Position numbers and translations under genes: made by a program. Under the pieces are notes generated by a model, which made no database searches, had not been told where the DNA came from, and saw only the letters and a list, made by a program, of their open reading frames with translations. Positions 1-64,000 of a stretch of 64,000 nt of DNA are shown in pieces. Each line of letters opens with the position of its first letter. The stretch's first letter is position 1. This stretch comes from Panacibacter microcysteis. Its GTDB lineage: Bacteria > Bacteroidota > Bacteroidia > Chitinophagales > Chitinophagaceae. The DNA lies in assembly GCF_015831355.1 (NCBI RefSeq), contig NZ_JADWYR010000002.1, forward strand, positions 620,001 through 684,000. The letters run 5' to 3'.

Positions 1-569
1 TGGCTGCCGCGGTCGAGGTAGAAATACAGCATATTTCGGAATGTAGTACCTGCGGGTACCAGCGAATCCGGCAGGTTTAATGACGCGGTGTTTTGAGCAA
101 TAATATCGCGTATACGGGTGGTGCAGTTATCAAATGTAAAATCATACTTATAGAACCTGTTTTGAGGCAGCATGTTGCTGTCAACAGCATGTTTGATTCT
201 TAGTTTGTCTTCGCAGCTTAGATCGAGGATTTGTTCTGTTACACTTCTGCCATCGTACTGGTACTCATACATAAAATCATCCAGCTTATCAGGCGAAACA
301 AAGTAGCGCAGCTTTCCACGCATAAACTTCAGGTAAAAATCCGGTTCTCCGTATCCTTCAAAAGTGCCCCAGTTGTAGATGATATCGGTATGTTTTGCCA
401 GGTCAACAATTCTCAGTGCGCTATGGCCAAACAGTGAATAAAGTTCCTGACCAGGCGAGCAGGTTAACACACTTATACGGAGTGGGCAGGAACTGTCATT
501 TTGGGCGGGGGCTGTGTTGCTGAGCAAAACAAATAATATCAGTAATGAACATAGTACCAACCTTCTCAT
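1..569 (-). CDS. DUF4105 (Lnb N-terminal periplasmic domain) protein, C-terminus cut by window edge
   Basis: Read on the minus strand from an ATG at 567-569, this frame stays open to base 1 and gives about 189 residues. It begins with a signal peptide (MRRLVLCSLLILFVLLSNTAPAQ). Then follow segments typical of the DUF4105/Lnb N-terminal family: LTCSPGQELYSLFGHSALRI, YNWGTFEG, FYLKFMRGKLRY and DNCTTRIRD. The Cys and His in these segments are the conserved polar residues of the family, which in Bacteroidota is a periplasmic or surface domain of unclear function; I infer no activity. The C-terminal half, usually a membrane region, lies outside the window. The family assignment is fairly secure. 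Confidence 0.82.
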   Translation of the reverse strand, partial: MRRLVLCSLLILFVLLSNTAPAQNDSSCPLRISVLTCSPGQELYSLFGHSALRIVDLAKHTDIIYNWGTFEGYGEPDFYLKFMRGKLRYFVSPDKLDDFMYEYQYDGRSVTEQILDLSCEDKLRIKHAVDSNMLPQNRFYKYDFTFDNCTTRIRDIIAQNTASLNLPDSLVPAGTTFRNMLYFYLDRGS

Positions 570-706
570 GAAAACATTTGATTAGGTGCGTAAGTTCGTA
601 AATATTTCATTTCCATTGTTATTAATCGGCAAATGATGGCATTTTGCAGGTAAAGATGGTTATATAAGCTGGCGCAGACTGTGTATTGCTGCATATTGAA
701 CCAGCC

Positions 707-732
707 GTATAAGTGAGTGACACAACGGATGC
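707..732 (+). repeat. Dispersed intergenic repeat, subtype A (partial copy)
   Basis: Carries GTATAAGTGAGTGACACAAC followed by GGATGC, close to the subtype A core. The upstream block found in full copies is not recognisable. It lies between the DUF4105 gene and the RRM gene. Confidence 0.75.
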
Positions 733-814
733 TGATAGTAGCAATGCAGTTTAGTAAAACAAAATAGTCTGGCAGGAGCCAGACTATTGGTATAATTTGT
801 TTGATTACGAATGA

Positions 815-1195
815 TTAATAACGGTTGTAACCGCCGCCGCCGCCGCGATTTCCGCCACCACCACCACCACGGTAACCACCACCGCCGCCGCCACGGTTTC
901 CACCGCCGCCGCCAAAGCTTTTCTTTTTGTAGCCACCGCCGTCTCCTTCTTTGCGTGGAGCTGACTCGTTTACCACAATCTTACGGCCCTGGATATCTGA
1001 GTCGTTCAGGTTGCTGATGGCAGTGCGTGCTGCTTCATCATCGCTCATTTCAACAAAGCCAAAACCTTTGCTGCGGTTGTTGTTGAATTTGTCTGTAACG
1101 ATTTTTGCAGACACCACTTCTCCGTAAGTAGAGAAAAGATTGTTGAGGTCATCACTGGTCATGTTCCAGTTGAGGTTTCCTACGTAAATGTTCAT
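815..1195 (-). CDS. Glycine-rich RNA-binding protein with one RRM
   Basis: A 126-aa protein with one RNA recognition motif. RNP2 (IYVGNL) is at residues 3-8 and RNP1 (KGFGFVEM) at 43-50. After about residue 85 the tail is almost only Gly with Arg, Asn and Tyr. Such RRM-plus-Gly-rich proteins bind single-stranded RNA and are often cold-induced in bacteria. The open frame runs upstream to 1258, but the extra 21 residues are hydrophobic and do not belong to an RRM, so the ATG at 1195, preceded by an A-rich leader, is taken as the start. The tail's GC-rich repeats also create long false frames on the other strand. Confidence 0.93.
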   Translation of the reverse strand: MNIYVGNLNWNMTSDDLNNLFSTYGEVVSAKIVTDKFNNNRSKGFGFVEMSDDEAARTAISNLNDSDIQGRKIVVNESAPRKEGDGGGYKKKSFGGGGGNRGGGGGGYRGGGGGGNRGGGGGYNRY

Positions 1196-1516
1196 GTTTT
1201 TTGAATTAAATGAAAAGATAAAACCAATAGAGATCAGTAACCCAAAAACCAAAAACATTTAATGTAGAAACGTTCAGGAATGGTAGCACTGTTTCTTTGG
1301 ACGTAACGAAAATATTGATTTTATTGTAAAACAGGCAATTAAAATTTAAGTTTTAAAACTTTTGATTAAGTTTTGTTTAAGGAGCGGTTGCCGGCGGTTT
1401 TTCTGTTTGTGAATGATGATTTACAACGGTGATTATATACAGCTTAAAAACACTTTAAACCGTGCGTTTGTGCTTTAAAAACAAGACATTCGCGTATATC
1501 TAATGCGCAGGATTTC
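1196..1516. other. Intergenic region between divergent genes
   Basis: About 320 bp between the divergently transcribed RRM gene and the CHU_C protein gene. It must hold both promoters. It is AT-rich, with homopolymer A and T runs around 1321-1380. I found no convincing -33/-7 pair and no repeat copy. Confidence 0.5.
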
Positions 1517-4500
1517 ATGATTTTTACTGTAACTACAACCCGGATAAGACCCTTATTTACATATTATTTTAAGGTGATATGTATTGCTCTTGCATTGCCC
1601 GTTTTTGGTTTAAAAGCACAAACCTGTGGGAGTACGTGGCTTAATGTTACAAACTATAATGGAGGTGTAACAATTGGTGACCTGGATATTACCGGGGATA
1701 AGATAACAATCGAGGCGAAATTCAACAGGAGCATTCCTTACACCCGCGGTAGACTATATGCCGGGGATTTGGTGTCAAAGCATACAGACCCGATAAACAC
1801 TAACTACTTGTTACGACCGAACTCTGCTGAAATAACCACAGAGAATGGATATTTTGTAACACCGCCGGTTTGCGAAATTGAAATCAACAAAACTTATCAT
1901 GTTGCATTAGTTTACGATGGCACAACACTAAAATTTTACAGGAATGGTTTTTTAATGAGCCGGGTATCGGCTTCTGGAGCATTAGTTCAAAACAATCTTT
2001 TAACCACTATCGGAGACCTGGCTTACCTGCCAGGGTATGCCCAGGAAAGTTTGGTTGGGTATATTGATGAGGTGAAAATATGGGGTGTAGCCAGATCGCA
2101 AAGTCAAATCAGAGCTTACATGAACCAGGCGCTGCCGAATCCTTCTGCTCAGGCGGGTTTGTTAGCATATTATACATTTAATGATCTGAAAAATAAGCAG
2201 GGCAATACGTTGTGGGATGCCAGGATTTTCGGGAATGCTAATCTCCAATCAACAAACCCTACATGCGCCACGTATGCATCAGACTCATGCAGTTTTGTGG
2301 TAACTGTACCTAACTCGGTAGAAGCAGATTTTTCGGTTCCTGATTCTGTGTGTATCAATGAACCAATTAACATCAATAACCTTACGAAAGGTGGCACTAA
2401 TTTTTACTGGAATTTTTGTGTGGCAGATATTAATCAAACCCCTGTTGGTGAGAATCTTGGTAATTTGGGTGGTGAGTTAAGCCAACCCGTATTTATGGAT
2501 TTTGCTAAGGATGATAATGGGGATTATTACGGATTTAGTATCAATCATATTCCGGGACAATTAATCAGGTACAGATTCGGTAACAGCCTTCTGAATACAC
2601 CAGTTGTAGAAAATCTTGGAAATTACAATGGTGATATTCCTAATCAGGCAGAAGGTGTTCAAATAGTTCAGGCTAATGGAAAATGGTATATTGTGGTAGT
2701 AGGTGGTGGAAACGGGCTGCCGAATTCAAGTCCCAGAGTTGTGGTAATAGACTTTGGTAGTTCAATGGGAAGTGTTTCTCAGATATCACATAACTGGGGG
2801 AATTTAGGACTGTTGGATCAGCCTATTGATTTGCACGTATTTAATGAAGGTAATAACTGGTATGGATTTACAGTAAATGCCTTAAACAATACCATCACAC
2901 GATTTGATTTTTCCAACAACTTTGATGTAGCGCCTACAGCTATTAATCTTGGCGACTTTGGTTTACTCAACTATCCTGATGGCATTTATGCTGTAAATGA
3001 TAATAACTTTTGGAGAGTGTTTATCACTAATGGATTAGGTAATACGATAACTCGTTTGGATTTTGGCAGTTCCCTGCTAAATACCCCTGTACCGGTAGAT
3101 CTGGGTAATCCAGGCAATACGCTTATTACCCCGAGGGATATGCTTGTCGTAAAATTTTGTGACAGTTACACAGGGTTTATTGTAAATGCCAATACAGACG
3201 AGATAATAAAGCTGGATTTCGGATCAGGTTTTGACCAAATCCCGACCGCGAAATCACTAGGTAATATTGCCAATTTTGACAAGCCGCATTCTTTATCTAA
3301 ACTCTTTCGCGTTAATCAGGATATTTATAGCTTTATTACAAATGCGGATAATAATGCGATTACACGTCTAAAATTTTCAGGGTGTACAAATTCCAACACG
3401 CCCAATTCCGCAGATTCCTTACCGCCACCTGTTACTTACAACGCTCCAGGTATTTACAATATCAATCTTATGGTAGACGAAGGGCTGCCAACACAAACTT
3501 CATTGTGTAAAAGCATTACTGTTGTACCATCCCCCGCAAAGTCACCAATCTTTGATACTGCTTTTTGCAGTAGTGATAGCATAGTTTTGTCAACAACTTT
3601 TCCTGCTCCCTATACATGGAATACGGCAGTACAAAACGACAGTATAACTATAAAACAGGCAGGTATTTATTGGGTAGAAACAAATTATTATGGTTGTGTA
3701 GTCCGGGATAGTATCAATGTCATAAATGCGGTGTCACCCGCTGTAAATCTTGGTGCAGATACTGCAATTTGTCGTCTTGACAGTTTATTGATCAATGCCG
3801 GAAATGCGGGTGCAAGTTTTCTCTGGAATACCGGAAGCGCCAGTCAGTCGATCCTGGCAGATAGTGCCGGCACTTACATTGTGCATGTAAAAAATTCCGG
3901 CGGTTGCACCAGTTCAGACACACTGGTTCTTGCAAATCATGCGGCAATTGCATTGAAGGTAACGAGTGATACAACACTTTGTACCGGCTCATCATTAATG
4001 CTGCAGGCAAATGGGAACAATGTTCAGACTTATGCCTGGCTGCCGGACAATACATTAACAGACATATCAATCAGCAATCCTGTTGCTTCACCAAACGATA
4101 CCACTCGCTATTACGTAAGTGCAACAGACATCTACGGTTGTATAGAAAGCGATTCTGTATTGATCAATGTTGCTGCATTACCATCGGTTGCAGCAATGGC
4201 TGATACAGGTATATGTGCCGGAAGTTCAATCATACTCGCAAACAGTGCAACACAAGGTGTAAAATATTTATGGTCTCCGTCCGGCGGGTTATCTTCCGGT
4301 GTTGACCCGAGCCCTATTGCCACACCTGCTGCAAACACAACATATACAGTTACTGTAACAACAGGCGCAGGCTGTACAGCGACAGATTCTGTGGTAATAG
4401 CGGTGAACCCCTTGCCGGCTGTTACTGCCAGTACCAGCGACACGCTCATATGTGTTGGTAGTACAGCAGTTGTATCAGCTATATCTCCCGGTGTAGTATC

Positions 4501-5398
4501 ATACAACTGGTTTCCACCATCAGATCTTGCAAATCCAATATCGCCTGTTACAGTTGCATCGCCAAAAACTAACACAAACTATGTTGTTGAAGTAACAGAT
4601 AATAACGGCTGTAAAATAAAAGATTCTGTACAGGTGTCTGTAAAACCGTTACCCGTTTTTGCGGTCACTCCTTCAACGTCCGGGGTGTGCAAAGGAGAAT
4701 CTGTAACGCTTACGGCTTCAGGCGGGGATGAATATGCATGGTCTCCCACTGCAGGTTTAACCGTGTTTGATAAACCTGTTGTAGTTGCTACACCTGAGGT
4801 GTCTACAAAATACCAGGCAATTATTACCGACAATATTTGCAATATGGCTGACACACTTTTTGCAGTGGTGAACATTACTTCGCTTTCAAACATTACAGTT
4901 ACAAAATCGAATGATATAGATTGCATTATTGGCACAACAAACCTGAGAGCCACAGGCGGTCTTGTATACAACTGGAGCCCCGGAACTTATCTTTCAGATT
5001 CTACTATCGCAACGCCGGTTGCAGCTCCATTGCAAACAACAACATATCATGTAAAAGTTAGTAACACTTTGGGTTGTACAGGTAGTGATTCAGTTACGGT
5101 AAATGTTTATAAGGGCCGAGTGGAAAACGGCTATAAAATGCCCGGAGCTTTTACGCCCAATGGCGACGGTAATAATGATTGTTTCAATGTGCGGAAATGG
5201 GGAACCTTAACAGGTCTTGACTTTAGTGTTTATGACAGGTGGGGTAAACTCATTTTTCATACCAATAATGCTTCAGATTGCTGGGATGGAACCTATAAAG
5301 GCCAGTTGCAACCACCGGGTGCTTATGTATACCAGGTAAGGGCCCAGGCACTCTGCGGCACTGTTTACAGGAAAGGAACAGTAGTGCTGATAAGGTAG
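1517..5398 (+). CDS. Giant secreted surface protein: LamG-like domain, propeller inside a PKD-like domain, Ig-like repeats, CHU_C tail
   Basis: A 1293-aa exported protein. After a signal peptide (about residues 1-35), residues 40-245 form a LamG/concanavalin-like domain (GYIDEVKIWGVARS near 181-194). Residues about 305-630 hold six repeats of roughly 55 aa with the signature xDFGSSLxxTPxxxxLGNxG, consistent with a six-bladed propeller. This propeller seems inserted in a PKD-like domain whose halves are WNFC (299-301) and YNAPGIYNINL (about 639). Several Ig-like repeats (WSP/YxWSPxxxLS, ATPxxTTTY) follow. The end, from AFTPNGDGNNDCFNV to YRKGTVVLIR, is the gliding-motility-associated C-terminal domain recognised by the type 9 secretion system. 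Probable role: surface adhesin or glycan-binding protein. The ligand is unknown. Confidence 0.9.
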   Translation: MIFTVTTTRIRPLFTYYFKVICIALALPVFGLKAQTCGSTWLNVTNYNGGVTIGDLDITGDKITIEAKFNRSIPYTRGRLYAGDLVSKHTDPINTNYLLRPNSAEITTENGYFVTPPVCEIEINKTYHVALVYDGTTLKFYRNGFLMSRVSASGALVQNNLLTTIGDLAYLPGYAQESLVGYIDEVKIWGVARSQSQIRAYMNQALPNPSAQAGLLAYYTFNDLKNKQGNTLWDARIFGNANLQSTNPTCATYASDSCSFVVTVPNSVEADFSVPDSVCINEPININNLTKGGTNFYWNFCVADINQTPVGENLGNLGGELSQPVFMDFAKDDNGDYYGFSINHIPGQLIRYRFGNSLLNTPVVENLGNYNGDIPNQAEGVQIVQANGKWYIVVVGGGNGLPNSSPRVVVIDFGSSMGSVSQISHNWGNLGLLDQPIDLHVFNEGNNWYGFTVNALNNTITRFDFSNNFDVAPTAINLGDFGLLNYPDGIYAVNDNNFWRVFITNGLGNTITRLDFGSSLLNTPVPVDLGNPGNTLITPRDMLVVKFCDSYTGFIVNANTDEIIKLDFGSGFDQIPTAKSLGNIANFDKPHSLSKLFRVNQDIYSFITNADNNAITRLKFSGCTNSNTPNSADSLPPPVTYNAPGIYNINLMVDEGLPTQTSLCKSITVVPSPAKSPIFDTAFCSSDSIVLSTTFPAPYTWNTAVQNDSITIKQAGIYWVETNYYGCVVRDSINVINAVSPAVNLGADTAICRLDSLLINAGNAGASFLWNTGSASQSILADSAGTYIVHVKNSGGCTSSDTLVLANHAAIALKVTSDTTLCTGSSLMLQANGNNVQTYAWLPDNTLTDISISNPVASPNDTTRYYVSATDIYGCIESDSVLINVAALPSVAAMADTGICAGSSIILANSATQGVKYLWSPSGGLSSGVDPSPIATPAANTTYTVTVTTGAGCTATDSVVIAVNPLPAVTASTSDTLICVGSTAVVSAISPGVVSYNWFPPSDLANPISPVTVASPKTNTNYVVEVTDNNGCKIKDSVQVSVKPLPVFAVTPSTSGVCKGESVTLTASGGDEYAWSPTAGLTVFDKPVVVATPEVSTKYQAIITDNICNMADTLFAVVNITSLSNITVTKSNDIDCIIGTTNLRATGGLVYNWSPGTYLSDSTIATPVAAPLQTTTYHVKVSNTLGCTGSDSVTVNVYKGRVENGYKMPGAFTPNGDGNNDCFNVRKWGTLTGLDFSVYDRWGKLIFHTNNASDCWDGTYKGQLQPPGAYVYQVRAQALCGTVYRKGTVVLIR

Positions 5399-5422
5399 TA
5401 ATGTTACCGGCATTGGTAGTAG

Positions 5423-5488
5423 TGGCATCACCTGTTGTGTCACTCACTTGTACGTTCTGTTTTTCATGGCAGCTATAGCGATCTGTTA
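5423..5488 (-). repeat. Dispersed intergenic repeat, subtype A (full copy)
   Basis: On the minus strand it reads CAGATCGCTATAGCTGCCAT, a short spacer with AACAGAAC, then GTACAAGTGAGTGACACAAC and AGGTGATGCCA. It lies just after the CHU_C gene and is paired with a plus-strand subtype B copy 90 bp further on. Confidence 0.9.
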
Positions 5489-5577
5489 ATCAAAAGCGTT
5501 TATGGACCAAAGGAGGGGTGGGGAACAGGTATATAAAATATGCTGCAATCTTCGCGTTGCTCCATATAGTTTCAACA

Positions 5578-5635
5578 GTACAAGAGTGCGACGCAACAAA
5601 AGCTAAATAGCAGTACTTAAGCCTGGCTCATTATT
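5578..5635 (+). repeat. Dispersed intergenic repeat, subtype B
   Basis: Core GTACAAGAGTGCGACGCAAC at 5578-5597, then AAAAGCTA and a tail ending AGCCTGGCTCATTATT. The same tail recurs after the cores at 16703 and 28379, so the repeat unit extends about 35 bp past the core. It ends a few bases before the stop of the minus-strand glycosyltransferase gene. Confidence 0.9.
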
Positions 5636-5638
5636 GCT

Positions 5639-6562
5639 TTACCTTACAAATACGTTGTTCTTAAAAAAGCCTTTTAGTGTAAACCATTGGGATAAAAAAA
5701 CATATTTTCCTTTTATGCTTTGGCCTTTGAGCATAAACAGTAACCATATTAAAACCGATGCGCCAAATTTGAACAGGAACTCCAGTGCTTTTACTGCAAC
5801 GCCAATCATACCTTTTGTAGTGCGCACCCTTATTTTTTCTTCATTACCTGTTTTGAGAAAGAGTTTTCTAAAATTATCAAATGCAAGCCTGTAGCTGTCT
5901 ATGTAGTGATGAACATAAGCGTCTGGCAAATAGTAAATCTCATCTGATAATTCCTTTATTTTATAGAATATATACTTGTCATCGCTGCGGAAAGTGAGGT
6001 TGTTATTGAAGCCCCCGGCTTTTAATATGATGTCTTTTTTGTAAGTCATGTTACAACCTGCAGGGTATTTCATTTTTTTAGTGAACCTGGTAATCTTTGT
6101 TCCATGATCTACACGCCCTACAAAACCATTGAGGTATTTATTCATCCAGGCTGGTTCTATGCCATCTTCATATTTCGGAATAACTTTTCCGCCAGCCCCG
6201 GCAGCGGCAGGATGGTTATTGAAAAAAAGGGTCATCTCACTTACAAACGCCGGGGATAGCAGTGCGTCATCATCAATGTAGCATAGTACAGGTGCATCTG
6301 CTTCTGCAGCGCCACGGTTACGTGCAAAGGAGAGTCCTTTATTCGTTTCCAGCACGTATTTTACATTCAGATGAGGGTTGTTGCGAATGAAAGTTTGCGC
6401 AATTTTATGGGTATTGTCGGTACTTTTATTGTCAACAATAACGAGTTGGAAACTACCTGGTTCTGCCGTTTGCAGGCGAATACTTTCCAGTGCTTCGGGA
6501 AGATACCGGTCTCGGTTGTAAGTGCAAATGATGAGAGAGATAGACATGCTCAATTCATCCAT
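5639..6562 (-). CDS. Family 2 glycosyltransferase (last gene of the minus-strand glycan operon)
   Basis: A GT-A fold glycosyltransferase of about 307 aa. The N-terminus has SLIICTYNRDRYLPEALESI. The nucleotide-sugar/metal site is CYIDDDALLSP, a DxD variant, and VIPKYEDGIEPAWMNKYLNGFVG follows, a segment often seen in GT2 enzymes of Bacteroidota surface-glycan clusters. A hydrophobic segment (ASVLIWLLFMLKG) near the C-terminus may anchor it to the membrane. The frame is open back to a GTG at 6622, but ATG codons at 6562 and 6547 fit the family start better. It is separated from the upstream GT2 by about 85 bp. The acceptor is unknown. Confidence 0.88.
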   Translation of the reverse strand: MDELSMSISLIICTYNRDRYLPEALESIRLQTAEPGSFQLVIVDNKSTDNTHKIAQTFIRNNPHLNVKYVLETNKGLSFARNRGAAEADAPVLCYIDDDALLSPAFVSEMTLFFNNHPAAAGAGGKVIPKYEDGIEPAWMNKYLNGFVGRVDHGTKITRFTKKMKYPAGCNMTYKKDIILKAGGFNNNLTFRSDDKYIFYKIKELSDEIYYLPDAYVHHYIDSYRLAFDNFRKLFLKTGNEEKIRVRTTKGMIGVAVKALEFLFKFGASVLIWLLFMLKGQSIKGKYVFLSQWFTLKGFFKNNVFVR

Positions 6563-6646
6563 AGATGTTTTTACTTTAATTGGGTTCCTTAAATGATGAA
6601 AGTTTTTGCTTGTAATTGACACAAGCCTTTTAATCTCTGCTAAACC

Positions 6647-7576
6647 TTATTTTGAAGTTAACATCAATTGTAATGTGGCAGTTAATCCCTTAAAGCTAAT
6701 GACAAGTGTTTTAATAAATTTTACGACGGGAACATATGCAATAGTTATAAAAACCTGCTTTTTAGATAAGCGCCACAACTTTTTAAGATAGAGTTGGTAC
6801 TTAATTGTGTTATTCTTTTGTACAGCATTAAATACAGCAAACTTTCTGTATACTAAAGCCATTTGGGCATCGGGCAGTTTTTTTTCTAATAAAGGCATTA
6901 AGCGCTCCATCATTATTTTAGCAACGTCATTTACAGCGTCTCCATGTGTAGCAGTTAAAGATGCCTCGTGTTCCCGATAATAATAAAGATCATAACGGTC
7001 ATCATATACTACTTTTACGTTTAAAAAAGCACGCACAAAAAAATCATAATCTTCGATTAAAAAAGCTGATGCGTTGTAGCCTTTGTTCAACTTGTAAATT
7101 TCTGCCTTATATAAAAAACAAGCGCTACACCCTTGAAAATTGGTGAAGTTTTGATTGATATCACCAAAGGTGCGTTTGCCGGTTATATTTCCCAGATTGT
7201 TTATGATAGTGTAATTAGTGTAAATAAATCCAACAGATTCATCAGCCTTCAGCATTTTATAAAGCGTTTCCAATGCATTGGGTGCGTAATAATTATCGTC
7301 TGATGTCCAGGTATGGTATGCGCCTGTTGCAATATCAAAACCGGCATTTAGTGATAAAGGAAGCTTTTTGTTTACCTGATTATGGATTACTTTAATTCGC
7401 TTGTCTTTTAAAGCATATTCATCTGCTATCAAACCTGTGTCGTCTGTAGAACAATCGTTAACGATTATTAACTCAAAATTTGTAAATGTTTGAGCCAAAC
7501 AGCTATCCAATGACGTTTTCAAGAACTTTGCGCCATTATACGTGGGTAATATGATAGAGATTTCCGGTAAACCCAT
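6647..7576 (-). CDS. Family 2 glycosyltransferase
   Basis: A 309-aa enzyme. The start, SIILPTYNGAKFLKTSLDSC, and LIIVNDCSTDDT are classic GT2 nucleotide-binding segments. TWTSDDNYYAPNALE supplies the acidic metal-binding motif (SDDN), and LIEDYDFFVRA matches the ED/catalytic-base region. The C-terminus is basic with a hydrophobic stretch. Its ATG overlaps the stop of the UDP-GlcNAc 2-epimerase gene by one base (TAATG), which indicates translational coupling. It probably adds one sugar to the same glycan as its neighbours. Confidence 0.9.
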   Translation of the reverse strand: MGLPEISIILPTYNGAKFLKTSLDSCLAQTFTNFELIIVNDCSTDDTGLIADEYALKDKRIKVIHNQVNKKLPLSLNAGFDIATGAYHTWTSDDNYYAPNALETLYKMLKADESVGFIYTNYTIINNLGNITGKRTFGDINQNFTNFQGCSACFLYKAEIYKLNKGYNASAFLIEDYDFFVRAFLNVKVVYDDRYDLYYYREHEASLTATHGDAVNDVAKIMMERLMPLLEKKLPDAQMALVYRKFAVFNAVQKNNTIKYQLYLKKLWRLSKKQVFITIAYVPVVKFIKTLVISFKGLTATLQLMLTSK

Positions 7577-8691
7577 TACAATTGTTCTTTTAATAATATG
7601 TCAATTATTACTTGTGCTGTATTCCCTGTGCCGTAAGGATTGACTGATTTAGCCATTTTTTCATAAGCGCGATCATCAGTTAACAAACTACTAGCTGCAG
7701 TTACAATATTTTCAGTTTTTGTTCCTGCAAGCAGTGAAGTACCTGCAGAAATACCTTCAGTGCGCTCGGTAACATCCCTTATGACAATGACTGGCTTGCC
7801 GAGGCTTGGTGCCTCCTCTTGTATACCTCCGGAATCAGTAATAACGAAATAACATTTATCCATCATCCATACAAGGTGTGGATAGCTTAACGGGTCTATC
7901 AGGAAAATATTAGTAACGTTGTCAAGTTTATGATGTACAATTTTTTGAACGTTTGGGTTAGGATGGACAGGGTATACAAACTGAACTTCTTTGTACAGGT
8001 TTGCAAGAGTAAGAATAGCATTACAAATATCCTCAAAAGCAACTCCAAAACTTTCACGGCGGTGGGCAGTAATAAGTATCACTTTTTTGTGAGCGTCAAG
8101 AAATGAGAAGTGCTGCCTTATCTTTTCGTCTATCCTTACTCTTTCAACGGCCAGAAGTAGAGCATCTATTACAGTATTGCCAGTCAAATAAATATGTTGA
8201 TGAATATTTTCGGCATGAAGATTTTTTACTGCTTGTGGAGTTGGCGCAAAATGATAGTGGGCCATTATTCCAGTTAGTCGCCTGTTCACTTCTTCAGGAA
8301 ATGGAGAATAGTTATCAAAACTTCTGAGACCTGCTTCTACATGGGCGGTCTTTATTTTTTTGTAGAAGGCAGCCAGCGCGCCGGCAAATGCTGTAGAAGT
8401 ATCACCCTGAACCAAAACCAAATCTGGGTGGTATTCGTCCAGCACTTTTTGAATACGCAACAGGCAGTTCGCCGTTATGTCAAATAAAGTTTGATCTGGC
8501 ATCATAAGCGCCAGATTATAATCCGGTTTCAATTTAAAAAAGTCCATTACCTGTTGCAACATTTCTTTATGTTGACCCGTCAGGCAAAGTCTCACTTCGA
8601 ACATTTCTGGGTATGCCAGACATTTTAGTATGAGCGGAGCCATTTTGATTGCTTCCGGCCTTGTTCCAAATACAAACAAAAGTTTTTTCAT
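7576..8691 (-). CDS. wecB: Non-hydrolysing UDP-N-acetylglucosamine 2-epimerase
   Basis: A 371-aa protein that interconverts UDP-GlcNAc and UDP-ManNAc in the cytosol, providing ManNAc-type sugar for surface polysaccharides. It shows the family's diagnostic segments in order: FGTRPEAIKMAPL at the N-terminus, QGDTSTAF (Asp97), HVEAGLRS (Glu119), FPEEVNRRLTG (Glu133/134), TAHRRESFG, and ITDSGGIQEEAPSLGKPVIV for UDP binding. Length is normal for WecB/MnaA. It starts one base after the stop of the GT4 gene and is coupled to the GT2 behind it. No UDP-ManNAc dehydrogenase (WecC) lies in the window. Confidence 0.95.
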   Translation of the reverse strand: MKKLLFVFGTRPEAIKMAPLILKCLAYPEMFEVRLCLTGQHKEMLQQVMDFFKLKPDYNLALMMPDQTLFDITANCLLRIQKVLDEYHPDLVLVQGDTSTAFAGALAAFYKKIKTAHVEAGLRSFDNYSPFPEEVNRRLTGIMAHYHFAPTPQAVKNLHAENIHQHIYLTGNTVIDALLLAVERVRIDEKIRQHFSFLDAHKKVILITAHRRESFGVAFEDICNAILTLANLYKEVQFVYPVHPNPNVQKIVHHKLDNVTNIFLIDPLSYPHLVWMMDKCYFVITDSGGIQEEAPSLGKPVIVIRDVTERTEGISAGTSLLAGTKTENIVTAASSLLTDDRAYEKMAKSVNPYGTGNTAQVIIDILLKEQL

Positions 8692-8692
8692 G

Positions 8693-9835
8693 TCAGTTAT
8701 GCGTCAACAAAGTCAATAATGTTTTTCCTGGATGGGCGTCATATAAGTTAACTGCCCGTTGATGTGCAGCAATTCCCATTTTTTCCCAGCTTTCACGAAA
8801 TCCCCATGCCTTTTCCATAGCAGCCTCTATGCAGCCCAGCGATACCTCAGGTGAAATAAAACCACTTTCTTCTTCTATAATCCATTCTGTAATTCCACCC
8901 ACATCTGTAGCGACGCATGGCCGCCCACAAATCATTGCCTCCACAACTGCCAAAGGCATACCCTCCATATGCGAAGGCATCAAAAGTAAGTGATTATGCT
9001 CCCAAACTTTTCGGATATCATTTACTTTCCCATGAAATGTTATTCGGTATTCCAGGCCTAATCGCTCACACATTTTTTTTAATTCATCTTCATCAGGACC
9101 GCTCCCGTAAATATTTAGATGCCAAGATCGATTTTTCCATTGTGCTTTATTTAATACATTAAACACTAAATCCTGGCCTTTATGTACTAGAATAAGGTTC
9201 CCAACAAGAGCCATTTGAATTGTTCCCGACAAGGACGGGTAGGGTATAATTGTTTTCTGAACGATGTTTACGGGATTTCTAATTACACAGGCGTTCAAAA
9301 GTTTTAGATTTAGATGCCTTTGGGTAGTTTGTAAACTTCTTTCAGAAACAAAAAGTACTTTCTTACACTTTAGATAAGCAAAACGTAGAATACTCAATTC
9401 GTCGGTCGGCAACGAAGGAATTCTTTCATCATTAAAATGTCCAAGAAGAAAAAAACTGAATGTTGGAAATTTTAATTTTTCTAAAAGTTTTTGTTCATTC
9501 GCTATTGAATAGCAAGTTCCGTTATATAAAACAACGTCAGGGTTATGTTTAAATACCCTTTGAAAAGAGGAATCAACTTTTTTTTTAAGGAAGTTTACAA
9601 GTAAGTGATAGAAATTTATTATATAAGAATTTTTTGTTTTAACATATGCGGGCCTTTGGTAACTTATAAGACCTTTTGAAATGAGTTCTTTCATTTTTGG
9701 GTGCAAGATGCTATGACTGTATGAAAGATGTATAACTTTATATTTTCGCTCTAATGCTTCTTTCGCCATTTCATACCATAACTCTTCACTGCCTCCCCAT
9801 GAATCTCTTATCATGGAAATTATAACTATTGTCAT
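8693..9835 (-). CDS. Family 4 glycosyltransferase
   Basis: A 380-aa GT-B enzyme. The N-terminal domain begins TIVIISMIRDSWGGSEELW, the usual GT4 acceptor-side glycine loop. The C-terminal donor domain has VGNLILVHKGQD, IYGSGPDEDELKK and MPSHMEGMPLAVVEAMICGRP, which includes the EX7E-type motif, and then ATDVGGITEW. It is a retaining transferase using an NDP-sugar, probably on a lipid-linked intermediate. About 70 bp separate it from the methyltransferase gene upstream, and 1 bp from wecB downstream. The specific sugar cannot be read from the sequence. Confidence 0.9.
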   Translation of the reverse strand: MTIVIISMIRDSWGGSEELWYEMAKEALERKYKVIHLSYSHSILHPKMKELISKGLISYQRPAYVKTKNSYIINFYHLLVNFLKKKVDSSFQRVFKHNPDVVLYNGTCYSIANEQKLLEKLKFPTFSFFLLGHFNDERIPSLPTDELSILRFAYLKCKKVLFVSERSLQTTQRHLNLKLLNACVIRNPVNIVQKTIIPYPSLSGTIQMALVGNLILVHKGQDLVFNVLNKAQWKNRSWHLNIYGSGPDEDELKKMCERLGLEYRITFHGKVNDIRKVWEHNHLLLMPSHMEGMPLAVVEAMICGRPCVATDVGGITEWIIEEESGFISPEVSLGCIEAAMEKAWGFRESWEKMGIAAHQRAVNLYDAHPGKTLLTLLTHN

Positions 9836-9907
9836 CCTTTGATTGTTGATTTACACAAAATATGCCTTATGAACTTTCGAAAATAAAAATACATACCAGA
9901 CCCTGTG

Positions 9908-10624
9908 CTAGGAGAGGTTGTTTTTTTCTGCCAATACCACGTTGTTTAAATAAAGATCCTGCCTTAGGGGCAATAATTTTCCCAAAATTAGTGCCATGAT
10001 ATTAAGAGATGTGTAGGTAATAAATCTAAATACAGATCTAACAATTGGAATTTTTCTCACGTAAGGTGTAATATGCTGATGTATATACATTATCCATAAT
10101 TGAAAAACTGTTTCAACAGCATTACCGGTTTTCTCTTGTTTTAGTACTTTGAAACCATTTCGGTTAAACAAATCTCTGATTGCAAAAGAAGAATATCGTG
10201 CAAAATCGTTTGGTGCTTCATGTTCACAAATAGAAAATGGGCAGGTAATCAAAATTTTCGCACCCGGCTTCATAACTCGATAAATTTCTTTCAATACTTC
10301 CTCTAAATTGAAAACATGTTCAAAGACTTCACTGCTAAATACAGCGTCAAAGTAGTTGTCTTGGAAAGGTATATGTTTACCGTCATAGAAAACATCTATT
10401 TGTTCATTAAAATGTGGATGTCCGGGATTCTCAAAATCTAAACCGATATATTGCTCCACTTTAAACAAATTAAAATATGGCTTGGTTCCGCAACCAAAGT
10501 CAAGCATTCGTCCTGTTAAATCTTTCGAAGATTTCCTTATAGAAGCAAGCAATCTTTTTCTTGTAAGGTAAGCTGGATAAGTTATACCCGGGTTAAATTC
10601 GTATGCTAATTCGCCCTTTTTCAT
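9908..10624 (-). CDS. Class I SAM-dependent methyltransferase
   Basis: A 238-aa Rossmann methyltransferase. SAM-binding motif I is MLDFGCGTKPYF, and the post-I acidic residue lies in YIGLDFENPG. The motif IV region reads AVFSSEVFEHVFNLEEVLKE and motif V/VI MKPGAKILITCPF. The C-terminal 60 residues are hydrophobic (YIHQHITPYVRKIP, TYTSLNIMALILGKL), suggesting membrane association, as with many glycan-modifying enzymes. The gene overlaps the TylF-like methyltransferase gene by one base (TAATG). Probable role: methylation of a glycan or glycolipid made by the operon. Confidence 0.88.
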   Translation of the reverse strand: MKKGELAYEFNPGITYPAYLTRKRLLASIRKSSKDLTGRMLDFGCGTKPYFNLFKVEQYIGLDFENPGHPHFNEQIDVFYDGKHIPFQDNYFDAVFSSEVFEHVFNLEEVLKEIYRVMKPGAKILITCPFSICEHEAPNDFARYSSFAIRDLFNRNGFKVLKQEKTGNAVETVFQLWIMYIHQHITPYVRKIPIVRSVFRFITYTSLNIMALILGKLLPLRQDLYLNNVVLAEKNNLS

Positions 10625-11379
10625 TATTGCAGTTTTACTCCGATGCGACCTGTCTCGTCGATTCTTGTGAGCAAAATACGCGTTTTTTGTAGCGCAAAAT
10701 ATTCATCAACAGCCTTTCTGGCACCGGCCCAGTGACCATAATCATCCAGTATCAAGACCCCGCCAACAGTTAGTAACGGGAATAAATGCTCTAATTCATG
10801 TTTGGTAGATTCATACCAGTCTGTATCGAGACGAAGAATTGAAATTTTTTGAGGAATAGTAGCAGGGATCGAATCTTCTACCTTACCCTTAATGTAATGT
10901 ATGTTTTCTGATGGGTAACCAGTGGATTTCATTCCCGATTTGACCGTATCTAAAGCTGAATATGCCCAAACGAGATTCTTTTCTTTATTGGAATCCTTTT
11001 GTAATAACGTAGCGGCTTTTTCGCCGTAAAATGTTTTGTCATATTCGGTAGGTTCGCTCATTCCTTCATAAGTATCGTATAAATATAGTTGCCTGTAAGA
11101 TTTTTTTAAATGTAATAATGTTTGAGCAACAGCCATCATACTTCCGCCTTTCCAGACACCACATTCAACAATTTCTCCTGCAATACCATTGTTCTCGACA
11201 TATTTCACTGCCTCGATTAAACTATATATTCGTTCCGGACTTGTCATAGTATTGCTTTTCACATGAGAATAAATTGATTTGTGCAAATCCTCAAAATCGT
11301 CCGGCAGCTTCACAAGCTGATTCTTTTTAATTATGTCGTAATTAAAAGTTTGCAGTATTTTACGTATAAACTGTTTCAT
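10624..11379 (-). CDS. TylF/MycF-like O-methyltransferase (first gene of the operon)
   Basis: About 251 aa, related to macrocin O-methyltransferase TylF and NovP, which O-methylate sugars. Seen motifs: GEIVECGVWKGGSMMAVAQ (SAM binding), LYLYDTYEGMSEPTEYD, ILRLDTDWYESTKHELEHL and GGVLILDDYGHWAGARKAVDEY. In TylF/MycF enzymes the last two supply metal- and substrate-binding acidic residues. The frame is open to an ATG at 11424, but the ATG at 11379 (MKQFIRKILQTFNYDI) matches the usual family start and leaves 59 bp to the divergent GT2 start. A sugar O-methylation role fits the operon. Confidence 0.88.
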   Translation of the reverse strand: MKQFIRKILQTFNYDIIKKNQLVKLPDDFEDLHKSIYSHVKSNTMTSPERIYSLIEAVKYVENNGIAGEIVECGVWKGGSMMAVAQTLLHLKKSYRQLYLYDTYEGMSEPTEYDKTFYGEKAATLLQKDSNKEKNLVWAYSALDTVKSGMKSTGYPSENIHYIKGKVEDSIPATIPQKISILRLDTDWYESTKHELEHLFPLLTVGGVLILDDYGHWAGARKAVDEYFALQKTRILLTRIDETGRIGVKLQ

Positions 11380-11438
11380 ATTCAAAACATATCTTAGCAT
11401 CGCAAGATAAATACTCATTACCATAAATACAGAACAGG

Positions 11439-12443
11439 TTGCAACTTTCGGTTATCATAGTCAATTTTCGGTCCGCAGCAGATATCTGCAACTGTTTAGA
11501 AAGTGCCATGCAATACCGCTCATGCCAAAGTTTTGAATGGATTGTTGTTGACAATGACTCTGCTGACGACAGTAAAGAGGTTATAACCAGCCAGTACCCT
11601 TTTGTTAGATGGATAAATATGGGGTATAATGCAGGTTTTTCAAGAGCTAATAATGCAGGTATAAAAGCTTCTACCTCAGATATCGTACTTTTATTGAATC
11701 CGGATACTTTAATCATGGATGATGCAATAGCGCAGTGTTACATGAGATTCAAGGATTCAAAATATTCGGCAGCATCAGCGCAACTGTATAATATAGATCA
11801 TTCTCCCCAGATCACAGGTAATTTTTTCATGACAGGAGGCTTAAATCATTTGCTTCCACTACCTTATCTCGGACCTTTTCTTAAGGCTATCGCATTGAGT
11901 TTAAGAGTCAAAAAAACCAATGTGCAGGCGGCTTCAAATGAAGAAAAAGTTCATTGGATTAACGGCGCTTTCATGATGGTAAAAAAATCGGTTTTAAATA
12001 AAGCTGGTCTTTTTGATGAAGATTTTTTTCTTTATTTCGAAGAAATTGAATGGTGCAGCAGGTTATTGGCAACAGGAGAAATCTGTGTATATGGAGATTT
12101 AAAAGTTGTTCATATTCAGGGATCGTCAATTAATAAGGCTGTTAGCAATAAAGAAAAAGGTTATACAAATCTCTGGAACAAGAAAGGTTTACAATTGCTT
12201 GTTTCAGGTCATTTGCGCACCCGTAAACAATTTGGCATTGCATGGTTTTTATTTCACCTGATCACGCATTCACTCGAAATTCCAATTTTTTTTCTAGGTG
12301 TTCTATTTGAAAACATCGTCAAACTCAAAAACCCTTTTTTAAATTTAGGCAACGTAAAAAACTATTCACTGAATGTTTTAAAAGTTTGGACACTCGTATG
12401 GCGTATTTCTCTTAATCGGCCTTATTTTTATAAAATGTTGTAA
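11439..12443 (+). CDS. Family 2 glycosyltransferase (rhamnosyltransferase-like), TTG start
   Basis: A 334-aa GT2 enzyme of the WbbL/rhamnosyltransferase type. QLSVIIVNFRSAADICNCLES opens the fold. VVDNDSADDS and NAGFSRANNAG are typical of this subgroup, LLLNPDTLI carries the DxD-type motif (NPD), and DEDFFLYFEEIEWCSRL gives the catalytic-base region. Hydrophobic segments near the end (FGIAWFLFHLITHSLEIPIFFLGVLFENI) suggest a membrane anchor. A TAA lies at 11424-11426 in this frame, and the only suitable start before the conserved first strand is the TTG at 11439. It is divergent from the TylF-like gene. Confidence 0.88.
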   Translation: MQLSVIIVNFRSAADICNCLESAMQYRSCQSFEWIVVDNDSADDSKEVITSQYPFVRWINMGYNAGFSRANNAGIKASTSDIVLLLNPDTLIMDDAIAQCYMRFKDSKYSAASAQLYNIDHSPQITGNFFMTGGLNHLLPLPYLGPFLKAIALSLRVKKTNVQAASNEEKVHWINGAFMMVKKSVLNKAGLFDEDFFLYFEEIEWCSRLLATGEICVYGDLKVVHIQGSSINKAVSNKEKGYTNLWNKKGLQLLVSGHLRTRKQFGIAWFLFHLITHSLEIPIFFLGVLFENIVKLKNPFLNLGNVKNYSLNVLKVWTLVWRISLNRPYFYKML

Positions 12444-12513
12444 AATTTCATTAACAGGCTTTACAATTAAATTATACTTTCTTCTATCAAAGGAACCCTA
12501 CTGAGCGCTTTCT

Positions 12514-15414
12514 ATGATGTATAAATTTTTTTTCATAGTCTTAGTATTCCTTACACCGGTGTGCTCTTTGGGACAGGAATATAATTACCAGCATTACGAC
12601 TTGACAACAGGGTTAGCGGGATTGAATGTTTATTCTGTCGTACAAGACCATAATGGTTATTTGTGGATCGGTACTGAAACAGGATTGAGCCGTTTCGATG
12701 GAAGGAGATTCAGAAATTATACGACAAAAGATGGCTTGCCTGACAATGAAGTTTTAAAACTCTATGTAGATTCAAAAAACAGAGTTTGGGTGCTTTCGTT
12801 TACCAATTCAATATGTTTTTACGAAAATGGGCTTTTACATTCTCCATCTAATGATGCTTATCTTAAAAATCTAACGTTTTCTACAGAACCACAAAATATT
12901 CAGGAAGATTCATCAGGAAACATCATAATAACTGAAAGAAAGAAAATACATTTTTTGAAAAATAATGGAGACGTAAAAACCTTTATTAAATATGAAAATT
13001 ATCAGGTTGTTACTATCGGCATCGGAACAAATAACCTGGGAAATACGATAATCGCTTCAATTTTTGAACATAGAAACGATAGCCTTGTATTACTTGAGGT
13101 AGATAGGTTTACTGGCAACGTGAAATACAGCGGCATATCAGACAATTCTTATTTTACTTCTTCTCTTACATTTATATTAACGCCAAAAAATTTAGCATTT
13201 ATTCACAACAAAAATATTCATTACTTATCTGGTAAAGATTTTAAGTTAAAGACGATCAAGCAACCACCAAACTTCGTAGGCTTCACTGCAATTGACGATA
13301 CTTCTTTTACCCTGATTTGCCGTGACAAAGTCTTATTGTTTAATGCTAAAAGGAATGCAGTTGTTGATACCTTAATTACAGGAAAAGTGATAAATGCCTG
13401 TTATAAGGATAATGAAAACAATTTTTGGTTTGGGACTAATGGCTTTGGGCTTTTCAGACTGTCTTCTGACGCGTTTAAAAATTATGAATTAAAATGGGGC
13501 AAGGGTATTTTGCCCATTTACTCGGTCGCGAAAAAAAACAATGTGCTTTATGCTGGAGCAAATAATGCCTTATTGTGGAAAATTAACCTTGAGTCGAACA
13601 AAATAGACTCAAAGCAATTCAATTCTTATGGAGAGGGTAGGGTAAGCGAAATTTTATTTGACAGGGAAGATATGATTGTGGGTATAAATGCAATTTTTTC
13701 AGTAAATCCTGAAGGAAAAATTGTTAAACTTAATCATGGTACCGCAGTCGCAAAATCGATGGAAAGGTATGGGTCTGATTTATTGGCTGCGACCAATACT
13801 AGCGTTATAATCGTTGACCTGGAAAAAAAGACATTAAAAGATACTGTTTGGAAGAGCAGGGCTACATGTGCGGTAAAAATAAATAATGATTATTTGGTTG
13901 GCACCATTCACGGACTTTTTCGTGTTGATGAAAAAAAGAAAATTACTGATTTGGGTAAAGAAAACTTTTTGCTTTCTTCCAGGATTTCAAGACTATTTTT
14001 AAAAGATGATGCATTGTGGATTGCAACTTATGGGAATGGTATTGTTTTGTATAAGAATGGAAAGATTTTAAGACATATCACAGAAGCCTCTGGCTTAAGC
14101 AGCAACATGTGCCGGTGCTTGAAACTGCAGGGCAATTATTTATGGGTGGGAACCGATAAGGGTCTAAATCGCATAAACATCCTTGATACAAATGATAGAA
14201 TTGTTACATATTCCGCAAAAAGCGGTCTGAGTTGCGACATTATCAACGCAATAGATGTTGATGATTCTCTTATTTATATGGGTACTCCTTATGGTGTCAC
14301 TGTTTTTGATCCGCGAAGGGCCAAAGAAACATCGATAGCGGCTTTAAATATAGAACGGATTGTAACCTCTGAAGAAAGTAAAACAGGACTTTTTTCAAAC
14401 ATAACATTAAAACCAGGAGAAAAAAAACTCTATGTCGAATACGCCTGTGTTTCATTTAAATCGGATGGGGATATCAAATACTATTATCAATTACAGGGCG
14501 ATGGCGATAAATGGAATCTTACGAGGGAAAACAGCCTTGAATTTGCCTCATTAAATCCCGGTATTTACCGGTTACGGATTTATGCAGTAAACGCGTTCAA
14601 TAAAAAAAGTAATACAGTCGAAATAAATATCACCGTCGAAAAGTTCTTTTTCCAGGAGGCATGGTTCATTACACTTGTAATAATTATCGTTGGTTTGCTG
14701 GTATATTTTATGTTCGCCAAAAGAGTTGCGTGGATAAGGATGCGTGAACAGGATAAATTGATTACAGAACAAAGATTGAACGAACTTGAACAGCTTGCTT
14801 TCCGGTCTCAGATGAATCCGCATTTTATTTTTAATTGTCTCAATTCTATTCAGCAATATCTCTTTACAAAAGATGTAATCGAAGCAAATAATTTTATTAC
14901 AGAATTTGCTTCGTTAATCCGTCAGACACTCGATATATCTTCAAAAAAAAGTATACAGCTCAGAGACGAAATCAAATATCTATCTACATACTTACACCTG
15001 GAGCACACGAGGTTCGAACATAATTTTGACTATACAATAAATGTAGAGAGCATCATTGATACCGAAACAGTGGAGTTGCCGCCATTACTTTTACAACCAT
15101 TTATAGAAAACGCCATACGTCACGGCGTCAGGAATCTTCAGAATGTCAGGGGATGTATTGAGATAAATTTCCATTTACAAAATGATTATCTTATTTGTAA
15201 TGTTATCGATAATGGAATAGGAATAAAAGCTGCTGAAAAAATGAAACACGTATTTAGAAGTAGTCATCAATCAAAGGGAGTAAGTTTAATTCTTGAGCGT
15301 ATAAAAAATATCAACAGGAAAAGCGAAAAACCCATCAGGCTTACTGTTGAAGATAACATGGCCTCTTCGGAGAATCAGGGTACAAGAGTCTCCTTAATGG
15401 TTCCAGTAGCTTAG
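12514..15414 (+). CDS. Propeller-type sensor histidine kinase (LytS/His_kinase family), paralogue 1
   Basis: A 966-aa membrane sensor. A signal peptide (1-20) precedes a large periplasmic propeller with reg_prop repeats (YLWIGTETGLSRFDG, NFWFGTNGFGLFRL, LWIATYGNGIVLY, LWVGTDKGLNRIN). A Y_Y_Y domain (KYYYQLQGDGDKW ... FFFQEAWF), one TM helix (about 716-735) and a His_kinase domain follow, with His770 in SQMNPHFIFNCLNSIQQY. An ATPase domain follows (LLQPFIENAIRHG, DNGIGI). It reads an extracellular signal, probably a glycan or envelope cue, and phosphorylates a LytTR regulator. None adjoins this copy. It has the same length and the same His position as the kinase at 19386, so both may feed the regulator at 22296. 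Confidence 0.93.
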   Translation: MMYKFFFIVLVFLTPVCSLGQEYNYQHYDLTTGLAGLNVYSVVQDHNGYLWIGTETGLSRFDGRRFRNYTTKDGLPDNEVLKLYVDSKNRVWVLSFTNSICFYENGLLHSPSNDAYLKNLTFSTEPQNIQEDSSGNIIITERKKIHFLKNNGDVKTFIKYENYQVVTIGIGTNNLGNTIIASIFEHRNDSLVLLEVDRFTGNVKYSGISDNSYFTSSLTFILTPKNLAFIHNKNIHYLSGKDFKLKTIKQPPNFVGFTAIDDTSFTLICRDKVLLFNAKRNAVVDTLITGKVINACYKDNENNFWFGTNGFGLFRLSSDAFKNYELKWGKGILPIYSVAKKNNVLYAGANNALLWKINLESNKIDSKQFNSYGEGRVSEILFDREDMIVGINAIFSVNPEGKIVKLNHGTAVAKSMERYGSDLLAATNTSVIIVDLEKKTLKDTVWKSRATCAVKINNDYLVGTIHGLFRVDEKKKITDLGKENFLLSSRISRLFLKDDALWIATYGNGIVLYKNGKILRHITEASGLSSNMCRCLKLQGNYLWVGTDKGLNRINILDTNDRIVTYSAKSGLSCDIINAIDVDDSLIYMGTPYGVTVFDPRRAKETSIAALNIERIVTSEESKTGLFSNITLKPGEKKLYVEYACVSFKSDGDIKYYYQLQGDGDKWNLTRENSLEFASLNPGIYRLRIYAVNAFNKKSNTVEINITVEKFFFQEAWFITLVIIIVGLLVYFMFAKRVAWIRMREQDKLITEQRLNELEQLAFRSQMNPHFIFNCLNSIQQYLFTKDVIEANNFITEFASLIRQTLDISSKKSIQLRDEIKYLSTYLHLEHTRFEHNFDYTINVESIIDTETVELPPLLLQPFIENAIRHGVRNLQNVRGCIEINFHLQNDYLICNVIDNGIGIKAAEKMKHVFRSSHQSKGVSLILERIKNINRKSEKPIRLTVEDNMASSENQGTRVSLMVPVA

Positions 15415-15790
15415 CCTCATTGTCATTTCTCAATTAAACTGTCGGGACTTCTTCATATTAAAATAATTTGGCGAATTGTATTTAATCCAATTGTTTTTAC
15501 TTTTAAATTCGTATGGAAATGCAGTAAATCCAATTGTCCTGCATCCCTTTTTCAATCTTAAACCTAAACTCATTTATGTAACAATACCCGAACGGAGGCA
15601 TTTACCCATTCTATCTATTTGCACTTTCTATCGTTTAGCGCTTGTGATAAATATCTGTCGCATGATGTTATGCAAACCTGTTTCTGCTTATGATTTGGAA
15701 AACAAGTATGGATAGCAAAGCTTCAAGCAAGCCTTTTATTGCTATATCAATAGTTAAAACCCATAATTACTCACGCTCAATTAAATAAAA
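15415..15790. other. Intergenic region, no gene seen
   Basis: About 375 bp between sensor kinase 1 and the DNRLRE lipoprotein. A 79-codon open frame (15476-15715) has no recognisable start context or family features, so I do not call it. No copy of the dispersed repeat and no terminator hairpin were found. Confidence 0.5.
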
Positions 15791-16477
15791 ATGATCAAAA
15801 AAACTGGTATGTTTTTGTTGTTAGTTAGTAGTATAATGTCTTGTAAAAAAGAGGAAATACCTCCCGCCGAGCCACAGAATGGCCAGATAACCGATAGTGC
15901 GGCGCTTGACGCTTACGTAGCGTTTTGGGATGGTGACGCTTCGTGGGCCAGTGGTAATGGAGACTGGGCTGAGGAGCTTTCAATGACCTCGTGGACAAAT
16001 AATGGTTTGCCAATGGGTACAAGATCTTTTATAAAGTTTACAAAGATTTCTGAAGTTCCCGAAGGAGCGACAGTTAGTTCGGCAAAGCTTTATTTATACC
16101 CAAAAGGCAGCTCTATTTCCAATCCGCTAAATGGTAATTCAGGATATCCCGGATCTCCTTATAGTACAGATAACGCCTGCATGGTGGAAAGAGTAATTGA
16201 CGAAGACTGGAATGAAGAAGGCATCACCTGGAACAATCAGCCTGGTGTAACGAGCACAAACGCCGTATTAATTCCCGCATCTAACAGTCAGTGGGATTAT
16301 AGTGCTGAGGTAGATGTGACTGCTATGGTCAAATCAATCTTACAAGATCCGTCAAAAAACTTCGGGTTTAGGATAAGCCTGTTGAAAGAAGATATTTACA
16401 GGTGTTTAATTTTTGCGAGTGCCGAAAATGTAAATGCGTCTGTCAGACCTAAGCTTGTCATTGAATATCAGAAATAA
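15791..16477 (+). CDS. DNRLRE-domain lipoprotein, copy 1
   Basis: A 228-aa lipoprotein. The signal sequence ends in a lipobox (SIMSC, Cys at about residue 18) followed by KKEE. The mature part is one DNRLRE (CBM96-like) beta-sandwich: SFIKFTKISEVPEGATVSSAKLYLYP near the start, SGYPGSPYSTDNACMVERVIDEDWNEEGITWNNQPGVT in the middle and VDVTAMVKSIL ... RPKLVIEY at the end. Such domains are found in exported carbohydrate-active proteins and often bind acidic glycans; binding here is inferred. It lies between the paired kinases and has a homologue at 50239-51009. Confidence 0.9.
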   Translation: MIKKTGMFLLLVSSIMSCKKEEIPPAEPQNGQITDSAALDAYVAFWDGDASWASGNGDWAEELSMTSWTNNGLPMGTRSFIKFTKISEVPEGATVSSAKLYLYPKGSSISNPLNGNSGYPGSPYSTDNACMVERVIDEDWNEEGITWNNQPGVTSTNAVLIPASNSQWDYSAEVDVTAMVKSILQDPSKNFGFRISLLKEDIYRCLIFASAENVNASVRPKLVIEYQK

Positions 16478-16540
16478 AATGGCTGAAGATATAATGTTAC
16501 GTTGTCGGCTCACCTTAAGCAATTACATGATTAGCTAATG

Positions 16541-16580
16541 AAAAAAGAGGCTGTCTCATTCAAAAGGCAGTCTCTTTTTT
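16541..16580. terminator. Bidirectional intrinsic terminator
   Basis: Inverted repeat with arms AAAAAAGAGGCTG and CAGTCTCTTTTTT (one mismatch) around a 14-nt loop. The A run and T run serve transcription in both directions. It lies between the convergent lipoprotein and YfhO-like genes. Confidence 0.8.
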
Positions 16581-16627
16581 ATGTTTGCAATATTATAAAG
16601 CGAGCAACATTGCTACTATCAGCTTCT

Positions 16628-16647
16628 GTTGTGTCACTCACTTGTAC
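16628..16647 (-). repeat. Dispersed intergenic repeat, subtype A (core)
   Basis: The minus strand reads GTACAAGTGAGTGACACAAC, identical to the subtype A core. It is followed about 55 bp later by a plus-strand subtype B copy, the same A-reverse/B-forward order as at 5423-5635. Confidence 0.88.
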
Positions 16648-16702
16648 GCCTTGTTCTTTAGTCAGCAGGGTGCAACCGTGCTCAGTAAAGAGAAAACTGC
16701 TG

Positions 16703-16757
16703 AAGAGTGCGACGCAACAAAAGCATCATTAATAAACTACAGCCTGGTTCATAATCT
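16703..16757 (+). repeat. Dispersed intergenic repeat, subtype B
   Basis: AAGAGTGCGACGCAAC followed by AAAAGCATCATTAATAAAC and AGCCTGGTTCATAAT, matching the tail of the copies at 5578 and 28379. The GTAC part of the core is lost. Confidence 0.88.
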
Positions 16758-16766
16758 TTCTTGCTC

Positions 16767-19241
16767 TTATTTAGCAATGTTTCGTTTTCTTCTAACTTCA
16801 AAGAATACCGCAAGTAAAGTTAGCACCACAACAATAACCGAAGTAACTGAAGTAATTGTCCAGCCGGTTTTATGGCTTGCAGGTTCAAACCTGTATTCTA
16901 TAGTATGTTCACCTGCGGGTATCATCATAGCTCTTAGTACATAGTTTGCTTTTGCATACGGTGCAGGCTTACCATCGATATATGCATTCCAGCCTTTGTC
17001 GTAATACACTTCGCTGAATACTGCCAGTTGCTCCGATGATGTTTTTGCTTTGTATGTAACCGTGTCGTTGTGATTAGCGAGGAGCGTAATCGTTGCAGCA
17101 GAATCGAAAACTCCAGGATTTTTCAGCACATTGCCTACTGATTTTTCAGCAATGGCAACCGTCTGTGGCTCAAATGTATCCAAAGCTTTCATTACGGCTT
17201 TTGCATCTGGCTCAAACTGTACAGACTTTACAAACCACGCATTGCCAAGCGCACCGGGGTTCTGTTGTGCCTGGTCGTTTTGGGTAATCACATACTTTGT
17301 GTTCAGCATGTTTATTACGGGCAAACAATTGGGGAATTTATATAGCTGGGAGTCGATGAGATCCTGGTAAATACTTAGTTTGGCGGGGTGGTAACCACCG
17401 ATAGTTTTATGAAAGTAAGCTGTAATAGCTCCTGAATTGAAGGCGCTGCTGATACCTCGTCTCAAATCTAAAACCCTGTAAAAGCTTTTATCCTGTAGTA
17501 TCTGGTTATCTGCAGCAGTTGGTACAAACTGGCTGTCATAATCTTCTTTTGCTTCAAAATCGTCAGCATTCATATATTTTGTATCGATAGCAATCACATC
17601 AATAAAAGAAAATACTCCGATTAACGTAAGCACAATGGCAGGCTTTAATTTGTTCTTTATGTAAAGCCATAATGTAACGGCAGCAATAATTATGAAGAAC
17701 AAAGAACGTAGCAGGTCACCAAGGAATAGCCCTTTTCGGTCTTCCTGCAGGCCTGTAAAAAATTCTTTTACCGGGGTTTTGATCTGGTCATCCATGCTAC
17801 TTACCTGTTTAAGTAAATCTCTGTCGTTATTGGTCAAATAATCAAAACTTATATACAACATAATAAGCAATACGAAGATACCGCCGTTTATAAGCAGGGC
17901 TTTTTTGTATGGCTGCACCAACGCAGACAGGTTTGATGTTGACATAATCTTTTCGAGTGCCAGCACTGCCATCATTCCCAGCAAGAGCGTAGGTACAACA
18001 ATGATCATGCTGGGTGCCCTGAACTTGTTATACATTGGTAAATATTCAAGAAACAACCTGTTAACATCTTTAAAGTATCCGCCCCAACTCATGATAATTG
18101 TCAATATGCAGCATGCAAGTATCCACCACCTGTACTTCCTGTCTACTATCACAAAGCCAACAATTGCAAGAAAACAAACGATGACACCAACATATGGCGG
18201 GCCTGCGGTACCTACACTTTCAATGCCACCCCAGTAATAACTCATGTTTCTTGCAAGCTGTTGTCCAAGTTCCTGCGGCATGCTTTGCAGGGCGGCGATG
18301 GCTTTTGACTTATCCTGTTCAACTTCAGGCCTGCCGCTGCTTCCGCCAAACATACGCGGCACCATCATCACAAATGGTTCGCTGATGGCAAAGCTATAAC
18401 TGAATGCATAATCTTCGTTAAGGCCTGATGTGCCTTTTGATGCCGTATCGCCGGATACGCCTAACTGGCTGCCGCCTCTGATTGTTTCTTTGGAATACTC
18501 ATAGTTTGGTAACATCATAACAGCATTTGTAGCAATACCTATGCCTGCTGCAAGAAGCACGGTTACGGTTACTATAGCAAGGTGCTTATAGTCTTTTTCT
18601 CTTATTGTTTTTATGATAAATGCTACAGCCATGAAAGCAGCAATTATAATAGCATAATAGACGATCTGGTAGTGATTTTCAACAACTAGCGCAGAAGTAA
18701 AGAGCGCCGTGAGCGCAGTACCCCATAAATATTTTCTGTTTATCAGTAATAAGAGCGAGCCTATAAAGCCCGGCATCAATGCGATCGAATACATTTTAGT
18801 AACATGGCCTACCGTAATGATTATAGGGTTATAAGTTGCATAGGCATACATTAGCGCACCAATAATGCCTATCCACGGTCTTATGCCTAAAACCAAAGCA
18901 AGAAAATAGAAGCATATGCAAGCAAGAAAAAAGAAATCAAGTGGCTGTGGCAAACCTGCAGATAAGATTATAATAAAGTAACCCGGTACAATATTGTTAC
19001 TATAACCTGCTATCATGTAACCTGGCATACCGCTGAACATACTATTTGTCCACAAGGGTGCATGACCAACACTATCTGTATAATCAATCATTCCCTTACT
19101 CATTCCCACCCATTGAGCAAGATCGTGTTGCTGCATAACTTTCCCCTGCAAGGCAGGTTTACAGTATAATGCCGCAACAACTAAAAAAATCACTATTGCA
19201 ATAATGTGCGGGTAAATTTTTTGCCAATTAATATTTTTCAT
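16767..19241 (-). CDS. YfhO-like polytopic membrane protein
   Basis: An 824-aa protein of the bacterial YfhO/membrane-glycosyltransferase-like superfamily. From MKNINWQKIYPHIIAIVIF it shows about a dozen hydrophobic helices over the first 560 residues and again at the end (TITSVTSVIVVVLTLLAVFF). Between them is a soluble region that ends in a beta-rich domain (VYYDKGWNAYIDGKPAPYAKANYVLRAMMIPAGEH), a hallmark of the family. Relatives are linked to lipid-linked sugar transfer or lipoteichoic acid glycosylation in Gram-positives; the role in Bacteroidota is not established. The frame is open to 19340, but the ATG at 19241 precedes the first helix properly. Confidence 0.88.
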   Translation of the reverse strand: MKNINWQKIYPHIIAIVIFLVVAALYCKPALQGKVMQQHDLAQWVGMSKGMIDYTDSVGHAPLWTNSMFSGMPGYMIAGYSNNIVPGYFIIILSAGLPQPLDFFFLACICFYFLALVLGIRPWIGIIGALMYAYATYNPIIITVGHVTKMYSIALMPGFIGSLLLLINRKYLWGTALTALFTSALVVENHYQIVYYAIIIAAFMAVAFIIKTIREKDYKHLAIVTVTVLLAAGIGIATNAVMMLPNYEYSKETIRGGSQLGVSGDTASKGTSGLNEDYAFSYSFAISEPFVMMVPRMFGGSSGRPEVEQDKSKAIAALQSMPQELGQQLARNMSYYWGGIESVGTAGPPYVGVIVCFLAIVGFVIVDRKYRWWILACCILTIIMSWGGYFKDVNRLFLEYLPMYNKFRAPSMIIVVPTLLLGMMAVLALEKIMSTSNLSALVQPYKKALLINGGIFVLLIMLYISFDYLTNNDRDLLKQVSSMDDQIKTPVKEFFTGLQEDRKGLFLGDLLRSLFFIIIAAVTLWLYIKNKLKPAIVLTLIGVFSFIDVIAIDTKYMNADDFEAKEDYDSQFVPTAADNQILQDKSFYRVLDLRRGISSAFNSGAITAYFHKTIGGYHPAKLSIYQDLIDSQLYKFPNCLPVINMLNTKYVITQNDQAQQNPGALGNAWFVKSVQFEPDAKAVMKALDTFEPQTVAIAEKSVGNVLKNPGVFDSAATITLLANHNDTVTYKAKTSSEQLAVFSEVYYDKGWNAYIDGKPAPYAKANYVLRAMMIPAGEHTIEYRFEPASHKTGWTITSVTSVIVVVLTLLAVFFEVRRKRNIAK

Positions 19242-19385
19242 ACTTACATTTAAGTGCGGCAAACCTACAAGAAGTCTAGAATAAATACAAAATGTAAATT
19301 GCATGTATTGACTGACTTCTGTTTGGCAAGTAAGTCTCATTTGGTACTAATAGCGTGTATCAGTATTTCCATAGGTAAATAATTC

Positions 19386-22286
19386 ATGATGAAAAGCCTT
19401 TTGGTAGTTATATCACTTTTCTGCTTTAAACTACTGCATGCGCAATCTTATAACTACCAGCATTATGATGTTTCTAATGGCCTGAGTGGATTGACAGTTT
19501 ATAAAATTATTCAGGATAGAGAAGGTTTTATGTGGTTTGCAACCGAAACCGGTCTAAGCAGGTTTGATGGCACTAATTTTAAAAATTTTTCCACGGCTGA
19601 TGGATTGCCCGACAATGAAATTATCGATTTGTCAATCGACAGTAAAGGTAGAATGTGGATATTGCCTTTTACAAATGCTATATGTTACTATAAAGATGGG
19701 CTGTTTCACAATCAAAAAAATGATAGTTTATTAGCAAGGATAAGTCTGATTTCAGAACCCACAAATATTGCGGAAGGGGAAAATGGTGAATTGATTATTT
19801 TAGATCGACGACAAATTGTCATCGTTACACCGGAAAAGAAATTAAGAATTATTAACCGGCTGGAAAACCATTTAATATCTCCGTATGGTGCGGTGTTGGT
19901 AGAAAATAATACTATTTCTGTACCTGTCGCTTATGGAGTAGAACATGCTAAATTTTCATTTCTCAATATTTCAGAAGACAGTTTTTATCTTAGTCCACCA
20001 GAAGATGCACGCCAATACATTTGGACAACTAGCCTCACCTCCTTACTAAAACCGTCTTTAAAAATTTTTCAAGTTGGAAAATTTCTAAAAATCCTGCAAA
20101 AAGGAAAAAAAAGTTATGTTACCGTTCCAGATAATATGCTTGGCTTTGATTTATTGAACGATTCGATGCTTTTCGTGAATTGCAGCGATAAAGTGCTGCT
20201 TTATAATTTTTACCAACATCAATATACCGATACCTTTTTGCTAAATAAAGTTGTTACAAATTCATTTCTCGATTCCGAAGGTTCCTATTGGTTTGCCACC
20301 AATGGTTACGGTGTTTATAGGCTTGCAAGCACTGCTTTTGTGAACTACAACTTTGTCGTTGGCGGCAACTTACTGCCTGTTTATTCAATAGCCAAAAGCA
20401 ATCAAAAGCTTTATGTGGGAACGAACCGGGGAAAGGTTTGGGATATTAATTTGATTAATAACTCAATTTCTGCAAATGTTGAAGTATCGTCTCCCGGAGA
20501 AAACCGTATAACCGGCATTGCTTTCTATGATGCTAAAACGATTGTTGCATCATCGTCACTTGAGTCTCTCTGTATTTTTGAAAATGGTAAAAAGACCCGG
20601 CTAATCAAAGGTGCATCTGGTAAAGATCTATACTATGATAAAGATCAGATTTTGATATCAACCATTGTGGGTGTTTACAAACTTAAATTTGGCGAAACAA
20701 TTAGCGATCCGGCATTTTTGACTACGCGAACAACTTGCTCCATTTTTTTTCAAAATGACTATTTTATTGGAACACTGAAGGGGCTTTTTAGAACTAAAGA
20801 AACGAATATTAAGGATTCGATTTTTCTAGGCGAAAAGTTTCCATTACTCACTTCCCGAATTTCTGCCTTGGCTAAAACAAACCATAGCATTTGGGTGGCT
20901 ACTTACGGAAATGGTATAATTGAGTTTGACGGAGAAAAAATTCTTTCTCATTATACCCAGGCAAATGGACTCTCAAGCAATATGTGCAGAGATATTTTTG
21001 TAAGCGGTGGAAAATTATGGGTTGGGACAGACAAAGGCCTGAATGAAATAGATCTGACGCTTAATAAAATCAGCAATAAATACACCACTAAAGATGGATT
21101 AAGCAGTGACATAATCAATTGTATATATGTCGAAAATGATTCTGTATTTGTTGGAACTCCTTATGGGCTTACGTTTTTTTCTCCTAACGCTATCGACAAA
21201 AAGTCAATTGCAGTTTTAAACGTAAACAAGATAGCCTCGAAAGACAGTGTATGGCTTGCCTATGCAGATAGCTTTACACTAAAACCTTCCGACAATAAGT
21301 TTTATATCGATTATGCTTGTGTTTCCTTCAAATCTAATGGTAACATACATTATTATTATAGACTTGTTGGTCTTGATAATGAATGGCACAATACCAAAGA
21401 AACTTCCATAAATTACCCATCTCTTCCCCCTGGCAACTACCAGTTCCAACTCTATGCTGTCAATGCATTTGGTAAGAAGAGTAATGAGGTAAAAATAAGT
21501 TTCTCAATAGAAAGTTTTTTTTATCAAAAGGCATGGTTTCTTACGATCGTTTGTATTTTAGGTATTTTAATAGTCTGGTATTTTGTATCACGCAGAATTA
21601 AGAAAATTAGAGCGGAACAAAATGACAAGCTCAGAACCCAAAAAAGACTTACAGAACTGGAACAATTGGCTTTTCGTGCTCAAATGAATCCACACTTTAT
21701 ATTCAACTGTCTTAACTCCATTCAGCAATACATCTTTTCAAAAAGCGCATTGGAAGCCAACAAGTTTATTACTGATTTTTCCTCTCTAATAAGGCAAACA
21801 CTCGATCTTTCTGCTAAAAAGAATATTTCTTTGGCAGAAGAAATCAGATACATTTCCACCTACCTCAGTTTAGAGCATACCCGTTTTGATAAGAGTTTCG
21901 ATTACTCGATCAATATCGACGGTAACCTCAATACAGAAGAAATTTTCCTGCCGCCATTATTAATGCAACCTTTTGTGGAGAATGCTATCAGGCATGGTAT
22001 ACGTAATCTAAATAACAGGGAAGGCGTTATCAACATTGATTTTTCGCTTGCCGGCGATTACCTGGTTTACCAACTTACTGACAATGGTATCGGAATTGAA
22101 GGCTCACTAAAACTCCGTGGTAAAAATGTCATAGAACACCAGTCAAAAGGTATGACGCTGATCCAAAAACGCATTGAAGCATTAAATGAAGAATCCTCTA
22201 AATCAATTGAAATGGCGATTGATTATTTGGATATTTCACAAAAAAAAGGAACAAAAGTTATCCTGCGATTGCCTGTATATATTTAA
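19386..22286 (+). CDS. Propeller-type sensor histidine kinase (LytS/His_kinase family), paralogue 2
   Basis: A 966-aa paralogue of the kinase at 12514 with the same order: signal peptide, propeller repeats (MWFATETGLSRFDGTNFKNF, YWFATNGYGVYRL, IWVATYGNGIIEFDG, LWVGTDKGLNEID), Y_Y_Y domain (IHYYYRLVGLDNEW), TM helix (ILGILIVWYFVSRRI), His_kinase with His770 in AQMNPHFIFNCLNSIQQY, and an ATPase domain (LLMQPFVENAIRHG, DNGIGIEG). The stop is 9 bp before the LytTR regulator gene, so the pair is an operon and a cognate two-component system. The two kinases stay closely similar along the full length, so they arose by duplication. Confidence 0.95.
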   Translation: MMKSLLVVISLFCFKLLHAQSYNYQHYDVSNGLSGLTVYKIIQDREGFMWFATETGLSRFDGTNFKNFSTADGLPDNEIIDLSIDSKGRMWILPFTNAICYYKDGLFHNQKNDSLLARISLISEPTNIAEGENGELIILDRRQIVIVTPEKKLRIINRLENHLISPYGAVLVENNTISVPVAYGVEHAKFSFLNISEDSFYLSPPEDARQYIWTTSLTSLLKPSLKIFQVGKFLKILQKGKKSYVTVPDNMLGFDLLNDSMLFVNCSDKVLLYNFYQHQYTDTFLLNKVVTNSFLDSEGSYWFATNGYGVYRLASTAFVNYNFVVGGNLLPVYSIAKSNQKLYVGTNRGKVWDINLINNSISANVEVSSPGENRITGIAFYDAKTIVASSSLESLCIFENGKKTRLIKGASGKDLYYDKDQILISTIVGVYKLKFGETISDPAFLTTRTTCSIFFQNDYFIGTLKGLFRTKETNIKDSIFLGEKFPLLTSRISALAKTNHSIWVATYGNGIIEFDGEKILSHYTQANGLSSNMCRDIFVSGGKLWVGTDKGLNEIDLTLNKISNKYTTKDGLSSDIINCIYVENDSVFVGTPYGLTFFSPNAIDKKSIAVLNVNKIASKDSVWLAYADSFTLKPSDNKFYIDYACVSFKSNGNIHYYYRLVGLDNEWHNTKETSINYPSLPPGNYQFQLYAVNAFGKKSNEVKISFSIESFFYQKAWFLTIVCILGILIVWYFVSRRIKKIRAEQNDKLRTQKRLTELEQLAFRAQMNPHFIFNCLNSIQQYIFSKSALEANKFITDFSSLIRQTLDLSAKKNISLAEEIRYISTYLSLEHTRFDKSFDYSINIDGNLNTEEIFLPPLLMQPFVENAIRHGIRNLNNREGVINIDFSLAGDYLVYQLTDNGIGIEGSLKLRGKNVIEHQSKGMTLIQKRIEALNEESSKSIEMAIDYLDISQKKGTKVILRLPVYI

Positions 22287-22295
22287 AATTGCAAT

Positions 22296-23045
22296 ATGAT
22301 TAACGCCGTTATTATTGAAGATGAAGCAGCTAATGTCAAGATCCTCCGCAGTATGCTTGAAGCCTATTGTCCCCAGGTAGAGGTTTTGGGCGACGCCGGC
22401 ACCGTGTCAAAAGCACATGATCTTATTAAATTAGAAAAGCCCGATCTCGTTTTTCTCGATATAGAAATGCCCGGAGGCAATTCTTTTACGTTGCTTGATA
22501 AACTAAAGCCATGCCATTTTGAAATAATTTTCGTAACAGCTTATGACAAATACACGCTTAAAGCAATAAAATATAGTGCGCTCGATTATTTGCTAAAGCC
22601 TGTTAGTATTGAAGAATTGATCGCCGCTGTAAACAAAGTGGCTGAAAAGATCAATAAGCGCCAGTTCCAGCAAAGGATTGAAAACCTGCTGGCAAATGTA
22701 GAACCCTCCAAACGAAGCCTTCAGTCATTGGCCGTTCCTGCTCATTTTGGCTATGAATTTATCGTGGTCAGCAATATTATTCGTTGCGAAGCGGAAGGGC
22801 GCTATACACTCTTTTTCATGAGCGATGGCAGAAAGATCGTTTCTGTAAAAAACCTGAAAGAGTATGAAGATTTGCTGCCCGAAGATATCTTTTTCCGTAT
22901 TCACCATTCCCATCTTATCAACACTAACTTTATAAAACGCTACCACAAACTAAATGCAATTGTGGAAATGGAGGATGGCATTAAGATACCACTTGCTACA
23001 AGGCGTAAAAAGGAGTTTTTAATAAATTTTATAGGAGAGGAGTAA
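22296..23045 (+). CDS. LytTR-family response regulator
   Basis: A 249-aa regulator. The receiver domain has the acidic pocket (EDE at 8-10), the phospho-acceptor Asp55 in LVFLDIEMPGG, Thr in FVTAYDKY and Lys in YLLKPVS. Residues about 140-245 form a LytTR DNA-binding domain (IVVSNIIRCEAEGRYTLFFM, FFRIHHSHLINTNFIKRY, IPLATRRKKEFL). It is the partner of the kinase ending 9 bp upstream and perhaps of the orphan kinase at 12514. Its targets are unknown; LytTR proteins bind paired direct repeats near promoters. Confidence 0.95.
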   Translation: MINAVIIEDEAANVKILRSMLEAYCPQVEVLGDAGTVSKAHDLIKLEKPDLVFLDIEMPGGNSFTLLDKLKPCHFEIIFVTAYDKYTLKAIKYSALDYLLKPVSIEELIAAVNKVAEKINKRQFQQRIENLLANVEPSKRSLQSLAVPAHFGYEFIVVSNIIRCEAEGRYTLFFMSDGRKIVSVKNLKEYEDLLPEDIFFRIHHSHLINTNFIKRYHKLNAIVEMEDGIKIPLATRRKKEFLINFIGEE

Positions 23046-23258
23046 AGCAGTTATTACAAATATCCCAGCACTTATTCCTAAAAATGGCGCAGTTATTTCG
23101 TCACATCAAATTGATTCGATCCTTCCCCTTAGTTTAGCTACAGATTGATAAATAACAAATAGTAGTTAAGTTTTTTTTAATATCCCATTTCTCCCTAAAC
23201 CCTACCTTTTACATCTCCCAGGACATAATACTCCGTCGGGTTATGTGAAAAACAGAAG

Positions 23259-23277
23259 CCGTCCGTGACGGTTTTTT
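23259..23277 (+). terminator. Intrinsic terminator after the LytTR regulator
   Basis: Stem CCGTC/GACGG with a CGT loop followed by six T residues. Read the other way the stem is also followed, after a short gap, by a T run, so it may serve the ABC-F gene on the minus strand as well. Confidence 0.72.
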
Positions 23278-23296
23278 GTTTTTAGGTATACACCAT

Positions 23297-25246
23297 TTAT
23301 CCTTCCAGCCTTACAATTTTTTCAAACAACTCTTCATATTGTTTTTCCGCTGCCGAAAGCTTTGATAAGACGAGTTTATGCTCGTGTTCTACCTGCTGAA
23401 ATTTATTTCTGTCAGCATAGATACCAGGATTTCCAAGATCCGCCTCAAGGGTAGTTTTGCTGTTATTTAGCCTGTTAATGTCTTCTTCCAGTTTGCTAAA
23501 CTGTCGTTGCAGTTTTTGTAATTCTTTTTTTTGATCTCTGTCGGCAACGTTTTCCTGCGTTTTGGCAGGTTGTTCTGCAATTTTTTGTACCGGTTCTTTT
23601 ACTGTCTCTTCGGCAGGTTTTTGTTTTGCCATACGTTCTTTCCAGTCAACGTATTCCTTGTAAGTACCTTTAAAAACTTTTATCTCATTGTCAATAATCT
23701 CCCAAATGGTATTGGCAGTCTTCGAAATAAAAAAGCGGTCATGGCTTACAAGTATAGATGTACCCTCATATTTGTTGAGTGCCTCAGCCAGTAATTCCAC
23801 ACTATGCATATCCAGGTGGTTTGTAGGCTCATCAAGCATCAGAAAATTACCTTTGCCTGCAATTACTTTAGCCAATGCTACCCTTGCCTTTTCTCCTCCG
23901 CTCAATACCTTTATCTTTTTATCTACATCATCTCCGCTAAAAAGAAAACAACCCATTAATGCACGCAGTTCCAGTTCTGTTTTACCACTGCCACATTCCT
24001 TCATTTCGTCAAGAATGGTGTTGTTAACATTCAATGCCTCCAGCTGATGTTGTGCATAAAAACTTTCATCCACATTGTGGCCCCATATTCTTTCTCCGTC
24101 AAATGTTTCAGTACCTGCAATCATTCGCAATAAAGTAGATTTACCTTTTCCGTTCGCGCCAATCAGTGCTATTTTATCACCACGGTTAATTTCTGCTTCG
24201 GCACCATCAACAATCGTAAGGGCACCAAATTTTTTAGTCGCATCTTTTAAAGTGGCAATAATTTTACCGGGCTGTTTATCTACTTTAAAGTTTATTCTCA
24301 GGTTGGGTCTTTCAATTTCAACCTGCTCTATCCGCTCAAGTTTATCAAGCTTTTTCATAATACTTTGCGCCATGGCGGCTTTACTAGCCTTTGCCCTGAA
24401 ACGTTCAACCAGCCGCTCGTTCTGGCGTATGTAATCCTGCTGGTTTTCAAAAGCGCGTTGCTGCATTTCAATACGCAAAGCTTTTTCAGTCTCGTAATAA
24501 TCGTAGTCACCCGTGTAATGATGTAATTCCTGTTGGTAAACCTCCACAATTTTATTAACCATACGGTTCAGGAAAAATTTGTCATGGCTCACAATCACTA
24601 CGCTGCCCTTATAATGCAACAAATATTTCTCCAGCCACTCAATAGACGGGAGATCAAGGTGGTTCGTAGGTTCATCCAGCAAGAGAACATCGGGTTGTTG
24701 CAATATCATTTTAGCAAGCAGTACACGCATGCGCCAACCTCCGCTAAATTCTTTATACGGTCGTTGTAATGCACTGTTCTCAAAACCTAGTCCCTGTAAA
24801 ACTTCTTCTGTTTTATGATGAATGTTGTACCCATCCAATACATCCATTTCGTGTAACTTGTCTGAATACTCATGCAGCAACGCCTCATCTGCCGCACTAT
24901 CGCCGGTAAATGAAGGCGACTCCATTTTTTTTACGAGCAGGTCAAGTTCTTTTTCCAGTTGCTTAACCCGCTCAAAAGCGCCCATAGCCACTTCAAGTAT
25001 CGAATCGTTTGTATCAAAACTCAGCAAATCCTGGTGCAGGTAGCCAATGGTTGTTTCCCTGCCCCGCTCAACGGTGCCTGCACTCGGTAAATATTCCCCT
25101 ACAATAACTTTCAGTAAAGTTGATTTACCCGTGCCGTTATACCCTATCAGCCCCGTACGGTCACCGGGCATTATATGCCATGTGGCATTCTCAACAATTA
25201 ATCTCGACCCAAATTCAAACGTTACATTATTCAGACCAACCAACAT
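23297..25246 (-). CDS. ABC-F family ATPase (ribosome-associated)
   Basis: A 649-aa soluble protein with two ABC ATPase domains and no membrane segment. Domain 1 has Walker A GYNGTGKST (35-43), the signature FSGGWRMRVLLAKM (about 167) and LLLDEPTNHLD. Domain 2 has GANGKGKST (about 365), LSGGEKARVALAK (about 448) and FLMLDEPTNHLD. Between them is the charged ABC-F linker (YYETEKALRIEMQQRAFENQQDYI). The end is a charged coiled coil (about 560-649). ABC-F proteins act on the ribosome; by architecture this resembles Uup/YheS-type housekeeping factors more than short antibiotic-resistance types, but the exact subgroup is not decided here. Confidence 0.93.
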   Translation of the reverse strand: MLVGLNNVTFEFGSRLIVENATWHIMPGDRTGLIGYNGTGKSTLLKVIVGEYLPSAGTVERGRETTIGYLHQDLLSFDTNDSILEVAMGAFERVKQLEKELDLLVKKMESPSFTGDSAADEALLHEYSDKLHEMDVLDGYNIHHKTEEVLQGLGFENSALQRPYKEFSGGWRMRVLLAKMILQQPDVLLLDEPTNHLDLPSIEWLEKYLLHYKGSVVIVSHDKFFLNRMVNKIVEVYQQELHHYTGDYDYYETEKALRIEMQQRAFENQQDYIRQNERLVERFRAKASKAAMAQSIMKKLDKLERIEQVEIERPNLRINFKVDKQPGKIIATLKDATKKFGALTIVDGAEAEINRGDKIALIGANGKGKSTLLRMIAGTETFDGERIWGHNVDESFYAQHQLEALNVNNTILDEMKECGSGKTELELRALMGCFLFSGDDVDKKIKVLSGGEKARVALAKVIAGKGNFLMLDEPTNHLDMHSVELLAEALNKYEGTSILVSHDRFFISKTANTIWEIIDNEIKVFKGTYKEYVDWKERMAKQKPAEETVKEPVQKIAEQPAKTQENVADRDQKKELQKLQRQFSKLEEDINRLNNSKTTLEADLGNPGIYADRNKFQQVEHEHKLVLSKLSAAEKQYEELFEKIVRLEG

Positions 25247-25551
25247 AATTTCAAAAAATTGAACGGCAAAAGTAAATCATTACAGCACAGTTTGCAAACG
25301 ATACGCAAAGTACGGCTGGCATTATAAGCCATTACCCGTAAAGAAGCAGGAGTTTTTTTTCATGATTTCGGCTATTGGTTTACATGGCATCGTCCCTTGC
25401 GTCGCACACTTCATCTGCAAACCATTATTCAACATCGATGCGGGTGTAGCAGTTGCACTGTCACAAACATGCCAATGACCGGCCCGGTACACTTAATTTT
25501 TTTTCTTTTCTTATATCCTATAAATTGCCGCTTCACATCAACCAGGCTTTA
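25247..25551. other. Intergenic region between divergent genes
   Basis: About 300 bp between the ABC-F gene and the ABC exporter gene, holding one subtype D repeat (25385-25419). It must contain both promoters; no clear promoter motif was identified. Confidence 0.45.
25385..25419 (-). repeat. Dispersed intergenic repeat, subtype D (degenerate)
   Basis: The minus strand reads TGCAGATGAAGTGTGCGACG, then CAAGGGACGATGCCA. It keeps the GCGACG-CAA centre and the GATGCCA end of the family. Confidence 0.78.
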
Positions 25552-27219
25552 TTGAAAAAACTGCTTCGCAATATCAGTGTCATTCTTTCCAAAGACGAGA
25601 AAAGAAAACTTGGTTACCTGACTGCGCTCAACATCTTTACTGGCATAGCAGATATTTTTTCGATCTTTTTTCTTTTTGTGGTTATCAATTTTTATTCTCC
25701 CCAAACCACCGGGGTAAACATACTTTCTTCCTTCTTTTCGCATAATAAAGACCATGTATTGATACCTGGTATACTGTTACTGGCAGTTTTCTTAGTTAAA
25801 AGTATACTTGGGTATTATGTTTCAAAAGCTCATTACCGGTTTATTAACAATGTGGCATCCGGCATATCAGAGAAAAACCTGCTTTTATACCTTGAGGGTG
25901 AGTATTCCGCTTACACAATGACAGATTCTGCGGCATATACGCGAACAATCTGTTTTCAGCCCGTAGAGTTTGCTCATTTCGTATTGTCAGGCGTACTACA
26001 GGTTATTACAGAAGCAAGCCTGGTAATTTTAACTATAACAGCCTTGTTGATTTACGATGCAAAATTGCTTCTTATCATCGCTATTGTACTATTGCCCGCT
26101 ATCGGTTTCCTGTCATATATCACCAAAAAGCGCTTGTCGGGCATCAGGAAAAACATCAGTACTGCTAATGAGCAGAACATCCAGTTTCTTCATGAGGCGC
26201 TTGCCGGTTATGTAGAAAGCAATCTGTACAATAAAAATTTATTGCTTGCTGACAGGTACAATAAAACGCAATCTGTGGTTAATAATTACGTTGCCGATCT
26301 CCAGATAACACAAGCTATACCTTCCCGCTTTTTTGAAGTGTTTGCCATCTTCGGATTGTTTGTATTTATATTAGCAGGTCAATACAATGACAGCGGAAAC
26401 GCACTTGTCTTCTTCACGTTAGGGGCTTATATGGCGGCTGCTTATAAAATCATCCCTGGTATATCCAGGATAATCAACGTCAGCAATACCATCAAAACTT
26501 ATTATTATACGGTAGATGAATTGCTTAAAAATAATAAGCCGCCTCAAAACAACAGCAAGCCCCGGAAAGAAGAAACGATCGTTTCCGTTACTGCAACCGA
26601 TGTATGTTTCAGCTATGACAATAAAATCATTTTTGATCATTTCAATTGCAGTTTTACAGTTTCGTCATTTACGGCAGTTACCGGTGCTTCAGGGAAAGGC
26701 AAAACGACGTTGATCAACCTTTTACTCGGATTTCTGCAACCAGTTAAAGGAGCTATCAGGGTAAACGGAAATCCTGTTAACGAAGCAAACAGGAAAATGT
26801 ACTGGCAGGACATCTCATACGCCAAACAGGGAGCATTTCTTTTACACGACACAATACGCAGAAACATTACCTTACTGGAAGATAAATGGGATGAACCGTT
26901 GTTGGAAAATGCCATAAAGCACAGCCTGCTTTCCGATTTTGTCAATAGCTTTCCTGAGGGTCTTGACAGAATGATTACGGAAAACGGCAGAAACATAAGT
27001 GGTGGCCAGAGACAGCGTTTGGCAATTGCCAGGGCACTTTATAAAAATAGCAATGTAATTATTTTAGATGAACCTTTTAATGAACTGGATGAAGCTGCTG
27101 AGCTATCCATTATGAAATATTTCAGGCAACTGGCAGACGAAGGCAGGATTGTAATTCTTGTAACGCATAACAAAGCAAACCTGCATTTTTGTACCAATAT
27201 TATTTCACTGGATGCGTAA
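25552..27219 (+). CDS. ABC transporter, fused permease and ATPase (PglK-like flippase/exporter)
   Basis: About 555 aa from a proposed TTG at 25552 (MKKLLRNISVILSKDEKRK). The open frame reaches a TTG at 25453, and no ATG occurs before the first helix. Six TM helices cover about the first 300 residues. The ATPase follows: Walker A GASGKGKTTL, Q-loop SYAKQGAFLLHDTIRRNI, signature NISGGQRQRLAIARALY, Walker B VIILDEPFNELDE and H-loop ILVTHNKAN. It resembles homodimeric lipid-linked oligosaccharide flippases (PglK/WlaB). The stop overlaps the start of the next glycosyltransferase by 8 bases, tying it to glycan assembly. The substrate is inferred from context only. Confidence 0.88.
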   Translation: MKKLLRNISVILSKDEKRKLGYLTALNIFTGIADIFSIFFLFVVINFYSPQTTGVNILSSFFSHNKDHVLIPGILLLAVFLVKSILGYYVSKAHYRFINNVASGISEKNLLLYLEGEYSAYTMTDSAAYTRTICFQPVEFAHFVLSGVLQVITEASLVILTITALLIYDAKLLLIIAIVLLPAIGFLSYITKKRLSGIRKNISTANEQNIQFLHEALAGYVESNLYNKNLLLADRYNKTQSVVNNYVADLQITQAIPSRFFEVFAIFGLFVFILAGQYNDSGNALVFFTLGAYMAAAYKIIPGISRIINVSNTIKTYYYTVDELLKNNKPPQNNSKPRKEETIVSVTATDVCFSYDNKIIFDHFNCSFTVSSFTAVTGASGKGKTTLINLLLGFLQPVKGAIRVNGNPVNEANRKMYWQDISYAKQGAFLLHDTIRRNITLLEDKWDEPLLENAIKHSLLSDFVNSFPEGLDRMITENGRNISGGQRQRLAIARALYKNSNVIILDEPFNELDEAAELSIMKYFRQLADEGRIVILVTHNKANLHFCTNIISLDA

Positions 27220-28270
27220 ACAGGATGCTTTGGTAATTTTCACTCCGGCTTTTCCAAAAGATGAGCAGGACGAGTATTGGTTGCCCTGGCTGCAGGCATT
27301 TGTAAAAGCGGTGAACCGCAACAGCCCCGGGCTAAAGATCATTGTGTTTGCTTTCCAGGCACCGGCTTCACGGAAGGAATATGACTGGTATGGAAACAAA
27401 ATATTTGCTTTTGATGGTTTTTACAAGAAACGTTTTGCGAGGCTGATGATGTGGTTTCAAATCTTACAGCAGGTTGGTCGCATTCAGAAGACATATAATA
27501 TAAAAGGCATATTCAGCATGTGGTGTCACGAATGTGCCTTTGTGGCGAAGAAAGCAGCAACGAAATACCAGGTAAAACACTATTGCTGGTTGCTGGGAGG
27601 AGACGCAAAAAAATCTAATACGTATGTAAAGAAAATCAAACCAACCGGGAATGGACTGGTGGCAGCATCAGATTTTCTAAAAGATGAATTTTATAGTAAT
27701 CATGGTATAATGCCCGCCCATGTTATTTACCACGGAACTGATGCTGGATTGTTTGCTGCCAACAGTATGCAAAGAGATATTGATATATTGGGAGCAGGTA
27801 ACCTGCATGCTTCGAAACAGTATGACATATTTGTTGAAGTTATTGCACAGGTGAAAAAGCAAAGGCCGGATGTTAAAGTGGTCTTATGCGGAGATGGTGA
27901 AGAGCGTGCAAAAATTGAGCAAATGATCGCAAATCTCGGGCTAACCGCAAACATAGAAATGACCGGCCAGGCAAAGCATGCATCAGTTTTGCAATACATG
28001 ACCCGATCAAAAATTTTGTTGCATACTTCTGCCTATGAGGGATTTGGAACGGTTTGTACAGAAGCACTGCATGCGGGAGCATATGTAATTAGTTTTTGCA
28101 AGCCTATCTACAAACCTGTAGAGCATTGGTATAACGTGGCAGACAAAGAAGAAATGGTAAACATGCTGATAAGCCTGTTAAGCGCTGATAAGCGGGATCA
28201 CAAACGGGTTGTTGTGCAAAACATTGATAACACTGCACAGGAGGTAATAAAATTGTTTGGCCACATATAA
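27212..28270 (+). CDS. Family 4 glycosyltransferase
   Basis: A 352-aa GT-B protein. The ATG lies inside the last codons of the ABC transporter gene, so the two are co-translated. The donor domain reads ILGAGNLHASKQYDIFVEVI, VVLCGDGEERAKIEQM, and LLHTSAYEGFGTVCTEALHAGAYVISF, which matches the GT4 EX7E region. The N-terminal acceptor half (YNIKGIFSMWCHECAFVAKKAA) is less conserved, as is usual. Probably builds the substrate carried by the ABC protein. The sugar specificity is not readable. Confidence 0.9.
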   Translation: MRKQDALVIFTPAFPKDEQDEYWLPWLQAFVKAVNRNSPGLKIIVFAFQAPASRKEYDWYGNKIFAFDGFYKKRFARLMMWFQILQQVGRIQKTYNIKGIFSMWCHECAFVAKKAATKYQVKHYCWLLGGDAKKSNTYVKKIKPTGNGLVAASDFLKDEFYSNHGIMPAHVIYHGTDAGLFAANSMQRDIDILGAGNLHASKQYDIFVEVIAQVKKQRPDVKVVLCGDGEERAKIEQMIANLGLTANIEMTGQAKHASVLQYMTRSKILLHTSAYEGFGTVCTEALHAGAYVISFCKPIYKPVEHWYNVADKEEMVNMLISLLSADKRDHKRVVVQNIDNTAQEVIKLFGHI

Positions 28271-28378
28271 TGTAGTAACATGCAGTAAAACGCTATAGGT
28301 TTTTTGGATGCAGGCATCGCGTGTTATGTTTTGAAACGACTTTTTGAAAGCGCTTCGAAGATGCCCATTGATCAGAAC

Positions 28379-28437
28379 GTACAAGAGTGCGACGCAACAA
28401 AAGCTACATTATTAACCCAAAGCCGGGCTCATAACTA
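28379..28437 (+). repeat. Dispersed intergenic repeat, subtype B (with upstream block)
   Basis: GTACAAGAGTGCGACGCAAC, then AAAAGCTACATTATTAACC and AGCCGGGCTCATAACTATTAA, the same tail as at 5578 and 16703. AGAAC before the core matches full subtype A copies. A weak reverse remnant (GGCATCGCGTGTT) lies near 28313. Confidence 0.9.
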
Positions 28438-28451
28438 TTAACTGTTATCAC

Positions 28452-29624
28452 ATGCGTGCTGCAGATATATCTTTTTATTATGATGATTTTGTGGAAAGCG
28501 AAGAAGAGCTTTTACGGGTTCATTATACCACGGTTGGCTGGGCAGAAGCCCTTCAGAGAAATGGCGTGGACGTTGTTGTTTTGAAACGATTTCACCGGGA
28601 TGCATCATTTGTAAAAAATGGTGTGCAGTATGTTTTTGTGAAAGATAAATTTAAAGGGGAGCTTCGGTTGTGGCAAATGCCTCTGTCTTTTCTGCGTAGC
28701 ATTGTCCGGGCGAATGCAGACATTGTTCATTTGCATTCATTTCCCTTTAGCTTTCCTGCTTTTGTATTGAGGATACTATTGCCACGTAAAACTGGTATTG
28801 TGGTGCAAAATCATGGAGGTAAAGTTGGTAGGGGATTCGCGATAAAAATATTGACCAGGCTGGCACACTTTGCTGATGCATTTTTTTTTACTGCTTTTGA
28901 ACAGGGCAGTCATTGGTTTAAACATGACAGGCTTCGTAAAAAAGTAATGCCGGTAATGGAAAGCTGTCCTGTATTTGATGTTGCTACACTGGATGCAAAC
29001 CGGACATATACATACGCAGACCGGGACGCTGCACGCAAGGCATTTGGACTAAAAGGGAAGCCCGTTTTTTTATGGGTTGGCGCGCTGGATGAAAACAAAG
29101 ATCCGCTTACCATATTAAATGCTTTCGAGGTGATTTTTACCGGGTTGAACACCGGCTTCCTTTACATGATTTATCACAACAAAAAACTAATTGCTGAAGT
29201 GGAGCAGAGGATTGTACAGTCGCCGGCACTAAGGAATAACGTTGTGCTTGTTGGTAAAGTACCCCGTGATTTAATGGTGCATTATTACAGTTGCGCTGAT
29301 TATTTTGTGTTAGGCAGTCATTATGAAGGAAGTGGTTTTGCATTAAGTGAATCTCTGAGCTTTGGATGTGTACCCGTTGTGACAGATATTCCAAGTTTTC
29401 GTGTAATGACTGACAATGGTACGCTGGGAAAATTATGGGAGGCAGGCAATGCTGATGCGCTTATTGCTGCGGTAAACGAAGTCTTACATAAACCTTTACA
29501 ACAGCAAGCGGAAAGTTGTATAAAATTTTACCGTCATCATCTCACCTTCGAAGCCATAGCTTTGACAGCAATTGAGCATTACAAAAAAATAATGGCAGGC
29601 AGATTAGCAGCAGTGAATGATTGA
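28452..29624 (+). CDS. Family 4 glycosyltransferase
   Basis: A 390-aa GT-B enzyme. N-terminal part: SFYYDDFVESEEELLRVHYT, DIVHLHSFPFSFPAFVLR and IVVQNHGGKVG. C-terminal donor part: VFLWVGALDENKDPLTILNAF, VVLVGKVPRDLMVHYYSCAD and VLGSHYEGSGFALSESLSFGCVPVVTDIPSFRVM, which contains the EX7E motif (E...SE). It is separated from the first GT4 by a repeat copy, so it may have its own promoter. It converges on the GT2 at 29642, with 17 bp between stops. Confidence 0.9.
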   Translation: MRAADISFYYDDFVESEEELLRVHYTTVGWAEALQRNGVDVVVLKRFHRDASFVKNGVQYVFVKDKFKGELRLWQMPLSFLRSIVRANADIVHLHSFPFSFPAFVLRILLPRKTGIVVQNHGGKVGRGFAIKILTRLAHFADAFFFTAFEQGSHWFKHDRLRKKVMPVMESCPVFDVATLDANRTYTYADRDAARKAFGLKGKPVFLWVGALDENKDPLTILNAFEVIFTGLNTGFLYMIYHNKKLIAEVEQRIVQSPALRNNVVLVGKVPRDLMVHYYSCADYFVLGSHYEGSGFALSESLSFGCVPVVTDIPSFRVMTDNGTLGKLWEAGNADALIAAVNEVLHKPLQQQAESCIKFYRHHLTFEAIALTAIEHYKKIMAGRLAAVND

Positions 29625-29641
29625 GTGAAGCAATACAAAAA

Positions 29642-30616
29642 TTATTTCCTGGCGGCATAAATATTTTTGCCACTTCCAATTTGTAGTATCAACTTTAGAT
29701 TAACAAGCACCATATCCCTTTCGAGGTGAACGGCGGCGAGCAGCATATGGCCAAAGACTGACCAAAGCAAATACCTTTTTTTTACAAATCCCAGTCGTTT
29801 ATTCGTTGTCCTGAAGTAATCGAGCGCCATTACTCTCCTGTAGTGTTGGGGTATTTTTTGCAGGCGGTTTATTTTTTCCTGGTGGTGATACACATATGCA
29901 TTATTTAACACGTGTATACTGCCGGCAGGAAGGTTGATTGATAAACCATAGTTGTCGCCTATCCCGTGTTTGTCAAGTTTTTCTTCGTAAGGAAACTTAA
30001 GTAAAAAGGATCTCCTGATTACCGAAGCCCCCAGGCCGTAGACAGGAGCATGGAAATATGAACCTGCAAAATCTGTTAATACGGGCCAGCCGGCTTTTGT
30101 GATAAAATTTTTCCTTGCCGCGTAATATTTTTTTATGCCCCTGCTGAGCAGGGTATCGTTGCATGCTATATCTCCCCAGATGCTCTGACAGAAGAAATAT
30201 TTCCATAACAATGTGACAACAGATGTAACAGGATATTTAGATTGCCACCGGCCATTTTCCTGTTGCAGTACCACCCCGGAAATTGCGCATGCATCCGGGT
30301 AATTATTGATATGGGTAATGATTTTTTCCACGTATGTCAGAGGAACTTCAATGTCATCGTCACATACAAATACCCAATCTGTTGTAGCAAGAGAAATACC
30401 TGTATTTCGCTGCAGGCAAACAGATTTTGCGGTATTGCGGTAAGTAATGTTCAAAGGAATAAATTGATCCAGTTCTTCCTTTGCGAAGCGATCTTCACCC
30501 GAATCAACCAGGATGACTTCTTTAAACGGATAAGTTGATGCCGATAAATTCCGGAGCAATGATATTACTCTTGCCTTTCTGTTGCATGTTGGTATTACTA
30601 CGCTTATTTCAATCAC
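29642..30616 (-). CDS. Family 2 glycosyltransferase, GTG start
   Basis: About 324 aa. IEISVVIPTCNRKARVISLL opens the GT2 fold, ILVDSGEDRF and YRNTAKSVCLQRNTGI follow, and DWVFVCDDDIEVP is the DxD metal site. No ATG occurs in frame before the conserved first strand: the candidates are GTG at 30616 (preferred, MIEISVVIP) and TTG at 30622. It is divergent from the first radical SAM gene and is the only minus-strand gene among the plus-strand glycan genes here. Acceptor unknown. Confidence 0.87.
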   Translation of the reverse strand: MIEISVVIPTCNRKARVISLLRNLSASTYPFKEVILVDSGEDRFAKEELDQFIPLNITYRNTAKSVCLQRNTGISLATTDWVFVCDDDIEVPLTYVEKIITHINNYPDACAISGVVLQQENGRWQSKYPVTSVVTLLWKYFFCQSIWGDIACNDTLLSRGIKKYYAARKNFITKAGWPVLTDFAGSYFHAPVYGLGASVIRRSFLLKFPYEEKLDKHGIGDNYGLSINLPAGSIHVLNNAYVYHHQEKINRLQKIPQHYRRVMALDYFRTTNKRLGFVKKRYLLWSVFGHMLLAAVHLERDMVLVNLKLILQIGSGKNIYAARK

Positions 30617-30749
30617 AAACAATAAATAAGATGGATCGCTTTCTGTTATGTTACGCTTTCAAAAGTACTATTTGCTATTTTATATTTGTTATTTACCTGT
30701 TCTGCTACAATGACTTTTTATTCATACAAAAGCTGTTAACTTGCGGACA

Positions 30750-32201
30750 ATGAGTGCTATTCTTTTCTCACATTCTTATTTTCTCAGGTTTGATCCCAAA
30801 CAATGGAAGACAGCCCAGCCTTATCCGCCATTGGGCACGTTGTATGCTGCCGCGGTAATGCAACAGGAGGGCCACCATGTAACATTGTTTGATAGCATGT
30901 TTGCGCACGACGCTTCTGAAGTTGTTCCTTATATTGAACAGCAAAAGCCCGCTTATTTTGTTATTTATGATGATGGCTTTAACTACCTGACCAAAATGTG
31001 CCTTACAAACATGCGTGAGGCTGCATTTGACATGATCGCGTTCGCCAGGCAAAAAGGATGTACCGTTATTGTATCAGGTTCAGACTCTACAGATCACTTT
31101 GAAAAATACCTTGATAAAGGTGCCGATTTCATATTGATAGGAGAGGCAGAAATAACCCTTAAAGAATTGATTAACGCATTGGAAGCACAGGAAAAGAATT
31201 TTGCATCCATCCAGGGTTTGGCGTTCAGGCAGCATGGTACAACTATAAAGACTTTAAAGCGCAACGTGATAAAGGAACTGGACCAGTTACCCTTTCCTGC
31301 GTGGGATATTATTGATATAGCCCCGTACAAAAAAATGTGGCTGGATAACGCGGGTTATTTTTCTTTAAATATGGGAACAACACGTGGTTGCCCTTTTAAA
31401 TGTAACTGGTGCGCCAAACCTATATACGGCAACAGGTACAATTCACGTTCGCCTGAAAATGTTGTGCAGGAATTGACTTTACTAAAAGAAAAATTCGGGT
31501 ATGACCATATCTGGTTCTGCGATGACATTTTTGGGTTAAAACCAGGTTGGGTCAATAGTTTTGCAACACTGTTACAGCAGGCAGGTTTGCAATTAAGATT
31601 TAAAATACAGGCCAGGGCAGATCTTTTATTGCAGGAAAATTATATACAGGATCTTGCACGGGCGGGTTGTGACATGATCTGGATGGGCGCTGAAAGTGGT
31701 TCCCAAAAGATACTTGACGCCATGGATAAAGGCACCTCTGTTGAGCAGATTTATGAAGCGACAAGACTTATTAAAAAATATGGGATGAAGCCCTGCTTCT
31801 TTATACAGTTTGGGTACCCGGGTGAAACAAAAGAAGATATCGCGGCCACCATTAAAATGATCAATACACTATTGCCATACGACATGGGTATTTCTGTTTC
31901 TTACCCGTTACCGGGCACCAAGTTTTTTGAGCAGGTTCAGTCTCAGTTGAAAGAAAAAGCAAACTGGACTGATTCTGACGAATTAGCTTTGATGTTTAAA
32001 AATACTTACCATCCGTCTTTTTATAAATCTTTACACCGTTATGTACATGCAAGTTTCAGAAAAGCCGCTGGTTTGCACGCATGTAAAGCCATATTCAGCA
32101 ATGCATCTACGCTAAAAGAGCTGAGAAAAGTGATACGTTTACCATACTATTTTTATGATGAGTTTATTCAGCGAAAAAAATTGAAGGCGTTTGAATTCTG
32201 A
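30750..32201 (+). CDS. B12-binding radical SAM enzyme, paralogue 1
   Basis: About 483 aa from the ATG at 30750 (an open TTG lies 9 bases upstream). The N-terminal 150 residues are a cobalamin-binding-like Rossmann domain (YPPLGTLYAAAVMQQEGHHVTLFDSM, FILIGEAEITLKELI). It lacks an obvious DxHxxG, so it may bind B12 base-off without His ligation, or may have lost it. The radical SAM core has CPFKCNWC (Cys214, 218, 221) for the 4Fe-4S cluster, then IWFCDDIFGL, MIWMGAESGSQKILDAMDKG and FIQFGYPGETKEDI. Relatives of this class (BchE, HpnJ, P-methylases) do methylations or cyclisations. It belongs with the methyltransferase and second radical SAM gene that follow. Confidence 0.9.
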   Translation: MSAILFSHSYFLRFDPKQWKTAQPYPPLGTLYAAAVMQQEGHHVTLFDSMFAHDASEVVPYIEQQKPAYFVIYDDGFNYLTKMCLTNMREAAFDMIAFARQKGCTVIVSGSDSTDHFEKYLDKGADFILIGEAEITLKELINALEAQEKNFASIQGLAFRQHGTTIKTLKRNVIKELDQLPFPAWDIIDIAPYKKMWLDNAGYFSLNMGTTRGCPFKCNWCAKPIYGNRYNSRSPENVVQELTLLKEKFGYDHIWFCDDIFGLKPGWVNSFATLLQQAGLQLRFKIQARADLLLQENYIQDLARAGCDMIWMGAESGSQKILDAMDKGTSVEQIYEATRLIKKYGMKPCFFIQFGYPGETKEDIAATIKMINTLLPYDMGISVSYPLPGTKFFEQVQSQLKEKANWTDSDELALMFKNTYHPSFYKSLHRYVHASFRKAAGLHACKAIFSNASTLKELRKVIRLPYYFYDEFIQRKKLKAFEF

Positions 32202-32220
32202 CCAAACCATATTGCCACAA

Positions 32221-33006
32221 ATGCCTTTTGATGTAATGGCTGAAACGTATGACGAAGCATTCTCTTTCTCGGAGATTGGCAAATTACAAAGGGAAGGCGT
32301 TTGGCGTAAGCTGTTGCCGTTACTTGGCAGCCACCAAAAACCTTTGCGTATATTGGAGATAAATTGCGGTACGGGTGTAGATGCATTACGTCTTGCTACC
32401 TTGGGGCATCACGTAATTGCAACAGATGCATCTGCTGTAATGATAGACCAGGCTACGCAAAAAATACATGACGGTGTTAAAGACAACCTGCAGTTCCTGC
32501 AATTAAGCTTTGCTCAGCTTAGCGGCTACAATTTCAATACAACATTCGATCTTGTATTTTCAAATTTTGGCGGACTAAATTGCATAGATAAAAAGGAACT
32601 CCGGCAGCTTGATAAAGATCTTGCGCGTATTACAAATGAAAATGCAACGCTTTTTTTTGTGGTGATGGGTAAGTTTTGCGTGTGGGAAACAACGTATCAC
32701 CTGCTTGCCGGAAAATGGAAGACTGCCATACGCCGCATAAAGGGCGAATCAACATTTACCGTAAATGGCAACACAATACCTGTTCACTACTATACGCCGG
32801 GTTCGTTGAATAAATTGTTTGGTCATTATCATCATTGTTACAGCCATGCAGTAGGTTTATTTGTGCCACCATCTTACCTGGAGTCTTTTTTTGAGAAGCA
32901 CCCGGCATGGTTAAAACGATTGGGTAAGCTGGAAAAAAAAATTAACAGCCGGGAATGGCTGAGTTTGTTATCTGACCATTATTGTACTGTACTAAAAAAG
33001 AAATAA
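32221..33006 (+). CDS. Class I SAM-dependent methyltransferase between two radical SAM genes
   Basis: About 261 aa from the ATG at 32221 (PFDVMAETYDEAFSFSEIG). Motif I is ILEINCGTGVDALRLA, the acidic post-I site lies in VIATDASAVMIDQA, and FDLVFSNFGGLNCI is motif IV. The family resembles the UbiE/biotin-synthesis-like class I methyltransferases. It starts 19 bp after radical SAM 1 and ends 6 bp before radical SAM 2, so the three genes are surely one transcript. Substrate not readable; likely a sugar or lipid of the surrounding glycan pathway. Confidence 0.88.
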   Translation: MPFDVMAETYDEAFSFSEIGKLQREGVWRKLLPLLGSHQKPLRILEINCGTGVDALRLATLGHHVIATDASAVMIDQATQKIHDGVKDNLQFLQLSFAQLSGYNFNTTFDLVFSNFGGLNCIDKKELRQLDKDLARITNENATLFFVVMGKFCVWETTYHLLAGKWKTAIRRIKGESTFTVNGNTIPVHYYTPGSLNKLFGHYHHCYSHAVGLFVPPSYLESFFEKHPAWLKRLGKLEKKINSREWLSLLSDHYCTVLKKK

Positions 33007-33012
33007 GAATTA

Positions 33013-34410
33013 ATGAATATTGTGCTTACACATGGTTACTTTTTAGCAGAAGACCCAAAAGAGAGAGAGATCATGCGGCCGTACCCACCATTGGGTATTT
33101 TGTACATTTCAGGTTACCTGGATATGCATGGTATTGCAAACGAAGTTTTCGATTCAACATTTGCCACACTACAAAAACTTGAGCATTTTTTATTGCAGGA
33201 AAAACCACGTATGCTTGGTATTTATACAAACTTAATGACCAAGCTGAATGTGCTGAAGATTATTGCATTCGTTAAAAATGAACCCGCATTAAGCAATACA
33301 AAAATTATCCTGGGCGGCCCTGAAGTGCGTAACCACAAAGAAAAATTCCTGGCATATGGCGCAGATGTTATTGTTTTTGGTGAAGGTGAGGATACTATGG
33401 TAGAGCTGGCAAATGCATTTACAAGCCACCTCCGGCCTGATCTGAGTGTTATTCCCGGAATCGCTTACAAAAATGAAATCGATAACGTAACGGTCAACGA
33501 AGAGCGCATCCTGATAAGGGACATCAACCAGCTTCCTTTTCCCAACAGGAAAAAGATAAATATGCAGTTGTATTTTGATGCATGGAAGCCGAAGCACGGC
33601 ATCAGTATGGTAAATGTAAGTACCATGCGTGGTTGCCCCTACTCATGCAAATGGTGCAGCCGCGCTGTCTATGGTACCAGCTACCGCAGGCGCAATCCCA
33701 AACTGGTGGTTGATGAAATGCAATGGTTGAAAGAAAATTATTCATTTGACATGATCTGGTTTGTGGATGATGTATTTACCATTAACCCACGGTGGCTGCG
33801 TGAATTTGCTGAAGAGATAAGCGTCAGAAACCTTAACATACCATACGAAATCATCACAAGAGCCGACAGGCTTACAGAAGAGTCTGTGCAATTACTCAAG
33901 CAAAGCGGTTGTTTCAGGGTTTGGATTGGTGCGGAAAGCGGTTCGCAGAAAATTATCGATGCCATGGACCGCCGCGTAAAAGTTGAACAGGTACGAGATA
34001 TGATACGGCTGGTAAAACAATATGGTATGGAAGCAGGTACTTTTATTATGCTTGGCTACCCCGGTGAAGACGAAAGTGATATTAAAGAAACGCTCAAACA
34101 TTTGAAATATGCTAACCCCAGCCTTTATACGGTAACGGTTGCCTATCCCATAAAAGGCACGCCTTTGTATACCGAAGTTGAAGATCTTTTTATAGAAGAA
34201 CTGGCATGGGAAAACTCTACAGACAGAGACATTGATTTTACGCGCACTTACAGCCGTCGTTATTACGTGCATGCCATCAACTGGATTCAGCAGGAAATGT
34301 TGTACCTGCGCAACCAGGGCCCAATCAATAAACTCAAATTAAAACTACGCTCAGTAAAGGCAAGAGCAGGCATGTACTTCGAAAGATTCCGGCATAGAAT
34401 ACCCGTATAA
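33013..34410 (+). CDS. B12-binding radical SAM enzyme, paralogue 2
   Basis: A 465-aa homologue of the protein at 30750. The N-terminal cobalamin-binding-like domain reads MRPYPPLGILYISGYLDMHGIANEVFDSTF and IVFGEGEDTMVELANAF, again without a clear DxHxxG. The radical SAM cluster motif is CPYSCKWC (Cys208, 212, 215), followed by IWFVDDVFTINPRWL, FRVWIGAESGSQKIIDAMDRR and FIMLGYPGEDESDI. Both copies share PYPPLG and the AESGSQKI stretch and are clearly duplicates, yet diverged enough to act on different substrates or steps. Confidence 0.9.
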   Translation: MNIVLTHGYFLAEDPKEREIMRPYPPLGILYISGYLDMHGIANEVFDSTFATLQKLEHFLLQEKPRMLGIYTNLMTKLNVLKIIAFVKNEPALSNTKIILGGPEVRNHKEKFLAYGADVIVFGEGEDTMVELANAFTSHLRPDLSVIPGIAYKNEIDNVTVNEERILIRDINQLPFPNRKKINMQLYFDAWKPKHGISMVNVSTMRGCPYSCKWCSRAVYGTSYRRRNPKLVVDEMQWLKENYSFDMIWFVDDVFTINPRWLREFAEEISVRNLNIPYEIITRADRLTEESVQLLKQSGCFRVWIGAESGSQKIIDAMDRRVKVEQVRDMIRLVKQYGMEAGTFIMLGYPGEDESDIKETLKHLKYANPSLYTVTVAYPIKGTPLYTEVEDLFIEELAWENSTDRDIDFTRTYSRRYYVHAINWIQQEMLYLRNQGPINKLKLKLRSVKARAGMYFERFRHRIPV

Positions 34411-34419
34411 CCGGCGGCG

Positions 34420-35343
34420 TTACGCAACGGATTTAAGCACGATTGCACTAAACAGCTTTTGCATTTTTTCTTCGTGCATGCTCAATACTTTTTGCTGAAA
34501 ATGTTGTGGGTAAGGTTTGCAGTAATGTTTGCCCACCATCATGCTGCCCAGTACATAACCGCTGTTTGTAACTACGTGTTTGGATTGTAGTTTCTCCCAC
34601 CGTCTTTCAAAGTAACGCATCAGCGCATCATCAATTTTTTGCCCCCGCCTGTTCCGGAAAACTTTCTCTATGAGCCTGCTGGTAAAGCTTTTACTTTTTT
34701 CAGGATGCCTGTATTCAATTGGCGGATGATTCGGAAAAAAACGATATATCCATTCGTTGGCCGCAAAAAAGCCGGCAAAGCATTGCATACCGTAAACAGG
34801 CATCAGCGTAGCAATTTCTGTAGCAGTAAAAATATTTTTTTCACTTATCTCAAGGTATGATTCGTCAACAGTATAGTTAAGACAAAAGTATTTTTTAAAA
34901 CCAAACAGCGATACCAGTTTAATGAATGTAAAGAAAACAGAACGACAGATCCACAGGTAATCTTTTTCCGCAATAACAAAGAAATCATAATCACTGTCGC
35001 TGGTTGCAACTTTTTTTGATAAAGAGCCAGATATGGCAATGCCTTTTACAAACGGAAACCATGATAGAAAAGCAGCAATCTTCCTGGCTTTTACAAGGTG
35101 TTTCTCAGCCAGTTTATTTGCGGCAAGCCGTGCAGTTAAAAGAGAATCATCATGTTTGAGCTGGTAATACCCCTGTGTTTTAAAAAGTATTTTTTCTTTC
35201 ATGAGAGCAGCAAGTGCGCCGGCAAGTTCCTGTTCTGTACACGGCATGTCCAGGTGCGCTCTTATTTCCGCCGAAGTCATGGGGTAATGAAAAATATCAA
35301 AATAGGTCATAGACCTTATTATGCTTCGTTTTAATTCGTCCAT
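34420..35343 (-). CDS. Nucleotidyltransferase-fold protein
   Basis: About 307 aa from the ATG at 35343 (MDELKRSIIRSMTYFDIFHYP). The N-terminal 70 residues look like a winged helix. The centre has the minimal nucleotidyltransferase signature GIAISGSLSKKVATSDSDYD (GS near 106, Asp at about 116, 118 and 120) with FFVIAEKD behind it, the fold used by MNT/polymerase-beta-type enzymes. The C-terminal part is helical and basic. It faces the radical SAM genes, with 9 bp between stops, so it is not in their transcript. Bacteroidota glycan clusters often hold such proteins; the substrate and activity are unknown. Confidence 0.78.
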   Translation of the reverse strand: MDELKRSIIRSMTYFDIFHYPMTSAEIRAHLDMPCTEQELAGALAALMKEKILFKTQGYYQLKHDDSLLTARLAANKLAEKHLVKARKIAAFLSWFPFVKGIAISGSLSKKVATSDSDYDFFVIAEKDYLWICRSVFFTFIKLVSLFGFKKYFCLNYTVDESYLEISEKNIFTATEIATLMPVYGMQCFAGFFAANEWIYRFFPNHPPIEYRHPEKSKSFTSRLIEKVFRNRRGQKIDDALMRYFERRWEKLQSKHVVTNSGYVLGSMMVGKHYCKPYPQHFQQKVLSMHEEKMQKLFSAIVLKSVA

Positions 35344-35524
35344 CTGCGGTAGTGAATTCAAATAAAAAGTTTGTTTTGGCTATGTCTTGCGTAAAAAAAA
35401 GCCGGTATTTCCTTTAATTAAAGATCAACTTTATATTTTACTATCAGCTTAAAAAAATACCGAGTAAGCATTTTTATATACCGAACAGGCTTTTGTAAAA
35501 GAGTATTTTTGGTAGCAGGCTTTA

Positions 35525-35600
35525 GTTCGTTGTGGCATCGCCTGTTGCCACGCTCGGTTCAGGGTTCCACTTTTATGGCGACTGTAGCGCTGCGGTTATA
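35525..35600 (-). repeat. Dispersed intergenic repeat, subtype C (full copy)
   Basis: The minus strand shows an upstream block CGCTACAGTCGCCATAAAA, a spacer, then CTGAACCGAGCGTGGCAAC, AGGCGATGCCA and CAACGAACTAAAGCC. Upstream and downstream blocks match the copy at 40059, showing a unit of about 75-80 bp. Confidence 0.9.
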
Positions 35601-35700
35601 CCATCTTCCGGTCTTCAAACTGTGTTGTGAAGAAGGCTTTGTTTAAGCCACCTGTCGTTTTTAAGATACTTATTATAGAAAGAACATTGCCGAAACACAA

Positions 35701-35774
35701 CGCTGCAGCCGCCATAAAAACCATCAGTACAAGTGAGTGACACAACCGGCGATGCCATAAAAACCTTTGCCGGT
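35701..35774 (+). repeat. Dispersed intergenic repeat, subtype A (full copy)
   Basis: CGCTGCAGCCGCCATAAAAA, spacer, AGTACAAGTGAGTGACACAA, then CCGGCGATGCCATAAAAAC and TTGCCGG. It faces the reverse C copy 100 bp upstream. Confidence 0.92.
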
Positions 35775-35878
35775 TCCCAAAAAAAATAAAGCATGTCAGT
35801 TTTTATTTTTTGCATCACCTGTTGTTTTTTAACTGCAGCAAAGAGTTGTAGGCGATGCATTATTTTTGCACACTCATT

Positions 35879-37261
35879 ATGCATACACAATTTACTGGTT
35901 GGGACGATACAATTGCCGCACTGGCAACACCGCCTGGTGTTGGTGCGATTGGTGTAATAAGGATAAGTGGTAAAGCCGCATTAGCCATTGCAGATAACAT
36001 TTTTCCTGCTAAAAAAATATCCCTTCAACCGTCGCATACCCTGCATGTAGGACTGCTTAAGCATAATGAAACAGTGCTGGATGAAGCGGTTGTTGCAGTA
36101 TTTAAAGAGCCAAGATCTTATACCGGTGAAGATGTGATTGAAATATCCTGTCACGGATCAAACTACATTTTGCAACAGGTGTTGCAGGCGATTACCAGTA
36201 ATGGTGCAAGACTGGCAAAACCGGGCGAGTTTACGCAGCGGGCATTCTTAAATGGTAAATTGGATCTTGCACAGGCTGAAGCCGTTGCTGATCTTATAGC
36301 GAGCAATACCGAAGCATCTAAGCGTGCAGCACTCGGCAGCATGCGTGGTGGCTTTTCGGGTGCGTTAAAGGCCGTGAGGGAGCAGTTGCTGAAGTTTGCC
36401 GCGCTGATAGAACTAGAGCTGGATTTTTCTCAGGAAGATGTGGAATTTGCAGACAGGTCTGCATTGTATGCTGTGGTTAATGAAGCTGCATTAGCTGTAC
36501 ACAAACTGATTAGCTCTTTTCAGTTGGGCAATGTAATTAAGAACGGCGTAAGTGTTGCGATTATTGGCAAGCCAAACGCCGGGAAGTCTACATTACTGAA
36601 TGCTTTGTTGAATGAGAATCGTGCAATAGTAAGCGATATACCGGGCACCACCAGGGATACGATTGAAGAAGTGCTGAACATTGATGGCATATTGTTCCGG
36701 TTGATTGATACAGCAGGTATACGTAAACACACCAGCGACATCATTGAAACGGCAGGCATAGAACGCAGTATAGAAAAAATGAAACAGGCAGATCTTGTAT
36801 TATACATTTTTGATGTGCAGGATGATGCGGACGAGATAGAAACACGTGTGCAGGAAATGAAGGCCCAATCTCTTAACTATATATTGGTGGCCAACAAAAT
36901 TGACAGGCTGAACGACGCGGAAGGGCGCCGGATATTTGGTCATTATGACAAGATTATTTTTATTTCCGCAAAAGACGGCTTACATACGGAAACATTGAAA
37001 GAGCGTATGACAGATGCGGTATTGCATGGCAAAATACAAACGGAAAGCAGTATTGTTACGAATGCACGCCATTACCATGCACTAAAAGAAGTTGCAACCT
37101 CCCTGGAAGATATAAGACTGGGCATGAACAATAACCTGGCAAGTGATCTGCTTGCTTTGGATATAAGGCGTTGCCTGCATTATCTCGGCGAAATAACCGG
37201 CCAGGTAACGAATGAAGACATGTTGGATTATATATTCAGCAAGTTTTGTATCGGGAAGTAA
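35879..37261 (+). CDS. mnmE: tRNA modification GTPase MnmE
   Basis: 460 aa, normal for MnmE/TrmE, which with MnmG adds the carboxymethylaminomethyl (or taurine-like) group at U34 of tRNAs. The N-terminal dimerisation/formyl-THF domain reads DDTIAALATPPGVGAIGVIRISG. The GTPase domain has GKPNAGKST at about 228-236, DIPGTTRD, DTAGIR and NKID. The C-terminal FCIGK carries the conserved Cys of the family. The frame begins at 35855, but the ATG at 35879 gives the usual start. Isolated housekeeping gene. Confidence 0.97.
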   Translation: MHTQFTGWDDTIAALATPPGVGAIGVIRISGKAALAIADNIFPAKKISLQPSHTLHVGLLKHNETVLDEAVVAVFKEPRSYTGEDVIEISCHGSNYILQQVLQAITSNGARLAKPGEFTQRAFLNGKLDLAQAEAVADLIASNTEASKRAALGSMRGGFSGALKAVREQLLKFAALIELELDFSQEDVEFADRSALYAVVNEAALAVHKLISSFQLGNVIKNGVSVAIIGKPNAGKSTLLNALLNENRAIVSDIPGTTRDTIEEVLNIDGILFRLIDTAGIRKHTSDIIETAGIERSIEKMKQADLVLYIFDVQDDADEIETRVQEMKAQSLNYILVANKIDRLNDAEGRRIFGHYDKIIFISAKDGLHTETLKERMTDAVLHGKIQTESSIVTNARHYHALKEVATSLEDIRLGMNNNLASDLLALDIRRCLHYLGEITGQVTNEDMLDYIFSKFCIGK

Positions 37262-37347
37262 CCGACGCATATTGTCTGCAGCATCAGATATCTTTCACAT
37301 TGATGAATCTTTCGCCTTATATCCTTTGTTTATGAGACTTCGGAATT

Positions 37348-39870
37348 TTACTCGCCTATCATCAACTTTACTGTTTTACTGATCCATTGTTGATTGCTTA
37401 CCCTTAAAAAATACAAGCCTTTTTCAAGCGGAGGTAATACGATTGTTTTGCTTGCTGTTTCACCTGGTGCCGGGTTTTCAAGTATGCCTGCCAATATGCG
37501 TTTGCCATCAACAGAAAGAAGCTCGTAGTTTAGTTTGCCTGTAACCGGTACTTTATAGTTTAGGGTAAACTGTTTATTTACTACCGGGTTAGGGGCAACA
37601 AAGATATTACCCGCAGAAATGCCGTTGCAGTTTAAGGATGCTGCGCTGCTAAAGTTTTCCCTGCCATTGTGGTCTGTAGCTTTTACCCTGTACCACAGTT
37701 TGCTGCAACCGGCAGGTATGCGTACATCAGTAAAACTGTAAGCAGAAGGCTGCGTGTATTCAGTGGTGCCAATATCGGTAAAGTTTGTACCGTTGGTACT
37801 TCTTTGAATGGTAAAGTTGCTGATGTTTGTTAGTGGGGTGTTCCATTTTACGAGTACATTGTTATTACCCGCCCATGCAGCGGTAAGCCTGATGTGTTCA
37901 TCTGCGAGCACTGTGGCACAGCCTGCAGGCGTGGCACTCATGTTAATAGTGCCGGAACTGGTACAACCGTTAACACTGGTGATTTTTACAGTATAAGGCC
38001 CTGCAACTTTAATATAAGGTTGCTGCAAGGCAGAAGTAGTAGCATCCTGTGCAGGGTTATAGGTATTGTTAGGATAGAATTTACCACCGGATGCAGTTGT
38101 CCAGTACCAGGTAGTGCCATTGGTTTCATTTAGCCTTAACCATGCAGGGTTAGTACCACAACTCCAGGAAATGGAAGGAACAGTATTATCGTATGTAATG
38201 TTTCCTGTAGAAGCGGAGGCCTTACAGCCGAGCGCATCAGTGATAGCCACGGTATACGATCCTGCAGCAGCGGGAGTGGCAGTAGGGTTTTGAATAGTGG
38301 CGTTGGAAATACCACTGCCTGTCCAGGCATAAGTGTAAGGGGCTTGTCCGCCGGTGGGAGTGGCAGTAAGTTGTATGGGAGAGGTTGCAGACTGTGCACA
38401 GTAAAGTGCAGTGCCTGCAGCGGCAGTAACGGCAGGTGGCGAGGAACAGTTTCTGATACCAAATCTTGTAGTTACATCAGCAGTGAGAACGCCGAGTGGC
38501 AATATACCATTGGGTGTACCATCACTGCCGGTACCAGAACCTTCTTTTTCCCCGGTGTAAGCCCATGCGGCGGGCAGTGAGGCTGTGGTAACCGCATTGC
38601 TGGTAGAGAGTACAAGTTTATAGCCGGCAGCAGCAACGACGTTGGCAAATGTATAGGTACCAGTACTGCTAACAGCAGTGGAGGCATAAACATTGTTGTT
38701 GTTATCGACGAGGTTAACATAGAGCTGCGTGGTACCGCCTGCATAGCGTGTAGCAGTGCCGTCAATAATGTTATTGGTCATGCCATCTGCATCATTATAA
38801 ACGGTGCCGGTAATATTGTAAGTCGGTAACGTAGCTGACAGTGTAAATACATCGCCAACATACCCGTCAACACCTCCGTTTGTGGGCCCCCATGAAGCCT
38901 GGGTATTTGTGGGATTTACACCAGGCATACCTCTTAGAAAAACCCTTAACACTATGCTGGAGATGTTTGTGCCATTCGTATTAAGTCTTACGCTGCCGTC
39001 TGAGCCCCGGGTTGTTTCTGCTGTAAAATAACCTGGCGTATTGCTCGCAGGAATTGTTGTATTTGTATTAATCACCTGGGTGTTATTGCCCACACCAAAG
39101 TAAGTGTTTCCTGATAACCTGGTAAAGGTGTAGCCAGCGGCCACCTCCGCTGTGCCAAGTTCGAACTCTGTATAAAAACCATGTTGAAACAAGCCATTAG
39201 CCGAGCTGAATTCCCCGCCTATAGCGGCAAAATGTAGTACAGGATTTTGTACCGGCCGGTTAAAACTTATCGTAATGTCTCCATAATATGGCCTGGCATT
39301 CAGATTTGTGGCCCTGTATAACTGCGTCATATAGTATGGCGAAATCATTGCGCCAATGCAATAGTTTAATGTTACATCTATACCTTGTGTTGCACCTGTA
39401 AACGGATTGGAACTAAACCTGATACTCGTAGCACCTCCATAAGTATTCATTTTCTTCCAGATGTTATCTGCCACAACATTTTGGCCGGAGGATGTGCCGC
39501 CAAAAAAAATACCGGGGTAAGTGCCGCCGCTGTACACCTGGTTTGTAATGGCGTAGTTAACAGTAGTAGTTGGTGTAGCCGCACTAAACACTGTTGATCC
39601 ATTATCGTTTTTCAAAAATGTAGCGGTTTGACTTGCAGTTGTTGGGCCTGTTACTGTAAGGCTTGCACTGGATGCATTGAGTTCAAGTTGGGTTTGACCA
39701 ATTGCTTCAGTATTATCAATCCAGATGGTAGTCATCAATATCAGGGCACATTTAAAACTTTTTTTCTGTCTATGTATGAACGCAATGGCGAAACATTGGT
39801 TTAAATAAACATGTATCAGGTTTTTGATTACCAGTGTAAATCGCGGCTTCGGGCAATGATTGTAGTACAT
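37348..39870 (-). CDS. T9SS-exported multidomain surface protein with Por C-terminal sorting domain
   Basis: An 840-aa exported protein. The N-terminal part is an adhesion-like beta region (RPYYGDITISFNRPVQNPVLHFAAIGG, ELGTAEV, LRVFLRG). Next come an SdrD-B-like domain (GTVYNDADGMTNNI, TQLYVNLVDNNNNVYAST, YTFANVVAAAGYKLVLS), a SprB/PKD-like repeat (GGQAPYTYAWTGSGI), an FN3-like domain (VKWNTPLTNISNFTIQRSTNG, CSKLWYRVKATDHNGRENFSS) and a type A T9SS sorting domain (APNPVVNKQFTLNY to ISKTVKLMIGE). The ATG at 39870 adds about 40 residues before a plausible signal segment (KKSFKCALILMTTIWI), so the start is uncertain. A decayed paralogue follows on the same strand. Confidence 0.88.
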   Translation of the reverse strand: MYYNHCPKPRFTLVIKNLIHVYLNQCFAIAFIHRQKKSFKCALILMTTIWIDNTEAIGQTQLELNASSASLTVTGPTTASQTATFLKNDNGSTVFSAATPTTTVNYAITNQVYSGGTYPGIFFGGTSSGQNVVADNIWKKMNTYGGATSIRFSSNPFTGATQGIDVTLNYCIGAMISPYYMTQLYRATNLNARPYYGDITISFNRPVQNPVLHFAAIGGEFSSANGLFQHGFYTEFELGTAEVAAGYTFTRLSGNTYFGVGNNTQVINTNTTIPASNTPGYFTAETTRGSDGSVRLNTNGTNISSIVLRVFLRGMPGVNPTNTQASWGPTNGGVDGYVGDVFTLSATLPTYNITGTVYNDADGMTNNIIDGTATRYAGGTTQLYVNLVDNNNNVYASTAVSSTGTYTFANVVAAAGYKLVLSTSNAVTTASLPAAWAYTGEKEGSGTGSDGTPNGILPLGVLTADVTTRFGIRNCSSPPAVTAAAGTALYCAQSATSPIQLTATPTGGQAPYTYAWTGSGISNATIQNPTATPAAAGSYTVAITDALGCKASASTGNITYDNTVPSISWSCGTNPAWLRLNETNGTTWYWTTASGGKFYPNNTYNPAQDATTSALQQPYIKVAGPYTVKITSVNGCTSSGTINMSATPAGCATVLADEHIRLTAAWAGNNNVLVKWNTPLTNISNFTIQRSTNGTNFTDIGTTEYTQPSAYSFTDVRIPAGCSKLWYRVKATDHNGRENFSSAASLNCNGISAGNIFVAPNPVVNKQFTLNYKVPVTGKLNYELLSVDGKRILAGILENPAPGETASKTIVLPPLEKGLYFLRVSNQQWISKTVKLMIGE

Positions 39871-39967
39871 GGCTTTGATTTTTAAACAGGAAATGGATTA
39901 TTATTACATACGCTCATGTATTACTATTATTATTAATGTGTTATGATAAAATAATTAATATCAGCTA

Positions 39968-39991
39968 TTAAGAATTGATATTAATTCTTAA
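39968..39991. promoter_or_regulatory. AT-rich inverted repeat upstream of the surface-protein gene
   Basis: Perfect 9-bp arms TTAAGAATT and AATTCTTAA around GATATT, about 100-120 bp upstream of the ATG at 39870. It could be an operator for that gene; this rests on symmetry and position only. Confidence 0.3.
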
Positions 39992-40058
39992 TGTGTTTTA
40001 AGCCGGGTGATTATAAAAGGTATTTCGCCAATAGAGCGATTGCAGCAAATCATGGTTT

Positions 40059-40143
40059 TATAACCGGAACGCTACAGTTGCCATGAAAATAAAAAGTTGA
40101 ACCGAGCGTGGCAACAGGCGATGCCACAACGAACTGCTGCCGG
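40059..40143 (+). repeat. Dispersed intergenic repeat, subtype C (full copy)
   Basis: CGCTACAGTTGCCATGAAAA, spacer, GTTGAACCGAGCGTGGCAAC (40096-40115), AGGCGATGCCACAACGAACT and GCTGCCGG. The GTTGCCA and TGGCAAC segments form an inverted repeat around the spacer, so the RNA or DNA could fold. Confidence 0.92.
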
Positions 40144-40265
40144 CCTACAAAAATTACTTCTACATAAAGATATAAGACGCGGACACGTTCATTATTTTTA
40201 AATATGCTGATGTAGTGTCGGGAGTGTTTGTATAAAAACTATACGGCTGCCGGCATTTGTGCATA

Positions 40266-40301
40266 TGGCATCCCGGTTGCGTCGCATTACGTTCATCTGT
40301 A
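40266..40301 (-). repeat. Dispersed intergenic repeat, subtype D
   Basis: The minus strand reads TACAGATGAACGTAATGCGA, CGCAAC, CGGGATGCCA. It faces the subtype C copy 120 bp upstream. Confidence 0.85.
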
Positions 40302-40464
40302 TAACATATCGCATCTGTGGGCTCATTAGCTTACAGCGCAAAACCATCAACTGTAGTTCAGGTATGTGATAGCAGATAGCAGACCTGTTAATACAAATGG
40401 CTACCTCTGTGCAGGGGAAGCCATTCTCTTTGATAAAGGGTGGGTTGATTGTCTTTAAATGCAG

Positions 40465-42631
40465 TTATTTTAATGCAAGTATTTTTACAGGTTTACTCAT
40501 CCATTGCGCGTTATACATTGTTATAAAATATACACCTTGCCGTTCACCCGGTGGAAGCACGATTGTTTTGCTGCCCGGTTCGTTGCTGCCTGCGTTTTCG
40601 AATGTGCCGGTAAGTAAAAGCCTGCCATTCATGTTATAGATGTTGTAATGTATGGTGCCCTGTACAGGTATCTTATAGTTAAGTGTAAACTGGCCGTTTG
40701 TAACTGGGTTGGGCGTTACAAGTATTGAGCTTTCCTGTAAGTGCTTACAGGTTACATGCGCAGTTTTACCCATCACTTCTTTGCCGTAAATATCGGTTGT
40801 CTTTACCCGGTACCAGATGTTTGTGCATGGTTCAGGTAAGGTTACATCCGTATAGCTGTAAGTTAAAAACTCGTTGGGTTCAATGTTTGCAATATTTGTA
40901 AAGCTTACGGCATCAGTGCTTCGTTGCAAAGTAAATGCGGTAACGTTGGTAATAGGCGTGTTCCATTTCAGCAGCACACTATTGCCAGCCCACAGTGCAT
41001 GAAGATCAATGTTATTATCCTCCAAAACTATGTTGCACGAAGCCGGTGTGGCCCCCACTGTTATTGACCCCGAAACAATACAACCGTTTGCACTTGTTAT
41101 TTGTACAGTGTATTGCCCGGTATTTTTTATGTAAGGCATTTTTAAGTTTGAAACAGGGCTGTCATCTGTTGTACTGTAAGTTGTACTCGTATAAAACCTG
41201 CCGCCGGAAGTGGTGGTCCAAAACCAGCTTGCACCGTTATTTTCCATCAGCCGCAGCCATGCAGGATTGTCACCACAACTCCATGAGATAGATGGCACAA
41301 TATTATCGTAAATAACATTGGTGAAAGCGCTCCCTTTGCAGCCAACAGCATCTGTAACGGTTACGGTATAGCTACCTGTTGTTGTTGGCACTGCACTTGT
41401 GTTCTGAGTAGCCGGGTTAGATAGACCACTGCCTGCCCATGCATATGTATATGGGCTCAGGCCGCCGGTTGCAGAGGCATTAAGTAAGATGGGCGAAGAT
41501 CCTGATTGAGCACAGTAAACACCGGTACTGGAAGTGGCGGTTACAACGGGAGAAGCTGTTGCCAGCGCTGCGCAATTCACGATGCCAAAGTTTGCATTGC
41601 TCACTGTATTAATAAGCAATGGTATTGCCAGTGTACCGTCAGGCAAGCCGTCATTTCCCGCAGCAGCTCCAATGTTTTCCCCGGTATTCGTCCACCCGGA
41701 CGGCAGCGAGGGTAACTTTGCAGAGGCGTTTGTAGAAAGCACAAGTTTATAGTTACTGGAGCTGACCACGTTTACGAATGAATATGTTCCGGCACCTGAA
41801 ACCGGCGTAGACGCAAAAACATTGTTGTTTTTGTCAACGAGAGATACGTATAACTGTGTTGTGCCGCCGGCATATTGTGTGGCAGTTCCATTTACTGTGT
41901 TATCGGTAGCCCGTTACCATCCCTGTAAACCGTTCCGCTAATCGTATATGTTTGCAATGATAAAGTCAAAACATTGCCATCACCCACATGCCCGCCTGTA
42001 TCTTCAGCCGGCGCCCAGTGTTCTTTAGCAACAATCCTCGGACCCTTATTAGGATCATAAGTTAAACCATTGCTTCTTAGAAAAACTTTAAGTGTAATAC
42101 TTGTGATAGAAGAAGTACCGGTGTTTATTCTTACGCTACCTGCAGAACCATGACTGTCTGACGAAGACGTTGATGCAAACCAGTTATTACTGTAAGAAGT
42201 TGGATTCGCAGTGTTGGAGTTTACAATTTTAGTATTGGAGGTAGTTGCATCGAAATAAGCGTTTCCAGATAACTCGGTAATGGTAATGCCGTTACTGATA
42301 TCTGTGGCGCCGAGTTCATATTCATTGTAAAATCCCTGGTAATATAAACCGCCATTGTTAAACTGGTCTCCGCCAATACCGCCAATATGCAACAGCGGGT
42401 TGGATACAGGTCTGTTAAATGTAATGACAAGATCACCATAATACACCCTTGCATTATAATTGGTGCTGCCATACGTAATATAACCATAGCGGAGGTCGGT
42501 TTCAAGCTGTACACCATAGTTGGCACTGCCATGTAATCCTGTGCCTGTGGTGTTATTGATGTTGGACGTAAATATGTGTCCTACGGAGAGCCAAAAACAT
42601 TAATAGGCCTCCATACATTATCGGCGTTGTG
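40465..42631 (-). pseudogene. Decayed paralogue of the T9SS surface protein at 37348-39870
   Basis: Two open stretches on the minus strand (42446-41892 and 41769-40465) together match the neighbour along most of its length, from RPxxYYGDLVITFNRPVSNPLLHIGGIGG through SdrD-like, PKD-like and FN3-like parts to the type A sorting domain (TPNPVTNGQFTLNYKIPV ... WMSKPVKILALK). They are in different frames: near 41,905-41,920 a one-base shift turns TDNTVNGTATQYAGG into a stop. A second shift near 42,575-42,590 separates NVWRPINVFGSP from VGHIFTSNINNTTG. The signal peptide and N-terminal segment are absent. Hence decayed; sequencing error at both sites is a less likely alternative. Confidence 0.8.
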
Positions 42632-42821
42632 TTATTAAAATTTCTCAATAACTGCTTAAGTAAGATTTTGTGAGTTTATTTAGACTTAATTCAGCAATGC
42701 AGTCATCAATCTATAGCATGGTTTATTTGGTTCCTTGCATAGAGGACACGCTTTTATTACCTTATAATATTGCATATGCAACAGCCAAACGCTTTTTTGG
42801 GTACGGGCAATGGTTCTTCGT

Positions 42822-42856
42822 AGCATCATCGTTGCGTCGCATTCCGTTCATCTGTA
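42822..42856 (-). repeat. Dispersed intergenic repeat, subtype D
   Basis: The minus strand reads TACAGATGAACGGAATGCGA, CGCAAC, GATGATGCT. It is close to the copies at 40266 and 46450. Confidence 0.85.
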
Positions 42857-42954
42857 GTACTTATGGCATCTTTGGCTGCGAAGCAAAATGCGCAAATGGT
42901 AAAAATCTGCTTTAGAATGCAAAAACGTACTTGTGTTTAAGTAAATATTGGCTG

Positions 42955-42975
42955 GCGGCGTAAGCTACACGCCGC
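42955..42975 (-). terminator. GC-rich hairpin after oxyR
   Basis: Perfect 7-bp arms GCGGCGT and ACGCCGC with a 7-nt loop, 33 bp past the oxyR stop. There is no good T run, so termination is possible but weakly supported. Confidence 0.35.
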
Positions 42976-43008
42976 AATTTCATCGGAGCACAAGAGTTGC
43001 ACCGGGTA

Positions 43009-43941
43009 CTATATAGCAATCACATCCACCTTTTTCTTTTGCAGCATTTGTTCAGGAATGTTTTCCAGGATGGTGTTTTTCAAAATATTGATGAGCCGTC
43101 TTTTGTTAAAAGTCTTCAGCGTTACAAGGCTTATTTCACGAACGGGTGCCGGGCTTTTGAAATACCGTAACATATTTTTTTGCGTGTCAGAAATATCGTA
43201 GGTCGCCAACTCTGGTAGTAACGTAATGCCTCCGTTAGTGTCTACAAATCGTTTCAGTGTTTCAATACTTCCTGCAGAGTATTCAAAATGTTTTTCCGTA
43301 GAAGCTATTTTTTGAATTGCGCAGAAATTAATTACCTGGTTGCGCAGGCAGTGCCCTTCTTCCAATAGCCACATATTGTTAATGTCCATGTCAGTGGGTA
43401 ACAAAAATCGTTTGTCAAACAGTTTTTGTGTGGTAGACACATATGCAACAAATTCTTCATTAAAAAGAAAGTCCTCTTTTAGTTCTGCATAACCTAACGG
43501 CGTAGCCATTATGCCAGCATCAATGTTCCCGTTTTTTAATTGTCTTACGATGTTTTCGGTTGTAAGATCGTAAATGCTCAATTTTACCTTGGGGTATGTT
43601 TGCGTAAATGATTGAACAAAGCGCGGCAACAAGTAGGGCGCTAGCGTTGGTATAACGCCTATTTTCAGGTTGCCGCCCACAATACTTTTTTCCTGTTCTA
43701 TTAATTCATGAATATTAGCGGCTTCTGTCAATACTTTCCTGGCCTGTTGTATAATCAGTTGGCCGGTATCAGTAGTAGTTACAGGCGTTGTACGTACAAA
43801 GATCTGCACCCCAAGTTCCTCTTCCAGCTTTTGAACCTGCATGCTTAACGAAGGTTGTGTTACATGGCAGTGGGCGGCCGCTTTTGCAAAATGTTTAAGT
43901 GTGTCCAGTGCTACTATATATTCCAACTGAATTAAAGTCAT
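43009..43941 (-). CDS. oxyR: Peroxide-sensing LysR-type regulator OxyR
   Basis: 310 aa. The N-terminal winged helix-turn-helix reads LIQLEYIVALDTLKHFAKAAAHCHVTQPSLSMQVQKLEEELG. The effector domain holds Cys198 and Cys207 in GHCLRNQVINFC, the pair that forms the peroxide-induced disulfide in E. coli OxyR (Cys199/208). This marks it as OxyR rather than another LysR protein. It is divergent from katG, 140 bp away, the classic arrangement in which oxidised OxyR activates katG. The operator should lie in 43942-44081. Confidence 0.95.
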   Translation of the reverse strand: MTLIQLEYIVALDTLKHFAKAAAHCHVTQPSLSMQVQKLEEELGVQIFVRTTPVTTTDTGQLIIQQARKVLTEAANIHELIEQEKSIVGGNLKIGVIPTLAPYLLPRFVQSFTQTYPKVKLSIYDLTTENIVRQLKNGNIDAGIMATPLGYAELKEDFLFNEEFVAYVSTTQKLFDKRFLLPTDMDINNMWLLEEGHCLRNQVINFCAIQKIASTEKHFEYSAGSIETLKRFVDTNGGITLLPELATYDISDTQKNMLRYFKSPAPVREISLVTLKTFNKRRLINILKNTILENIPEQMLQKKKVDVIAI

Positions 43942-46349
<2,408 letters not shown>

Positions 46350-46378
46350 TAAAAAAAGTGTTGACATCCACTTTTAAC

Positions 46379-46405
46379 GGGCTGCGGTTTACCGCGGCCC
46401 TTTTT
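46379..46405 (+). terminator. Intrinsic terminator of katG
   Basis: Stem GGGCTGCGG/CCGCGGCCC with a TTTA loop and five T residues, 30 bp after the katG stop. One T-G wobble in an otherwise perfect stem. Confidence 0.9.
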
Positions 46406-46449
46406 ACATTATAAAAGTCATGGTGATACCGGCAACAGCAACTCCGGTT

Positions 46450-46482
46450 AAGCATCGTTGCGTCGCAATCCGTTCATCTGCA
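46450..46482 (-). repeat. Dispersed intergenic repeat, subtype D
   Basis: The minus strand reads TGCAGATGAACGGATTGCGA, CGCAAC, GATGCTT. It is paired with the forward subtype A copy at 46628. Confidence 0.85.
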
Positions 46483-46627
46483 GAATAAGCATTGAGCTGC
46501 AGGCTGCGGTTATTGTTTTACGCTGTATTATAAATGCCGCTAACAAGAACCGTTCCTTTCATTGGTTTCAAGCCAATGCAAACTGCAGATGCCTTGGTGT
46601 TTGGAACAGCTCAATAAAGGCCCGGGC

Positions 46628-46658
46628 GTATAAGTGAGTGACACAACAGGCGATGCCA
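46628..46658 (+). repeat. Dispersed intergenic repeat, subtype A (core)
   Basis: GTATAAGTGAGTGACACAAC then AGGCGATGCCA. The GGGC-GTATAAG start resembles the copy at 707, and both carry GTATAAG in place of GTACAAG. Confidence 0.88.
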
Positions 46659-46874
46659 CCTGTACAACAGCCCACCCACACACCATCCTGTTCTTTGACC
46701 TGTATTCGGGCATGCATACAATTATAAAACCAATAAAGGCGTACATGTTCCTGCCGCAGGTACAGTAAAATATTTTCCGGCTCTAATTGTTTATATGCAA
46801 CGATTTTAAATATATTGATGTCAGGCTACAGTAATTCCCCGGAAATACAATTTAAAATCACTTAACTATTGCGT

Positions 46875-48305
46875 ATGAAAAAGTCTACATTTTCCATCTT
46901 GCTATTGGCAGTTTGTGTGCTTGCAAATGCACAGGTTAAAGACACCGTTTTTTCTGACAATAAACAGAATGGTGTATGGGTTAAAAATGGTATCGACATA
47001 CAAACACTAAACCCTGATTGTTCTGTGGCAACAAACCTGTTTCAGGCGTGGGATGAGGCAACTTCATCTTACGTGACCAGGGCACTTACAACATATACGT
47101 ACGATGAAGCGGGCAATGTTGCCAGCATACTAAGCCAGGTATGGGATGCATTGGCCGGTAGCTGGATAAATTCGGGTCGTTCAATTTATACGTACAGCAG
47201 CGACGGGCGCTATTTTACAAACCTTTCGCAGGGCTGGGATCTTGTAAACAAACAATGGATCAACAGTTTTCGGATTCGCGTTGAATTCAATGCTGATGGC
47301 ACAACCAACACAAGCCAGTTCGATTTGTATGATGCCTCTCTGGGCTGGTTAGCACAGGCACGAACATTTAACACTTACGACGACCAGCAACGTGTTATCA
47401 ATTTTGTGTACCAGTATTACGTCAATAATGCCTGGGTAAACAACAGCAGAACAACATTCGATTACTCAAAAGGTGGGTTGTCATTTTCTTACTATTGGGA
47501 TCCATTTAATGCAGTATGGGTAAAGTCACAGCGCGGCTTCAACGATTATTTACCGGGCACCGCGGTGGCAACAAAACAGTTGTACCAGAGTTACACAGGG
47601 TCGTCCTGGCTTAACCAATCACGCACTTCCACAAACTATAACGCAGCCAATTTGGTGGAGCGGGCACGAAATGAAGTTTGGGATGTGGCAACAGCCGGAT
47701 GGATCAATGGTTTTCGCGTAAACAGTGGCTATTACAGCGATGGCTCCCAGCAATATTTTAAATTCGAATCGTGGGACGCGTTTAGCAATGCGTGGAGTTT
47801 TGGTTACCGTGCAACTTACACCAACAATGCATGTGCCACCACCATTGATTTTACACCATCCATAGAAATGCTCACTGATGATAAAAGTGAAAACCGAATA
47901 AAGAAGCTGCTGGCCACGCAGGCAAACCTGCCCAAAGCTTGGATCACAGAACGATCTTTTGCATCTGGCAACAGGCAAATAGCCGTAACTGTAAAACGTA
48001 AACTGGCAGTAAAACGCCACGCTGTACAAGCTGCACCACAACACAACAATCTCGCTGCAGGTAACAAAGTGTTGCTCTCTCCAAACCCTGCCAAAGGCTA
48101 TTTCACACTAAACCTGGGCAGCTACAAAATGCAGGAAAGTATTACCATGATTATTACAGATCTTTCCGGCAAAAAGATCATGCAGCAACAACTGGCAGCA
48201 GGCAGCGTGCAACAGGTTGCTTTACCAAACGTGCAAAAGGGAATGTATATCGTTTCAGTTATTGCAGGCAAATCAATACAAACACATAAACTAATGGTGG
48301 AATAA
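46875..48305 (+). CDS. T9SS-exported repeat protein with type A sorting domain
   Basis: 476 aa from the ATG at 46875 (MKKSTFSILLLAVCVLANAQ, signal peptide). The body consists of about seven repeats of some 45 aa built on TYTYDEAGNVASILSQVWDALAGSWINSGRS, i.e. an aromatic strand, Asp/Gly turn, then WD..xxxWxNxxR. The end, SPNPAKGYFTLNLG to SIQTHKLMVE, is a Por-type T9SS sorting domain, so it is secreted and possibly fixed to the surface. The repeats recall YD/RHS-like beta repeats, but no toxin module is present. Ligand unknown. Confidence 0.88.
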   Translation: MKKSTFSILLLAVCVLANAQVKDTVFSDNKQNGVWVKNGIDIQTLNPDCSVATNLFQAWDEATSSYVTRALTTYTYDEAGNVASILSQVWDALAGSWINSGRSIYTYSSDGRYFTNLSQGWDLVNKQWINSFRIRVEFNADGTTNTSQFDLYDASLGWLAQARTFNTYDDQQRVINFVYQYYVNNAWVNNSRTTFDYSKGGLSFSYYWDPFNAVWVKSQRGFNDYLPGTAVATKQLYQSYTGSSWLNQSRTSTNYNAANLVERARNEVWDVATAGWINGFRVNSGYYSDGSQQYFKFESWDAFSNAWSFGYRATYTNNACATTIDFTPSIEMLTDDKSENRIKKLLATQANLPKAWITERSFASGNRQIAVTVKRKLAVKRHAVQAAPQHNNLAAGNKVLLSPNPAKGYFTLNLGSYKMQESITMIITDLSGKKIMQQQLAAGSVQQVALPNVQKGMYIVSVIAGKSIQTHKLMVE

Positions 48306-48324
48306 AAACACTACTGCGTTTGCG

Positions 48325-48353
48325 AAAAGCAGCCGCCATGTGGCTGCTTTTTT
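48325..48353 (+). terminator. Intrinsic terminator after the T9SS repeat protein
   Basis: Arms AAAGCAGCC and GGCTGCTTT with a 7-nt loop and a T run, 20 bp past the stop. Confidence 0.9.
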
Positions 48354-48423
48354 ATTGCGCAAGTATTGGCAGCACTGGTTCAGGTAGTGCTGTTTTTATT
48401 TTGTACCGGGCAGTTGTAGTAAT

Positions 48424-48456
48424 AGCATCGCCTGTTGCGTCGCACTCTTGTACTGC
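48424..48456 (-). repeat. Dispersed intergenic repeat, subtype B
   Basis: The minus strand reads TGCA, GTACAAGAGTGCGACGCAAC, AGGCGATGCT. It joins the B core with an A/C-type end, linking the subtypes. Confidence 0.9.
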
Positions 48457-48524
48457 ACAGCAAATAGCAGCAGCAATGCTGTCAAACTTTTGCTACACAG
48501 CCAGGTCAATAACTGTTATTCACA

Positions 48525-48995
48525 TTGTTTAATAATGACCAGGCTTATTATCAACTGATACAGTTGGTCTGTATTTTTGCTTTCACAAATACATCGCACA
48601 TAAAAGTTTTGTTACCTGCATCAACATACTACCACCAGAAAGTACTGGAGCTTACAAAAAATGTATTGCCGGCAAAACATGTAGTGGATAAGATTATACA
48701 GGCTAAACATATTATTGAAACGCACTACACAAACAATATAGACCTCGATTTCATTTGTAGCCAATGCTGCTTATCAAAGTTTCATATGCTAAGGCTGTAC
48801 AAAACCTGCTACGGCCAAACGCCGTTCCGCTTTCTGCACGATAAACGTATTGCAGCAGCGAAAAAAATGCTAAAGGCAGGCGCCAGTGTAAACGATACCT
48901 GTTATCATCTCAGTTTCGAAAGCCGTACTTCTTTTTCTGCATATTTTAAAAAGCATACAGGTACTACACCTTCTCAATTTAGAAAAAAGCAATAG
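48525..48995 (+). CDS. Short AraC-type transcriptional regulator
   Basis: Up to 156 aa. The C-terminal 100 residues are a full AraC DNA-binding domain with two helix-turn-helix units (DLDFICSQCCLSKFHMLRLYKTCYGQTPFRFLHDKRI and VNDTCYHLSFESRTSFSAYFKKHTGTTPSQFRKK). No ligand-binding domain is present; the first 50 residues are unlike any sensor fold I know. There is no ATG in frame before the domain. TTG codons at 48525 or about 48612 are the likely starts. It is followed 59 bp later by a VOC-family gene, a pairing common in Bacteroidota. Confidence 0.82.
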   Translation: MFNNDQAYYQLIQLVCIFAFTNTSHIKVLLPASTYYHQKVLELTKNVLPAKHVVDKIIQAKHIIETHYTNNIDLDFICSQCCLSKFHMLRLYKTCYGQTPFRFLHDKRIAAAKKMLKAGASVNDTCYHLSFESRTSFSAYFKKHTGTTPSQFRKKQ

Positions 48996-49054
48996 TGAAT
49001 ACCTTTTTGTCAATTAACATCTTCATTTTTGCCCCTCTGTAAAATAAAGCAAAG

Positions 49055-49441
49055 ATGAAGATCAGATTAACAAGCCTGCTGGTAGATAACCAGGAAAAGG
49101 CACTGCAATTCTATACAACTGTACTTGGTTTTGAAAAGAAAATAGACATGCCCATGGGCGAACACCGGTGGCTTACAGTAGTATCAAAAGAAGAACCAGA
49201 TACCGTAGAGTTGGTGCTGGAACCCATCGCGTTTGAACCGGCAAAAGTTTATCAGCAAGCCTTGCTTGCGGCTGGCATTCCGGCTACCGCTTTTTATGTA
49301 GAAGACATCGTTGCGGAAGCTGCGCGGCTGGAAGCAGCAGGAGTGGAGTTCTCCATGATGCCCACACAAATGGGTACCGTAAAGATTGCAGTGTTTAAAG
49401 ATACCTGTGGCAATAATATACAGATCTACCAGGTGCTGTAA
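49055..49441 (+). CDS. VOC (glyoxalase/bleomycin-resistance fold) protein
   Basis: A 128-aa single-domain VOC protein with two beta-alpha-beta-beta-beta halves: KIRLTSLLVDNQEKALQFYTTVLGFEKK and PATAFYVEDIVAEAARLEAAGVEF ... VFKDTCGNNIQIYQV. It has possible metal ligands (His in GEHRW, Glu in VELVLEP, but Gln in NIQIY). The function, lyase, isomerase or dioxygenase, cannot be told from the sequence. It probably shares a transcript with the AraC gene, which may control it. Confidence 0.87.
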   Translation: MKIRLTSLLVDNQEKALQFYTTVLGFEKKIDMPMGEHRWLTVVSKEEPDTVELVLEPIAFEPAKVYQQALLAAGIPATAFYVEDIVAEAARLEAAGVEFSMMPTQMGTVKIAVFKDTCGNNIQIYQVL

Positions 49442-49512
49442 AGCGATGTGAAAAATGTAACCATGTTTCCTGTTGCTTTTAGCATATAAATCCGGGGCGG
49501 CTATGCAACGGT

Positions 49513-49588
49513 GATCGCTGCAGTTGCCATGCAAACGGAACGTTGAACCGGGCGTGGCAACAGTCGATGCCATGTAAAGCTATGCCGG
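49513..49588 (+). repeat. Dispersed intergenic repeat, subtype C (full copy)
   Basis: GATCGCTGCAGTTGCCATGC, spacer, GTTGAACCGGGCGTGGCAAC, AGTCGATGCCAT. GTTGCCA and TGGCAAC again form an inverted repeat. It lies between the VOC and DoxX genes, which are convergent. Confidence 0.92.
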
Positions 49589-49607
49589 TTACCATAAAAA
49601 CATCTTT

Positions 49608-50015
49608 TTACCGGGCGTCACGTTTACTTTTAAAAAGATGCTCCCATGCGCCGGTAGACCATAAGGCCCAAATAATCAATACCGGCTGAAAGAATAATCT
49701 TATCAATCGTTTATTATCTGTATCTAGCCCAAAGGCGTTGGTATGATTAAGGTATTGGGCAATATTCCCGGGAAAGATCAGCACATAAAAGACCGCCAGG
49801 GCAATGCCAACGTTTACGCGTTGACGTTTCCAGAATATCATTGCCAGGCCAAATGCAAGCTCTACAATACCGGAAAGTATAACTACAAGATCTTTACTCA
49901 GCGGTATCCAGTCTGGCACCTGCGCCTGGAATTCCTGTCGTTGAAATGTAAGGTGCCCAATGGCTGCCAGTATCATAAATGCTCCGAGTAAGATGCGCAT
50001 AATATTCCTGATCAT
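49608..50015 (-). CDS. DoxX-like membrane protein
   Basis: 135 aa with four predicted TM helices (RILLGAFMILAAIGHL, LVVILSGIVELAFGLAMIF, VGIALAVFYVLIFP, FQPVLIIWALWST). GHLTFQRQEFQAQVPDWIP is the family's recognisable region after helix 1. DoxX-like proteins are small inner-membrane proteins sometimes linked to thiosulfate or redox stress; no specific role is claimed. It ends convergently with the VOC gene. Confidence 0.85.
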   Translation of the reverse strand: MIRNIMRILLGAFMILAAIGHLTFQRQEFQAQVPDWIPLSKDLVVILSGIVELAFGLAMIFWKRQRVNVGIALAVFYVLIFPGNIAQYLNHTNAFGLDTDNKRLIRLFFQPVLIIWALWSTGAWEHLFKSKRDAR

Positions 50016-50238
50016 TGTGTAGTGTTTATTTTGTTAGCTACAAGTTATGCCTAAATCATGAATTGAACGATTGTGTGTAAAGCGCAAGGGTAAGCAATGA
50101 ATATCCAATACTACCAGTTCACCAACGCAGCAGTAACCATGCAATGCAGGCTTATACATTAGATCCTACATGCATATGTAGTTTTTTAGACCAGTACCAC
50201 TACATACTTTAGTGCACGTAAAACAAAACCTATCAAGA

Positions 50239-51009
50239 ATGCTTAACCGAAAACACCTTTTACTGGCCGTATGCTACCTATGCATGATCAGTTGCAAAAA
50301 AGAAAACACACCAATCTCTACCTCATCCGGCTTACAGCAAAACGACGCAAGTGTTATTTCATCAGCAGACGCTCCAGGATTGTACCGCAATACCCGTACA
50401 GGTGAAATAAAACTCGTGTTGCAGCCTGGCGATGACGGACAGGATGCGCTTATTCAATGGAAACAAGACGATGATGCTAATGCCAACAGCAATGCCGGTC
50501 AGTTGCCGGAACTGGATGGATTTGCCTGGACCGTTTACGGCACACCAGTACTGGGACGGTCACTGATCAAATTCACCGGCTTAAATGACATTCCCGATTC
50601 GGCAAAAATACTTGGTGCAAAGTTGTTTTTGTATGGCACTACTTCAAGTGCGCCCGCCCCGCAGGGAAATTCCAGCTATCCCGGATCTCCATATGGCGAA
50701 GGAAACAATTCCTGTTATATAAAAAGAGTAACCTCTGACTGGGATGAAAATACCGTTACCTGGAATACCAGGCCTTCAGTAACCAGTAAAGACATGGTTG
50801 TAACCGAGGCTTCTACGAGTCAATGGAATTTCAATACTTCTGTTGATGTAACTGCCCTTGTAAAGCCAATGGTAAAAGCTGACGGGTTAAATAACGGTTT
50901 CGAAATGGTGCTTGCAGGTGAAACACTGTATAAATCCATTATCTTCTCTGCTTCCGAAGCGGCTATAGCACACAAGCGCCCAAAACTTATTATTGTTTAT
51001 AAACTTTAG
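50239..51009 (+). CDS. DNRLRE-domain lipoprotein, copy 2
   Basis: 256 aa from the ATG at 50239 (a GTG lies at 50212). The signal ends in the lipobox YLCMISC, then KKENTP. After a linker of about 90 residues, a DNRLRE domain follows: LIKFTGLNDIPDSAKILGAKLFLYG, SSYPGSPYGEGNNSCYIKRVTSDWDENTVTWN, VDVTALVKPMV, RPKLIIVYKL. It shares the SYPGSPY and DWxExxxTWNxxP stretches with the lipoprotein at 15791, so they are paralogues 34 kb apart. Likely surface-exposed and carbohydrate-related; ligand unknown. Confidence 0.88.
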   Translation: MLNRKHLLLAVCYLCMISCKKENTPISTSSGLQQNDASVISSADAPGLYRNTRTGEIKLVLQPGDDGQDALIQWKQDDDANANSNAGQLPELDGFAWTVYGTPVLGRSLIKFTGLNDIPDSAKILGAKLFLYGTTSSAPAPQGNSSYPGSPYGEGNNSCYIKRVTSDWDENTVTWNTRPSVTSKDMVVTEASTSQWNFNTSVDVTALVKPMVKADGLNNGFEMVLAGETLYKSIIFSASEAAIAHKRPKLIIVYKL

Positions 51010-51095
51010 TGCACATTGCATGCAGCAGTAAACGGGCATAATTTGTGCTGGTGTAGAGGTGAGATTGTTATTAATCTCGCAGAACAAATTGCTTT

Positions 51096-51122
51096 AGCCA
51101 TCTCCGACAGGAGATGGCTTTT
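51096..51122 (+). terminator. Intrinsic terminator after the DNRLRE lipoprotein
   Basis: Perfect 10-bp stem AGCCATCTCC/GGAGATGGCT with a GACA loop and TTT, about 90 bp past the stop. Confidence 0.9.
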
Positions 51123-51159
51123 GTATGGTTATAACGTAGAGCTGTTTACGTTGACTACA

Positions 51160-51687
51160 CTATTTGGTGGTTGTGCTTCCCATTTGAATACCGAGTTGTT
51201 CATAAACAAGGTCGTTTGGCTCCCACAATTCAATTTTATTTTGTTCAGGATCGAGTATATGCACAAACCTGCCATAATCGTATGTTTCAATAGAATCCAC
51301 CACTGTTACGCCATTTTTCTTTAAGGCGCTTAACAACTCTGCCAGGTTTTCTACGCGATAGTTGATCATAAAATCTTTCGCGGAAGGTTGAAAATACGTG
51401 GTCGTTTCTTTAAAAGGGCTCCATTGCGTAAAGCCTTTGCGTGTTGTATCTGCACCTTGCCGCCATTCAAAAACAGCCCCGTATTGGTTGGTTTGCAAAC
51501 CAAGGTTCTCTTTGTACCACTCCCTAAGCTTCCCGGGATCTTTGCATTTAAAAAAGATGCCGCCTATGCCTGTTACCTTTTTGCTTTGTTGTGGTGTATT
51601 ACTTTGGGTTGTAAGTATTGCTTTAAATGCAAAACCTGCTGTAAAAGAAACTGCAACGAGCAGCAATGAGAATAATAGTCTGTTCAT
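51160..51687 (-). CDS. Exported VOC-family protein
   Basis: 175 aa with an N-terminal signal or anchor (MNRLLFSLLLVAVSFTAGFAF) followed by a VOC domain (TGIGGIFFKCKDPGKLREWYKENLGLQTNQYGAVFEW and MINYRVENLAELLSALKKNGVTVVDSIETYDYGRFVHILDPEQNKIELWEP). VOC proteins are usually cytosolic, so the export signal is notable. Convergent with the lipoprotein gene. Function undefined. Confidence 0.87.
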   Translation of the reverse strand: MNRLLFSLLLVAVSFTAGFAFKAILTTQSNTPQQSKKVTGIGGIFFKCKDPGKLREWYKENLGLQTNQYGAVFEWRQGADTTRKGFTQWSPFKETTTYFQPSAKDFMINYRVENLAELLSALKKNGVTVVDSIETYDYGRFVHILDPEQNKIELWEPNDLVYEQLGIQMGSTTTK

Positions 51688-52115
51688 AACATAACGGTAT
51701 TAGTCATCTACGATAGTACTCTAAAAAAGTAAAGGCTGCCAGTTTTTGCCCGGGATTTTTTTTGAAGAAATATTGATTGGTTTTAGGGTAATGCGTTGGT
51801 AAACTGCTGCTGCTGCGCAATTGTGACCGGAGGCTGCAGCCGATTTATTTGTTGCAGTACAAGAGTGCGACGCAACGAAAGCCGGGATATAGTTTTAGCT
51901 GGCAACATAATAAAATTCTCTATCTGTAAATGTAAGTCTAGCAATGGGAAAAATCTACGTTATATGAATAGATTTTTATATAAAACAAAGAAATGTATGT
52001 GCGTGTATAATATTGACAATCAATACGTTGAAGTATATTTTAATTGTTAAATAATCCGGCCACGATTTCCTGCACTTCTTTTGAAAGTAGGTGGCACATC
52101 TCAAAACCAATACTT
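51688..52115. other. Intergenic region with one repeat
   Basis: About 430 bp between divergent genes, holding the subtype B core at 51857. The remainder, particularly 51960-52050, is AT-rich and probably carries the promoter of the T9SS protein gene. The open frame at 51796-52050 crosses the repeat and is not called. Confidence 0.5.
51857..51876 (+). repeat. Dispersed intergenic repeat, subtype B (core)
   Basis: GTACAAGAGTGCGACGCAAC, then GAAAGCCGGGATATAG, a shortened version of the B tail. TGCA precedes the core as at 48424 and 56898. Confidence 0.9.
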
Positions 52116-53495
52116 ATGAAAGTGAATTTTACTTCAATGTGTGTGAGCGTATTTCTGCTGGCTGTTTTTTTATTTGCAACTGCGCCGGTACAGGCACAGT
52201 GTATAACGACAACTGAACCAAGGGAAAATATTACTACCAACGCAACGCTGATTGCCGGTACCAAAACCGAAACAATAAGTAGCAACAACATAAATATTGC
52301 GTACAAAAACCAGGGCAACGGTTCGAAGCTTACCATCAAATTTGCAGGCAACAACAATATTTACCGCAATGATACCATTCGTTTTGTTGGTGACATGACC
52401 ATCGAGAACCTGACAAGGGGCAATAATGCATTTAATAATCTTGTGCTGGTGGTAACAGCCAACTCAACAATTGTATTTAAAAGTTTAGATATTAATAACA
52501 GCAGTAACATCACTTTTATCAACTATGGTATCATGCAGTTTGATAACAGTATAACAATGGCTGCCAATACCATTTTTATTAACAAGAACGCTGCGGCCGT
52601 ATTAACCTTTAAACAGTTTACCAACTTTGCCAACAACTCCAACACCACAGTGCTTTACTCCAATGGAGGCATTGTAAATTTCAATGGCTTTCAGTTACAG
52701 GGAAATAATAGAATGTGCTTAACCGGTAATACACAGGTTAATACTACCAGTGTGGGAAATGACGTAACCAATGGTATTTATGTGCCTGCATCATTTTCGG
52801 CGTGCTTGAAATACACCACCAATGCAACCCTCAATAACAAAATATTTAGTGGTCCCGGTACATTGAATGTTGCCCAGAACCCCGGCGCTGCCAATGCTTC
52901 TAACGGGTCCAACTGGGGTACCTCTATGGTAAGGGCAAATTCAGGCGCGTGTAATCTTATTCTGCCTGTAACGCTGAAAGCATTTGATGTGGTATATAAC
53001 CAACAAAGCGTTACTGCCAACTGGAGCACAGCAACAGAACTGAATTTCTCCGGGTTTGAAATAGAAAGAAGCCTTGACGGTATAAACTTTAGGACAATTG
53101 GTGCGCTTAAAGCAAAAGGAAACAGTAATAACATTGTACATTATTCATTTAAAGATGGCGTTATGGTGCAGGCACTAACATACTTCTACCGTTTAAAAAT
53201 GATAGATGCTGATGGTACTTACACTTATTCTGCCGTACGTTCTGTTGATATAACAGGCAATGCAGGTAAAGCAACTGCATTTGCATCCGGTAATGAAATA
53301 TTTGTAAAGCATGCTGCGGCAAACAGCAAAACAACGATTGCTTTGTATGATGTTGTAGGTAAGTTGCTGTTCTGGCAACGTTTGGCTGAGGGGCAGACAA
53401 ATACAACTATTCATGCACAGCAACTGGCGCATGGTAATTACATTATTGTATTGGCCGGCAGTGGTAAAAAAGAAACAATACAGGTTGTGCGTTGA
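52116..53495 (+). CDS. T9SS-exported protein with type A sorting domain
   Basis: 459 aa from the ATG at 52116 (KVNFTSMCVSVFLLAVFLFATAPVQAQ, signal peptide). An open frame of 24 residues lies upstream and is not used. The body is Asn/Thr-rich and beta-helical in look (NNIYRNDTIRFVGDMTIENLTRG, TFINYGIMQFDNSITM). An FN3-like domain follows (LKAFDVVYNQQSVTANWSTATELNFSGFEIERSLDG). The end, from KTTIALYDVVGKLL to KKETIQVVR, is a Por-type T9SS sorting domain. Likely a surface or secreted protein; ligand unknown. Confidence 0.88.
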   Translation: MKVNFTSMCVSVFLLAVFLFATAPVQAQCITTTEPRENITTNATLIAGTKTETISSNNINIAYKNQGNGSKLTIKFAGNNNIYRNDTIRFVGDMTIENLTRGNNAFNNLVLVVTANSTIVFKSLDINNSSNITFINYGIMQFDNSITMAANTIFINKNAAAVLTFKQFTNFANNSNTTVLYSNGGIVNFNGFQLQGNNRMCLTGNTQVNTTSVGNDVTNGIYVPASFSACLKYTTNATLNNKIFSGPGTLNVAQNPGAANASNGSNWGTSMVRANSGACNLILPVTLKAFDVVYNQQSVTANWSTATELNFSGFEIERSLDGINFRTIGALKAKGNSNNIVHYSFKDGVMVQALTYFYRLKMIDADGTYTYSAVRSVDITGNAGKATAFASGNEIFVKHAAANSKTTIALYDVVGKLLFWQRLAEGQTNTTIHAQQLAHGNYIIVLAGSGKKETIQVVR

Positions 53496-53573
53496 TGAAC
53501 TTTCGGCCAGCCAATTTTTACCCCCCTGGAAAGCCTCATGTAACTACAGCAGTAAACATTCTTTATTTTTATC

Positions 53574-53579
53574 AGGAGG
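53574..53579 (+). promoter_or_regulatory. Strong Shine-Dalgarno site
   Basis: AGGAGG five bases before the ATG at 53585. Most other genes in the window lack such a site, so it fixes the start of the small gene that follows. Confidence 0.7.
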
Positions 53580-53584
53580 GGCAC

Positions 53585-53887
53585 ATGTGCTCACTTAAAT
53601 TATTTAAAATGCCAGGAAAACTTACATACAACAATAACGGGCGTGGCGGCACAGTCGTTTACAGCGATGCGATATCTGAGATCAGTTTTGATTTTGAGTT
53701 TGGTGGCGGTAATTGTGTTGCCATCATTTTTATACCGGCGGAGCAACATTGGTGCGCCAGTACACAGCGAACACTGGATGAGCGTGCTGCAATAATAGAC
53801 TTCGTAGCAAAGCAATCATTGGCAGACCAGGTATCGGGCGGGTATTATGAAGTATGGGATAACTATATTGAACTGTACAAAAAGTAG
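53585..53887 (+). CDS. Small uncharacterised protein
   Basis: 100 aa (MCSLKLFKMPGKLTYNNN). I recognise no family. It has mixed charged/aromatic composition, GGTVVYSDAISEISFDFEFGGGNCVAIIFIP in the middle and a helical end (RTLDERAAIIDFVAKQSLADQ, YYEVWDNYIELYKK). No signal peptide. The frame is open to 53492, overlapping the end of the T9SS gene, but the strong AGGAGG supports the ATG at 53585; an ATG at 53609 is an alternative. It probably has its own ribosome binding but shares the transcript of the upstream gene. Confidence 0.65.
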   Translation: MCSLKLFKMPGKLTYNNNGRGGTVVYSDAISEISFDFEFGGGNCVAIIFIPAEQHWCASTQRTLDERAAIIDFVAKQSLADQVSGGYYEVWDNYIELYKK

Positions 53888-54059
53888 TGCCTGTTAAGCC
53901 GCAAAGGTAGTGCTGCGGTTAGCATTTATTTTTTACAACAGCCGGTTGATATTTTAATTTTTTGTATAAAATCTTATATGCGGTTCTTAAACATATAAAA
54001 ACTTTCAATTTTGACTAAATAATTCATTTCTTTTGCTGATTATTGCTGAACATTTTTCT

Positions 54060-56438
54060 ATGCACAAAGTTATCGACGATACTGCCCTCATAAGGGGTAG
54101 TAGTGAGATGGGTAAGTTAATCAGGGAAAAGGATTGGAGTAAAACTGACATTGGCGAAATCAGCAGCTGGTCTGGCACCCTTCTTACAACCGTAAATATT
54201 CTGCTCAATTCTAAATTCCCCATGTTTTTATGGTGGGGTAACAATCTTATACAATTTTATAACGATGCATACCGCCCAAGCCTGGGTGTTTCAGGAAAAC
54301 ATCCTGATGCCCTGGGGCAATATGCCATAGACTGCTGGCCCGAAATATGGCATATTGTAGAACCGCTGATCAAAACCGTTACTACAACCGGCGAAGCTGT
54401 CTTCAGCGAAGACCAGCTGGTGCCCATTTACAGGAATGGAAAAATTGAAGATGTTTACTGGACCTACAGCTACAGCCCGGTATATAACAACGATGGTATT
54501 ATAGAAGGTGTGTTTGTAACATGTATGGAGACTACAGGCAAGGTGCTGAGCAATAAAACCATACTCGAAACGCAGAAAGCATTGGAGCTCTCAAAGCTGG
54601 AAACAGAAAACCAGCGCGATCGGCTTACCAGGTTTTTTATGGAAGCCCCTGCTGGTATCTGCATACTGGGCGGGCCAGACCTTGTTTTTGAACTGATCAA
54701 CCCCAATTACCAGATGTTGTTGCCTGGCAGAGATCTGCTTGGTAAACCTATTTTTACCGCTTTGCCGGAATTAGCTGACCAGCCCATAGCAACTATTATA
54801 AAAGATGTTTATGAAAAAGACCAAACCTTCGAAGGAAGGGAGTTGAAGGTACCCCTGGCAGGGCCAACAGGTGAACTGGAAAACCGTTACTTTAATTTTA
54901 TTTACCAGCCAAGACACAATGAAAAAAAGCAGGTAGATGGTATCATGGTTTTTGTGCATGAGGTTACCGGCTTTGTGGAAGTAAAGCATTCACTCCAGGA
55001 AAGCGAGCATAAATTCAGGAGCATTGTAGAGCAGTCATCTATCCCCATCATGGTTACCAGGGGCGAGGAGGCGGTGATAGAAGAAGTAAATCAACCCATG
55101 CTCGATCTTATACGGCACAATGCTTCTATCAAGGGCAGGTCTGTATACAGCGTTATGCCGGAATTAAAAGGGCAAAGCATTATTGATCATTTATACAGTT
55201 GTTATACAACGGGCGAAAAATGGACCGGTGATGAACAGCCCATTCTGATGGTAAAAGATGGCAAAGAAGAACTCGGGTATTACAATGTTACATACCAGCC
55301 TTTTATTGAGCATGGTAAAATTGCAGGTGTATTGCATACGGCCATCAACGTTACGGAGCAGGTAATTGCCCGCAAAACACTGGAAAAAACAGAAGACACA
55401 TTAAAGCTTTCAATATTAGCCGCCAATCTTGGTACATTCGACCTCGATCTTGAGAACGGCATCATGAAATGGGATAAAAGATGCAGAACGTTGTTTGGTA
55501 TCAGCCACGACAACGATGTCTCTTACGACAGAGACTTTGTAGGCGGATTGCATGAAGACGACCGGGAGCGCATTACGTACATCATCAATAACGAAGTGTT
55601 CAACAGGGAGATTTCCAATGGTAATTACGATGTGGAGTACCGCACCGTTGGTGCAGATGACGGCAAAGTGCGTTGGGTACGCGCCATGGGCAAAGCATAT
55701 TTCAACGCGCAGGATGTTCCGGTGCGCTTTATAGGCAGTGTACTCGATATTACAGAACAAAAAGAAGATGACCTGCGTAAAAATGACTTTATAGGCATGG
55801 TAAGTCATGAACTTAAAACACCTCTGACATCGTTAAAAGCATACCTGCAAATCCTGCAATCTGCCAACTATACCAATCTTGCGCCGGCCATATTACCAAA
55901 AGTAGAAGTGCAGGTAAACAAGATGAATGACCTCATCCATGGTTTCCTTAATCTTTCCAGGTTTGAGGCCGGTAAACTCACGATCGATAAGCAGCCTTTT
56001 GATCTTGATGTACTGGTTGATGAAGTAATAGAAAGCAAAAGACTGATAGCACCCAACCACGTAATAACTTTCGACAGGTGCCGCAACATTACCATCATAG
56101 CAGATAAAGAAAAGATAGAGTCTGTTGTTCGTAACCTGCTGAGCAATGCTATTAAGTATTCGCCGTTCAATACCAATATACACGTTGTTTGCCACCTCAA
56201 AGAAAAAGTGGTAGAGGTTACAGTTACAGACCAGGGTATTGGTATAAAAACAGAAGACCAGCAAAATATTTTCCAGCGCTACTACAGGGTGATGAACGAC
56301 GCCACCCGAACCATCAGCGGCTTTGGTATAGGTCTTTACCTCAGTGCAGAGATCATTAAAAGACACGGCGGTACCATCGGCGTGCAAAGTACACCAGGTA
56401 AGGGTTCTACGTTCTATTTCACACTCCCTGTAGAATAA
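54060..56438 (+). CDS. PAS-domain sensor histidine kinase (orphan)
   Basis: About 792 aa from the ATG at 54060; a TTG lies 27 bp upstream. The N-terminal sequence LIREKDWSKTDIGEISSWSGTLLTTVNILL ... PMFLWWGNNLIQFYNDAYRPSLG is typical of PAS-rich cytosolic kinases of Bacteroidota. Three further PAS modules follow (FFMEAPAGICILGGPDLVFELIN, FRSIVEQSSIPIMVTRGEEAVIEEVN, NLGTFDLDLENGIMKWDKRC). HisKA has His583 in MVSHELKTPLTS, and HATPase has NLLSNAIKYSP, DQGIGI and GFGIGLYLSAEI. No TM helix and no receiver domain, so it is a soluble kinase with an unknown partner elsewhere. It ends near a perfect hairpin. Confidence 0.92.
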   Translation: MHKVIDDTALIRGSSEMGKLIREKDWSKTDIGEISSWSGTLLTTVNILLNSKFPMFLWWGNNLIQFYNDAYRPSLGVSGKHPDALGQYAIDCWPEIWHIVEPLIKTVTTTGEAVFSEDQLVPIYRNGKIEDVYWTYSYSPVYNNDGIIEGVFVTCMETTGKVLSNKTILETQKALELSKLETENQRDRLTRFFMEAPAGICILGGPDLVFELINPNYQMLLPGRDLLGKPIFTALPELADQPIATIIKDVYEKDQTFEGRELKVPLAGPTGELENRYFNFIYQPRHNEKKQVDGIMVFVHEVTGFVEVKHSLQESEHKFRSIVEQSSIPIMVTRGEEAVIEEVNQPMLDLIRHNASIKGRSVYSVMPELKGQSIIDHLYSCYTTGEKWTGDEQPILMVKDGKEELGYYNVTYQPFIEHGKIAGVLHTAINVTEQVIARKTLEKTEDTLKLSILAANLGTFDLDLENGIMKWDKRCRTLFGISHDNDVSYDRDFVGGLHEDDRERITYIINNEVFNREISNGNYDVEYRTVGADDGKVRWVRAMGKAYFNAQDVPVRFIGSVLDITEQKEDDLRKNDFIGMVSHELKTPLTSLKAYLQILQSANYTNLAPAILPKVEVQVNKMNDLIHGFLNLSRFEAGKLTIDKQPFDLDVLVDEVIESKRLIAPNHVITFDRCRNITIIADKEKIESVVRNLLSNAIKYSPFNTNIHVVCHLKEKVVEVTVTDQGIGIKTEDQQNIFQRYYRVMNDATRTISGFGIGLYLSAEIIKRHGGTIGVQSTPGKGSTFYFTLPVE

Positions 56439-56456
56439 ATGTGTGGTCATCAATTC

Positions 56457-56476
56457 CACATATTTTTTAATATGTG
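56457..56476. other. AT-rich hairpin after the PAS kinase
   Basis: Perfect 8-bp arms CACATATT and AATATGTG around TTTT, 18 bp past the stop. There is no clean T run, so termination or RNA stability are both possible. Confidence 0.4.
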
Positions 56477-56594
56477 TGCAAAACATTACCGCGTTCGTAC
56501 CGCATCATGTAGTTTTTGTAAGGGAAACATGGTGAGTCTCTTTTGGCACAATCTTTTACCATAGAAATGTATTGTTTAACCTAATACATTTATT

Positions 56595-56783
56595 ATGGAC
56601 AAGATGGAAGTAAAAGGTAAATGGAACGAGTGGAAAGGAAAACTCAAACAGGAATATGGTGATCTTACTGACGATGATCTAACGTATGAAGAAGGTAAAG
56701 ATGATGAGCTTTGGGGACGCATTCAGCAAAAGACAGGCAAAGCAAAAGATGACCTTGTAAACTGGCTAAAGGGATTAGGATAA
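56595..56783 (+). CDS. CsbD-family stress protein
   Basis: 62 aa, highly charged: [57 protein letters not shown]. This matches the CsbD/YjbJ family of small helical proteins induced by general stress; the biochemical role is unknown. Closely followed by a terminator, so it is a single-gene transcript. Confidence 0.92.
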
Positions 56784-56800
56784 CCAGTACAATGACAAAG

Positions 56801-56827
56801 GCTTCCGTTTCGGAAGCTTTTGTTTTT
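56801..56827 (+). terminator. Intrinsic terminator of the csbD-like gene
   Basis: Stem GCTTCCG/CGGAAGC with a TTT loop and a long T run (TTTTGTTTTTT), 18 bp past the stop. Confidence 0.9.
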
Positions 56828-56897
56828 TACACATACGTGGCAACATCATAATTTTAAAGAATAGAATTTTGGTGTGCCCGGCTGTTGTATTCCAATG

Positions 56898-56929
56898 AAG
56901 CATCGTTGCGTCGCACTCTTGTACTGCAG
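56898..56929 (-). repeat. Dispersed intergenic repeat, subtype B
   Basis: The minus strand reads CTGCA, GTACAAGAGTGCGACGCAAC, GATGCTT. It lies between csbD-like and PD40 genes. Confidence 0.9.
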
Positions 56930-57027
56930 CGCCTTTGGCAGCAACGATACTGCATAATGAGCACCAAACATGATCCAGCATATCTTTCTGTAAAACCGTT
57001 TTGGAAATAACACTGTAAAAGGAGCTT

Positions 57028-57987
57028 ATGAAAAAGATTATGCCTCTTTGTTTTTCGTTAGCTGTTACCTGTAGCGCATTTGCACAAACTTACCCCGCAA
57101 ACGAAAATGCTGCAGATACGGTAAAGCTGTTTGCAGCAGACATCATATCAAACGGGTTGAGCAACCGTGATTTCGCAATTTCTCCAAACGGTGAAGAGAT
57201 CTTTTTTACCATACAGCAACCAAAATTCCTGAGCAGCACCATCGTGTACATGCATAAAATAAAAGGCCGGTGGAGTGCACCTGAAAGGGCACCTTTTTCC
57301 GGCACCTACCGCGATCTTGAAGCAGCATTTGCAGCCGATGGCAACACCATTTACTTTTCTTCAGACAGGCCGGTTGATGCAAACGATTCGATCAGTGATT
57401 TTGATTTATGGAAGGTGCAGAAAAGAAATGGCGCATGGGAGCAACCGGAACATCTTGGTTTTACAGTAAACACGGCGAAAGATGAGTTTTACCCATCTGT
57501 TACAAAAAACGGAGACCTGTATTTTACCGTTGAAGCAGTAAATGGAAAAGGCAGGGAAGATATTGTGGTGTGCGCTTTCAGCAACAATACTTATGCGGCA
57601 CCCGTAAGCCTGCCTGGAACCATCAATTCCGAAGGCTACGAGTTCAATGCATTTGTTGACCCAGACGCAAGATTCATGTTGTTTACTGCTTATGGAAGGC
57701 CTGATGACCTGGGCAAAGGAGACCTGTATATTGCTTATAAAGATGAACAGGGAAACTGGCTGCAGGCAAAGCATTTGCCCAAAGGTATCAACACTACGGA
57801 TCTTGATTATTGCCCTTTTGTTAACCGGGATAAAAACATCCTTTTTTTCACCTCTAACAGAACAAGCACGCAGTTTAACAATGGCCGGCAAAAAGATTAT
57901 GCCGCAACCACGCAACTACTGTCTTCTGCAGGTAATGGCCTGGATGATCTGTACTGGATAAAATTCGATCCTGCGGCATATAAGTAA
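57028..57987 (+). CDS. Secreted PD40 beta-propeller protein
   Basis: 319 aa with a signal peptide (KKIMPLCFSLAVTCSAFAQ). The body has WD40-like PD40 repeats (FAISPNGEEIFFTI, AAFAADGNTIYFSSDRP, DLWKVQKRNGAWEQPEHLG, FYPSVTKNGDLYFT, FNAFVDPDARFMLFTAYGR, DYCPFVNRDKNILFFTSNR) giving a five- or six-bladed propeller. Such proteins are periplasmic or surface-located and often act as binding partners; no catalytic residues are apparent. A good AGGAG sits 5-9 bases before the ATG. Confidence 0.88.
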   Translation: MKKIMPLCFSLAVTCSAFAQTYPANENAADTVKLFAADIISNGLSNRDFAISPNGEEIFFTIQQPKFLSSTIVYMHKIKGRWSAPERAPFSGTYRDLEAAFAADGNTIYFSSDRPVDANDSISDFDLWKVQKRNGAWEQPEHLGFTVNTAKDEFYPSVTKNGDLYFTVEAVNGKGREDIVVCAFSNNTYAAPVSLPGTINSEGYEFNAFVDPDARFMLFTAYGRPDDLGKGDLYIAYKDEQGNWLQAKHLPKGINTTDLDYCPFVNRDKNILFFTSNRTSTQFNNGRQKDYAATTQLLSSAGNGLDDLYWIKFDPAAYK

Positions 57988-58102
57988 AATTGTTACGCCG
58001 GGATGTTTGGCCTGAGAAAAAATGTGTTTACAAGATACATGGAACAATATGTTTACGATGCAATAAGGCAAGGCCGGTTATAATGATGCATGAGCAAACC
58101 AC

Positions 58103-58162
58103 GGACTGCAGCCGCCATGAAAATATGCTGTAAAAGTGATTGCGACGCAACGATGCTGCCAT
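58103..58162 (+). repeat. Dispersed intergenic repeat, subtype D (full-length variant)
   Basis: GGACTGCAGCCGCCATGAAA, spacer, AAAAGTGATTGCGACGCAAC, GATGCTGCCAT. It has the upstream block of the A and C copies with a D-like core. Confidence 0.85.
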
Positions 58163-58206
58163 ACAATACCGAAGCTGGTAACATCATTAAATCAGGCAAG
58201 TACAAC

Positions 58207-58665
58207 CTAGACCGGAATGCTGCAGTTGATCCATTCGGGATCAAAATTTGCCTGGTATTTTTTATAGAAATTGATGGCGGGTTCGTTCCACTCCAGTACC
58301 TGCCATACAATACCGCTGAAACGTTTTGCCTTTGCTTCTTCAATCAGTGCATCGAACAATAACCTGCCAATTCCCTTGCCTCTTGCGTTTTCTGTTACTA
58401 CAATATCTTCCAGGTACATGCGCTGGCCCTTCCAGGTTGAGTAACGTATGTAGTATAATGCAAACCCCAGGATCACCGTGTTATCGCCGGTGGTTTCTTC
58501 GGCTACAAACGCCCACCACACTGGCTTTTCACCAAAACCGCTTTCTTCAAAATGTTCCAGCGTTACAGTAACTTCATCCGGTGCCTTTTCATAGATGGCC
58601 AGTTCTGTTACCAGTTCCAGCAGCCTTTTGCAGTCTTCTTTTGTTGCTCTTCGAACATTGATCAT
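58207..58665 (-). CDS. GNAT N-acetyltransferase
   Basis: 152 aa, of the diamine (spermine/spermidine)-type GNAT group: INVRRATKEDCKRLLELVTELAIYEKAPDEV, YYIRYSTWKGQRMYLEDIVV, and the acetyl-CoA loop ENARGKGIGRLLFDALIEEA. WQVLEWNEPAINFYKKY is the usual motif B region. Cytosolic acetyl-CoA:amine transferase; the physiological substrate is not certain. It is followed upstream on the same strand by the DAO and PAP2 genes (58671 onwards), with only 5 bp between, so likely co-transcribed. Confidence 0.9.
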   Translation of the reverse strand: MINVRRATKEDCKRLLELVTELAIYEKAPDEVTVTLEHFEESGFGEKPVWWAFVAEETTGDNTVILGFALYYIRYSTWKGQRMYLEDIVVTENARGKGIGRLLFDALIEEAKAKRFSGIVWQVLEWNEPAINFYKKYQANFDPEWINCSIPV

Positions 58666-58670
58666 TGTAA

Positions 58671-59618
58671 TCAGTTTATTTCATCAACAAGTTGTGCCAC
58701 TTCTTTTGCACAGCCGAATGCCAGCGTAAAACCGCTGCCGCCATGCCCGTAATTGTGAATGATGTTTGTACCTGCTTCTCTTTCTACGCGTACTTCCTGC
58801 CGGTATGGGCGCACGCCTGCCCAGCTACCCAGCACACGCTTCGATCTTAAAGCAGGAAATACCTCGTAGGCATTACCAAGCAGTCGTTCTATGGTTGCCG
58901 GTTCGGTAATTGCCGCATCTACATGTTCTTCGTAAGTACCACCAACAATAATTGCATCTTTGCGCGGTACAATGTATAAGGGCTTTTCGTTATCGAGGTA
59001 GATATCCATTTCTTCTGCAGGCTCCAGTAAACCCACCTGCCCTCTTACTGGTATGAGCGCAGCATCGTTACACAATTTTTTTGCACCCAGTGCCGCGCAG
59101 TTGATCACGCAATCGTAATCGTGCTGCAGCTCGCTGAAATGGCCGATGGTGCGTTCAATAAACACGGCGCCCTTTGTTTCAAGTATTGTTTTCAAATACG
59201 GAAGAAACAACTGGGTCTCTATCAGCGGCACCTTTACTTCATATGCTTTTGCAATACCATCAGGCAGTTCAGTGGCGGGCAGTATGCGCATAGCGCCCTC
59301 AGGCATAAAATCTATCCATACAGGCTCAGCTTCTGCAACACCATGTCGCAATACTTTCACCAGTTTTTGTATGCTTATTCCAGATGAAGGCTCATGGATA
59401 AGTGAGCTATAAAAATGATAGCTTTCCCTGCACCAGCCAATGCCGCGTTTATCGTTGCGTATATGATAAGGGAACCAGAATGCAGCCGCTTTGTTGGATG
59501 TTATGCCTGGCGAAAATGCACTGGCGAAAATTGTAATATTATGTGATTTGCCCGTTAACAGCAATGCGGTACTCATACCACTGATGCCTGCCCCGATAAT
59601 AGCGATCTTTTTACCCAT
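58671..59618 (-). CDS. FAD-dependent D-amino-acid-oxidase-family protein
   Basis: 315 aa from the ATG at 59618. A TTG at 59630 touches the stop of the PAP2 gene. The FAD-binding Rossmann motif is KIAIIGAGISGMSTALLL. The family signatures CVINCAALGAKKL, VGVRPYRQEVRVEREAG-like (AGVRPYRQEVRV) and GHGGSGFTLAFGCAKEVAQL at the end match D-aspartate/D-amino acid oxidases. It deaminates a D-amino acid with O2, giving a keto acid and H2O2; the substrate is not assigned. It sits between GNAT and PAP2 genes in one transcription unit. Confidence 0.9.
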   Translation of the reverse strand: MGKKIAIIGAGISGMSTALLLTGKSHNITIFASAFSPGITSNKAAAFWFPYHIRNDKRGIGWCRESYHFYSSLIHEPSSGISIQKLVKVLRHGVAEAEPVWIDFMPEGAMRILPATELPDGIAKAYEVKVPLIETQLFLPYLKTILETKGAVFIERTIGHFSELQHDYDCVINCAALGAKKLCNDAALIPVRGQVGLLEPAEEMDIYLDNEKPLYIVPRKDAIIVGGTYEEHVDAAITEPATIERLLGNAYEVFPALRSKRVLGSWAGVRPYRQEVRVEREAGTNIIHNYGHGGSGFTLAFGCAKEVAQLVDEIN

Positions 59619-59630
59619 GAGTTCATTCAA

Positions 59631-60275
59631 TTATTCATTTATACCCGGCGCCACACTCCGGCTGTAGCCGATGAGCGGAGGTAAACCAATTTTACTGTTG
59701 AATACATTGGCGGTAACAATACCCACGATGCTGCCAATAAAAGCGCCACCCAATACATCCAGCGGGTAATGCACGCCCACATACACCTGCCCGTAAGCGA
59801 TGGTGGCGGCCCAGAAAAAAAACAGGTATCCCCATTTATTAAAATATTGTTTCATGGTAAGCCAGGCAAACCAGGCCATACCAAAATGCGTGGTAGCATG
59901 CGACGAAGGAAAACTGAATGTACCCGAACAGCCGCCCAGCAATGCATTTACATGAAACAGGAAGTCCTGGTCATTACATGGCCTTGGTCTTTGTACCAGG
60001 CCTTTAATAAGACCGCTGCTTAACTGGTCTGTGAGAGATGCAGTAAGTACAAAAAAAACGATCCACGGCCATACGCGCCAGCCGAAGTTGATAACGACAA
60101 ACAAGGTGAGAAAAAGATACAGCGGAATCCATGTATTAGAGTCTCTCCACCACGGTACCACGCTGTTGAGAAAATCATTGGTCCAGGTGCTGTTGATCCT
60201 GATGAAAAGCCACCTGTCCCAGCTTTGAATGGTTTCCCAAACACCGGGGCCTGCTGTTGTGTCCAGTAAAAACAT
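59631..60275 (-). CDS. PAP2-family membrane phosphatase
   Basis: 214 aa with about five TM helices. The three phosphatase motifs are present: KGLVQRPRP (KX6RP), SFPSSHATTHFG (PSGH variant with Ser-Ser-His) and YVGVHYPLDVLGG, where the usual SR is replaced by V-G but the catalytic His and Asp remain. Likely dephosphorylates a lipid such as undecaprenyl-PP or phosphatidate at the membrane. Stop is directly before the DAO gene. Confidence 0.9.
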   Translation of the reverse strand: MFLLDTTAGPGVWETIQSWDRWLFIRINSTWTNDFLNSVVPWWRDSNTWIPLYLFLTLFVVINFGWRVWPWIVFFVLTASLTDQLSSGLIKGLVQRPRPCNDQDFLFHVNALLGGCSGTFSFPSSHATTHFGMAWFAWLTMKQYFNKWGYLFFFWAATIAYGQVYVGVHYPLDVLGGAFIGSIVGIVTANVFNSKIGLPPLIGYSRSVAPGINE

Positions 60276-60420
60276 GCTACAGTTTTATTAAGGGCACAAG
60301 ATACAAGCAAATAAAAAAAATACAGCGCTGTTTATGTAATGCAAAAAAATCGTGCATCATGTACGCAGCCATACTTTTTACGGCAAAAAATTATTAGTTT
60401 CAATCATCAACAGCACCGCC

Positions 60421-60804
60421 ATGAAAAAGATCACACTCCTGTTGCTGCTTTTACCAGCCTGCATAACGCTCAGCGCACAACAAGACAAAGCCTTTGTAAT
60501 ACCGCGTAATAACCAGCAGGATTCTGTTTTTAAAAAGACATACCCACAAAAACAGTTTATAGATTCTTTGCCCTCTGCATATTTCCGTAAACATCGTGCG
60601 CCTTTACCGGGTTCCATGCCCAACAAAATGACCTACCTTGGCAACAATGGTAAGGGTTTTGATATTTACCAGACACCGCAGGACAATATGTTTATACTAC
60701 GCCCTGATTCTTCTTTTTACAGCAATATGCCCGTGAAAGATTTTATGCGCATCCAATCACCAGCTTCCGATATGCCTAACCCGTTGAAAGAACGAAAAAA
60801 CTAA
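60421..60804 (+). CDS. Small secreted protein of unknown function
   Basis: 127 aa from the ATG at 60421, with a clear signal peptide (KKITLLLLLLPACITLSAQ). The mature part (QDKAFVIPRNNQQDSVFKKTYPQKQFIDSLPSAYFRKH, GFDIYQTPQDNMFILRPDSSFYSNMP) has no family that I recognise. Periplasmic or secreted. An open frame begins 69 bases earlier but lacks signal character. Confidence 0.72.
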   Translation: MKKITLLLLLLPACITLSAQQDKAFVIPRNNQQDSVFKKTYPQKQFIDSLPSAYFRKHRAPLPGSMPNKMTYLGNNGKGFDIYQTPQDNMFILRPDSSFYSNMPVKDFMRIQSPASDMPNPLKERKN

Positions 60805-60843
60805 ATCACAGAAAACAAGTATGTAGCCGGCAGCAGTATTTCA

Positions 60844-60880
60844 TGGCATCGGTTGTTGCGTCGCACTCTTCAACTGGCGG
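60844..60880 (-). repeat. Dispersed intergenic repeat, subtype B (variant)
   Basis: The minus strand reads CCGCCAGTTGAAGAGTGCGA, CGCAAC, AACCGATGCCA. The start combines GTTGAA of subtype C with the AGAGTGCGACGCAAC of subtype B. Confidence 0.85.
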
Positions 60881-60975
60881 AACATCACGGAGCAAACGCG
60901 AAGATTGACGCGTATATGACTGAAATCATTTTACATCATCTGTAAAATGCTATTTTGCGGGCCTAAAAAAATCGA

Positions 60976-61314
60976 ATGAGCGAATTATCACCTTGTCCTC
61001 TCTGTAAATCGGTTTATACCTATGCCATGGATGACCAGCTTGTTTGCCCCGAGTGCGGCCATGAGTGGAACCCGCAGGAAAATGACGTAAACGACGACGC
61101 GCTGGTAGTAAAAGATTGTAACGGGAATGTGCTCAAAGATGGCGATTCGGTGGTTACCATTAAGAACCTGCCGGTCAAAGGCTCATCACAAACAATAAAG
61201 GCAGGTACAAAAGTGAGAAACATCCGTTTGGCAAGTGGCGATCATAATATTGATTGCAGGATTGATGGCTTTGGGGCCATGGCGCTTAAGTCAGAATTTG
61301 TAAAGAAAGCCTGA
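60976..61314 (+). CDS. PhnA/YjdM-family zinc-ribbon protein
   Basis: 112 aa. An N-terminal zinc ribbon (CPLC at 7-10 and CPEC at 24-27) is followed by the PhnA-type domain ([68 protein letters not shown]). Named for the phn operon in E. coli but not needed for phosphonate use; molecular role unknown. Single gene. Confidence 0.93.
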
Positions 61315-61468
61315 CCACGAGCTGCAGTTTACGTTACATATTACGCCGGCTCACCGGCAAAAACTTTGCTGTCGCAAGTATTTCTTTTTAAAGCAAAACA
61401 TCACCTGTTATCGGATGAAAGTTAAACTCATACAACTTTCGTAATACTGCTTTTTGCAAGCCCGCTGC

Positions 61469-61537
61469 AACAGATCGCTGGAGTTGCCATAAGAACAGAA
61501 CGTACAAGTGAGTGACACAACCGGCGATGCCATTTGT
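61469..61537 (+). repeat. Dispersed intergenic repeat, subtype A (full copy)
   Basis: CAGATCGCTGGAGTTGCCAT, AAGAACAGAAC, GTACAAGTGAGTGACACAAC, CGGCGATGCCATTTGTTG. The best-preserved subtype A copy, matching the copy at 5423 across the whole unit. Confidence 0.93.
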
Positions 61538-61610
61538 TGTGTTGCCCGCTACACTATGGCTGTAATTCTTTTATTTTTTGGTATTGCATTTGATTGACTG
61601 TACAGGTAAA

Positions 61611-62165
61611 ATGGAAGGCATGAAAAAAACTGATAAAAAATACCTGTTGATTGGCGGCGGCCTCTTACTTGCCGGTGCATTGATAGCGTGGAGCCGAAGG
61701 CGTACCATACCCAAAGGTGTGCAGGCTGTACATAATTTTGATAAGCAACGATACCTGGGCAAATGGTATGAAATTGCGCGTTTCGACTACATATTTGAGC
61801 GTGGCCTGAATAAGACTACAGCAGAATATGCAGCAAATGAAGATGGCAGCATAAAGGTTGTAAACAAAGGTTACAACACGCGGAAAGCGAAATATCAATC
61901 TGCAGTAGGAAAAGCAAAGTTTACCGGTGATGAACAGGTAGCCAGATTAAAAGTATCTTTCTTTGGCCCTTTCTATGCCGGGTATAATGTAATAGCGCTC
62001 GACAACGATTACCGCTACGCGTTGGTTGCAGGAAAAAACAGGGATTATTTGTGGCTGTTATCCCGCGAAAAATCAATGCCGGAAGAAGTCATTGAACGGT
62101 ACCTGAATATTGCGCGCAGCCACGGTTTTAAAGTAGAAGACCTGACATGGGTAAAACACGACTAA
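61611..62165 (+). CDS. Membrane-anchored lipocalin (Blc-like)
   Basis: 184 aa. Residues about 11-27 form an N-terminal helix (YLLIGGGLLLAGALIAW), then RRRT, so it is likely membrane-anchored rather than a lipoprotein, as E. coli Blc is. The lipocalin domain has the GxW motif (YLGKWYEIARFD, Gly50/Trp52), ARLKVSFFGPFYAGYNVIALD and YLWLLSREKSMP. Outer-membrane lipocalins bind lipids such as lysophospholipids. The frame opens at 61578 with TTG; ATG at 61611 or 61620 are the real choices. Confidence 0.9.
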   Translation: MEGMKKTDKKYLLIGGGLLLAGALIAWSRRRTIPKGVQAVHNFDKQRYLGKWYEIARFDYIFERGLNKTTAEYAANEDGSIKVVNKGYNTRKAKYQSAVGKAKFTGDEQVARLKVSFFGPFYAGYNVIALDNDYRYALVAGKNRDYLWLLSREKSMPEEVIERYLNIARSHGFKVEDLTWVKHD

Positions 62166-62190
62166 GACTGTCTTGTACTACGTTTACAAA

Positions 62191-62220
62191 AACGGCTGCA
62201 GCAGACCTGCAGCCGTTTTT
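62191..62220 (+). terminator. Intrinsic terminator of the lipocalin gene
   Basis: Arms AACGGCTGCA and TGCAGCCGTT with a 7-nt loop and a T run, 25 bp past the stop. Confidence 0.92.
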
Positions 62221-62406
62221 GTATGCAGGAGTGTAAACTTATTTTACATAACCATGCGCCAGGTTTGGCAGGCTTATGGTTGTTTTGTTGCATGGTAAAC
62301 GCTGCTACCCACCGTCTTTATTGCCTGTAAAAAATATAGTGTAGAAAAAGATTTTTGGCTTACTGCAACAGATACATTAGCTGTTGCTAACGTAAAATCT
62401 TTCGCC

Positions 62407-64000
62407 ATGCATACATATGTATCCGCTTTAAGCGACCTGGGAAAAACTTCTTCCGACACCTTTGGTGGTAAAGCAGCCAACCTTGGTGAACTGTGTACAA
62501 TACAAGGAATACATGTACCGCGTGGATGCTGTATATCCACCGCAGCCTTTAAAGAGATCATATCATCAAACGCACGTGTTGCAGCACTCATACAGGAATT
62601 ATCGCAACTGCAGGCCACTGAAAAAAAATCGATTGCCGGGATAAGCGCTGTGCTTCGGCAAACGATAGCATCTGTTGAAATACCCGGGCAGCTTGTAAAC
62701 GAAATAATGCTGCACCTTGAAATACCCGGCAGTCATCCAACATTTGCTATCCGTTCGAGTGCCACAGCAGAAGATTTGGCGGATGCATCTTTTGCGGGCC
62801 AGCAGGACAGTTATCTGAACATTACCGGTAAAGCATCCATTCTTACGCACATCAGCAGATGCTGGGCTTCGCTGTTTACAGAAAGAGCTGTTTTATACCG
62901 TATACAAAATGGTTTTAGCCAGGCAGGTGTTTACCTGTCTGTTATCATACAGGAAATGGTGCCGGCAGAGGCCTCAGGCATTATGTTTACGGCTGATCCC
63001 GTTACAGGCAACCGGAAGGTTGTTTCGATCGATGCAGGCTTTGGGCTTGGTGAAGCAATAGTATCTGGCATTGTTAATACAGATGTTTATAAGGTAATGG
63101 GGAATGCCATCATCAGTCGGAAGATATCGTCAAAAAAACAGGGAATGTATGCATCGCAACAGGGTGGTACAAAGCTGGCAGAGATTGATTACAGCAAGCG
63201 TGACCAGCAGGTATTGACCGACGCACAAATAATACGTCTCGCTGAAACTGGCAGTAAAATAGCCCGTCATTTTACCACCGCGCAGGATGTTGAATGGTGT
63301 TTGGCAGGCGGCATATTTTACATTGTGCAATCCCGGCCGGTTACTACGCTATTTCCCATTCCTGAAGGCGGTGCAAACAACAAACATATATATGTTTCGG
63401 TCGGCCACCAGCAGATGATGACGGATGCAATTAAACCGCTGGGGTTATCAATCTGGCAGCTAACGGCGCCCCGACCAATGTTTACTGCCGGCGGCAGGTT
63501 ATTTGTTGATATTATGCAGGATCTGTCAACAGCTACGGGCCGGAATATGGTAATGAATGTGCTGGGTAAATCTGACCCGCTTATAAAAACAGCTTTGCTC
63601 AAAATCCTGCAACGGCAGGATCTTTTTGATACATCAAATGATGCGCCTGTGCAGCAATCGGATAATTCTCACCCGCCCCACACCAACCTGCAGGAATACA
63701 CCGCAGAAGATGTTGCAGCGCTCATCAGCAAAAGTGAGCAATCAATAATGCAGCTAAAACAAGCCATCCGTAACAAAAGCGGCGTAGCACTGATAGAGTT
63801 TATAGAGCAGGACATACAACAATACAGGCAGTCAGTTGCATGTAACAATAGCATTGGTATTATTATGAGTGGCATAAGTGCAGCGCAGTGGCTGAATGAA
63901 AAAATGCAGGAATGGCTGGGCGAAAAAAATGTGGCCAATAAACTTTCGCAGTCCCTCGCCAATAACATCACTGCGCAAATGGGTCTTGCATTGCTTGATG
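62407..64000 (+). CDS. Rifampicin phosphotransferase/PEP synthase-like protein, cut by window edge
   Basis: At least 531 residues to the edge. The N-terminal ATP-grasp (PEP synthase-type) domain has TFGGKAANLGEL, FAIRSSATAEDLADASFAGQQDSYLN (about 113 on), VIIQEMVPAEASGIMFTADPVTG, DAGFGLGEAIVSG and IVQSRPVTTLF (Gln308, Arg310). The next segment, HIYVSVGHQQMMTDAIKPLGLSIWQLT (about 325-350), and GGRLFVDIMQDLSTATGR are characteristic of the rifampicin-phosphotransferase (Rph) subgroup rather than true PEP synthase. Rph inactivates rifamycins by phosphorylation using ATP and a C-terminal swivelling His domain. That His domain is beyond the window, so activity and exact subgroup are not proven. Confidence 0.85.
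   Translation, partial: MHTYVSALSDLGKTSSDTFGGKAANLGELCTIQGIHVPRGCCISTAAFKEIISSNARVAALIQELSQLQATEKKSIAGISAVLRQTIASVEIPGQLVNEIMLHLEIPGSHPTFAIRSSATAEDLADASFAGQQDSYLNITGKASILTHISRCWASLFTERAVLYRIQNGFSQAGVYLSVIIQEMVPAEASGIMFTADPVTGNRKVVSIDAGFGLGEAIVSGIVNTDVYKVMGNAIISRKISSKKQGMYASQQGGTKLAEIDYSKRDQQVLTDAQIIRLAETGSKIARHFTTAQDVEWCLAGGIFYIVQSRPVTTLFPIPEGGANNKHIYVSVGHQQMMTDAIKPLGLSIWQLTAPRPMFTAGGRLFVDIMQDLSTATGRNMVMNVLGKSDPLIKTALLKILQRQDLFDTSNDAPVQQSDNSHPPHTNLQEYTAEDVAALISKSEQSIMQLKQAIRNKSGVALIEFIEQDIQQYRQSVACNNSIGIIMSGISAAQWLNEKMQEWLGEKNVANKLSQSLANNITAQMGLALLD

Follow-up and report, generated by a model that had tools for sequence, protein, structure and literature searches.

The window, that is the whole 64,000-nucleotide stretch analysed, contains a cassette of three plus-strand genes, encoding two B12-type radical SAM proteins (RS1 and RS2) and a methyltransferase (MT), followed by a nucleotidyltransferase gene (NTP) on the minus strand (Table 1). 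ORF coordinates confirm that the three plus-strand genes are real and that they are spaced by 19 bp (RS1–MT) and 6 bp (MT–RS2), as given in a preliminary description of this DNA; an alternative in-frame TTG start for MT at position 32191 would overlap RS1 by 11 bp. NTP lies 9 bp past RS2 and is convergent with it. The gaps of 19 and 6 bp suggest that RS1, MT and RS2 form one transcript, as do the overlapping genes of relatives. The cassette had been described as following an ABC flippase and several glycosyltransferases. The flippase and both GT4 genes are indeed found upstream on the same strand, but a minus-strand GT2 gene stands in between; consequently, RS1–MT–RS2 have an upstream region of their own and are not co-transcribed with the flippase. 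This region, 127 bp in length, is divergent and shared with GT2, which also adjoins RS1 in several relatives. A search for the Bacteroidota promoter consensus returned matches, TATATTTG among them, at chance frequency and no more commonly. The locus as a compositional island was rejected, as the GC content is flat at 38–44%.

Table 1. Features of the cassette and its surroundings in the window
Feature	Position	Strand	Remarks
ABC flippase, MsbA/PglK type	25453-27219	+	flippase–GT4 scaffold as in relatives
GT4 glycosyltransferase a	27212-28270	+	
GT4 glycosyltransferase b	28452-29624	+	
GT2 glycosyltransferase	29642-30622	-	divergent from RS1
TATATTTG, possible Bacteroidota -7 element	30681-30688	+	62 bp before RS1; weak
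RS1	30750-32201	+	ATG 30750, stop 32201; 483 aa; B12-type radical SAM protein
MT	32221-33006	+	ATG 32221; 261 aa; class I SAM-dependent small-molecule methyltransferase
RS2	33013-34410	+	ATG 33013; 465 aa; B12-type radical SAM protein, RS1 paralogue
NTP	34420-35361	-	313 aa; winged helix, pol-beta nucleotidyltransferase and helical C-terminus

The distribution of these genes was followed across 197 genomes of the same family, where RS1 is present in 52 and NTP in 53; both occur in 51 genomes, NTP only in two, RS1 only in one and neither in 143 (Fisher p = 1.3e-43, a value that overstates the association because related genomes are non-independent samples). The pattern spans at least 36 genera, and 49 of the 51 pairs reside on one contig, all at most 11.5 kb apart, the other two being split over separate draft contigs. 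As for the exceptions, one is a fragmented assembly in which NTP adjoins an ABC flippase (G080), one is a 63% complete genome (G184), and the third, a complete genome (G051), carries NTP without RS1 and without panel glycan neighbours in 19 kb, and is apparently a true NTP-only case. Among 108 sampled RS1-bearing loci of at least 9 kb, for the choice of which NTP was not a criterion, 104 contain NTP and almost all contain MT. RS2 was observed in nine of the 197 family genomes, always with RS1; a further genome (G266) displays RS2 and MT without NTP or RS1 in the 19 kb read.

Gene order varies with lineage. The usual arrangement in Flavobacteriia and their relatives is NTP–RS1–MT–RS2, with overlapping genes and NTP first in the operon, and that of Chitinophagaceae is RS1–MT with a convergent NTP. 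The core was found, with a patchy distribution, in Flavobacteriia, Cytophagia, Saprospiria and Chitinophagia. A single locus (L075), placed in a gammaproteobacterial MAG, could reflect mis-binning. Phage and plasmid collections returned distant relatives only. Two lineages (L047/L048 and, separately, L149) carry RS1–MT fusions with MT at the C-terminus of RS1, and one locus (L144) a GT4–NTP fusion, which ties the parts of the cassette to each other and to glycosylation. In combination, co-occurrence, linkage, gene orders and fusions reveal a near-obligate core of NTP, RS1 and MT, to which RS2 is an optional add-on. The RS1–MT–RS2 triad put forward in the preliminary description, which had missed NTP, is therefore not the conserved unit. 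Still, the wider proposal of an undescribed modification pathway at a glycan locus is supported. Neither of the two outcomes named in that description as refuting it was obtained: a conserved neighbourhood was found across Bacteroidota, and a phylogeny against BchE and other relatives put neither radical SAM protein into a characterised family.

The genes surrounding the cassette point to glycan synthesis. Glycosyltransferase (GT) or Wzx genes were detected in 30 of 40 cassette loci, versus 1 of 20 arbitrary 19-kb regions taken from those genomes or from related ones that also supplied cassette loci (p 1.7e-7); in a quarter of the sampled cassette loci the panel detected no GT. The panel for the radical SAM family F5 matched in 40 of 40 loci and was excluded from the count because it also matches RS1 and RS2 themselves. 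The neighbours comprise GT2, GT4, GT9 and GT87 enzymes, flippases and sugar transferases; sulfotransferase-like and SGNH-like neighbours were also noted, identified by eye only. An ABC flippase with GT4a and GT4b forms a recurring scaffold in Chitinophagaceae, the window included. Recurring guests are radical SAM proteins (F5, F18 and the SPASM-type F17), methyltransferases (F4, F6 and F54) and an amidohydrolase (F56). No close relatives of F5 or F56 were found in the window's genome, which thus holds a small version. We regard it as highly probable that the cassette is a functional unit in glycan tailoring.

RS1 and RS2 are members of the radical SAM superfamily, as evident from a CX3CX2C motif (C214/C218/C221 in RS1, C208/C212/C215 in RS2) within a PF04055 domain that scores 89 bits in both. 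All three cysteines are invariant in the relatives aligned and the GAESGSQKI stretch is retained in both proteins (31–37 relatives aligned), in agreement with the preliminary description, which was equally correct in recognising B12-domain-like N-termini that lack DxHxxG. The Pfam B12-binding domain is matched by RS2 with 54.4 bits, and by RS1 at the borderline, with 30.8 bits in one search (cut-off 32.1) and 32.4 in another. In both proteins the N-terminal Rossmann B12-binding domain lies ahead of the radical SAM barrel, the layout of class 1 cobalamin-dependent enzymes, and we infer that the cassette enzymes use cobalamin. After strand 4 of this domain RS2 keeps GGP; RS1 instead has SSDSTDH or SGSDSTDH, and with the GG replaced any use of cobalamin by RS1 may be atypical. 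The AlphaFold model of RS1 (mean pLDDT 86, with a low-confidence loop at residues 78–83) matches MgmA, TsrM, OxsB and AprD4 with E-values of ~1e-18 to 1e-20.

The two proteins are 36–37% identical to each other and form sister clades (support 100/99) apart from F5, F18 and BchE, in a tree whose outgroups were BchE and seven proteobacterial or desulfovibrionaceal radical SAM proteins, HpnJ, HpnR, PhpK and GenK being left out; within that comparison neither protein falls inside a characterised family. Every NCBIfam equivalog model tried has a cut-off far above the scores of RS1 and RS2. The best of them, BchE (TIGR02026), gives 145.6 and 168.5 bits, respectively, versus a cut-off of 481, and an identity as BchE was rejected on this score together with the position outside the BchE clade. 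Likewise rejected, with scores for RS1/RS2, were HpnJ (TIGR03471, 132/130 bits versus 577), HpnR (TIGR04367, 85/85 versus 650), the ladderane B12 radical SAM protein (TIGR04072, 122/143 versus 360), the P-methyltransferase PhpK (TIGR04479, 110/161 versus 600) and the diol dehydratase AprD4 (NF033070, 80/70 versus 500). A reductase-paired model of the AprD4 kind was also tentatively set aside, as no AprD3-type NAD(P)H reductase was recognised among the recurring neighbours read.

These scores bear on the suggestion that the cassette acts on a lipid anchor or membrane lipid, in analogy to HpnJ, ladderane and BchE relatives. HpnJ and the ladderane protein are among the nearest NCBIfam models of both radical SAM proteins, and BchE is an enzyme of a hydrophobic ring (PMC13142503), but the scores all fall far under the curated cut-offs, the neighbours are glycan genes, NTP is found fused to a GT4, and the recurring neighbours include no recognisable lipid-biosynthesis family. 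The lipid modification raised in the preliminary description is thus not favoured by the neighbouring genes, and we consider it unlikely.

More specific hints at the chemistry were obtained from the B12 domain. In published structures, the loop that follows strand 3 contributes a residue lying under the cobalt: Asn186 in OxsB, Arg69 in TsrM and Trp76 in TokK (PMC13331322). Three concordant alignments, including profile alignments, place N78 of RS1 and N73 of RS2 at the position of OxsB Asn186; the two are mutually aligned, and each is invariant within the alignment of its own protein. Asn is absent at that position from BchE, which has Ile, and from the other radical SAM groups aligned, and the Trp or Arg of the TokK/TsrM type is not present in RS1 or RS2. 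OxsB is a ring-contracting, non-methylating enzyme (PMC13142503). The lower-face Asn argument concerns a single residue, for which OxsB is the single precedent. In combination with the loss of GG in RS1, the OxsB-like Asn leans, on few residues, away from C-methylation; RS1 would rather oxidise, deoxygenate or rearrange its substrate and leave ordinary methylation to MT. We accordingly propose, tentatively, that the radical step does not methylate and that a conventional methylation comes after it.

The route to a C-methylated sugar suggested in the preliminary description is still one option, because methylase activity is presumed for the majority of cobalamin radical SAM enzymes (PMC13142503). 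RS1, RS2 or both would then be C-methylases and MT would add an O-methyl group. The best solved match is indeed a methylase, MgmA, the B12 domain of RS2 has its GGP intact, and GenK/GenD1, which install methyl branches on aminoglycosides, offer precedents acting on sugars. Conversely, both proteins carry Asn rather than Trp or Arg under the cobalt, RS1 has lost GG and has a B12 domain at the Pfam cut-off, and the best NCBIfam match, BchE, is a non-methylase. We therefore regard sugar C-methylation as possible but doubtful.

With regard to the partner proteins, MT matches Methyltransf_25 (4.7e-14) and displays the motif LEINCGTG as well as the family motifs FSNFGGLNC and PPSYLE. In Pfam, NTP gives no more than a weak NTP_transf_2 match, but the active-site pattern of GS and D-x-D is conserved among its relatives. 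The NTP model (pLDDT 91) combines a winged helix and a pol-beta core with a C-terminal portion that is mostly helical, and only the core resembles solved structures, MntA antitoxins first (E ~0.01). The likeness to these MNT-type, AMPylating antitoxins comprises the pol-beta core with GS and D-x-D, aligned over ~120 NTP residues; NTP differs in its extra winged helix and its 150-residue, mostly helical C-terminus. A role as a defence or toxin–antitoxin gene was rejected, there being no PADLOC match and no HEPN partner, and the conserved partner being RS1.

NTP could alternatively produce a nucleotide-decorated glycan, the attached nucleotide of which would be remodelled by RS1/RS2 into a nucleotide-derived surface group. 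NTP is a pol-beta nucleotidyltransferase with a conserved D-x-D and a near-obligate link to RS1, it is found fused to a GT4, and the Asn of RS1/RS2 resembles that of OxsB, which has a nucleotide substrate; against this, the nearest solved relatives of NTP, namely MntA, DrrA and AAD(9), are weak matches (E ~0.01 or worse) and act on proteins or antibiotics. We hold this alternative to be very unlikely. Equally a long shot is the related idea that a pol-beta NTP puts a nucleotide on a lipid-linked glycan and two OxsB-like radical SAM enzymes remodel it, which together with O-methylation would yield an as yet undescribed, nucleotide-derived or ring-rearranged surface sugar in Bacteroidota.

On balance, the cassette is somewhat more probably than otherwise a modular tailoring unit acting, ahead of export, on a sugar within a lipid-linked surface glycan. 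The gene unit, its linkage, families, fold and glycan context having been computed, we infer the reactions, the substrate and their order as follows. The glycosyltransferases of the locus would build the glycan, and RS1 would use SAM and its [4Fe-4S] cluster to generate a 5'-deoxyadenosyl radical that takes a hydrogen from an unactivated carbon, the resulting sugar radical leading to oxidation, deoxygenation or skeletal rearrangement. MT, as one unit with RS1, would methylate the exposed group, and NTP may nucleotidylate this substrate as well, either as activation or as decoration. Where present, RS2, in which the cobalamin-domain signature is kept, could perform a second radical change, after which the product would be exported by the ABC flippase or Wzx.

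The enzyme superfamilies themselves are already known. No paper on the cassette was found in open-access searches, the scope of which excludes most subscription journals, and as far as searched, there is no description of a cobalamin-type radical SAM protein and a pol-beta nucleotidyltransferase being paired near-obligately in glycan loci. If the proposal is true, radical SAM chemistry on unactivated polysaccharide carbons would extend the range of sugars known from bacteria. As roughly one in four of the sampled family genomes carries the core, which also occurs in several classes, solving a single case would allow many surface-glycan loci to be annotated, and the link between radical SAM protein and pol-beta NTP provides a specific clue to the chemistry.

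Among known systems, a Lawsonia intracellularis plasmid carries a radical SAM gene, a class I methyltransferase gene and a second radical SAM gene in the same order, but its radical SAM match is 25–29% identical and outside the RS1/RS2 clade, and no NTP occurs in the 4 kb read. MgmA, the glutamine C-methylase of methyl-coenzyme M reductase, is the best PDB match in both sequence and fold (9ccb), yet it is only 19% identical and has a protein substrate, and RS1 and RS2 score below the TIGR04014 cut-off. With OxsB/AlsB, the cobalamin radical SAM ring-contraction enzymes, the likeness consists of the RS1 fold match and the Asn at the Asn186 position; OxsB differs in its nucleotide substrate, in an additional N-terminal domain and in being ~17% identical, and we know of no pol-beta NTP linked to it. 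BchE, the anaerobic Mg-protoporphyrin monomethylester cyclase, has the B12 domain, radical SAM layout and CX3CX2C in common with the cassette proteins and acts after a methyltransferase, BchM. It belongs, however, to a separate clade with Ile at the Asn position, and no porphyrin genes lie near the cassette. AprD4, a radical SAM 1,2-diol dehydratase on paromamine, differs in having a partner reductase, AprD3, in its system, and the cassette proteins fall below the NF033070 cut-off; still, it is the second-best PDB sequence match for both, is similar in size and fold, and acts on a substrate of the sugar type (PMC5461906).

A second radical SAM/methyltransferase pair (families F5 and F6) recurs in the glycan loci that hold the cassette, and radical SAM-methyltransferase modules thus seem to be a general theme in the surface-glycan loci of Bacteroidota. 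An amidohydrolase family, F56, was likewise found beside the cassette, in 18 of 40 cassette loci as compared with 0 of 20 control regions, while the genome of Panacibacter microcysteis itself gave no match. F56 bears a distant likeness to aminofutalosine deaminase, and could remove the 5'-deoxyadenosine or adenosylhomocysteine left by the radical SAM or methyl transfer steps.

In L115 (G277:C15:71000-72370), the search output places an internal TAG stop in RS2, with the adjacent RS1 open; this would fit a dispensable RS2. In a single complete genome, G051, the nucleotidyltransferase NTP occurs without RS1, and the surrounding 19 kb lacks every glycan neighbour on the panel; the role of NTP on its own could be revealed there.

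Features discussed, with their coordinates
Feature	Location	Strand	Remark
F5 radical SAM	L081:14228-15748		
F6 methyltransferase	L058:6177-6854		
NTP in genome without RS1	L213 = G051:C22:64322-65200		
Broken paralogue of secreted repeat protein	window 40465-42446	-	frameshift near 41895
Class I methyltransferase gene flanked on both sides by radical SAM genes	L189 = Lawsonia intracellularis plasmid 1, 14708-18931		
F56 amidohydrolase	L082:17641-18804 and relatives		paired with methyltransferase F54

Within the window, the broken paralogue lies adjacent to the secreted repeat protein (37348-39870) that it resembles; at the frameshift, GNGLPITQ-stop closes one frame and NTVNGTATQYAGGTTQLY carries on in another.

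A distant parallel to the RS1-MT-RS2 triad is provided by the gene row on Lawsonia intracellularis plasmid 1, which is adjoined by SIS-domain and DUF2304 genes.
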